Shown: positions 1-32,376 of the stretch, one piece after another | Layout of the letters: every line of letters begins with the position of its first letter | Numbering within the stretch: the first letter of the stretch is position 1 | NCBI GenBank assembly: GCA_021813965.1 | Contig: JAKAJB010000002.1 | Span: 1-32,376, forward strand | Reading direction: 5' to 3' | Origin: a bacterium | Lineage (GTDB): Bacteria > Patescibacteriota > Minisyncoccia > Phycocordibacterales > Phycocordibacteraceae | DNA: 32,376 nucleotides | Notes under the pieces: model-generated | Databases searched by the model: none | Seen by the model: only the letters and a program-made list of their open reading frames with translations | Told to the model about the DNA's origin: nothing | Translations under genes and position numbers: made by a program

Positions 1-88
1 GCACCGTATCCACGGCGAAAGCGTACGAGGCGAGGACACCTTAAGTCCCTGAAGAAACTGGCGAATCGCGCATGAGAAGATTTCTTCC

Positions 89-112
89 GGCCTGTCCTTG
101 GATAGGCCTTTC
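89..112 (+). terminator. putative intrinsic terminator upstream of truncated rnhA copy
   Basis: GGCCTGTCC-TT-GGATAGGCC (one G.T pair) followed by TTTCATTT. Confidence 0.45.
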
Positions 113-130
113 ATTTGCCATACTGCGCGC

Positions 131-214
131 ATGCATTTCACCATCCATACCGACGGGGGCTCAAGAGGGAACCCGGGGCCGGCACCTCATTGCTCTTGTG
201 GCGGTATTTGCTAA
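131..214 (+). pseudogene. truncated duplicate of the rnhA 5' end (27 codons, MHFTIHTDGGSRGNPGPAPHCSCGGIC*)
   Basis: Positions 120-180 are identical to 704-764 (61 bp), which span the -10 region and first codons of rnhA; the frame then diverges and stops at 212-214. Confidence 0.85.
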
Positions 215-268
215 AGTCTGACCGGAAGTTTTACCGCAGCTCAACATCACACTACTAAGGGGGTCTTT

Positions 269-652
269 GTGAAAATCAGAACACTTCTGTGGCTCAAGAA
301 GCATGACATTCGGCTCTTCGGTATTCCGCTGGAACAATTCCAAGAGCGCACCTTTCTCCGGTACATCGCCCCGGCGCGACTGCGCTTACAACTACGGCTC
401 GCTCGGATCGAAATGCGCTTCAACCACGGACACCCGGTGTACTCGTCTCATCCGTGGCTTCAGGTAGATACAGCCGCAGCAAGATATCTGAACGAGAACG
501 AATACTTCCAGTATCACAAACATCGCCACCGTCTTATCAAACGCGCGACACTCCAAGAGCAGGGGTACGACGTATGCAAGCGATTGCGCGCGAAGCCCGG
601 ATGGCTCCGCTTCTCGCGGCCGCTACGATCCGACAAGCACACGGGGTGGTGA
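269..652 (+). CDS. hypothetical protein (127 aa), cargo between duplicated rnhA starts
   Basis: ORF with GTG start, Shine-Dalgarno-like AAGGGGG at 257-263, intrinsic terminator just downstream; no family recognised. Confidence 0.55.
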   Translation: MKIRTLLWLKKHDIRLFGIPLEQFQERTFLRYIAPARLRLQLRLARIEMRFNHGHPVYSSHPWLQVDTAAARYLNENEYFQYHKHRHRLIKRATLQEQGYDVCKRLRAKPGWLRFSRPLRSDKHTGW

Positions 653-668
653 ATCGGGATTTGATTTT

Positions 669-694
669 GCTCGTCCTTCGGGACGAGCTTTTTC
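669..694 (+). terminator. intrinsic terminator
   Basis: GCTCGTCC-TTCG-GGACGAGC followed by TTTTTTC. Confidence 0.85.
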
Positions 695-702
695 TTTGTT
701 GG

Positions 703-708
703 TATACT
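703..708 (+). promoter_or_regulatory. -10 element TATACT 6 nt upstream of rnhA ATG (leaderless-type)
   Basis: TATACT-GCGCGC-ATG. Confidence 0.6.
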
Positions 709-714
709 GCGCGC

Positions 715-1143
715 ATGCATTTCACCATCCATACCGACGGGGGCTCAAGAGGGAACCCGGGGCCTGCCGGCTCAGGCGCGATGATCCGCGACCATCTGGG
801 GAACGCGGTCGCGAGCGTGTCACAATTCCTCGGCATTCGCACCAACAATTACGCCGAATACGAAGCGGTCATCCTCGCATTCGAAATGCTCGCGAAACAT
901 GTCGGGGAGAAGAGAGTCGGCGCGACCGACGTCGAAGTGAAGATGGACAGCGAGCTCATCGTGAAGCAGATGAAGGGAGTATATAAAGTGAAGCACCCGA
1001 CTATGAAAGCCCAGTTCGCGCGAGTCATGAAAGCGAAAGAGGCATTCAAAGAAGTGTCCTTCACGCACGTCCCGCGCGCGCAGAACGCCGACGCCGACGC
1101 CCTCGCGAACGAAGCGATGGATCGCGGTTCGAATCCTAAGTAG
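715..1143 (+). CDS. rnhA: ribonuclease HI family protein
   Basis: MHFTIHTDGGSRGNPGPAGSGAMI...NNYAEYEAV...MDSELIVKQ...ADALANEAMD, RNase HI motifs. Confidence 0.9.
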   Translation: MHFTIHTDGGSRGNPGPAGSGAMIRDHLGNAVASVSQFLGIRTNNYAEYEAVILAFEMLAKHVGEKRVGATDVEVKMDSELIVKQMKGVYKVKHPTMKAQFARVMKAKEAFKEVSFTHVPRAQNADADALANEAMDRGSNPK

Positions 1144-1200
1144 CCAGCCAGTTTTAGATGGATTCGGAGTCCGGCTGATTTCTTTTGCTACGATTTCTGC

Positions 1201-1281
1201 ATGGGTGCACTCATTGCCGTAACGACAGGATTCGCGAGCAGGGTTGGACTCCGCTCGCTTTTTGTCTTTTGTCGTGTATAG
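1201..1281 (+). pseudogene. truncated duplicate of the comEC 5' end (26 codons, MGALIAVTTGFASRVGLRSLFVFCRV*)
   Basis: 1201-1239 matches 1909-1947 with one mismatch; similarity continues at the same offset (708 bp) through 1262. Confidence 0.85.
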
Positions 1282-1376
1282 TTTATATGTGCCTGTGGGG
1301 CGTCAGCCCTATTTCGGCTAATACATAAGCCGAAGGCAGGCATATCAAAACCACCGACCTCGCGTCGGTGTTTTTG
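1277..1376 (+). ncRNA. candidate small structured RNA with promoter and intrinsic terminator
   Basis: -10-like TATAGT (1277-1282); nested stems TGCCTG/CAGGCA, GGGC/GCCC, TTCGGCT/AGCCGAA; terminator CACCGAC-CTCGC-GTCGGTG-TTTTT. Confidence 0.5.
1352..1376 (+). terminator. intrinsic terminator (probably bidirectional)
   Basis: CACCGAC(1352-1358)/GTCGGTG(1364-1370) with a T-tract on the + side and TGGTTTT on the - side. Confidence 0.8.
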
Positions 1377-1379
1377 CTT

Positions 1380-1888
1380 TTAGTCATCCTCCGGGTTGCC
1401 CTTCATCGTGCTGTACAGTTTCATGTCGCGATACTTGTTCGTAGTCCATGCTGGCACGACGCTCCAGAAATGAAGCTGCCCGTTGTCGCCGATCTTCCGC
1501 AAGATCACTTTTATCTTGCGCCCGTCGATGATGGCGATGATGCCCCAATATTTCACCGGCTTACTCTTCCGTACTTTCTTCTTGAAGCTTTTCACTTCGA
1601 ATTCCTTGAGCGTCACTTCGTATTCCTGATATGTCGTAGAAAGCTAGAAAGCTCCGTGAGCCTGATCGCTATCGGCAGAAGCTTGAAGCGCAGTATCTGC
1701 GACGAGCGTTCACGCTCGCTTCGCGGACCCTTGAAAATCACGTGATTGAACCCTTCTGCGGTGAAATGTACGAGCTCGCCAAGCGCCGGGGAGTGGACCG
1801 GTCGCGTGCCGATATAAAACTTCTGCGCATCTTCGCGGAGCTTCTCGTAGTTGGAAACATCTTCCATATCGAAAAAGTGTACACCCAT
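1380..1888 (-). pseudogene. nuclease-like protein (resembles the PBECR / barnase-EndoU-ColicinE5-RelE-like families seen in CPR), frameshifted
   Basis: Two ORFs (1613..1918 and 1380..1616, minus) read as one ~160-aa protein MGVHFFDMEDVSNYEKLREDAQKFY...HFTAEGFNHVIFKG...LPIAIRLTELS/STTYQEYEVTLKEF...YWGIIAIIDGRKIKVILRKIG...HFWSVVPAW...TMKGNPEDD if one copy of an 8-bp tandem repeat is removed; family name is from memory. Confidence 0.6.
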
Positions 1889-1908
1889 CCTTGCGCTACC
1901 ATATACGG

Positions 1909-3528
1909 ATGGGTGCACTCCTTGCCGTAACGACAGGATTCGCGAGCGGGATATTTTTCCGCTCGCTTTTTCATTTCGGGTGGGAACCGGTGGCGTTTAC
2001 GGGATTGCTCGCCGCGCTTCTGGGCGCGGCGGCGTTTATGAAGCCGCGCCGAGTGTACTCGCTCGGCGTGGTGTTCTTTGTGCTCGTCGCCTTCGGGATG
2101 CTGCGCGCAGCAGATGCTGACGCGCCGCTCCCCGACGCCTTCGCGAGCCAAGTGCGGCATCGCGTGTCGTACGACGGGACGGTCGTTGCCGACCCTGATG
2201 TGCGCGATGCCAATCAGCGCGTCGAGATACGTGTCACGAGCGGCGCCGACACGACGACGGTGCTCGCGGTCGCGCCGCGCTACCCGAGCGTCGCAGTGGG
2301 GGATTCGGTGCACGTGTCTGGGACGCTCGAAGTCCCGCAGCCGTTCGCGGGCGACAACGGTCGCGTCTTCCGCTACGACAAATACCTCGAGCGCGACGGC
2401 GTGCGTTTCATACTCAACTTCGCCTATCTGCGCGTGACGCAGAGCGCGCCGTGGTATTCGCCGCCGGCGGCACTCGCGCGCATGAAGCACGCATTCCTCG
2501 ACGGTCTCGCCGCGACGCTTCCCGAACCGTACGCGAGCTTGGCGGGCGGCGTGGTGATAGGAGGGAAGACCGGTCTCGGGAAGGACCTACAGGACGCTTT
2601 CACGCGGAGCGGGCTCGTGCAGATCATCGTCCTCTCCGGCTACAACGTGATGGTCGTCGCCGAGTGGGTCATGGCGGCGCTCGCGTATATCAAACTCTCC
2701 AAGCGGTGGAGCTCGGTGGCAGGAGCGATTGCCATCCTCATCTTCGTCGGCATCGCGGGAGCCTCGGCCACGGCGCTGCGCGCCATGCTCATGGCATTCA
2801 TCGCGCTCTACGCGCGCGCGACCGGGCGCACCTACGCGGCGAGCCGCGCGCTCCTCGCCGCCGTATTCCTTATGCTCCTGTGGAACCCGCTCTACCTCGC
2901 ATACGACCCGGGCTTCGGGCTCTCGGTCGCCGCGACTGCCGGGCTCATCTGGCTCGCGCCAAATATAGAAAGACTGCTCGAAAACGTATCTTTGTGGAGG
3001 CGTATCAAAAAGCCCTCAGATGCGCGACGCGGGGAAGTGATTCCTGTAGGCGTACTACAAGGTACGACGGAAGGAATCACGGGGCCCCGCAACAAAGCAG
3101 ATGGGGCTTTGGGGTATGCCTCGTTCTGGAAGAATGCGATTGCGACAACCCTCGCTGCGCAGATCGCCGTTCTGCCACTCCTCCTCTACGACACCGGCAA
3201 CCTCTCGCTCGTCGCGATACCCGCGAACCTCATCACGATGCCGGTGGTGCCGGCCGCGATGGGGCTGTCTGCGCTCGCCGGGTTCGCTGGGATGCTCTTC
3301 GGCTCTTTCGCGCCGCTCTTCGCCATCGTGCTCGCGTCACCCGCCTACCTCGCGAACGCCTACCTTATATATGTCGCGCAAAAGGCCGCCGAACTTCCGC
3401 TCGCGGCCTTCACGCTTCCGTCATTCCCGTTCTGGCTCGTGCTTCTCGCTTATGCGGCGCTCATCGCAGCCGCGAAGCGCTTCTCGACGACCGGCCAGTT
3501 GAGGTTGGCGAGGAACGCTTCGACGTAA
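1909..3528 (+). CDS. comEC: ComEC/Rec2-family competence membrane protein (without C-terminal MBL domain)
   Basis: SGLVQIIVLSGYNVMVVAEW, ATALRAMLMAFIALYARATGR, multiple TM segments; -10-like TACCAT 6 nt before ATG. Confidence 0.85.
   Translation: MGALLAVTTGFASGIFFRSLFHFGWEPVAFTGLLAALLGAAAFMKPRRVYSLGVVFFVLVAFGMLRAADADAPLPDAFASQVRHRVSYDGTVVADPDVRDANQRVEIRVTSGADTTTVLAVAPRYPSVAVGDSVHVSGTLEVPQPFAGDNGRVFRYDKYLERDGVRFILNFAYLRVTQSAPWYSPPAALARMKHAFLDGLAATLPEPYASLAGGVVIGGKTGLGKDLQDAFTRSGLVQIIVLSGYNVMVVAEWVMAALAYIKLSKRWSSVAGAIAILIFVGIAGASATALRAMLMAFIALYARATGRTYAASRALLAAVFLMLLWNPLYLAYDPGFGLSVAATAGLIWLAPNIERLLENVSLWRRIKKPSDARRGEVIPVGVLQGTTEGITGPRNKADGALGYASFWKNAIATTLAAQIAVLPLLLYDTGNLSLVAIPANLITMPVVPAAMGLSALAGFAGMLFGSFAPLFAIVLASPAYLANAYLIYVAQKAAELPLAAFTLPSFPFWLVLLAYAALIAAAKRFSTTGQLRLARNAST
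3009..3110. repeat. in-frame interrupted palindrome inside comEC
   Basis: AAAGCCC(3009-3015)/GGGCTTT(3104-3110); GCGGGG(3029-3034)/CCCCGC(3085-3090); GTGATTCC(3037-3044)/GGAATCAC(3073-3080); CGTAC(3051-3055)/GTACG(3062-3066); span 102 bp = 34 codons. Confidence 0.6.
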
Positions 3529-4052
3529 TTCTTCTTCTCCGCCGGGACATAGTCCACCATGAAAGCGTGCTCCCAGAGATCGAGCGCGAGTACGATAGGG
3601 AGGCCGGCGAGCTGACCGAGCTCGTGATCATTCACGAACACGGTATGGAGCGTCTTCGCAGTAGGGTCCGCATAGACGATGACCCAGCCGATGCCGCGGC
3701 TGCCGGCGACTTCCTTTATATGTGCGATGAAGTTTTCGGCGCTGCCGTACTTAGCTTCAGCCGCCTGCGCGAGCGAGCTGCCCGCGTCGGGGGCCTGCGC
3801 GGCGCCCTCGAGCTGTTCAAAATAATATTCGTGCATACGCATGCCGTCGAACTCGAAGCCGAAGCGGCGGCGAAGCTCGTTGATGAGGTAGGCGTTGCCC
3901 TCGGCGTCAGCCGCCTTGAGCGCCTGGATCTTCTCCATGATGAGGTTCACGTGCTTCACGTAGCCTTCATAGAGGCCGAGATGCACTTTGATCTGCTTCT
4001 CCGAGAGCCCTTCGAGCACCGGCAGGTTGAATGTTTTTGTTGGGTACGTCAT
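3450..4052 (-). CDS. sodB: superoxide dismutase (Fe/Mn family)
   Basis: KTFNLPVLEGLSEKQIKVHL...MRMHEYYFEQL...DLWEHAFMVDYVPAEKKNYVEAFL. Confidence 0.9.
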   Translation of the reverse strand: MTYPTKTFNLPVLEGLSEKQIKVHLGLYEGYVKHVNLIMEKIQALKAADAEGNAYLINELRRRFGFEFDGMRMHEYYFEQLEGAAQAPDAGSSLAQAAEAKYGSAENFIAHIKEVAGSRGIGWVIVYADPTAKTLHTVFVNDHELGQLAGLPIVLALDLWEHAFMVDYVPAEKKNYVEAFLANLNWPVVEKRFAAAMSAA

Positions 4053-4070
4053 AGAGCTAAAATGTACCAC

Positions 4071-4559
4071 ATGCCGCGACCTTTCTCAGCGGGATTCTAC
4101 ATCATCCTACTTTGCGGCCTCATCATCGCAAATATCGCTGTATATAGGGCCATGCTCGCGCCGCAGGTCCTCACCATGACCGTCTTCGACGTGGGGAAGG
4201 GCGACGCCGCGCTCGTGCACTCGCCCCGGGGACGGACGCTCCTCATCGACACCGGCCCGGATGCGAGCATCCTGCGGGCGCTCGGCGGCGCACTGCAGGA
4301 ATGGGACCGCACGATCGACGCGCTCGTCCTCACCGGCACCAAGGCCGCCTCCGTCGGCGGACTCTCAGATGTCGCTCTCCGCTATCACACACCGGCACCC
4401 GTGCGCTTCGGCGGCAAAGACATTCCCTACGGGACGACCGTCGCTTTCGATGCCGATGTTTCGATAACCGTCATCTCGCCCGGCACATTCGATGTCTCGT
4501 ATGGGACGACTCAGCTATCCGTCTCCTCCTCGACACCGCCCGGAACCTATCCGAAATGA
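4071..4559 (+). CDS. ComEC-type metallo-beta-lactamase-like domain protein, short, degenerate active site
   Basis: TMTVFDVGKGDAALVHSPRGRTLLIDTGPD matches ComEC MBL start; canonical THxHxDH replaced by LTGTKAASVGG. Confidence 0.7.
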   Translation: MPRPFSAGFYIILLCGLIIANIAVYRAMLAPQVLTMTVFDVGKGDAALVHSPRGRTLLIDTGPDASILRALGGALQEWDRTIDALVLTGTKAASVGGLSDVALRYHTPAPVRFGGKDIPYGTTVAFDADVSITVISPGTFDVSYGTTQLSVSSSTPPGTYPK

Positions 4560-4596
4560 AAAGCCGCCGGCACTCGTGCCGGCGGCTTTTCATTTC
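4553..4596. terminator. bidirectional intrinsic terminator
   Basis: perfect 20-bp inverted repeat GAAATGAAAAGCCGCCGGCA-CTCG-TGCCGGCGGCTTTTCATTTC. Confidence 0.9.
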
Positions 4597-4600
4597 ATTA

Positions 4601-4843
4601 TTAAATGACGCCTGCTTTCTTAAGAGCCGCGAATGCGCCGTTTTTCTTGATGGTCTTCAAGCCCTTCATCGAAACGTCGACGATGACGGTCTTCTCGAGC
4701 TCCGGCACGTAGATGCGGCGCTTCTGGAGGTTGGCCTTGCGGCGGACCTTCCCGGTCGGGTTGAACTGGGTCGCGCGGACGCGGTTGGAGTACCGCCCGC
4801 CTACCTGCGTGCTCTTTCCGGTGATTTCACAAGCTCGTGCCAT
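4601..4843 (-). CDS. rpmB: 50S ribosomal protein L28
   Basis: MARACEITGKSTQVGGRYSNRVRATQFNPTGKVRRKANLQKRRIYV, 80 aa. Confidence 0.92.
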   Translation of the reverse strand: MARACEITGKSTQVGGRYSNRVRATQFNPTGKVRRKANLQKRRIYVPELEKTVIVDVSMKGLKTIKKNGAFAALKKAGVI

Positions 4844-4882
4844 AGTCCCCGCATGGTAGCATAGGATACGAAACGAGCAACT

Positions 4883-5515
4883 ATGGCCACCATCCTCTCT
4901 TTCATCATCCTCATCATATCCATCATCGCCCATGAAGTGTCGCATGGTTACGCGGCAGACGCGCAAGGCGACCCGACCGCGCGCCTCGCCGGCCGCCTGA
5001 CCCTCAATCCGCTGCCGCATATCGACCTCATGGGCTCGATCGTCATCCCCGCATTCCTCGTATTCTCCGGTTCATCGCTCCTGTTCGGTTGGGCGAAACC
5101 GGTGCCGTACAACCCCTACAACCTGCGCAACAAGCGTTGGGGCGAGACGCTCGTCGCCGGAGCCGGCGCGGCGACCAACCTCTTCCTCGCCTTCATTTTC
5201 GGTCTCATCGTGCGTTTCGGCGCAGCGACCCTCCCGCCGGCAGCCATCTCGCTCGCGGTGACTATCACATTCGTCAATCTCTTCCTCGGCATCTTCAACC
5301 TGATCCCGTTCCCGCCGCTCGACGGCTTCACGGTGCTCCGGAGCGCGCTCCCGTGGCACCTCGCTTCCGGGCTGAACCGCTTCGAACAGAAGATGCGCGG
5401 CGCGGGGATACTTTCTCTCCTGTTTTTCCTCATCATCTTCTCCTATATTTTCGTCGGGCCATTTTTCAATTTCGTCCTATGGCTCTTCGGTCTCATCACC
5501 GGGGTGAGTGCTTGA
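4883..5515 (+). CDS. site-2 protease family (M50) membrane protein
   Basis: HEVSHG motif, NPLPHIDLMGSIVIP, LIPFPPLDGFTVL. Confidence 0.9.
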   Translation: MATILSFIILIISIIAHEVSHGYAADAQGDPTARLAGRLTLNPLPHIDLMGSIVIPAFLVFSGSSLLFGWAKPVPYNPYNLRNKRWGETLVAGAGAATNLFLAFIFGLIVRFGAATLPPAAISLAVTITFVNLFLGIFNLIPFPPLDGFTVLRSALPWHLASGLNRFEQKMRGAGILSLLFFLIIFSYIFVGPFFNFVLWLFGLITGVSA

Positions 5516-5573
5516 AGCGCGAGTACACACTGTGACGCGCAGTTCCTCATGTGCGGCTGCTATACTATACGGA

Positions 5574-6020
5574 ATGGAGTACCAGGTACCGCAGTTCATC
5601 GAGGTCGAGGATAAGATCATCGGCCCGCTGACCTTAAAGCAGTTCATCTACCTCGCCGGTGCAGCCGGACTCGTCGTCGTATTCTTCTCCTACCTGCCTT
5701 TCATCGTCGCCGTCCTATTTTCCATCCCGGTCGCCGGGCTCGGCGCAGCGCTCGCATTCTATAAGGTAAACGGAAAATCTTTCGTGGAAATGCTCGAAGC
5801 GGGCTTCAATTATTACACCGGCAAGAAGCTCCTTCTTTGGAAATACACTGCTCCGACGGCGCAGGAGACGAGCGCGGCAGCGTCTGCGGCCGCGGCCGCA
5901 GACGCTGCCGCGCGGCCCGTGCGAGGCGCACCACGCCTCACGAGCGGGAAGCTCTCGGAACTCGCCTGGTCGCTTGACGTGAAGTCCTCGAGCAGCGAGA
6001 CGCCGAGACGAGCCGCATAA
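5574..6020 (+). CDS. PrgI-family protein (T4SS-like cluster)
   Basis: MEYQVPQFIEVEDKIIGPLTLKQFIYLAGAAG...; located before VirB4-like genes; TATACT 7 nt before ATG. Confidence 0.8.
   Translation: MEYQVPQFIEVEDKIIGPLTLKQFIYLAGAAGLVVVFFSYLPFIVAVLFSIPVAGLGAALAFYKVNGKSFVEMLEAGFNYYTGKKLLLWKYTAPTAQETSAAASAAAAADAAARPVRGAPRLTSGKLSELAWSLDVKSSSSETPRRAA
5872..5913. repeat. perfect 42-bp palindrome in prgI-like coding sequence
   Basis: GCGCGGCAGCGTCTGCGGCCGCGGCCGCAGACGCTGCCGCGC equals its own reverse complement. Confidence 0.95.
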
Positions 6021-6025
6021 ACACT

Positions 6026-6664
6026 ATGCCGAACACCGCACAAGCAGGGAAAACGCAGCAATTCGTCCCCATAAAAGAAATACGAAACGGCACCATCGTC
6101 CTGAAAGACGGCGGCTACCGCGGCATACTTATCTGCTCCGCAATCAACTTCGGGCTCAAATCGGCCGAAGAACAGCACGGCATCATCCTCGGCTTCCAGA
6201 ACTTCCTCAACACGCTCGATTTCTCTATACAGATCGTCATCAATTCACGCCGCATGGACCTGCGCCCGTACCTTGCGCTCCTCCAAGAGAAGATGCCGGA
6301 CCAGAAAACCGAACTTATGCGCATCCAACTGCGCGAGTACATCGAATTCATCGGTTCGTTCGCCGAGCAGACGAACATCATGACTAAGTCGTTCTATATC
6401 GTCGTCTCCTACGCGCCGCATGTGACTGCCGCCGGCGCGGTGAGCTTCTTGCGCCAGGGAAGTGCGGCCACGAAGAGCGCAGCCGATGAAGCGTCCTTCG
6501 AAGAGGACCAGGCGCAGCTCGAGCAGCGTCTCTCACTCGTCGCTGCCGGGCTCGCAGGCACGGGCGTACGCGCCGTCCCGCTCGGCACCGAAGAAGTCAT
6601 CGAGCTTCTCTATCGCTCCTTCAACCCGGGCGAGCTTGAGAACCCTATCCGCCTTGAGGCATGA
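6026..6664 (+). CDS. TraC/VirB4 N-terminal-like T4SS-associated protein
   Basis: QFVPIKEIRNGTIVLKDGGYRGILICSAINFGLKSAEEQHGIILGFQNFLNTLDFSIQI; precedes VirB4-like ATPase. Confidence 0.7.
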   Translation: MPNTAQAGKTQQFVPIKEIRNGTIVLKDGGYRGILICSAINFGLKSAEEQHGIILGFQNFLNTLDFSIQIVINSRRMDLRPYLALLQEKMPDQKTELMRIQLREYIEFIGSFAEQTNIMTKSFYIVVSYAPHVTAAGAVSFLRQGSAATKSAADEASFEEDQAQLEQRLSLVAAGLAGTGVRAVPLGTEEVIELLYRSFNPGELENPIRLEA

Positions 6665-6697
6665 GTTTTAAACTTTTAAATATTTAAATATCTCACC

Positions 6698-8518
6698 ATG
6701 GCACTCCTCGACTTCCTCAGCCGCAAACAGAAAGAAGAAGCTCCGGCGATCACGCCGGTGCTGCCGCGGGATATCTACCGGCAGAGTTCGCTCGATCTCG
6801 TCGATACTATCGCTCCGACCGCGCTCAAGATAGGCTCGCGCGAGCTTGAGCTCGGCGAGAAATTCGTCCGCACCTTCTACACCGTCTCGTATCCGCGTTT
6901 CCTCTCTGACAGCTGGTTCTCGCCGGTCATCGATCTCGACAAAGTGCTCGATGTTTCCATCTTCATCCATCCGGTCGAAACCGAGACCGCACTTCGCAGC
7001 TTCCAGAAAAAGGTCGCCGAGGTCCAGAGCCAGATCAATGAGCGCGAGGCGAAAGGGCTCGTGCGCGACCCGCTCCTGGATACGGCCTACCAGGATCTCG
7101 AGGCCCTGCGCGACAACCTGCAGCAAGCGCAAGAGAAGCTCTTCGACGTAGGTCTCTACCTCGCGCTCTACGGCGACACGAAGGAGGAGATAGCGAAGAC
7201 CGAGGGAGACATCCGCGGCATCCTCGATGCGAAGCTCGTCTATACCAAACCCGCCCTGTTCCAGCAGGAGCAGGGATTCCGCTCGTGCCTCCCGCTCGGA
7301 AGCGACGAATTGCTGGTCAATTCGAAGCTGAATTCCTCGCCGCTCTCGTCCATCTTCCCGTTCGTCTCTTTCGACCTCACGAGCGACCGCGGCATCCTCT
7401 ACGGCATCAACCGCCACAACTCTTCGCTCATCCTCTTCGACCGCTTCTCGCTCGAGAACTACAACTCCGTCGTCTTCGCGAAATCCGGCTCCGGCAAGAG
7501 CTATGCGACCAAGCTCGAAATCCTTCGTTCGCTCATGTTCGGCACGGACGTCATCGTCATCGACCCGGAACGCGAATACGAGCAGCTCGCCGAGGCGACG
7601 GGCGGACGCTCGTTCAACATCTCTCTTTCCTCAGAGAACCACATCAACCCGTTCGACCTCCCGCCGGTGCGGGAAGACGAAGACCCGAAAGACATCCTGC
7701 GCTCCAATATCATCTCGCTCGTCGGCCTCTTCCGCATCATGCTCGGCGGTCTCTCTCCGGAAGAAGACGCTATCGTCGATCGCGCCATCAGCGAGACATA
7801 CGCGCTCAAAGACATCACCGGCGAATCCGATTTCACCGGCGCCGAATCGCCCCTTCTCTCCGATTTCGAGCAGGTGCTCTCCGGCATGGAAGGAAGCGAG
7901 TCCCTGATTGAGCGCCTTTCCAAATACACCCGCGGCACGTGGTCCGGATTCATGAACCAGCCGACCAATATCGACCTCAAGCAGCAGTTCGCGGTATTCT
8001 CCGTGCGCGACATGGAAGACGAGCTGAAGCCGGTCGCTATGTACATCATCACGCACTATATCTGGAACGCCGTGCGCCATGAGATGAAGAAGCGTCTCCT
8101 CATCATCGACGAGGCGTGGTGGATGATGAAGAGCGATGACACCGCCTCATTCCTCTACTCGCTCGCGAAGCGCGGCCGCAAATACTACCTCGGCGTCTGC
8201 ACCATCACGCAGGACGTCGAAGACTTCCTCAAGAGCCCGTACGGCCGCCCGATCCTCACGAACTCCTCGCTGCAGCTGCTTTTGAAGCAGTCGCCGACGA
8301 CCATCGATGTGCTCCAGAAGACGTTCAACCTCACCGACGAAGAGAAATACCTCCTCCTCGAGGCCGGGGTGGGGGAGGGGCTCTTCTTCGCCGGATTGAA
8401 GCACGTCGCCATCAAGGTCGTCGCGAGCTACACGGAAGATCAGATCATCACCTCCGACCCCTCGCAGCTCATGGCGATAAAGCAGGAAAAGAGCCGCTAT
8501 GCCGCCGAGCAGAAGTAG
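6698..8518 (+). CDS. VirB4-like type IV secretion ATPase
   Basis: Walker A FAKSGSGKSYATKLEILRS, Walker B LLIIDEAWWMM, downstream TITQDVEDFL. Confidence 0.92.
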   Translation: MALLDFLSRKQKEEAPAITPVLPRDIYRQSSLDLVDTIAPTALKIGSRELELGEKFVRTFYTVSYPRFLSDSWFSPVIDLDKVLDVSIFIHPVETETALRSFQKKVAEVQSQINEREAKGLVRDPLLDTAYQDLEALRDNLQQAQEKLFDVGLYLALYGDTKEEIAKTEGDIRGILDAKLVYTKPALFQQEQGFRSCLPLGSDELLVNSKLNSSPLSSIFPFVSFDLTSDRGILYGINRHNSSLILFDRFSLENYNSVVFAKSGSGKSYATKLEILRSLMFGTDVIVIDPEREYEQLAEATGGRSFNISLSSENHINPFDLPPVREDEDPKDILRSNIISLVGLFRIMLGGLSPEEDAIVDRAISETYALKDITGESDFTGAESPLLSDFEQVLSGMEGSESLIERLSKYTRGTWSGFMNQPTNIDLKQQFAVFSVRDMEDELKPVAMYIITHYIWNAVRHEMKKRLLIIDEAWWMMKSDDTASFLYSLAKRGRKYYLGVCTITQDVEDFLKSPYGRPILTNSSLQLLLKQSPTTIDVLQKTFNLTDEEKYLLLEAGVGEGLFFAGLKHVAIKVVASYTEDQIITSDPSQLMAIKQEKSRYAAEQK

Positions 8519-9263
8519 TGAGAAGCCGCCCGAGGCGATGACCTTGCTGAGAGCGATGCCGGTCATCGCGTTCGCCGGCGTTTTCGATCTCCTCAAGATG
8601 CTTTTCGAGGCGTTCTGGTTCTTCGGGCCGGCACTCGCCGCCGTGTATTGTTCTGCGAAAGTAAACGGGATTTTGACGACTTGGACGGCCGGGTTGCTAG
8701 GGATGAAAACCGCGGCGCTCGCATGCTCCGCGGCTGTTACGGGTGCCGTCGCCGGGGCCACTGTAGTCACCGGCGGGTTGAGTGCGGAAGCAATCGAGGT
8801 ATTCGGCATCATCATGGCGATGGCCGTCGGTTTTCTCGGGAACATCGCCGTCCTGTTTTGGCTCCTTGCGAAGAATCCTCGTATTTTCAAAGCGAATGAG
8901 CGTGCGGCGTTATGGTTCGGCGGCAGCTTCCTGGTAAGCGAATTGCCGTTCATCGGGGCGTTCCCTGCATTATCAGTGACGCTCTGGAGGATGTACAAGA
9001 AACAGATACAAGCTGACGCCGCGGCTCATGCGGCATGGAAACGGAAAAGTGCGCAAGACGCGGCGGCGCGCGTCCAGGAAAGACAGCAGCAGGCGGCGGG
9101 GCTTATGCAGGCCAATGCTATCCGTGCCGACCAGATGCAGCAACAAGCCGCGAATGACGCTCAGTATGCCGCGCAAGAGCAGGAAGCGACGGAGCGAGAA
9201 AATGCTGAGGTCGATGCTGCAAATGATGCGCAGTATACCCAAAACTTCGCTGACGCAGCGTAG
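8499..9263 (+). CDS. polytopic membrane protein of T4SS-like cluster
   Basis: several TM segments and a Gln/Ala-rich coiled C-terminus; overlaps the virB4-like stop. Confidence 0.6.
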   Translation: MPPSRSSEKPPEAMTLLRAMPVIAFAGVFDLLKMLFEAFWFFGPALAAVYCSAKVNGILTTWTAGLLGMKTAALACSAAVTGAVAGATVVTGGLSAEAIEVFGIIMAMAVGFLGNIAVLFWLLAKNPRIFKANERAALWFGGSFLVSELPFIGAFPALSVTLWRMYKKQIQADAAAHAAWKRKSAQDAAARVQERQQQAAGLMQANAIRADQMQQQAANDAQYAAQEQEATERENAEVDAANDAQYTQNFADAA

Positions 9264-9292
9264 CGGCCGCGTCCAGGTTGTATACTATTTAC

Positions 9293-10291
9293 ATGCGCTT
9301 CGGATTCTTCACTGTGTGTGCGGTCGCCCTCTTCATCCCGATAGCGGCATCGGCGCAATCGATCGGCGGCACGACAGGGGGCGGCGCTCCTTCGTTTACG
9401 ATTTCGGTGTCCCCGCAGTACCCGGCGCCCAATAGCCAAGCATCCATCTCCTTCTTGTCTTCCTCGCTCGATCTCGCTAATGCGACCGTCTCGGTCTCGG
9501 TCGACGGTAAGAAAATCTACACCGGGACCGCGCAACCGGTTTCAATCCCTCTCGGAAGAGGGGGGAGCGCCACATCGGTCTCCGTGGATGTTTCCTCAGG
9601 TGGCAGCACCTATACCCAGTCGGTGTCGCTGCAGCCGCAGGATGTCTCTCTTATCGCCGAGCCGGTCGCATCCGCGCCGATACTCTATCCCGGCAAACCG
9701 CTTGTTCCTATCGAAGGCGATGTGCGCATCGTCGCTGTGGCGGCTTTGAGAGACGCAGGAGGGAAGATATACGACCCTGCAACGCTTTCCTACGTATGGA
9801 CGGTCGACGGCTCTCAGATAACGAACGCTTCCGGTATCGGGAAAGAAGCGCTTATGGTGGCCTCGCCGCTTCAGTACCGCGGACGATCTGTCTCGGTCGT
9901 CGTACAGAACCAGGCCGGAAATCTCGTCGGCGGCGCGGAGCTCTCCCTATCGGCCGCAGAGCCGTCGGTACGCATCTACGCGAATGACCCGCTCCTCGGC
10001 ATCCTCTATGACCATGCGCTCACCGGGGCCTATGCCATCACCGGCGCGGAGGCTGATCTGTACGCGGCGCCGTTCTCTTTCCCGCTCACCGGCGGTGCGC
10101 CTTCGCTCGAATGGTTCCTGAACGGCGCTCCCGCACAGTCAGGCGGTTCCCTGACGCTCCGGCCGACCGGGACCGGGCAAGGGAATGCAGCTTTGACGCT
10201 TACGTCGTCCGCCGGCACCTCCGCCGAAGCGACTGCGAACCTCTCTCTGTCCTTCGGCGCTGCACAGAATACTAACCTCTTCGGCCTATGA
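9293..10291 (+). CDS. secreted protein with Ig-like/PKD-like segments, T4SS-like cluster
   Basis: signal peptide MRFGFFTVCAVALFIPIAASAQS; TATACT-ATTTAC-ATG. Confidence 0.65.
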   Translation: MRFGFFTVCAVALFIPIAASAQSIGGTTGGGAPSFTISVSPQYPAPNSQASISFLSSSLDLANATVSVSVDGKKIYTGTAQPVSIPLGRGGSATSVSVDVSSGGSTYTQSVSLQPQDVSLIAEPVASAPILYPGKPLVPIEGDVRIVAVAALRDAGGKIYDPATLSYVWTVDGSQITNASGIGKEALMVASPLQYRGRSVSVVVQNQAGNLVGGAELSLSAAEPSVRIYANDPLLGILYDHALTGAYAITGAEADLYAAPFSFPLTGGAPSLEWFLNGAPAQSGGSLTLRPTGTGQGNAALTLTSSAGTSAEATANLSLSFGAAQNTNLFGL

Positions 10292-11277
10292 AAAAGATCT
10301 TCTTTGCGATTATCCTTGTTGCAAGTATGGCTGTAACCGGGGCTGGGATTGTATATGCAGATACTGCGACTGACGTGGCCAATGCCACCGCCGCACAGAA
10401 CGCCTGTCTTGCTAACGGCAACTCGGCGGCACAATGCCAGGCTGCATATGATGCTTACATGGCCACCGCTGCCTATAACGCATGTATCGCAAGCGGCAAT
10501 ACTGATGCTCAATGCCAGACAGCTTCGAGCGCGTATACTGCCGGCACGAATAATACGGCAAATACGGCTGCATCGCCGTCAACGAGCGCGCAGAGCGGCT
10601 TCACCGCGCTCGCGCCTATCCCCGGCCTCACCGATCAGAGCGCGACGAGCGTCATGAACGCGACGACGCTCGCAAACTTCTTCAACAACCTCTACAAATA
10701 CCTCATCGGTCTCGCGGCGATACTCGCGATTGTCGAGATCATCTGGGGCGGGCTTGAGATATCGACGAAAGATTCTGTCAGCAAACAGAGCGACGGGAGA
10801 GAACGCATCACTCAGGCGATCTTCGGCCTGGTCCTCGTCCTCTCGCCGGTCCTCGTCTTCTCGATCATCAACCCGAATATCCTGAATCTCTCACTCAACC
10901 TCCCGGCACTCGATACGCTATCTGCCAAAAACAGCGCTCCGACTACAGACACGACTACCATCACCCAGCAAAACAACGTCGATATCGGAGCGGCTATCGC
11001 GCAAGCTCAACAACAATGCAGGGATAAAGGGGGTACTCCCGTCACTGATTCAGGGAGTATCGCCGGAGGGACGTTCAAAGTGACCTGCGATATGACTGCG
11101 ACAGCGCCGGTTGGAACGCAGATAACTCAGCAGCAATGTCTCAATCTGATACCGAAAGGTACCATTTTCATGGGTTTCACCTGCAGCTCGGAACCAGCAA
11201 GTGCGACCAGCTTCCAAAAAGCCGGCAGCTACACCTGCAGTGACCTCGTCGGCGGCGGGGTATGCTTCCATAAATAG
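10288..11277 (+). CDS. VirB2/TrbC-like pilin-type membrane protein with N-terminal Cys-containing repeats
   Basis: signal peptide; NLYKYLIGLAAILAIVEIIWGGLEIST...ITQAIFGLVLVLSPVLVFSIINP two-TM hairpin. Confidence 0.65.
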   Translation: MKKIFFAIILVASMAVTGAGIVYADTATDVANATAAQNACLANGNSAAQCQAAYDAYMATAAYNACIASGNTDAQCQTASSAYTAGTNNTANTAASPSTSAQSGFTALAPIPGLTDQSATSVMNATTLANFFNNLYKYLIGLAAILAIVEIIWGGLEISTKDSVSKQSDGRERITQAIFGLVLVLSPVLVFSIINPNILNLSLNLPALDTLSAKNSAPTTDTTTITQQNNVDIGAAIAQAQQQCRDKGGTPVTDSGSIAGGTFKVTCDMTATAPVGTQITQQQCLNLIPKGTIFMGFTCSSEPASATSFQKAGSYTCSDLVGGGVCFHK

Positions 11278-11279
11278 CT

Positions 11280-12494
11280 ATGCGCCGCACGCTCATCATC
11301 ACCGCCATCGTCGTCCTCCTTCTGGGGGCGAGTATCGCCGCCTACTTCTATGCCTCGTCCGGCACGGCGACGGTCGCGGTGGCACCCGCCGGGAGCGCGA
11401 GCCTGCCGGTCGCCGGGCAGACAGCGCCGGGTACGATTAGCACGGCGAACACCGAGCCGAGCCTCGCTCCCGGGGCACCGAGCGCTCCGGTGAGCGTCTC
11501 CGCGCGACTGGTGCAGATAAGCACCGGACCGATCGTCCCGGGCGAGTCCGTCGTCGACACGAAAGCGGCGGACGCAAGCTCGTCGCCTGAAGTCACTGTC
11601 AATTACATCGAGCGCGCGAGCGGCAACGTCTTTTCATACGCCAGCCCGAGCGGCACGCTCACCCGCATCAATAACCGGACGATTCCCGGCATCCAATCAG
11701 CCGCATGGCTGCCGGACGGCATGACAGCGTATGTGCGCTACCTCTCCGGAAGCGATTTCTCCACCATCAACACGTACGCGCTTTCGGCGGCAAGCTCTAC
11801 CGGATTCTTCCTGCCTCAGGATCTCGCTGATGTGTCGGTGTCCGCGGCGGGGCTCCTCACTCTCGCGTCAGGAGGGAACGGTTCCGCCGTCTCCTTGAGC
11901 CGTACCGACGGGACTCGCTCGACAACCCTTTTCACGACGCCGCTCAGCAGCATTCGCACATCTTTTGCAGGCAAAAATCAGTATCTCGTGTTTTCGAAGC
12001 CGGCGGCGTCGCTCGCCGGAGACGCATTCCTCGTCGATAGCGCCGGGCGCTTCTCGCGAATCGCAGGTCCTTTGAACGGGCTCGTCGCCCTTCCCAGCCC
12101 GTCAGGGAAGTGGGTGTTGGTGAGCTACACTCAGAACGGCGCTATGCAGATGGAGCTCATCAATACCGCAACCGACACGACGCTCCCGCTCCCGCTCGCG
12201 ACCATCGCCGATAAGTGCGTGTGGGCCGCTGATGATTCTTCGATCTATTGCGGCATCCCGATGAGCCCGAGCGCCAATTACGCATACCCGGATGACTGGT
12301 ATCAGGGCGCGGCGCATTTCTCAGACCGCATATGGAAGATAGACGTCGCCGGACGCTATGAGCAGCTCGTTCTGGATTTCTCCCAAGCGAATAAAGGGGA
12401 TCTCGACGCCGAAGCTCTTGCTTTGGATCCTGCGAAGTCGCTCCTCGTGTTCATTAACAAGAACGACGGTTCGCTCTGGAGTTATTCGCTCTAG
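11280..12494 (+). CDS. membrane-anchored beta-propeller (TolB/WD-like) protein
   Basis: N-terminal TM anchor, repeated S/T-rich blades, follows the T4SS-like cluster directly. Confidence 0.5.
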   Translation: MRRTLIITAIVVLLLGASIAAYFYASSGTATVAVAPAGSASLPVAGQTAPGTISTANTEPSLAPGAPSAPVSVSARLVQISTGPIVPGESVVDTKAADASSSPEVTVNYIERASGNVFSYASPSGTLTRINNRTIPGIQSAAWLPDGMTAYVRYLSGSDFSTINTYALSAASSTGFFLPQDLADVSVSAAGLLTLASGGNGSAVSLSRTDGTRSTTLFTTPLSSIRTSFAGKNQYLVFSKPAASLAGDAFLVDSAGRFSRIAGPLNGLVALPSPSGKWVLVSYTQNGAMQMELINTATDTTLPLPLATIADKCVWAADDSSIYCGIPMSPSANYAYPDDWYQGAAHFSDRIWKIDVAGRYEQLVLDFSQANKGDLDAEALALDPAKSLLVFINKNDGSLWSYSL

Positions 12495-12545
12495 ATTTAT
12501 CGGCCCCGCACGTCATGCGGCGAAGCCGGGAATCTGGCTGTAGCG

Positions 12546-13286
12546 TCAGGCGCTTTCTAGCTCAGAAACTTCTTCAGCGATCGTGCGGCGGACATGCCAT
12601 TCTTGCGCCGCGCCGACGAGATTCGTCGTGATGAAGTAGAGGCCGACCGCGCCGGAGGTCGTGTAGGAAATGGTCGCAATAAGGAACGGGAAGACGTATT
12701 TCAGTTGCATGCCGATGATCTTCTGGAAATCACCCTGCTTCGCGCCGGGAGCGGGTTTCATGGAGCCTGAGAGCGCCATATGCGCCTGGAGAAGCTGTGT
12801 AAGCCCCGCACAGACTGCTAAGAAGAGGCTTTTGCCGGCGACAGAGATGATGCCGAGGAACTCGAGCGAAATGGCGTGCGGCACCGGGGTGAAAGAATAC
12901 AGCCGAAGAGCGTTGATGGCCGGGAACGGCTCATAGGTGAAGACCCAGTAGAGCGCTAGAAGGATTGGGATCTGTATGAAAGCGGTAAGGATGCTCGCGA
13001 ACGGGTTCACCTCAGCCTCTTTGTAGAGCGCGAGGGTTTCGACCGCCTCGCGCTCTTTATCGTCTTTATAGGTCTCTTTAAGGGCTTTTATCTTCGGCTC
13101 GAGTATCTTCATCGCCCGCTGAGTGCGGGCCGCTGAGAGCGAGAAGGGGAGGAGGATGAGCCGGATGGCGATAGTAAGGAGGATAATGGCGATACCCACA
13201 TCAGAGCCTGGTACGAGCGCCACGAGCGCCACGAGCGCGTTATAGATCGGATTATAGAAAGCGGTGTGGAAAAGTGCCGATATCAC
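12546..13286 (-). CDS. yidC: YidC/Oxa1 membrane protein insertase
   Basis: IILLTIAIRLILLPFSLSAARTQRAMKILEPKIKALKETYKDDKER; gene order yidC-rnpA-rpmH. Confidence 0.93.
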   Translation of the reverse strand: MISALFHTAFYNPIYNALVALVALVPGSDVGIAIILLTIAIRLILLPFSLSAARTQRAMKILEPKIKALKETYKDDKEREAVETLALYKEAEVNPFASILTAFIQIPILLALYWVFTYEPFPAINALRLYSFTPVPHAISLEFLGIISVAGKSLFLAVCAGLTQLLQAHMALSGSMKPAPGAKQGDFQKIIGMQLKYVFPFLIATISYTTSGAVGLYFITTNLVGAAQEWHVRRTIAEEVSELESA

Positions 13287-13297
13287 AGAAGGATTGG

Positions 13298-13609
13298 TTA
13301 GGTGTTGATTTTTGAAAGAAGACCGCCCAGTTCTGTCCTCAAGTCTTGGTAGTGTACACCACTCGCCGACGCGCGGGGAAACACGATGAGCGCGGGGGGA
13401 AGCCGGAGCGTCTTAAGCGCCTCAAAAATCTGTCGTTTCAGCCGGTGCCGCCCGGATGAGAGGCGGACTACTTTCTTGGGGATAATGACAGCGTATCCGC
13501 GCATTTCCTCGGGAACGACGAGCATAAAATGCTCCGAAGAGAACCTGCGGCCGCGTTTGAGCGCCGCGGGGAACTGCTCACGGGAGAGTCGTTCTCGACG
13601 GGAGAACAC
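13298..13609 (-). CDS. rnpA: ribonuclease P protein component
   Basis: MFSRRERLSREQFPAALKRGRRF...RHRLKRQIFEAL; between yidC and rpmH. Confidence 0.9.
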   Translation of the reverse strand: MFSRRERLSREQFPAALKRGRRFSSEHFMLVVPEEMRGYAVIIPKKVVRLSSGRHRLKRQIFEALKTLRLPPALIVFPRASASGVHYQDLRTELGGLLSKINT

Positions 13610-13615
13610 GGGAAA

Positions 13616-13756
13616 TCAGACGGCGAGGCTCGCTCGGCCGACGCGGCGGCGCTTCTGGAGGATTTTCTTGCCGGAAGCCGTTGCGGTACGCGCCAAAAAG
13701 CCGTGCGTCGTGGCGCGCTTCTTCTTTTTCGGCTGGTAGGTTCTTTTCGTGGCCAT
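13616..13756 (-). CDS. rpmH: 50S ribosomal protein L34 (absent from ORF track, 46 aa)
   Basis: [46 protein letters not shown]. Confidence 0.95.
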
Positions 13757-13853
13757 ACGTGATGGAATTAGGTTGTACACATGATACTAACAGTTTCCCC
13801 GCGAAACGCCAGTGTGCGGCTGATTCCGAATAAGCGTATACTCCGAGGTACGT

Positions 13854-15203
13854 ATGGATAAAAGCAATCCGAAAGAGCTTTGGGAGCATATCCTGACACA
13901 AGTCGAGCTTTCTATTTCACCCGCCAACTTCAATACGTGGTTCCGAAACAGCTTCATCGTGAAGATAGATGACGGGGTGGTATATGTGGGTGTACCGAGT
14001 CAATTCTTCAAGGATTGGTTCTTGAAGAAATTCAATACGCTTCTCCTGAAGATCGTCCGGGATGTTTCCTATGAGTTCCGCAATATCGAGTATCTCATCG
14101 TGAAAGACGAGCATCGCAAGGTGCCGAAGGAGAATAAGACCGTCCGCGGTGCGCTTGAGCTGCCGCTTGAGGAGTTTTATATCAATAAGAGCGATAACCT
14201 CAACCCCCGGTACACTTTCGAGACGTTCGTCATCGGCTCGTTCAATAATCTCGCGTATGCAGCCGCACAAGCGGCTCTCAGCCGTCCCGGCATCACCTAT
14301 AACCCTCTTTTCATCTACGGCGATACCGGCCGCGGAAAAACTCATCTCATCCAAGCGATCGGTAATCAGTTCAAGAAACAATACCAAGGGAGGAAAGTCT
14401 TTTATCTCACTTCGGAAAAATTCGCTGTCGATTATACCGACTCTGTCCAAGCCGGGACGGCGAACCGGTTTAAGGATAAATATCGCCAGTATGATCTTCT
14501 TATTATGGACGATGTGCAATTCCTCTCTAAGAAAGATAAGACTCAGGAAGAGCTCTTCCATCTCTTCAACGCGCTATACGATACGAACAAACAGATCATC
14601 TTCTCTTCTGATCGTTCTCCGGCATCTATTCCGGATATCGCTGAGCGATTGAAAGGGCGCCTGGCGAGCGGTATGGCGGTCGATATCAGTGAACCTGATC
14701 CGGAATCGCGTATGGCTATCGTCCAAAAAAAGGCGGCATTACACGGTATCATCCTCTCCGATGAGGTTATCGAGTATGTTGCGACGACGCTGTCAGGCTC
14801 TATCCGCGAATTGGAGGGTATGGTGAATAGTATCGTCTGTCATGCGCAGGTGAAGGGGTCCGCGCCGGATATCGCCGAGGTGCGCCAATCGCTCCGTTCA
14901 TTCACTCGCCCTCAGAAGAATATCTCTGTGAAGAATGTCGTCGATAAAGTCGCTGAATTCTACGGTATCGATGAGGAGAGCATCTATGAAAAGACCCGGA
15001 GGAGGGAAGTGGTGCGGCCGCGGCAGATCATCATGTACCTTCTGCGTGAGGATTTTAATATCTCATACCCGACGATAGGTTCGAAGCTCGGCGGCCGCGA
15101 TCATACGACCGTTATCCACTCCTGCGAGAAGATAAAACGCGAAGTAGTTGTGGATAGCGAGCTCTCAAAGGAGATACAGAATATCCGTACGCTTCTTGTG
15201 TAG
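13854..15203 (+). CDS. dnaA: chromosomal replication initiator DnaA
   Basis: YNPLFIYGDTGRGKTHLIQAIGN, LLIMDDVQFLSKKDKTQEELFHLFNAL, GGRDHTTVIHSCEKI. Confidence 0.97.
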   Translation: MDKSNPKELWEHILTQVELSISPANFNTWFRNSFIVKIDDGVVYVGVPSQFFKDWFLKKFNTLLLKIVRDVSYEFRNIEYLIVKDEHRKVPKENKTVRGALELPLEEFYINKSDNLNPRYTFETFVIGSFNNLAYAAAQAALSRPGITYNPLFIYGDTGRGKTHLIQAIGNQFKKQYQGRKVFYLTSEKFAVDYTDSVQAGTANRFKDKYRQYDLLIMDDVQFLSKKDKTQEELFHLFNALYDTNKQIIFSSDRSPASIPDIAERLKGRLASGMAVDISEPDPESRMAIVQKKAALHGIILSDEVIEYVATTLSGSIRELEGMVNSIVCHAQVKGSAPDIAEVRQSLRSFTRPQKNISVKNVVDKVAEFYGIDEESIYEKTRRREVVRPRQIIMYLLREDFNISYPTIGSKLGGRDHTTVIHSCEKIKREVVVDSELSKEIQNIRTLLV

Positions 15204-15226
15204 CCTTTATGGAGTACTTATCAACA
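15112..15226. other. putative DnaA-box cluster / part of oriC
   Basis: Near-consensus boxes TTATCCACT (15112-15120), TGTGGATAG (15149-15157), TTATCAACA (15218-15226), each 8/9 to TTATCCACA, followed by AT-rich dnaA-dnaN intergenic DNA. Confidence 0.45.
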
Positions 15227-15315
15227 ACTTCTGTTTCGAAGAAAACACCTACAGTACAATCGTTATATAGCTTTTTTCGCCTATCCCCATTACCAACACC
15301 CTTAATAAGAATCGT

Positions 15316-16416
15316 ATGAATATTTCCATCGAAAAAAAAGAATTCTCTGAGGCTGTGCATATCGTCTCACGGTTCGCTGACAGGAAGAGTGCGACGCTCC
15401 CTGCGCTATCTTCAGTTCTTCTTATCGCCGGAGATGAGGGTATCAAGCTTCGTGCCACGAATCTTGAGACCGGCATCGATTTGAAGCTTACAGGGAAAAT
15501 AACGACTGACGGCGTCGTCGCGATCCCTGCGACTATCCTGCAACAGATAGCGAGTGCGTTCACTCAAGATGGGAATATCACCCTCGAGCACACCGGTGAC
15601 ACTCTTATGCTTACGAGCGGGACAGGAAAAAGCTCTATCAAGACCGTGCCGTATGATGATTTCCCCTCAATCCCTTTTCCTGAGAATCCTAAAAATCGCA
15701 TCATCCTCCCCGGCATCCTTCTAAAGAATCTTTTCACGACGATAACATCTTGTGCCTCGACCTCAACGGTCCGCCCGGAGCTCTCCAGCATCTATCTCTC
15801 GATAGAGGGCGGTATCCTTACCGCAGTCGCGACAGATTCTTTCCGGCTCGCTGAGAAAAAAGTACCCCTCTCCAATAAGGGGACGCAAGGGAAATTCCTT
15901 ATCCCGGCCAAAAATGCGCTCGATATCGCACAAGCACTCCCTGATGATGAGATAATCATGTCGTTCGACGAGCATCAGTGTGCGTTTGTGAGCGAGAAGG
16001 GTATGGTGGTATCACGGCTCACTAATGCGATCTATCCGGATTACCGGCAGATTATTCCGAAAGAATCAATCGTCGAAGCGGTGATCCTCAGAAAAGATTT
16101 CGAGACTGCCCTCAAACGGACAACAATCTTCTCCGACGCGTTCCAAAAAATACGCATAAGTTTCGATGCAAAAAAGAATCTTTTCTCATTCTTCGCTCGG
16201 AATGTTGACATAGGAGAATCAGTCGAAACGCTCCCGGCACGCATATCAGGAAGTGAGCTTGAACTTTCGTTCAATCATCGGTATCTCGCCGCAGTGCTCT
16301 CTCTCACGAATGCGGAAAGCCTCTCGCTCACCGCATCGGGTATAGGTCGCCCGCTCATCATCAAGGGCGTAGGAGATACCTCGCTCCTCTATCTCGTATC
16401 CCCGATGAATCAATAA
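15316..16416 (+). CDS. dnaN: DNA polymerase III beta clamp
   Basis: downstream of dnaA; MNISIEKKEFSEAVHIVSRFADRKSATLPALSSVLL...VSPMNQ. Confidence 0.95.
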   Translation: MNISIEKKEFSEAVHIVSRFADRKSATLPALSSVLLIAGDEGIKLRATNLETGIDLKLTGKITTDGVVAIPATILQQIASAFTQDGNITLEHTGDTLMLTSGTGKSSIKTVPYDDFPSIPFPENPKNRIILPGILLKNLFTTITSCASTSTVRPELSSIYLSIEGGILTAVATDSFRLAEKKVPLSNKGTQGKFLIPAKNALDIAQALPDDEIIMSFDEHQCAFVSEKGMVVSRLTNAIYPDYRQIIPKESIVEAVILRKDFETALKRTTIFSDAFQKIRISFDAKKNLFSFFARNVDIGESVETLPARISGSELELSFNHRYLAAVLSLTNAESLSLTASGIGRPLIIKGVGDTSLLYLVSPMNQ

Positions 16417-16419
16417 TTC

Positions 16420-18579
16420 TTATCCTGCGCTTTGTGGTGTTGAAAGGGGGACCGGAAGCATCACACCTCCTTGGAAGAGTTCCGGATGGGAAGCATACCA
16501 AGAGTTGATCCCATACTCCCAATACGGGAATTGAGGGTCTTGAGCAGGATTTGAAGGTGCCGGACCTCGCGGATTATTCTTGTCAGTCCAATACAGAAGC
16601 GAATGCGGCTGGATGATCCCTTGAGCGTCAGGAATACGCCAATTCCCTTGAAGCATAGGAGGGACGGTCGCCGGTATTGCATCGGGTTCTCCGAAATATG
16701 CCTTCGGATATTTCGAGAGCGCATATGCCATGGCGTCATGCCACATCGGCGCAGCTATGAATCCGGCGATAGACTTCACCATCGGCGAATTATCGTTATT
16801 TCCGGCCCATACGCCTATAGCGATGGAGGGGGTATAGCCGACGACCCACGCGTCACGCGTATCATCGGTGGTACCGGTCTTCACTGCAACGTCGTATCCG
16901 GGGAATGAAAGAGGCGAGTCGAGGGAATATTCCGGGACGCGGGCGGGAGCATCGGAAAGCATAGCGGAGATATCGCGTGCGATATTTGCCGGGAGTACTC
17001 GCGTCGGCTGGGATGCGTAGCTTTGCAGCACGTGCCCTTGCATATCATCGACCTCAAGCAGGCCGGTCGGCGTATTTTTCACCCCATCATCAGCGAAAGC
17101 GGCGTACGCGCCGGTAAGGTCGAGAAGGCGCACGTCACCGCCGCCGAGCACGATGGTGAGGCCGTACTGAGCCGCATCACCGAGCGAAGTGAGGCCGAAC
17201 GATTTCGCAAGATTTATCACATTCGTCACACCGACCAGATACACTACCTTAAGAGCGGGGATGTTGATCGACTGGGCGAGCGCGGTTTCGAATGTCATCG
17301 GTCCGCGGAAGGTGTTGTCATAATCGGTCGGTGCATAGCATGGGGCGGTATTGTTGTTTATATCTTCCGGCTTGCAGGCGGTCGAAAACTGCGTCGGGGT
17401 ATCGAAGACGACGGTGTCCCGGGTGTACCCGTCTTCGAGAGCGAGAGAATACGCGAACGGCTTCATGGTCGATCCCGGCTGGCGCAAAGCTAGAGCGGCG
17501 TTATATTGCCCGTCGATACTCGTGTCGAAGAAATCACGCGAACCGACCATAGCGAGAATCTGTCCGGTCGAAGGATCGATCGCAGTAAGAGCGTCGTTGG
17601 AGGCGTTGAAATCTTTTGCATTCTTAAGCGCGTAGCTATTCAATATTGATTCCGCCTTCACTTGCAAATCCGCATCGAGCGTCGTGGTGACTTTCAATCC
17701 GGAAGTGAGAGCCTTCGGTCCATACGTCGCCTCAAGCTGGTTCAGGATGTAGAAGACGAAGTGCGGGGCGATGATGGCATTGCGACCCCCTGCAGGAGCG
17801 AAGGATACTTTTTCAGCTTTCGCGCTCGCATACACAGCATCGCTGATGAAGCCGAGCGTGTGCATCCGATCAAGGACGAGGTCTTTCCTGGTATCCAACT
17901 CCGCGCGGTGCGTGCCGTAGGGAGAATAATAGGATGGGGCCTGGATCATTGCGGCGAGGTAGGCCGATTGTGCGACTGAGAGGTCTTTTGCAGGGATGCC
18001 GAAATAAGACTCAGAAGCGGCCTCGATGCCGTAGAGCGTGCCGCCGTACGGGATGTTATTGAGGTACGCCTCGAGAATCTGGTCTTTCGAGTAAACCTGC
18101 TCGAGCTTGATAGCCAGCATCCATTCATGGATCTTCCGGACGATACTTTTTTCGTTCGTGAGAAGCGTGTTCTTCACGACTTGCTGGGTGATGGTAGAAC
18201 CGCCTTGCGCGAGCGCGCCGCCGAGTGCGTCCACGATCATCGCGCGGATGATCGACGTGAAGCGCACCCCGCCGTGTTCGTAGAAACTCGAATCCTCTAT
18301 CGCGATAGCCGCTTGTATAGCGTTGGGGGATATGGCAGAGAGGGGAACGATGTCGCGTTTCGCGTCGCGATTATAATCATAAAGGAGGACCTGTCCGGTG
18401 CGGTCGTAGATTTTCGTCGATTGGTCGACTTGGCGAGAGGCGAATGAGCTGATATCCGGTATCGGCGCGAGCGTGACGGCTATGAGGATCCCTCCGACGG
18501 CGATGAAAGCGATGCCGGCGAGAACGAGGATAGCCGCAATAATCGTGTGTCGCCACGATATGGGGTGACGGGGGATCAT
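16420..18579 (-). CDS. penicillin-binding protein 1A (transglycosylase/transpeptidase)
   Basis: EDSSFYEHGGVRFTSIIRA, QGGSTITQQVVKN, RQPGSTMKPFAYSLAL, VKTGTTDDTRDAWVVGYTP. Confidence 0.95.
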   Translation of the reverse strand: MIPRHPISWRHTIIAAILVLAGIAFIAVGGILIAVTLAPIPDISSFASRQVDQSTKIYDRTGQVLLYDYNRDAKRDIVPLSAISPNAIQAAIAIEDSSFYEHGGVRFTSIIRAMIVDALGGALAQGGSTITQQVVKNTLLTNEKSIVRKIHEWMLAIKLEQVYSKDQILEAYLNNIPYGGTLYGIEAASESYFGIPAKDLSVAQSAYLAAMIQAPSYYSPYGTHRAELDTRKDLVLDRMHTLGFISDAVYASAKAEKVSFAPAGGRNAIIAPHFVFYILNQLEATYGPKALTSGLKVTTTLDADLQVKAESILNSYALKNAKDFNASNDALTAIDPSTGQILAMVGSRDFFDTSIDGQYNAALALRQPGSTMKPFAYSLALEDGYTRDTVVFDTPTQFSTACKPEDINNNTAPCYAPTDYDNTFRGPMTFETALAQSINIPALKVVYLVGVTNVINLAKSFGLTSLGDAAQYGLTIVLGGGDVRLLDLTGAYAAFADDGVKNTPTGLLEVDDMQGHVLQSYASQPTRVLPANIARDISAMLSDAPARVPEYSLDSPLSFPGYDVAVKTGTTDDTRDAWVVGYTPSIAIGVWAGNNDNSPMVKSIAGFIAAPMWHDAMAYALSKYPKAYFGEPDAIPATVPPMLQGNWRIPDAQGIIQPHSLLYWTDKNNPRGPAPSNPAQDPQFPYWEYGINSWYASHPELFQGGVMLPVPLSTPQSAG

Positions 18580-18595
18580 GGTGCGTATGCTAACA

Positions 18596-18627
18596 TGCGC
18601 GACCCCGCCCTAGGGCGGGGTCGCGCA
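18596..18627. repeat. perfect 32-bp palindrome between PBP and microprotein gene
   Basis: TGCGCGACCCCGCCCTAGGGCGGGGTCGCGCA. Confidence 0.95.
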
Positions 18628-18645
18628 CGGTACGACGATCTGCGT

Positions 18646-18798
18646 TCAGTAGTCCGTTTCGGCTTCTGCGCCGTCCTCATGGAATCCCATAGCGAACGGG
18701 TCTTCCTCTTCATCCTCCTCGTCATCACCTCCCATCAAGAGAGTATCCTCGTCATCAAGCTTTCCTACAAGCTCCTCATCAAGTTCATCATCATTCAT
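18646..18798 (-). CDS. highly acidic 50-aa microprotein (absent from ORF track)
   Basis: MNDDELDEELVGKLDDEDTLLMGGDDEEDEEEDPFAMGFHEDGAEAETDY; AT-rich upstream region TATACATATATAA. Confidence 0.65.
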   Translation of the reverse strand: MNDDELDEELVGKLDDEDTLLMGGDDEEDEEEDPFAMGFHEDGAEAETDY

Positions 18799-18908
18799 AC
18801 GGATGCGTTGCTACGGTTATATATGTATACGGATTAACCCCGACCGGGGACCGCTCTATTTGAGCAAAATTTGGCGGCAATGCAAGCGTTTTTAGGCCGC
18901 GTTGTGGA

Positions 18909-19385
18909 TTAATGCCGCCGCGTGCCGTTGGCGAGAGCGGTTATGCCGATAGCGATCGCGTCGAGTTCATCGTCGAGTCGTTTCTTTTCAGGTAGGGAGA
19001 GCAGCCGAGGGATCATCTGAGCGACCGCTTTTTTATCGGCACCGCCGTACCCGGTGACCGCGAGCTTCACTTGCTGAGGCGAACACTCGATGACCGGCAA
19101 TGAAGCGATGCCGGCGGCGGCGAGCACCGCCCCGCGCGCCTCCGCGACGCCGAGCGCCGTCTTCTTGTTGATGCTGAAAAAGAGCGTCTCGATGCCGAGC
19201 GCATCCGGCGCGTACTTCGCGACGGCGTCGCGGACGGCGAGCGATACGCAGGCGAGACGCTCCTCCACCGTGCCTTTCTCCGGTTGGACGCAGTCGCTCC
19301 AGAGCAGCGCCGGACGGGAAGGATCGCCCTCGACGACGGCGATGCCGAGCCGGTCGTAGCCCGGGTCAATCGCCAGAATCCTCAT
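18909..19385 (-). CDS. ruvC: Holliday junction resolvase RuvC
   Basis: MRILAIDPGYDRLGIAVVEG...GIETLFFSINKKTALGVAEARG...DELDAIAIG. Confidence 0.93.
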   Translation of the reverse strand: MRILAIDPGYDRLGIAVVEGDPSRPALLWSDCVQPEKGTVEERLACVSLAVRDAVAKYAPDALGIETLFFSINKKTALGVAEARGAVLAAAGIASLPVIECSPQQVKLAVTGYGGADKKAVAQMIPRLLSLPEKKRLDDELDAIAIGITALANGTRRH

Positions 19386-19393
19386 ATGTCTAA

Positions 19394-19476
19394 AGCGAAA
19401 TGGTGATGCAAAAAATGAGGGTCAGACTCGGCCTAGCGGCCCGGAGCGCACTCATTTTTTGCATCACCATTTCGCT
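19394..19476. repeat. 83-bp element with perfect 26-bp inverted repeats between yebC and ruvC
   Basis: AGCGAAATGGTGATGCAAAAAATGAG (19394-19419) / CTCATTTTTTGCATCACCATTTCGCT (19451-19476), 31-nt spacer. Confidence 0.95.
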
Positions 19477-20035
19477 ACTCATCATCGTCAGTGCTCTCGT
19501 AGCCGCGCGCGTTCGTGAACACTTGCTGCACGTCCTCGTGCTCGTCGAGCGCCTCAAGGATAGCGGAGAGCTTCTCCTCATCCTCGCCGGAGACGTCGGT
19601 CAGCGGCTCATTCGGGATATAGGCCGCACCAGTCTTGGTGAAAGCCCAGCTCGCTGCGCCCGGCGCGGCGACTTCGACGCCCTGCTTCGAGAGGAGGTGT
19701 TTTATCTCGGGGGTCGTGCGGTTCTTATTGTCGGTGAGTGCGTCGATGATGATGGCGACGCCGGCGGGGCCATAAGCCTCATACACGACCTGCTCGAGGT
19801 TGCCGGAGTCTTTCGAAGCGCCTTTCGCGATGGCGCGCTCGATATTGTCTTTCGGCATGTTGGCGGCTTTCGCGCGCGCGATGGCGGCCGTGAGGCCCGG
19901 AGCGGTGACGATACCGTTCGCTTTCTTCGATTCCATGGCGATGAGCCGCGCGAAGCGCGAGAAGACGCGGCTGCGCGCGGCGTCGGTCACGCCCTTCTGG
20001 CGTTTGATCTGCGACCATTTGCTGTGTCCTGACAT
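19475..20035 (-). CDS. yebC: YebC/PmpR family protein, short form (186 aa)
   Basis: MSGHSKWSQIKRQKG...AARAKAANMPKDNIERAI...YGPAGVAIIIDALTDNKNRT; TATCAT 8 nt before ATG. Confidence 0.9.
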   Translation of the reverse strand: MSGHSKWSQIKRQKGVTDAARSRVFSRFARLIAMESKKANGIVTAPGLTAAIARAKAANMPKDNIERAIAKGASKDSGNLEQVVYEAYGPAGVAIIIDALTDNKNRTTPEIKHLLSKQGVEVAAPGAASWAFTKTGAAYIPNEPLTDVSGEDEEKLSAILEALDEHEDVQQVFTNARGYESTDDDE

Positions 20036-20159
20036 ATGTCATTATGATAACAGTGTCGCTTGCGTGCCGCAAAAGCGATAGCGCTCCGGTTCGAGCGGCC
20101 AAGTCTTGCTACCGCTTTTCCGGCGCCGCTTCGCTCCGGAGAAGTACGCTCGTAAAACA

Positions 20160-21140
20160 TCAGCTCTGGAGATAGGCGCGGCCCTTGTCGGTGAGGATGC
20201 GGCCGCGGAGCGAGCGCTCGATGAGGCCGAGGCGCAGGAGGTACGGCTCATAGACGTTCTCGATGGTGTCGGGGTCCTCGTGAAGCGCCGAGGCGAGCGC
20301 GCGGACGCCTGCCGGGCCGCCGTGGAAGCTCGTCAGGAGCATCTCGAGATACCGCCGGTCATCCTTGGTGAGGCCGAGCTCGTCGATGCCGAAGAGCTTG
20401 CAGGCCTCCTCAGTGAGAGCCGCAGAGAGCGGGCGCTCATGCACCTCGGAGAAATCCCGGACGCGTTTCAGGAGCGCATTCGCGACGCGCGGTGTCGCGC
20501 GGCTCCGTGCCGCGATGCTCTCGATGACGTCGGCAGGCGCGTCCAGACCGAGCAGCTCGGCGGAGCGGCGGATGATATCGCGCAGATCGTCATCGCCGTA
20601 GAAATCGAGCTGGTAGGTGCCGCCGCCGAAGCGTGAACGAAGCGGTCCCGAGAGGCTTGCGATGCGCGTGGTCGCGCCCACGAGCGTGAAAGGCGGGAGA
20701 GCGAGCTCGACGGTGCGGGCCGACGGGCCCTTGCCGAGGATGATATCGAGGTGGCCCGATTCGAGCGCAGGGTAGAGGAGCTCCTCGATCTTGTGCGAGA
20801 GGCGGTGGATTTCGTCGATGAAGAGGACGGTGTTCGGTTCGAGATTGGTGAGGATAGCCGCGAGGTCGCCGGCGCGCTCGATCGCGACGCCGGACGTGCT
20901 CTTGAGCGGCGACTCAAGCGTCGCTGCGACGAGGTAGGCGAGCGTGGTCTTGCCGACGCCCGGCGGGCCGTAGAAGAGGATGTGCTCCGGCATGCCGCCG
21001 CGTTTCTTCGCGGCGTCGATGGCGATACGGACGTTCGCTTTTATCTGTTTCTGCCCGACATAGTCGTCCCACTTGCTCGGGCGGAGTGCCGCGTCGAGGA
21101 CTGGAAGGAGGGAAGCGGGATCATCAGCGGGTCTTGACAT
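20160..21140 (-). CDS. ruvB: Holliday junction helicase RuvB
   Basis: LRPSKWDDYVGQKQIKANVRIAIDAAKKRG, HILFYGPPGVGKTTLAYLVA, FIDEIHRL. Confidence 0.96.
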   Translation of the reverse strand: MSRPADDPASLLPVLDAALRPSKWDDYVGQKQIKANVRIAIDAAKKRGGMPEHILFYGPPGVGKTTLAYLVAATLESPLKSTSGVAIERAGDLAAILTNLEPNTVLFIDEIHRLSHKIEELLYPALESGHLDIILGKGPSARTVELALPPFTLVGATTRIASLSGPLRSRFGGGTYQLDFYGDDDLRDIIRRSAELLGLDAPADVIESIAARSRATPRVANALLKRVRDFSEVHERPLSAALTEEACKLFGIDELGLTKDDRRYLEMLLTSFHGGPAGVRALASALHEDPDTIENVYEPYLLRLGLIERSLRGRILTDKGRAYLQS

Positions 21141-21341
21141 AAAAATGGGTCGATGCTATATATGGTAGCACAGTTTCTTGATCCTGTTCATACTCCTCTA
21201 GGCAAGGCTTGACGGCTTCGGGCGTTTCCCCAAGGACTTTCTGGTCCGACACTCCGGTGTTGGTGCTGGGAAAATCCTCAGGTGTCTCGTCCACCCGGCA
21301 TTTATGCCGGTTTTGCCTTGAGGATTATGGACGGGAAGAGA

Positions 21342-21381
21342 GCGCAAAAAAGACACGAGGTTACTCGTGTCTTTTTTGCGC
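21342..21381. terminator. bidirectional intrinsic terminator
   Basis: perfect 18-bp stem GCGCAAAAAAGACACGAG-GTTA-CTCGTGTCTTTTTTGCGC. Confidence 0.85.
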
Positions 21382-21429
21382 CGAACGACCGTTCATATGC
21401 CTACCTGTCGACTGGATTTTATTTTCATA

Positions 21430-23103
21430 CTAATTTCGGGGGAGATCGACGGTGGCGGCGACTTCAGAGAGGGAGGTGACGCCGTTCAGGGCTTTGAGGA
21501 GGCCGTCCTGCGCCATCGTGAGGTAGCCCTGCTTGGTCGCGAGCTTCGCGATCTCGCGTTCAGGCGGATTGTCGCGGAGGAACGAAGCCATCTCGTCATC
21601 CATGAAAATGGCTTCGTAGAGGCCGATGCGGCCTCTGTAGCCGGTCTCATCCTCGTTCGCGGGTGCCGGCTCCCACACAGTCTCGATCTTCTCAGGCAGC
21701 AAAGATTTATCCGCGAGCGGTTCGAACGCTTTCGCGATCATGGCTTTCTCGGCGTCCGTGAGCGGGCGCTCTTTCTTCTTGTCCGGATCAAGCTTGCGTA
21801 GGAGGCGTTGCGCCATCGAGACGGTGATGGCCGAGCCGAAGGATTTCGGGTCGGCACCGAGGTCGGCGAGGCGAGGGAAGGTGCCGGCAGCATCATTGGT
21901 GTGAAGCGTGGAGAAGACGAAGTGGCCGGTTAAGGCCGCCTGGATGGCGATGTCGGCGGTCTCGCCGTCGCGAATCTCGCCGACCATGATGATGTCCGGG
22001 TCTTGGCGCACGATCGAGCGGAGCCCTTCGGCGAAGGTGTATTTATCGCCTTCGACCTGCGTCTGTACGATGCCGTCGAGGTGATACTCGATCGGGTCTT
22101 CGATCGTGATGATCTTTATCTCCGGCGTATGCAGTTCGCGCAGGAACGAGTAGAGCGTCGTCGTCTTGCCGGAACCGGTCGGGCCGGTCGTGAGCAGCAT
22201 GCCGTTGCTCCGCCGGATCTCGGTTTCGAGCCGCGCGAGGAGTTTCGGGTGGATGCCGAGCTCTTTGTAGGAGACCATGGTCGCTTCAGGGTCGAGGATA
22301 CGCATCACGATGGATTCGCCGTAGTTACCCGGGATGAATGAGACGCGCATCTCGATGGCGCCGGCGGGGCGCGTGATGCTGAATCGCCCGTCCTGAGCGC
22401 GATCGGTGATGTTGAGCTTCACGCCGGAGAGGAGCTTTATGCGGGCATTGAGCTGATGGTAGGTCGCCGGGTCGAAATGATAGATATCGGTGAGGAGGCC
22501 GTCGACGCGGAACCGAAGGAGTGCGGCGTCCTCGCGCGGCTCGAAGTGGATGTCAGACGCGCGAAGCGCGAAGGCGCCGGCGAGAAGTATCTCGAAGATG
22601 CGCGTCACGCGGCTCAGCGCCTTCTCAGCGACGGCTTCGTCGAGCGCGTTCACGACGGCGCTTTTCTTCGTGTCGGTGGCGGCAAGTTTCGCAAACGTCT
22701 CGTCGATGACCGAAACGGTGCCTGCCTTGGATTCGGTCGCGAGCGAGAGCTCGCTGTAGCGGCCGAGCCCGCGCTCGAGGCTCTTCCCCGAGATGAGGAA
22801 TTGTTTTACCTCGAATCCTCGTCCCCGGATATCCTCAAGGACGTTCGCGAGTGCGGGGTTGTTGGGGTTGTGCACCGCAACGGAGAGCACGTTCGAGATT
22901 TTGGCGAAGGCGATCGCCTCTGCCTCGCGCGCTTGCGCCTCGGGGATGAGACGGAGGGCGTCGCTGTCTATCTGGATGAGCGAAAGGTCGGCATACGGTA
23001 TGCCGTACTTCTCGGAAAGGATGCTGGCGACATCTTCCTCCTCGCGTTCGCGCACCTCGGCGAGCTTCGCATCGGTGCCCTCTGTGTCAAATGGCAGATC
23101 CAT
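21430..23103 (-). CDS. pilB: GspE/PilB-family type IV pilus assembly ATPase
   Basis: LLTTGPTGSGKTTTLYSFLREL, ITIEDPIEYHLDGIVQTQVE, RSIVRQDPDIIMVGEIRDGETADIA; TATCAT 7 nt before ATG at 23103. Confidence 0.9.
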   Translation of the reverse strand: MDLPFDTEGTDAKLAEVREREEEDVASILSEKYGIPYADLSLIQIDSDALRLIPEAQAREAEAIAFAKISNVLSVAVHNPNNPALANVLEDIRGRGFEVKQFLISGKSLERGLGRYSELSLATESKAGTVSVIDETFAKLAATDTKKSAVVNALDEAVAEKALSRVTRIFEILLAGAFALRASDIHFEPREDAALLRFRVDGLLTDIYHFDPATYHQLNARIKLLSGVKLNITDRAQDGRFSITRPAGAIEMRVSFIPGNYGESIVMRILDPEATMVSYKELGIHPKLLARLETEIRRSNGMLLTTGPTGSGKTTTLYSFLRELHTPEIKIITIEDPIEYHLDGIVQTQVEGDKYTFAEGLRSIVRQDPDIIMVGEIRDGETADIAIQAALTGHFVFSTLHTNDAAGTFPRLADLGADPKSFGSAITVSMAQRLLRKLDPDKKKERPLTDAEKAMIAKAFEPLADKSLLPEKIETVWEPAPANEDETGYRGRIGLYEAIFMDDEMASFLRDNPPEREIAKLATKQGYLTMAQDGLLKALNGVTSLSEVAATVDLPRN

Positions 23104-23146
23104 ACGCTGCATGATACCACTCGCGCTGCGGGCCGGGGGAGAGGGC

Positions 23147-23176
23147 TTGACAAATAGGCATAAATGGTGGTATCCT
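23147..23176 (+). promoter_or_regulatory. sigma70-type promoter
   Basis: TTGACA (23147-23152), 18-bp spacer, TATCCT (23171-23176). Confidence 0.65.
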
Positions 23177-23205
23177 GCATGCAGTTCAACTTCGGGAGAT
23201 TCAAT

Positions 23206-23538
23206 ATGAAACTCATAATCGTTCTTTTCGCCGCCATGATATCGGTGCCGGCTTTGGCGGATTGCATCACCTACGGCGGCAGACTGTTCTGTGCCCCGCC
23301 GCCGGTCGTTGTGTACACGCCGCCGATTGCAGTCTACACACCACCGCCGGTGTACGTGCCGCCACCGTACTACTATCAGCCGCCGGTCTACACACCACCG
23401 CCGGCGTATTACGGATACAGCGTCCGAGTCGATCCGGTCGACGTCGGGATAGCCGTCCTGGCCGGGGCGATTGCTAACCGCATCGTTTGGGGCGGTCATC
23501 ACGACCACGACGACTACCACGCCTATCACCGCCGTTAG
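23206..23538 (+). CDS. secreted Pro/Tyr-rich protein with His-rich C-terminus
   Basis: signal peptide MKLIIVLFAAMISVPALADC; PPxxVYTPPP repeats; GGHHDHDDYHAYHRR; GGGAGA SD 6 nt upstream. Confidence 0.75.
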   Translation: MKLIIVLFAAMISVPALADCITYGGRLFCAPPPVVVYTPPIAVYTPPPVYVPPPYYYQPPVYTPPPAYYGYSVRVDPVDVGIAVLAGAIANRIVWGGHHDHDDYHAYHRR

Positions 23539-23556
23539 TCGGCACCGAGCGCCACA

Positions 23557-23585
23557 CGCGCCTGTCTCCCTTGGAGACAGGCGCG
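23557..23585 (+). terminator. intrinsic terminator
   Basis: CGCGCCTGTCTCC-CTT-GGAGACAGGCGCG followed by CTTTCATTTT. Confidence 0.75.
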
Positions 23586-23615
23586 CTTTCATTTTCGGCG
23601 GTACAATTACCCGTA

Positions 23616-24053
23616 ATGGAAAAGATCATCATGACGCTCGCAGAGCTTGAAGCGGAGGCGATGCGCTTCGCGGGTACGCTCGCGCCGAGTCCGCGAGGCG
23701 CGACCTTGGTGACGCTTTCGGGCGAGCTTGGAGCAGGGAAGACGGCTTTCACCAAGGCGGTCGCGAGCGCGCTCGGCGTCGGGGAGACGGTCACGAGCCC
23801 CACGTTCGTATTGGAGAAGATTTACGCGCTGCCGCCCGGAAAGCATTTTGACCGGCTCATACATATCGACGCCTACCGGCTTGAGTCGGGAGCTGATCTC
23901 GCACCGCTCGGTTTCGACGAGCTCATGAGAAGCGAAACGAACCTCATCCTGCTCGAATGGCCTGAGAAAGTACGCGATGCGCTGCCGGAACCTTCCGTGC
24001 ATATTTCGATCATCGCGGAGCCTGACGGCTCACGCACCGTTTCCTATGGCTAA
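23616..24053 (+). CDS. tsaE: tRNA threonylcarbamoyladenosine biosynthesis ATPase TsaE
   Basis: LSGELGAGKTAFTKAVASALGV...VTSPTFVL...HIDAYRL...ILLEWPEKV; TACAAT 8 nt before ATG. Confidence 0.92.
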   Translation: MEKIIMTLAELEAEAMRFAGTLAPSPRGATLVTLSGELGAGKTAFTKAVASALGVGETVTSPTFVLEKIYALPPGKHFDRLIHIDAYRLESGADLAPLGFDELMRSETNLILLEWPEKVRDALPEPSVHISIIAEPDGSRTVSYG

Positions 24054-26430
24054 AAAGGCGACCACGAAGAAACACATCGTCCTCCTCGACACGCATGCGA
24101 TCATCCACCGCGCGTACCACGCGCTGCCGGAATTCACCGGCCCCACCGGCGCGCCCACCGGCGCGCTCTACGGCCTCGTCGCGATGCTCCTCAAGATCAT
24201 CGCCGACCTTAAGCCGGACTACATCGCCGCCTGCTACGACTTGCCGAAGCCGACCATCCGCCACGAAGCGTATGAAGGCTACAAGGGCACGCGCGTGAAG
24301 ATCGATGACGCGCTCGCGCTCCAGCTCCAGGAATCCCGCAAGGTGTTCGCGGCGTTCTCGATACCGACCTATGAGCGGGAAGGGTTCGAGGCCGACGATC
24401 TGCTCGGCACGATCGCTCACGAGCTGCGTGCGGAAGATGTCGACGTCATCATCGCCTCGGGCGACATGGACACGCTCCAGCTCGTCGATGACGCGCGCGT
24501 CCGCGTCTATACCCTGAAGAAAGGCATCAACGACACGATCCTCTACGACGAGAAGGCGGTCATCGACCGGTTCGGCTTCGCGCCGGCGCTCATACCGGAT
24601 TTCAAAGGATTGCGCGGCGACCCCTCGGACAATATCAAAGGCGTTCCCGGTATCGGCGAGAAGACCGCGACGGAACTCATCACGCAGTTCGGCACGATAG
24701 AGGATATCTACGCGACCCTTGAGAAGAAGGGCGATGACGCCTTCCTCAAGAAAGGCGTGAAGGCGCGCATGATAACGCTCCTGCGCGATCATGAAGAGGG
24801 CGCGCGCCTGAGCAAAGCGCTCGCGACGATACGCCTCGATGCCCCGATCGCCTTCGCGCTCCCTGAGCGCTCATGGCGCGAGAATGCCGACATCGCGAAG
24901 CTCACCGCGATGTGCGACGAGTTCGGTTTCCGGACGCTCAAAGACAGGATCAAGGCCACGCTCGGCGCGCCGGCACCCTCCGAAGAAAAAGAGATCGAAG
25001 AGGAACTCCCTGAAGAAGAGATAGATGACACGCGTTTCCGGGAAGCGCAGGCGATGCTCTGGCTTATCTCATCCGAGTTCACGAACCCCACGCTCGACGA
25101 TCTCCTCGCCTTCGCGAAAGAACGCTCCTTCGACGCCGCGTATGCGGCGCTCGAGAAGCAGGTAGCCGCGCTCGGCCGGGTGCGAGAGGTCTACGAGAAC
25201 ATCGAGAAGCCGCTCATCCCCGTCATACGGAAGATGGAAGCGCGCGGCGTGCTCATCGACACCAAGGTGCTCGCGAAGCTCGCGAAGGCGTACACCGCCG
25301 AGCTGAAGGAGATCGAGGCGAATATCTACAAGGACGCCGGGCACGAGTTCAACGTAAGCTCGCCCAAGCAGCTCGGGGAAGTGCTCTTCGACGAGCTGAA
25401 GCTCATTCCGGATCGGCAGAAGAAGACCGCCGGCGGCGCGCGCTCGACGCGCGAAAGCGAGCTCGAGAAGATACGCGACGCGCACCCGATCGTCGCCGAC
25501 ATCCTCGCGTACCGCGAGCTGAAGAAACTGCTCTCGACCTACATCGAGAACCTCCCGCCGATGCTCGATGCAGAGCATCGCCTGCACGCCGAATTCCTCC
25601 AGACCGGCACGACGACCGGCCGCATGGCGTCGCAGAATCCGAATCTTCAGAACATCCCCATCCATTCCGAGCGCGGCCGCGCGATACGTCACGCCTTCGT
25701 CGCGCCGGAAGGCTTCCTGCTCGTCGGCCTCGACTACTCCCAGATCGAACTGCGCCTCGCCGCGATCCTCTCGGGCGACGAGAAGCTCTGCGCGATATTC
25801 CGGAGCGGCCGCGACGTGCACCAAGAGGTCGCAGCGCAAGTGTTCCACGTCGCGGCCGAAGACGTCGACGCGGAGATGCGCCGCCGGGCGAAAGTCATCA
25901 ATTTCGGTATCCTCTACGGCATGGGCATCAACGCGCTCCGGACGCAGCTCGGGACGACGACCGCCGAGACTCACGCTTTCTATGAGGAGTATTTCGGCCA
26001 GTTCAAGACGCTGTCCGAATATCTCGAATCGACGAAGGGCTTCGCGCGGACGCACGGCTACACCGAGACGCTCTTCGGCCGCCGCCGGCAGTTCCCCGAG
26101 ATGAAATCCTCCTTGCCCTACGTGCGCGCGCAGGCCGAACGCATGGCTATCAATGCCCCTCTGCAAGGGACGCAGGCCGACATCATCAAGCTCGCGATGG
26201 TGCGCATCGACCGCATGCTCGAGGAGGAGGGCGCGAGCGAGGATGCCCACCTCCTCCTCCAAGTGCACGATGAGCTCATCTACGAGATACGCGCTGATCG
26301 CGCGGACGCGCTCGGCGATAAGATAAAGAGCGTCATGGAATCGGTCTTGCCTCTCGAGGAGACGCGCGGCGTGCCGATCATCGCTACGATGAAGTCGGGT
26401 TCCGATTGGGGCTTGATGCAGCAAGTTTGA
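24046..26430 (+). CDS. polA: DNA polymerase I
   Basis: N-terminal 5'-3' exonuclease (DTHAIIHRAYHALP...FEADDLLGTIA), polymerase motifs LVGLDYSQIELRLAAILSGD, KVINFGILYGMG, LLLQVHDELIYE. Confidence 0.95.
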   Translation: MAKKATTKKHIVLLDTHAIIHRAYHALPEFTGPTGAPTGALYGLVAMLLKIIADLKPDYIAACYDLPKPTIRHEAYEGYKGTRVKIDDALALQLQESRKVFAAFSIPTYEREGFEADDLLGTIAHELRAEDVDVIIASGDMDTLQLVDDARVRVYTLKKGINDTILYDEKAVIDRFGFAPALIPDFKGLRGDPSDNIKGVPGIGEKTATELITQFGTIEDIYATLEKKGDDAFLKKGVKARMITLLRDHEEGARLSKALATIRLDAPIAFALPERSWRENADIAKLTAMCDEFGFRTLKDRIKATLGAPAPSEEKEIEEELPEEEIDDTRFREAQAMLWLISSEFTNPTLDDLLAFAKERSFDAAYAALEKQVAALGRVREVYENIEKPLIPVIRKMEARGVLIDTKVLAKLAKAYTAELKEIEANIYKDAGHEFNVSSPKQLGEVLFDELKLIPDRQKKTAGGARSTRESELEKIRDAHPIVADILAYRELKKLLSTYIENLPPMLDAEHRLHAEFLQTGTTTGRMASQNPNLQNIPIHSERGRAIRHAFVAPEGFLLVGLDYSQIELRLAAILSGDEKLCAIFRSGRDVHQEVAAQVFHVAAEDVDAEMRRRAKVINFGILYGMGINALRTQLGTTTAETHAFYEEYFGQFKTLSEYLESTKGFARTHGYTETLFGRRRQFPEMKSSLPYVRAQAERMAINAPLQGTQADIIKLAMVRIDRMLEEEGASEDAHLLLQVHDELIYEIRADRADALGDKIKSVMESVLPLEETRGVPIIATMKSGSDWGLMQQV

Positions 26431-26487
26431 CATAGCTGATGCATCGGATATATTGCACTTTGCAGATCAACCAACGAGGGGGATGGC

Positions 26488-26631
26488 ATGAAAACCACGT
26501 TCTTTTTGATAGGTGTCGCAATCATCGCGCTTCCTTTCGGGGGCATATTCCTTTATCATCGCCGCTGGCAAGCGGCGCATCCGGAAGAAGACGAGGCCTC
26601 AGCCGAGGAAGCCAACCAATGGCCGAAGTGA
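26488..26631 (+). CDS. single-TM microprotein (47 aa; absent from ORF track)
   Basis: MKTTFFLIGVAIIALPFGGIFLYHRRWQAAHPEEDEASAEEANQWPK; GAGGGGGA SD upstream. Confidence 0.65.
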   Translation: MKTTFFLIGVAIIALPFGGIFLYHRRWQAAHPEEDEASAEEANQWPK

Positions 26632-26686
26632 ACGGCGCGAAGAAAGGGTACTCCTCCGGGAGCGCCCTTTTTGCTATGCTGGAGGA

Positions 26687-27424
26687 GTGATATACCTCTT
26701 CTGCGGTTCGGATGTCGATAAGGTTCGGACAAAGGCTTTCGCGTGGGTGGCGGCCGCGCGAGCGAAGGAACCGAACCTCGCGTACGTGCGCCTCGCTCGC
26801 GAAGAGCTCACGGACGCAGCGCTTGACGATGCGGCTCTCTCGGGCGGCCTCTTCGTCTCGCGGCTCCTCATCCTCCTCGACGACCCGTTCCCGACCGCGC
26901 GCACCGCAGGCGATGAAGAGGGGGGCGAGGAAGAAAGCGGCGCGGGCAGCCTCCTGGAGGACCATCTCGACGCGCTCGCGGCATCCGATAATGCTATCGT
27001 CATCCTCGCGCCGAAGCTTGCGGCTGTGAAAGCGAAGAAGCTCGTCGCGAAAGCGAAATTTTCATACGCATTCGATAAACCTGCCGCGCGCGAAGTCGCG
27101 CGCGGCTTCAACGGCGATCTCGTGAACGCGCTCGCGGCGCGCTCGCGCGACCGGCTCTGGCTCGAAGTGAACCGCGCGCTTATAGCGGGCGACGCGCCCG
27201 AGATGCTCCACGGCCTCCTGCATTGGAAAGCGCGCGACCTGATGGAGAAGGCTAAAGCCGCCGAAGGCGGCTCGCCCGACGTTTCAACGTCTAGGGGCAG
27301 CCGCGCCTGGACGGCGGCAGAATCGCGTCGGCTCTCGCTCGACCTCATCAAGCTCCTGCAGGACTCTCGCCGGAGCGGCCTTGATCTTTCGCTGGCGCTC
27401 GAGAAGTTCGCGCTTTCGATTTAG
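26687..27424 (+). CDS. holA: DNA polymerase III delta subunit-like (HolA)
   Basis: GTG start after GGAGGA SD; IYLFCGSDVDKVRTKAFAWV..., C-terminal helical region; family call moderate. Confidence 0.6.
   Translation: MIYLFCGSDVDKVRTKAFAWVAAARAKEPNLAYVRLAREELTDAALDDAALSGGLFVSRLLILLDDPFPTARTAGDEEGGEEESGAGSLLEDHLDALAASDNAIVILAPKLAAVKAKKLVAKAKFSYAFDKPAAREVARGFNGDLVNALAARSRDRLWLEVNRALIAGDAPEMLHGLLHWKARDLMEKAKAAEGGSPDVSTSRGSRAWTAAESRRLSLDLIKLLQDSRRSGLDLSLALEKFALSI
27083..27106. repeat. near-perfect palindrome in holA
   Basis: GCCGCGCGCGA-AG-TCGCGCGCGGC. Confidence 0.9.
27267..27304. repeat. interrupted palindrome in frame within holA
   Basis: GCGGCT(27267-27272)/AGCCGC(27299-27304); GCCC/GGGGC; GACGTT-TC-AACGTC core (27278-27291). 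Confidence 0.65.
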
Positions 27425-27563
27425 AGAATCATTGTCCCGGCACGCTCTGCCAGCAAGCAGTATATCGTGTGCCCGACAGGGTTACGAACCATCATATGGT
27501 ACTATACAAAGGGAGTCGTCGGAATAGGTGAGAGATGATACTGTGCGGTGAGAAAATATACCT

Positions 27564-27636
27564 GCGTCCGTATCTCCTCGGATTCGATACGGACGCCCGT
27601 TCTGAAAACAAAGAATCCGAGAGCAGTTCTTTGTTT
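27564..27636 (+). ncRNA. structured leader upstream of tRNA-Lys
   Basis: GCGTCCGTATC/GATACGGACGC (11 bp), AAACAAAGAA/TTCTTTGTTT (10 bp), and loop-1 CTCGGATTC complementary to GAATCCGAG at 27613-27621. Confidence 0.5.
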
Positions 27637-27645
27637 CCTCGCCAC

Positions 27646-27718
27646 GCGCCCGTAGCTCAGTCGGTAGAGCAGCTCGCTTTTAACGAGAAGGTCGCAGGAT
27701 CGAAGCCTGCCGGGCGCA
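27646..27718 (+). tRNA. tRNA-Lys (anticodon TTT)
   Basis: GCGCCCG acceptor / CGGGCGC, D-arm GCTCAGTCGGTAGAGC, anticodon loop CTTTTAA, T-arm GCAGGATCGAAGCCTGC; no encoded CCA. Confidence 0.92.
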
Positions 27719-27719
27719 C

Positions 27720-28553
27720 ATGGAAACTTCTTTCAGAGAGCAGTGTATAGCCTTGCGAAAGGAGGGGTACAGCATCGTTGAAATAATGGCAGTAACTGGA
27801 AAAGCGAAGTCTTCTATCCATACGCATATAAGGAATATTCCCCTGAGCGAGGAGCGTTTAAAAGAGATTAAGAAAGCTTCCGGGGAGCGGGTTCGAAAAT
27901 TTGCATTAGCTCGAAAGGGGAAAAGTAAACGAGAGTTCAGAGCTTTTGATGAGTGGTCTGCAAACACGGTGCTCTTTATCGCGCACCTACTTTTCGATGG
28001 GGAGATAACGCGGACGAGATGTGCCTACAACAATCGCAATGTAGCGCTCATCGGACGTGTTGAGCGGCTCATGCGCGAATGGTATGACTTCGAACCGAGC
28101 CGGTACTACAACAAAATGACCGGGGTCTCGCGCATCACGTACGGTAACGTGGCTTTGGGCTCCTACCTAAAGATGAAATCCGGAGAATTGCTGCGGGATA
28201 TAAGGAAAATGCCGCCTGATCTCGAACGCGAATTCATTCGAGCCTTTTTTGATGACGAGGGGTGTATGGACTACCGACCAGAAGAAAATAGACGCAGCAT
28301 TCGAGGATATCAGAAAGATGTACGGATTCTTGAGATAGTAAAGTCGCTTCTGGCAGATTTCGATATTGCGGCGCGGATCGTGTTCCCGAACGAAGTCGTA
28401 ATCGTTGGCAAGGAGAATCTGATGAAATTTGAACGAGAGATTAATTTCTCACCGGGCGTATATATGAATGGGAACCGCTCGAACAGCCGGTGGAAGAAAC
28501 ATGTGGAGAAAAGAGAATTACTAAAACAAGCGATCGTTTCATTCAAAAACTAA
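27720..28553 (+). CDS. LAGLIDADG-type homing endonuclease-like protein with N-terminal HTH-like region
   Basis: IVEIMAVTGKAKSSIHTHIRNI (HTH-like); IAHLLFDGEIT and FIRAFFDDEGCM as two degenerate LAGLIDADG motifs; starts 1 nt after tRNA discriminator +1. Confidence 0.75.
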   Translation: METSFREQCIALRKEGYSIVEIMAVTGKAKSSIHTHIRNIPLSEERLKEIKKASGERVRKFALARKGKSKREFRAFDEWSANTVLFIAHLLFDGEITRTRCAYNNRNVALIGRVERLMREWYDFEPSRYYNKMTGVSRITYGNVALGSYLKMKSGELLRDIRKMPPDLEREFIRAFFDDEGCMDYRPEENRRSIRGYQKDVRILEIVKSLLADFDIAARIVFPNEVVIVGKENLMKFEREINFSPGVYMNGNRSNSRWKKHVEKRELLKQAIVSFKN

Positions 28554-29512
28554 TAGCTGAACGCGTCAACCGTCTTGCCGGTCGCATCAAGCAGCTTCAC
28601 GACTTCGTGTTGCGTTCGCCACATCGAACTGCTCCTGCCGAGATAGACATGCCACGTGTCCCCCTTGAAATCAGAGTCGCCTCGGTGCGCGTTAACGCAG
28701 CCGTTGTAATTGAGATATTTCACGAGGAAACTCTGGCATGCGCCCGAGACGGTCGTCGGCGGAGTGAGCGCGGCTTGGCAGCGCGAGAGCGTGTTCACAT
28801 AATCGATGCACGACGCGTCGCGGATGTAATCGGCGCCGTAAAAGGAAGAGAGCTCCGTGGACGGAGAGGGGCAGTTGAGCGGCAGGGACGGATTGAAATC
28901 CTGGAAGCTGCTGAAATAGCCGATGCATTTATTCTCTCGGAACGAAGCGCCGATGGGGGACTGCCCGGACGCGATGATCGCCTGCTGCCCGGCGGTAAGC
29001 ACGATGTCCTGCGCTGCGTTCACGACGCCGGACGTCGGCGTCTCCGTGCCCTTCGGTATGGTCATGGAATTGCCGGTCGCCTCGCTCTCAAGCACCCACC
29101 CGGAGATATCGACCGGAACGCTCGCGTTCTGCGCCACGCGCAGGTTGATATATTCATTTCTCGGGTCAGCCGAAGCTGCGCCTGAGACGGAGTGGTCCAT
29201 CGACACGATGCCGTAGTACGGTGAAAGGTCGCCGAATGTCGTCCCGCCGATGAGCGGCGTATTCGGGGTGCCGCTGCTGCCTATGGAACCGCCGCCGGCA
29301 GAGCTTCCCGGGAGCTCCGTGTTGCTTCCGCCGCCGATACCGAAGGGCGAGCGCGGGAGGGAAAGGTAGGTGCCGCCGCCGAGCTGGCCCGGCAGGGCGA
29401 GCCGCGGCCCGGAGAAGGCTATCGGGTGCACCGGTCCGCCCGTGGCGATCCAGATGAGGAAAATGAAGACGAACACGCCTATGAAAAACCATGAATCATG
29501 CATGTCGCTCAT
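28550..29512 (-). CDS. membrane-anchored lamin-tail-domain-like protein
   Basis: N-terminal TM; EYINLRVAQNASVPVDISGWVLESEATGNSMTIPKGTE...DIVLTAGQQAII...HEVVKLLDATGKTVDAFSY. Confidence 0.65.
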   Translation of the reverse strand: MSDMHDSWFFIGVFVFIFLIWIATGGPVHPIAFSGPRLALPGQLGGGTYLSLPRSPFGIGGGSNTELPGSSAGGGSIGSSGTPNTPLIGGTTFGDLSPYYGIVSMDHSVSGAASADPRNEYINLRVAQNASVPVDISGWVLESEATGNSMTIPKGTETPTSGVVNAAQDIVLTAGQQAIIASGQSPIGASFRENKCIGYFSSFQDFNPSLPLNCPSPSTELSSFYGADYIRDASCIDYVNTLSRCQAALTPPTTVSGACQSFLVKYLNYNGCVNAHRGDSDFKGDTWHVYLGRSSSMWRTQHEVVKLLDATGKTVDAFSY

Positions 29513-29622
29513 AGAGAGATGATATCAAATTTTCGCTCGAAGTCGCACCATATAGGCACTTCTCATTTCCTAACTCACCCCGAGAGTACTTGGAATCTCT
29601 AATCGCTATGCTCAAGAGATTC

Positions 29623-30912
29623 TCAGCGCGCTTTGCTCCTAAGGAAATGAAGTCGCCCGAGCTCTTCACGGACGACGCTCGCGTCGTCCCAAGGGGTCTT
29701 TGATCCTTTCGGGCCCATGATGAACGGATCGGTCCCTTTTCCGCTTATGAGGACGGCGTCGCCGGGGCGCGCCATACGGAGCGCGGCGCGTATCGCTTCG
29801 CGCCGGTCCATGATGATGGTCGGTGCGCGTCGCATGCCGGTCGCCATGGCGTCGACGATAGCGCGCGGATCCTCATCATACGGGTCTTCGTTCGTGAGAA
29901 TGACCTGCTCGCATACCTCATCGGCGATTTTTCCCATCTCCGGCCGCTTCCAGGTGTCGCGGCCGCCGCCGGTGTTGCCGAGCACGCAAATCTTCCGCTC
30001 GTTCGGGAAGGCGCTGTAGAGCGCGCGCAGCGAGTCCGGCGTGTGCGCATAATCGATGACAACGATGAAATCCTGATCGGCGTCGACATGCTCGACGCGA
30101 CCGCGGACGAGCGGAAGCGCGGTGAGCGCCGCGGCGGAGGTCGAGACCGGGACGCCGAGCGCTTCGCCGAGCTTCATCGCGGCGAGCGCGTTCATCGCGT
30201 TGAAGGCACCAGGGAGAGGGAGCGAGACGGGCGTCCCGGCGTAGGAGAAGCGGATACCCCGAGTGTCTCCCGAGACATCGGCGAGTTCGCGTTCGCTGAA
30301 GCCGATCGCTTCCGTCACGCGGGCGGAGAGGAAGGCGCGGCTCTCCGGGATGTCGCTGTTCGCGACGAGTATGCGCGCCGCTTTCGGCGAGGCCGCGAGC
30401 GTGTCGACGATGACCCGCTTCGCCGCGACGTACTTCTCGAAGGAACCGTGGCTCTCGATGTGCTCTCTCTGGATGTTCGTGACGATGAGGGCGTCGAGGT
30501 CGAGGAATTGGTGGCGATACTGCAGGACGCTCTCGCTCGTCACTTCGATGACGAGGTGGGTGCAGCCGGCTGCGAGCGCTTTGCGCATGAATGCTTGCGC
30601 GAAACCGCGGCCCTGGAGCGTCATCTTGTAGCGATTCGGCTCTGACGCGTCCTCGACCGCGAAGCGGATCGTGGAGAGGAGCGCCGTCTTGTGTCCTGCG
30701 GCGCGCAGTATCGCGAAGACCATCTCGGCGGTCGTCGATTTGCCTTTGGTTCCCGTGATGCCGATGACGGTGAGCTTTCTCGCCGGGAAGCCGTAAGCGA
30801 GCGCCATGAGGAAGGCGAGCATCCGGTGGTAGAGAGGGCGCAGCGGCCGTACGATCGGCTCCGGCACGACCTTTTTCAATATGCGTACGAGCGTGTCTAT
30901 AAAAGCGTACAT
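29623..30912 (-). CDS. murE: Mur ligase family (MurE-like)
   Basis: IGITGTKGKSTTAEMVFAILRAAGHKTALLSTI, VVIDYAHTPDSLRALYSAF, LGNTGGGRDTWKRPEMGKIA. Confidence 0.9.
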   Translation of the reverse strand: MYAFIDTLVRILKKVVPEPIVRPLRPLYHRMLAFLMALAYGFPARKLTVIGITGTKGKSTTAEMVFAILRAAGHKTALLSTIRFAVEDASEPNRYKMTLQGRGFAQAFMRKALAAGCTHLVIEVTSESVLQYRHQFLDLDALIVTNIQREHIESHGSFEKYVAAKRVIVDTLAASPKAARILVANSDIPESRAFLSARVTEAIGFSERELADVSGDTRGIRFSYAGTPVSLPLPGAFNAMNALAAMKLGEALGVPVSTSAAALTALPLVRGRVEHVDADQDFIVVIDYAHTPDSLRALYSAFPNERKICVLGNTGGGRDTWKRPEMGKIADEVCEQVILTNEDPYDEDPRAIVDAMATGMRRAPTIIMDRREAIRAALRMARPGDAVLISGKGTDPFIMGPKGSKTPWDDASVVREELGRLHFLRSKAR

Positions 30913-30913
30913 G

Positions 30914-31459
30914 CTAGTTTTTCGCAGAGAGTGCCGCCTTGAGCCGGGCTTCTTTCCCGCCGACCCCTTCGGGGATGTGCTGGAGCGCTGTGCGCGCCTC
31001 GCGCTCGGTGTAGCCGAGAGCGACGAGCGTGTCGAAGACTTCGCCATCGGCGTCATCATGGGCTCGCGGGCCGACCTTGTCCGCGAGTTCGACGAGCATC
31101 TTCTCGGCGCTCTTCTTACCGAGACCGACCACCTTGGTGAGATAGTTCAGGTCGCGCTTCCCTATAGCGCCCTCGAGCGCTTCGCGCGGCGCGCGACGGA
31201 GGACGCTCTGCGCGGTCTTCGGGCCGACGCCGGAGACGGTGAGTATGAGCTCGAAGAAGTCCCGATCAGCGGTGTCGGCGAAACCATAGAGCTCCAGACC
31301 GTCTTGTTTGAGGGTGAGATGGGTCGCAAGCGAAGTCTCCGTGCCGACGACGAGCGTTTCAGGCGCGCTCAGGCGCACCTCGATGCCGAAGCCGGCCACC
31401 TCGACGACGGCGCTCGCCGGGCCGACCGAAAGCACCTTCCCGCGTACCTGCCGTATCAT
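30914..31459 (-). CDS. ruvA: Holliday junction branch migration protein RuvA
   Basis: MIRQVRGKVLSVGPASAVVEVAGFGIEVRLS...GVGPKTAQSVL...VVGLGKKSAEKMLVEL; TACTAT 6 nt before ATG. Confidence 0.93.
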   Translation of the reverse strand: MIRQVRGKVLSVGPASAVVEVAGFGIEVRLSAPETLVVGTETSLATHLTLKQDGLELYGFADTADRDFFELILTVSGVGPKTAQSVLRRAPREALEGAIGKRDLNYLTKVVGLGKKSAEKMLVELADKVGPRAHDDADGEVFDTLVALGYTEREARTALQHIPEGVGGKEARLKAALSAKN

Positions 31460-31514
31460 ACGCGTATAGTACCATTTGCCATAGAACGGGATATAGCGTA
31501 TATATAGAGGACAT

Positions 31515-31781
31515 ATGGCAATCACCAGTTCAGCGAAGAAAGCGATCCGTTCTTCTGCGAAGAAGCGCGTGTTCAACCTGCGCCGCAAGGACGCGATGAA
31601 GGACACGGCGAAGTCGCTCACTAAAGCGCTCGCCGCCAAAGATGTCGCCGCAGCGGAGAAGCTCCTTCCGGAGGCCTACGCGACCATCGATAAAGCGAAG
31701 AAGCGCGGCGTCATCAAGAGCAATACCGCCGCCCGCAAGAAGAGCCGCCTCGCCCTCGCCATCAAGAAGGCGAAGTCCTAA
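31515..31781 (+). CDS. rpsT: 30S ribosomal protein S20
   Basis: MAITSSAKKAIRSSAKKRVFNLRRKDAMKDTAKSL...KAKKRGVIKSNTAARKKSRLA. Confidence 0.92.
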   Translation: MAITSSAKKAIRSSAKKRVFNLRRKDAMKDTAKSLTKALAAKDVAAAEKLLPEAYATIDKAKKRGVIKSNTAARKKSRLALAIKKAKS

Positions 31782-31784
31782 CGG

Positions 31785-31819
31785 AAAAGAAACGTCCCGC
31801 AAAGCGGGACGTTTCTTTT
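31785..31819 (+). terminator. intrinsic terminator
   Basis: AAAAGAAACGTCCCGC-AAA-GCGGGACGTTTCTTTT, 16-bp perfect stem. Confidence 0.9.
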
Positions 31820-31917
31820 GTGCGGCGTCGCGAGCCCTACGCGCGCCATTGCCTTAGTGAAAGAAATCGAGCGCCTTTGCGTATATTTTTATGTAGAAAG
31901 TAATTGGCGTCTTACGT

Positions 31918-32295
31918 ATGACCTACCTCATGACTTACATGCCTTTTATGCTCGTGCCAGCCTTCATCGGGTGCGGATTCCTCGGTGTCTCATGTTCCGT
32001 CCCGTCCGCCATGCCGGCTGCAGATAGCGTATCCGTTCAAACGTCCTCAATCGCGACCTCGTCTCCTGACGTCACGGTGACGACCATAATCGACGGGAAA
32101 TCCACGACGAAGACTCTCGATGCGCCGTATGGCGTCCGAAGCAGCGTGATTACTGATTCGAATGGGAGCACGACGACTGCCGAAGCATCGACGACGCCGC
32201 TTACCGAAGCGGATGCGGCCAAGCTACAGCAGCAGATGGAGCGCATGCTTGCCGAACAGCAACAGCTGTTCGCGAGCACATTCAACGGCTTCTAG
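31918..32295 (+). CDS. hypothetical secreted/lipoprotein-like protein
   Basis: hydrophobic N-terminus with Cys, S/T-rich body, Gln-rich C-terminus; no family recognised. Confidence 0.5.
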   Translation: MTYLMTYMPFMLVPAFIGCGFLGVSCSVPSAMPAADSVSVQTSSIATSSPDVTVTTIIDGKSTTKTLDAPYGVRSSVITDSNGSTTTAEASTTPLTEADAAKLQQQMERMLAEQQQLFASTFNGF

Positions 32296-32338
32296 CTGCC
32301 GCGCGCTCGGGAATCACCGCGGTTTCATTATCCAATTG

Positions 32339-32376
32339 TGCTCCCAGCAGGAATCGAACCTGCATCTGCTCCTTCG
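32339..32376 (-). tRNA. partial tRNA (3' half; probably tRNA-Arg NCG), truncated by window end
   Basis: reverse strand CGAAGGAGCAGATGCAGGTTCGATTCCTGCTGGGAGCA: T-arm and acceptor 3' strand; CGAA before GGAGC is consistent with anticodon NCG. Confidence 0.6.

Follow-up and report, generated by a model that had tools for sequence, protein, structure and literature searches.

Repeated starts of rnhA and comEC

The window, a stretch of 32,376 bp, is a complete contig of a metagenome bin (labelled G000; 565 kb, 60 contigs, 93.5% complete). Genomes labelled Ca. Kaiserbacteria and Ca. Paceibacterota are among the relatives of the bin, and the host is an uncultured tiny bacterium of the Ca. Kaiserbacteria type. 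Near one end of the window, rnhA and comEC are each preceded by a truncated copy of their own start and by intervening genes, referred to here as cargo:

84-112, + strand: terminator-like hairpin of whatever precedes the truncated rnhA (-13.7 kcal/mol, z -2.9)
115-183, + strand: truncated rnhA, with the -10 region and the first ~50 coding nt (ATG at 131; 61/61 to 704-764; profile E 8e-14)
187-230, + strand: promoter/leader of a 127-aa ORF, immediately 3' of the truncated rnhA (37/44 identical to the region upstream of the homologue in genome G042)
269-652, + strand: cargo 1, the 127-aa ORF (with a homologue in G042 at the same position between recJ and rnhA)
667-690, + strand: terminator-like hairpin 3' of cargo 1 (z -5.3)
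715-1143, + strand: intact rnhA (RNase H; RVT_3, E 3e-20)
1182-1269, + strand: truncated comEC, with the promoter, the first ~69 coding nt, hairpin and T-run (ATG at 1201; profile E 1.7e-11)
1289-1378, + strand: cargo 2a, a structured ncRNA with its own terminator (z -6.1; no family in an Rfam search)
1380-1888, - strand: cargo 2b, a protein-coding gene in convergent orientation to the ncRNA (disrupted by a frameshift in the window; relatives have it intact, at ~160 aa)
1909-3528, + strand: intact comEC (Competence, E 1e-43; terminator-like hairpin at ~1940-1965, z -4.95)

Alignment confirmed both of the repeats that a sequence-only reading had reported. The rnhA start occurs at 120-180 and again at 704-764 (61/61 nt identical, spacing 584; 96% identity over a wider 69 nt), and the comEC start at 1201-1239 and 1909-1947 (38/39 identical, spacing 708; 82% over a wider 82 nt), the latter repeat taking in a terminator-like hairpin. 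The lengths given for the peptides encoded by the truncated copies, 27 aa for rnhA and 26 aa for comEC, are also correct; these putative products are what truncation gives. Both ATGs are preceded, at a distance of 6 nt, by a -10-like hexamer (CATACT-gcgcgc-ATG and TACGAT-ttctgc-ATG). It is present at the truncated copies, as had been claimed, but it is not a trait of the cassettes, being normal for both genes across the genus. This placement is consistent with leaderless rnhA and comEC mRNAs; within the literature covered, searches found neither leaderless transcription in Patescibacteria nor the same gene-start arrangement.

Cargo 1 matched no family in Pfam, NCBIfam or PADLOC. Its homologue in G042, the sister genome of G000, is 42% identical and lies at the same recJ-rnhA site without a truncated rnhA. 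The 44 nt that follow the truncated rnhA in the window were considered as a scar of the recJ 3' end, a candidate that was rejected because they match the promoter region of the G042 homologue; the join is thus with the cargo promoter, not with the recJ end. Cargo 2b is split by its frameshift into ORFs at 1613-1888 and 1380-1616 on the minus strand, and its earlier description as nuclease-like was dropped, since no family match supports it (Pfam LPD3 at E=0.061, below the cut-off; other searches empty). At the join of the truncated comEC with the ncRNA module only a few bases are shared (CG-GTG / CGTG), as judged by eye. The intact comEC of the window also contains an imperfect palindromic repeat in frame (~37 aa, ~3016-3112). 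Similar copies occur on G000 contigs C13 (three copies) and C20 as well as in G071, and the comEC of G012 carries the same in-frame insertion. This may be a REP-like repeat, Y1 transposases being encoded in the genome (two genes in the bin).

A scan of 1.95 Mb of the clade (1,892 ORFs) found 16 direct gene-start repeats scoring >=44 against 0 in the inverted control, about 10 of the 16 being repeat-rich ORFs, and 13 direct against 2 inverted gene-end repeats, many of the direct ones again in repeat-rich ORFs. These counts are lower bounds, as the window's own pair was missed (the longest ORF starts upstream of rnhA, and the second repeat falls outside the settings). The gene-start repeats are not due to chance. 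Twenty further stretches of G000 contigs held no convincing additional case, and gene-start duplication as a general trait of this genome was rejected. An assembly artefact of a mixed population would fit a bin of 60 contigs in which recJ was not found and a window that starts 119 nt before the truncated rnhA repeat; but genomes assembled independently show such scars too, each join sequence is unique, and a repeat of 61 nt is shorter than the usual read length. We regard such an artefact as extremely improbable.

Filled junctions and scars in relatives

The junctions of the recJ-rnhA-comEC row have repeatedly been opened by added cargo genes in this genus. In the packed state the rnhA stop and the comEC ATG often overlap by 4 nt in relatives, and recJ ends 7-8 nt before rnhA, with its stop inside the rnhA -10. 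At the 43 related loci where both rnhA and comEC could be placed, 20 junctions between them are packed (gap <=70 nt) and 23 are filled (up to 2.9 kb), counts that are approximate because two of the entries come from genomes already listed with another locus. Empty sites, which the sequence-only reading suggested looking for, therefore exist in the packed junctions, and the variability of cargo that it described extends to relatives, whose filled junctions hold unrelated genes (ASCH, NUDIX, CYTH, an AAA_18 kinase and many proteins without a family). G042 has a different rnhA-comEC cargo and no truncated comEC, and many filled junctions are without any scar, that is, without a truncated gene start or end.

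Profile searches showed that truncated starts of both genes recur in relatives. With the comEC-start profile, a truncated comEC was found between rnhA and intact comEC in seven genomes, ending (profile position minus 15) at about coding nt 69 in G000, 75 in G046, 66 in G050/51, 61 in G066, 44 in G071, 69 in G080 and 65 in G085, hence at about 61-75 in six of the seven. G000 and G046 are collinear, with common cargo and join, while G066 and G080 have a common variant of the truncated start and an upstream ASCH gene; judged from these sequences, about five origins are likely. The truncated copies are scattered on the comEC tree (seven changes are needed for the seven rows, of which well-supported branches force at least four; many inner branches are weak). 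A truncated rnhA occurs in two genomes, once in G000 and twice in G071, where both copies are fused to a piece of the recJ 3' end in near-identical 72-nt units; this rnhA/recJ-end join matches G048 at about 32/35. Pattern scans of 105 genomes revealed no rnhA or comEC scar away from its own gene.

The two fusions of G071 are the head-to-tail join expected if the whole junction was duplicated in tandem in one lineage and the cargo of one copy was later lost, diverged or exchanged, and the 61/61 identity of the window's two rnhA starts points in the same direction. However, neighbouring copies hold unrelated cargo, the window join is with a cargo promoter rather than the recJ end, and the comEC starts of G046 and G050 have diverged considerably between the truncated and the intact copy. 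Plain tandem duplication therefore appears unlikely as the general explanation.

Gene ends are affected as well. The last ~42 nt of rnhA are repeated downstream of intact rnhA in four genomes (G080, G068, G071 and G012); the repeat has the same starting point in all four, a conserved segment ~42 nt ahead of the stop, and in three it is in frame with the C-terminus of the cargo. Clear end scars are also present for SOD (G065) and, in G071, for an RNase R-like gene together with another one that flanks a Y1 transposase. In L140 the 3' end of SOD is duplicated (minus strand, 6017-6070 and 8372-8425) with the two copies enclosing a 2.3-kb insert that contains a peptidase-like ORF, and this scar is antisense to the C-terminal codons of comEC. 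In L202 of G071 (2870-4260) a Y1 (IS200/RAYT-like) transposase gene has palindromes on either side and is bordered by 3'-end scars of the two convergent neighbour genes.

The ncRNA and protein module, or its RNA part, was found at different loci in G024, G061, G068, G006, G046, G087, G032 and G072, with 90-97% identity over most of the RNA. The structured ncRNA (window module at 1275-1888; L298, L299, L300-L305) has 26 consensus pairs, 5 of them with double changes. In most genomes that have it, the ncRNA is paired with the convergent ~160-aa protein gene, and distant forms adjoin ~36%-identical proteins; the two are a candidate RNA-protein mobile module, perhaps of a toxin-antitoxin-like kind. 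No relatives of the cargo were found in viral contigs. Only in G000 and G046 do comEC starts surround the module, and at least seven other module loci showed no flanking repeats comparable to the start duplication, so that cargo beside other gene starts with matching duplications, a further prediction of the sequence-only reading, was not found.

These observations bear on the small mobile or homing-like unit, entering at gene 5' ends with a replacement start, that the same reading had favoured. Repeated targeting of the same genes with different cargo and the clustering of breakpoints would suit such a unit. Against it, cargo occurs elsewhere without start duplication (the module loci, and the cargo 1 homologue of G042 without a truncated rnhA), 3'-end scars exist too, and no scar was found away from its own gene in the pattern scans of 105 genomes. 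Furthermore, neither tyrosine (PF00589) nor serine recombinases (PF00239) had any match in the bin, although control genomes do match, an absence that is not proof in a bin 93.5% complete. We consider the unit very improbable. With no PF00589 match, no XerC/D-like protein was detected in the bin either, for which incompleteness may account.

A hairpin in the first codons of comEC

The hairpin within the comEC repeat scores z -4.95 in the intact gene (window 1930-1983) and z -3.4 in the truncated copy. Across 42 comEC starts, the hairpin is more stable than synonymous recodings (mean z -2.15; z<-2 in 25/42, compared with 25/218 control windows), and the hairpin is commoner at filled (17/23) than at packed (6/19) rnhA-comEC junctions (Fisher p=0.012, uncorrected for relatedness). 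This suggests that the hairpin may terminate upstream transcripts. Among the truncated copies, it is intact in G000, G046 and G050, degraded in G066, G080 and G085, and without its second arm in G071. Universal retention of a terminator hairpin in the truncated copies was accordingly rejected, and terminator retention explains only part of the breakpoint clustering, since just three copies are intact.

The hairpin is a near-perfect dyad that the breakpoints adjoin, and the repeated rnhA ends always begin at the same conserved segment, as might be expected of site-specific recombination at this dyad or at other conserved gene-end sequences, with a recombinase acting in trans. No core common to the comEC start, rnhA start and rnhA end was seen by eye, however, the bin has no PF00589 or PF00239 match, and many filled junctions are scarless, which makes such recombination quite improbable.

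Proposed recombination at overlapping gene boundaries

The best-supported explanation, which we put at about even odds, is that the over-packed recJ-rnhA-comEC row is an insertion hotspot filled by recombination, which leaves boundary scars of 40-75 nt. New DNA would most likely enter by RecA-type recombination with the DNA of relatives, one side being homologous, inside the intact gene, and the other non-homologous; RecA is encoded in the bin (E 1e-133). Since neighbouring genes overlap, the upstream gene would be spared only by joins located within the old copy of the downstream gene, and these would leave a truncated start of 40-75 nt before the cargo, whereas the mirror event would leave a truncated 3' end. 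The comEC scar usually reaches just past the position of the hairpin and T-run, and where the hairpin is intact (G000, G046 and G050) it might conceivably persist as a terminator of the upstream transcript. Tandem duplication of the whole junction with later divergence of the cargo would be a sub-case that fits rnhA in G071.

The right side of each insert is the intact gene, rnhA or comEC, in which donor and recipient segments are indistinguishable. Against the recombination explanation, the breakpoints are more tightly clustered than would be expected of random joins, and no donor sequence was identified for any specific event; nor does it account for the 40-75-nt depth of the joins or for the three in-frame end scars. 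The process would be either homology-facilitated illegitimate recombination (HFIR) or a transformation-driven tandem duplication, with natural transformation as the presumed source of DNA; comEC is present in the bin, and competence activity of the clade is assumed.

HFIR, as outlined in PMC3240628, attaches one side of the foreign DNA through homology and the other through an illegitimate join, and a partial duplicate of the recipient gene would similarly remain next to the insert. Here, by contrast, it is deduced from scars alone, and HFIR does not predict joins clustered 40-75 nt inside genes. In merodiploids formed by transformation of Streptococcus pneumoniae, recombination with donor DNA likewise adds a tandem copy instead of replacing one (PMC3784515), but those duplications use repeats such as an IS element, whereas the present units are ~0.15-3 kb with gene-end repeats of 40-75 nt. 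The arrangement also has parallels among mobile elements. Integrative elements that restore the end of their target gene are known for tRNA and protein-gene targets, and their cargo is similarly flanked by truncated and intact copies of the gene end. They differ from the present case, where no integrase lies in the insert or was found in the bin, the cargo is of one or two genes, and cargo occurs elsewhere without the gene end. Integron cassettes are likewise small, single-gene cargo added serially at one locus, but no IntI-type tyrosine recombinase was found in the bin and a casual look at the unrelated cargo noticed no recurrent attC-like site.

A broader proposal, which we consider unlikely, has two parts. 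Gene boundaries of this clade would serve general, integrase-free stacking of cargo, with conserved starts and ends as recombination anchors and with serial addition of units that each combine cargo with 40-75 nt of a gene end. The first codons of comEC would double as a terminator for the upstream gene, left open for the apparently leaderless comEC mRNA because its translating ribosomes prevent the hairpin. To our knowledge, no insulator of this kind has been described in compact genomes, and with the comEC hairpin the idea that a terminator can be concealed within the coding start of the following gene becomes testable.

A 2025 survey described horizontal transfers and genomic islands in Patescibacteria and suggested natural competence as one route (PMC12455944). 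Many Patescibacteria have tiny genomes and yet gain genes, and in the present bin neither a tyrosine nor a serine recombinase was detectable. At a single conserved locus linked to competence, scars whose joins can be read provide a natural record of the gain and loss of cargo and show which joins selection tolerates where genes overlap. A start scar is also present in L153, from another Patescibacteria genome, where the lepA start occurs at 5684-5723 and 5835-5874 (37 nt identical, 151 nt apart) and the two copies surround a small hairpin-rich segment.

Follow-up and report, generated by a model that had tools for sequence, protein, structure and literature searches.

Gene content at the start of the window

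The window analysed here is the entire 32,376-bp contig C16 of a metagenome-assembled genome (565 kb in 60 contigs; G000) of an ultra-small bacterium of the Candidatus Kaiserbacteria lineage within the Patescibacteria. Its first kilobases contain the end of a putative ORF X, an ORF Y, and the genes rnhA and comEC, together with partial copies of the starts of both latter genes (Table 1). Besides comEC, the genome also encodes dprA and recA. The neighbouring contig C57 ends inside recJ, and the 3' part of this gene (~270 codons) is absent from the assembly between the end of C57 and the start of C16, possibly owing to allele differences at this position. Towards the other end of the window, a tRNA-Lys gene (27646-27719) is immediately followed by a free-standing ORF with a LAGLIDADG_3 domain (27720-28553, E 4.5e-8), a candidate homing-endonuclease-like gene, and the ORF at 28553-29512 weakly matches the lamin-tail domain (LTD), its E of 3e-7 narrowly missing the curated cut-off.

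Table 1. Features of the recJ-rnhA-comEC region in the window
Feature	Position	Strand	Basis
Putative ORF X, 3' end (terminating in APYPRRKRTRRGHLKSLKKLANRA and a stop), cut by the contig start	1..75	+	Sequence reading
Terminator-like hairpin and T-rich tail behind ORF X	89..116	+	Sequence; folds as 8-bp stem
Copy 1, non-functional repeat of the rnhA promoter -10/start region plus first ~17 codons	120..183	+	Exact repeat of 704-764
Novel junction, rnhA' joined to ORF Y upstream region	180..187	+	Y-unit homology to G081 starts at 187; copies diverge after 180-183
ORF Y upstream region with SD-like AAGGGGG (257-263)	187..268	+	Homologous in sister species G081
ORF Y, 127 aa, GTG start	269..652	+	Relative in G081; predicted mostly helical, low confidence
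Intrinsic-terminator-like hairpin and T-run of ORF Y	669..693	+	Sequence/fold; G081 has a counterpart upstream of rnhA
Copy 2, working start region of rnhA	704..764	+	Repeat comparison
rnhA (RNase HI), 142 aa	715..1143	+	Pfam RVT_3 3e-20, RNase_H 3e-11
Older dead duplicate of comEC start	1182..1263	+	82% to 1890-1971; SW 89 vs shuffle 23
Conserved hairpin element and terminator, part of unit inserted before comEC	1288..1377	+	Copies elsewhere; consensus fold
Frame-disrupted copy of ~159-aa ORF between comEC' and comEC	1380..1918	-	tblastn pieces, two frames
comEC, DNA-uptake channel gene	1909..3528	+	Pfam Competence 1.6e-43, DUF4131

The start of rnhA is present twice, as an exact direct repeat of 61 nt (120-180 and 704-764) with similarity reaching 115-183/699-767 at 96%. 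By chance, ~1e-28 exact 61-mer pairs would be expected in 32 kb, and the local-alignment (SW) score of 123 compares with a shuffle maximum of 25; the repeat described in the first-pass annotation is thus real. The recent origin proposed there also agrees with the data, as the same stretch differs by roughly 12-20% in other species, so that perfect identity fits a recent event. What copy 1 retains of rnhA is a dead fragment of 50 nt, preceded by the ORF X tail and its terminator; in translation, this copy runs into a mini-ORF of 27 codons (131-214). Orthologues of rnhA are found in 84 of 93 genomes of the genus. No relative of ORF X was found among these 93 genomes, and a donor allele of the order recJ-X-rnhA was not seen.

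A second duplication, of the comEC start, lies ~0.5 kb downstream of the rnhA-start repeat, and this scar is common to the window genome and genome G015 (L008/L075). The ~159-aa ORF that follows it is intact in G015 and others (LPD3 match with E 0.004, below the cut-off), and copies of the hairpin element that are 76-97% identical and share a three-stem consensus fold occur elsewhere in 10 of the 93 genus genomes. The RNA-like part of this region (window 1276-1918; L077-L087) spans ~55 nt, with a GCCTG..CAGGC closing stem, two hairpins, and a terminator, and adjoins the ~159-aa ORF at varied loci in ~10 Kaiserbacteria genomes. In pairs of close relatives, it is more conserved (91-97%) than the protein (72-87%), and the two could be a mobile RNA/protein pair. 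An Rfam search of window positions 1-4000 returned only noise and no match for the element.

ORF Y and the novel junction

ORF Y has a sole relative (41% identity), which is encoded in the sister genome G081 (JAJXUR010000003.1) at the same place, directly behind recJ and directly before rnhA (recJ-Y-rnhA). The Y unit aligns with G081 over its whole extent between window position 187 and the start of rnhA, SD region included, with 84% identity over positions 187-230 and 19 of 19 identical bases in the stretch adjoining rnhA (TTTCTTTGTTGGTATACTG). Substitutions between the two ORFs are distributed 54/43/73 by codon position, with a dN/dS of ~0.36. Taken together, the end-to-end alignment, the codon-position pattern, and the dN/dS indicate that ORF Y is a genuine, conserved but nearly orphan gene under purifying selection. 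The first-pass annotation had regarded the 127-aa ORF with its own SD and intrinsic terminator as a self-contained expression unit; all these parts are present, and they are kept end to end in the sister species along with the rnhA-proximal flank and a coding-type mode of evolution. It had also allowed for an ORF lacking both homologues and a coding signal, whereas the protein search it proposed recovered the G081 relative and the substitutions yield a dN/dS of 0.36. No match to Pfam or PADLOC families was obtained for ORF Y, including families of anti-phage defence or toxin-antitoxin genes, and the putAbiC match of the G081 relative has an E of only 0.17. Nothing convincing was found in plasmids, viral contigs, GTDB contigs, or 397 genomes of the order, and the AF2 model (pLDDT 65) is too weak for a fold search.

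In G081, the Y unit directly follows the end of recJ, whereas in the window it follows the rnhA fragment. As copy 1 stops at 180-183 and the homology of the Y unit begins at 187, the order in the window, as assembled, is X, rnhA fragment, Y, rnhA. Positions 181-221 were initially read as a true recJ 3' end, since they correspond to the recJ tail in G081. A comparison of recJ ends assigned this tail to the Y unit, leaving the window scar without a proven recJ fragment, unlike the scars of genome G087 described below. The window junction (180-187) was read from a single metagenome assembly, with the repeat beginning 119 nt into the contig.

Gene-end scars in related genomes

Across the genus, recJ, rnhA, and comEC are normally arranged gap-free, with spacers of 8-14 bp and then a 4-bp overlap. 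In many relatives with a gap-free recJ/rnhA junction, a TATAGT-like -10 box contains the recJ stop codon and the rnhA ATG follows after only a few bases, which suggests that the rnhA transcript is leaderless. Small unrelated accessory genes are found at the junctions of this operon in a third to half of the genomes. In one locus set, which includes some more distant relatives, 12 of 55 recJ-rnhA and 23 of 45 rnhA-comEC junctions are longer than 150 bp, and the inserts range from a few hundred to a few thousand bp. The inserted genes occur in either orientation and are unrelated to each other, encoding ASCH, CYTH, or tRNA-binding (tRNA_bind) domains or unknown proteins, and in related genomes both gaps hold unrelated ORFs or nothing.

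In ~7 genomes (G000, G015, G036/G028, G016, G087, G027, and G040), such inserts have gene remnants beside them, from the start of the gene downstream, the end of the gene upstream, or both. These partial edges of rnhA, comEC, or recJ score far above shuffled controls in local alignments. Starts of rnhA are left once in the window and twice in G087, and starts of comEC in the window (1182-1263), G015, G036/G028, G016, G087, and G040, while 3' ends of rnhA are found in G087, G027, and G040. The length and edges of the repeats vary by case (35, 50, and 65-80 nt; rnhA and comEC starts, recJ and rnhA ends). The most extensive array reads recJ-A-(rnhA'|recJ')-B-(rnhA'|recJ')-C-rnhA in G087 and continues rnhA-ASCH gene-rnhA 3' end-D-comEC'-E-comEC, with the ASCH ORF ending in a fused rnhA tail (NTDALANEAIDRGS). 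Its two rnhA'|recJ' scars have an identical breakpoint, so at least one of them arose by recombination of the first and not by a new illegitimate event. The motif CGGGGT near the join is common to the G087 scars and recJ, and the window join has no clear microhomology.

Direct repeats of comparable strength are rare in the 723 kb sampled around the loci, where only two places besides the operon contain them. Among inserts >150 bp, scars were found in 5 of 22 within the operon vs. none of 48 in flanking spacers (Fisher p ~0.002; 0.007 with the event common to G000 and G015 counted once), p-values that are only indicative because the sample is phylogenetically non-independent and both flanking spacers were chosen after seeing the table. 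Clusters of antisense shadow ORFs were disregarded in reading the gene-cluster tables. The other 17 of the 22 in-operon inserts have no detectable scar, for which we assume decay of unneeded sequence. In genome G006 (L049), small ORFs are separated by a perfect 45-bp repeat (17948-17992 and 18623-18667) that is internally dyad-symmetric. In G025 (L045), a 3.5-kb insert containing two larger ORFs lies between two copies (583-643 and 4088-4148) of the 3' end of a putative membrane-type gene.

Origin of the repeat

Across the relatives, the sequences are best described as scars of accessory-gene addition with stacked unrelated genes, rather than as copies of a single self-contained mobile unit. 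The earlier view that recombination between the repeats would cleanly excise the segment holds in part: by geometry, it would restore X-rnhA, but no feature points to a dedicated excisable element, with neither a recombinase nor a constant repeat or junction present. Hallmarks of transposons or IS elements are likewise missing: the unit is not bounded by inverted repeats of that type, ORF Y matches no family, and the duplications vary in length. Against an att-type integrative element, the 584-bp unit has no recombinase gene, and the edges vary between cases.

We consider it probable that the hypervariable slot between recJ and rnhA received an additive insertion, of which the repeat is the scar, and that two alternative accessory-gene alleles of the slot, X-rnhA and Y-rnhA, thereby came to lie in tandem (X-rnhA'|Y-rnhA). 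The anatomy of the locus, the orthologous position of Y in the sister species, and the repeated, independent occurrence of like scars in relatives are all seen at the level of sequence. With almost no spacer sequence in recJ-rnhA-comEC, both neighbours of an insertion can stay functional only if it copies a gene end; scars would thus be expected at these gap-free junctions and not in ordinary spacers. Incoming DNA with one slot allele may have entered the cell, with natural transformation as the likeliest route; one end would have paired homologously with rnhA or recJ and the other would have been joined illegitimately, leaving the old gene start as a dead fragment and the new start intact. 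Such homology-facilitated illegitimate recombination (HFIR) after DNA uptake would be the most likely route of stacking. In another Patescibacterium, transformation is known to depend on ComEC (PMC10633639); transformation-made tandem duplication is documented in pneumococcus (PMC3784515), and HFIR has been proposed for the stacked immunity genes of Vibrio arrays (PMC5361080). The window has the homologous end (the exact rnhA repeat) and the novel join (180-187) typical of HFIR, a geometry that also fits a duplication or a circle.

An intrachromosomal tandem duplication of Y and the rnhA start, followed by replacement of the first accessory gene by X via recombination, seems unlikely to us, even though an rnhA'|recJ' scar is exactly a tandem-duplication junction and amplification would give the common breakpoint of the G087 scars. 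The genes on either side of the scars are unrelated in every case read, so a duplication would always need an extra replacement. We give little credence to integration of a circularised cassette (Y plus the rnhA start) through one Campbell-type crossover at the start of rnhA, which would produce the same end structure, i.e. flanking direct repeats with new material between them, from a circle junction of the form rnhA'|Y or rnhA'|recJ', but for which no circle was seen, the 584-bp unit lacks a recombinase gene, and the cases lack a fixed junction.

That two strain variants were misjoined at a metagenome contig end is improbable. The repeat does lie 119 nt from the contig start, and C57 breaks inside recJ, the 3' part of which is missing; a k-mer misjoin would, however, fall inside the shared sequence, whereas the novel join at 180-187 lies outside it. 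The same architecture is also found twice in the independent assembly of G087, and the comEC scar is common to two species, G000 and G015. Attachment (att) sites are long identical direct repeats that regenerate their target gene, a pattern that the window repeats resemble, but a small site-specific element with the rnhA start as its attachment core and an integrase acting in trans is highly improbable, because the repeat length and edges differ between cases, against a fixed crossover, and no recombinase gene lies within the unit.

Under the favoured additive insertion, an existing scar could in turn allow ordinary recombination between the copies to remove or add a cassette, and the G087 array suggests that a scar, once formed, may be reused by homologous recombination. 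The presence of Y in both the window and G081, and of the comEC insert in both the window and G015, would be compatible with exchange by homologous recombination in the flanking genes. More speculatively, and with a low likelihood in our judgement, rnhA'|recJ' scars might serve as portable homology sites with which Kaiserbacteria build, swap, and lose accessory-gene arrays, within the very operon that encodes their DNA-uptake channel, by plain homologous recombination, in an integron-like manner without an integrase or attC.

Relation to known systems and implications

Integron gene cassettes are small units lined up between short repeats. The inserts described here are alike in this respect, but no integrase or attC was seen, and their repeats consist of pieces of the adjoining housekeeping genes. 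The minimal mobile elements of Neisseria (Saunders & Snyder 2002, cited in PMC2649163) are, like the inserts here, small accessory genes that vary between genomes in a slot between two conserved genes; they are presumably exchanged via recombination in the conserved flanks, without mobility genes. The Kaiserbacteria alleles differ in also being stacked, with partial gene copies between them, and in having their slot in gap-free operon junctions. The orphan-immunity arrays of the Vibrio cholerae T6SS share successive additive insertions at a conserved anchor and gene remnants, and are explained by HFIR (PMC5361080), whereas the Kaiserbacteria inserts are not tied to toxin/immunity pairs and consist of unrelated genes in a DNA-processing operon. 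In pneumococcal merodiploids, DNA uptake can similarly create tandem duplications, but these are large and involve IS-sized repeats (PMC3784515), in contrast to the sub-kb cassettes and gene-edge repeats of 35-80 nt in Kaiserbacteria. The principle is known, but the setting is apparently new: in the literature searched (open-licence papers only), no account was found of recurrent scars at gene ends in the patescibacterial comEC operon.

The scars represent sequence traces of gene gain without mobile-element machinery in bacteria with very small genomes, and a simple rule, that an insertion into a gap-free operon must copy a gene end, predicts where they appear. As the slot lies within the comEC operon, gene gain is physically linked to the DNA-uptake system that may cause it.
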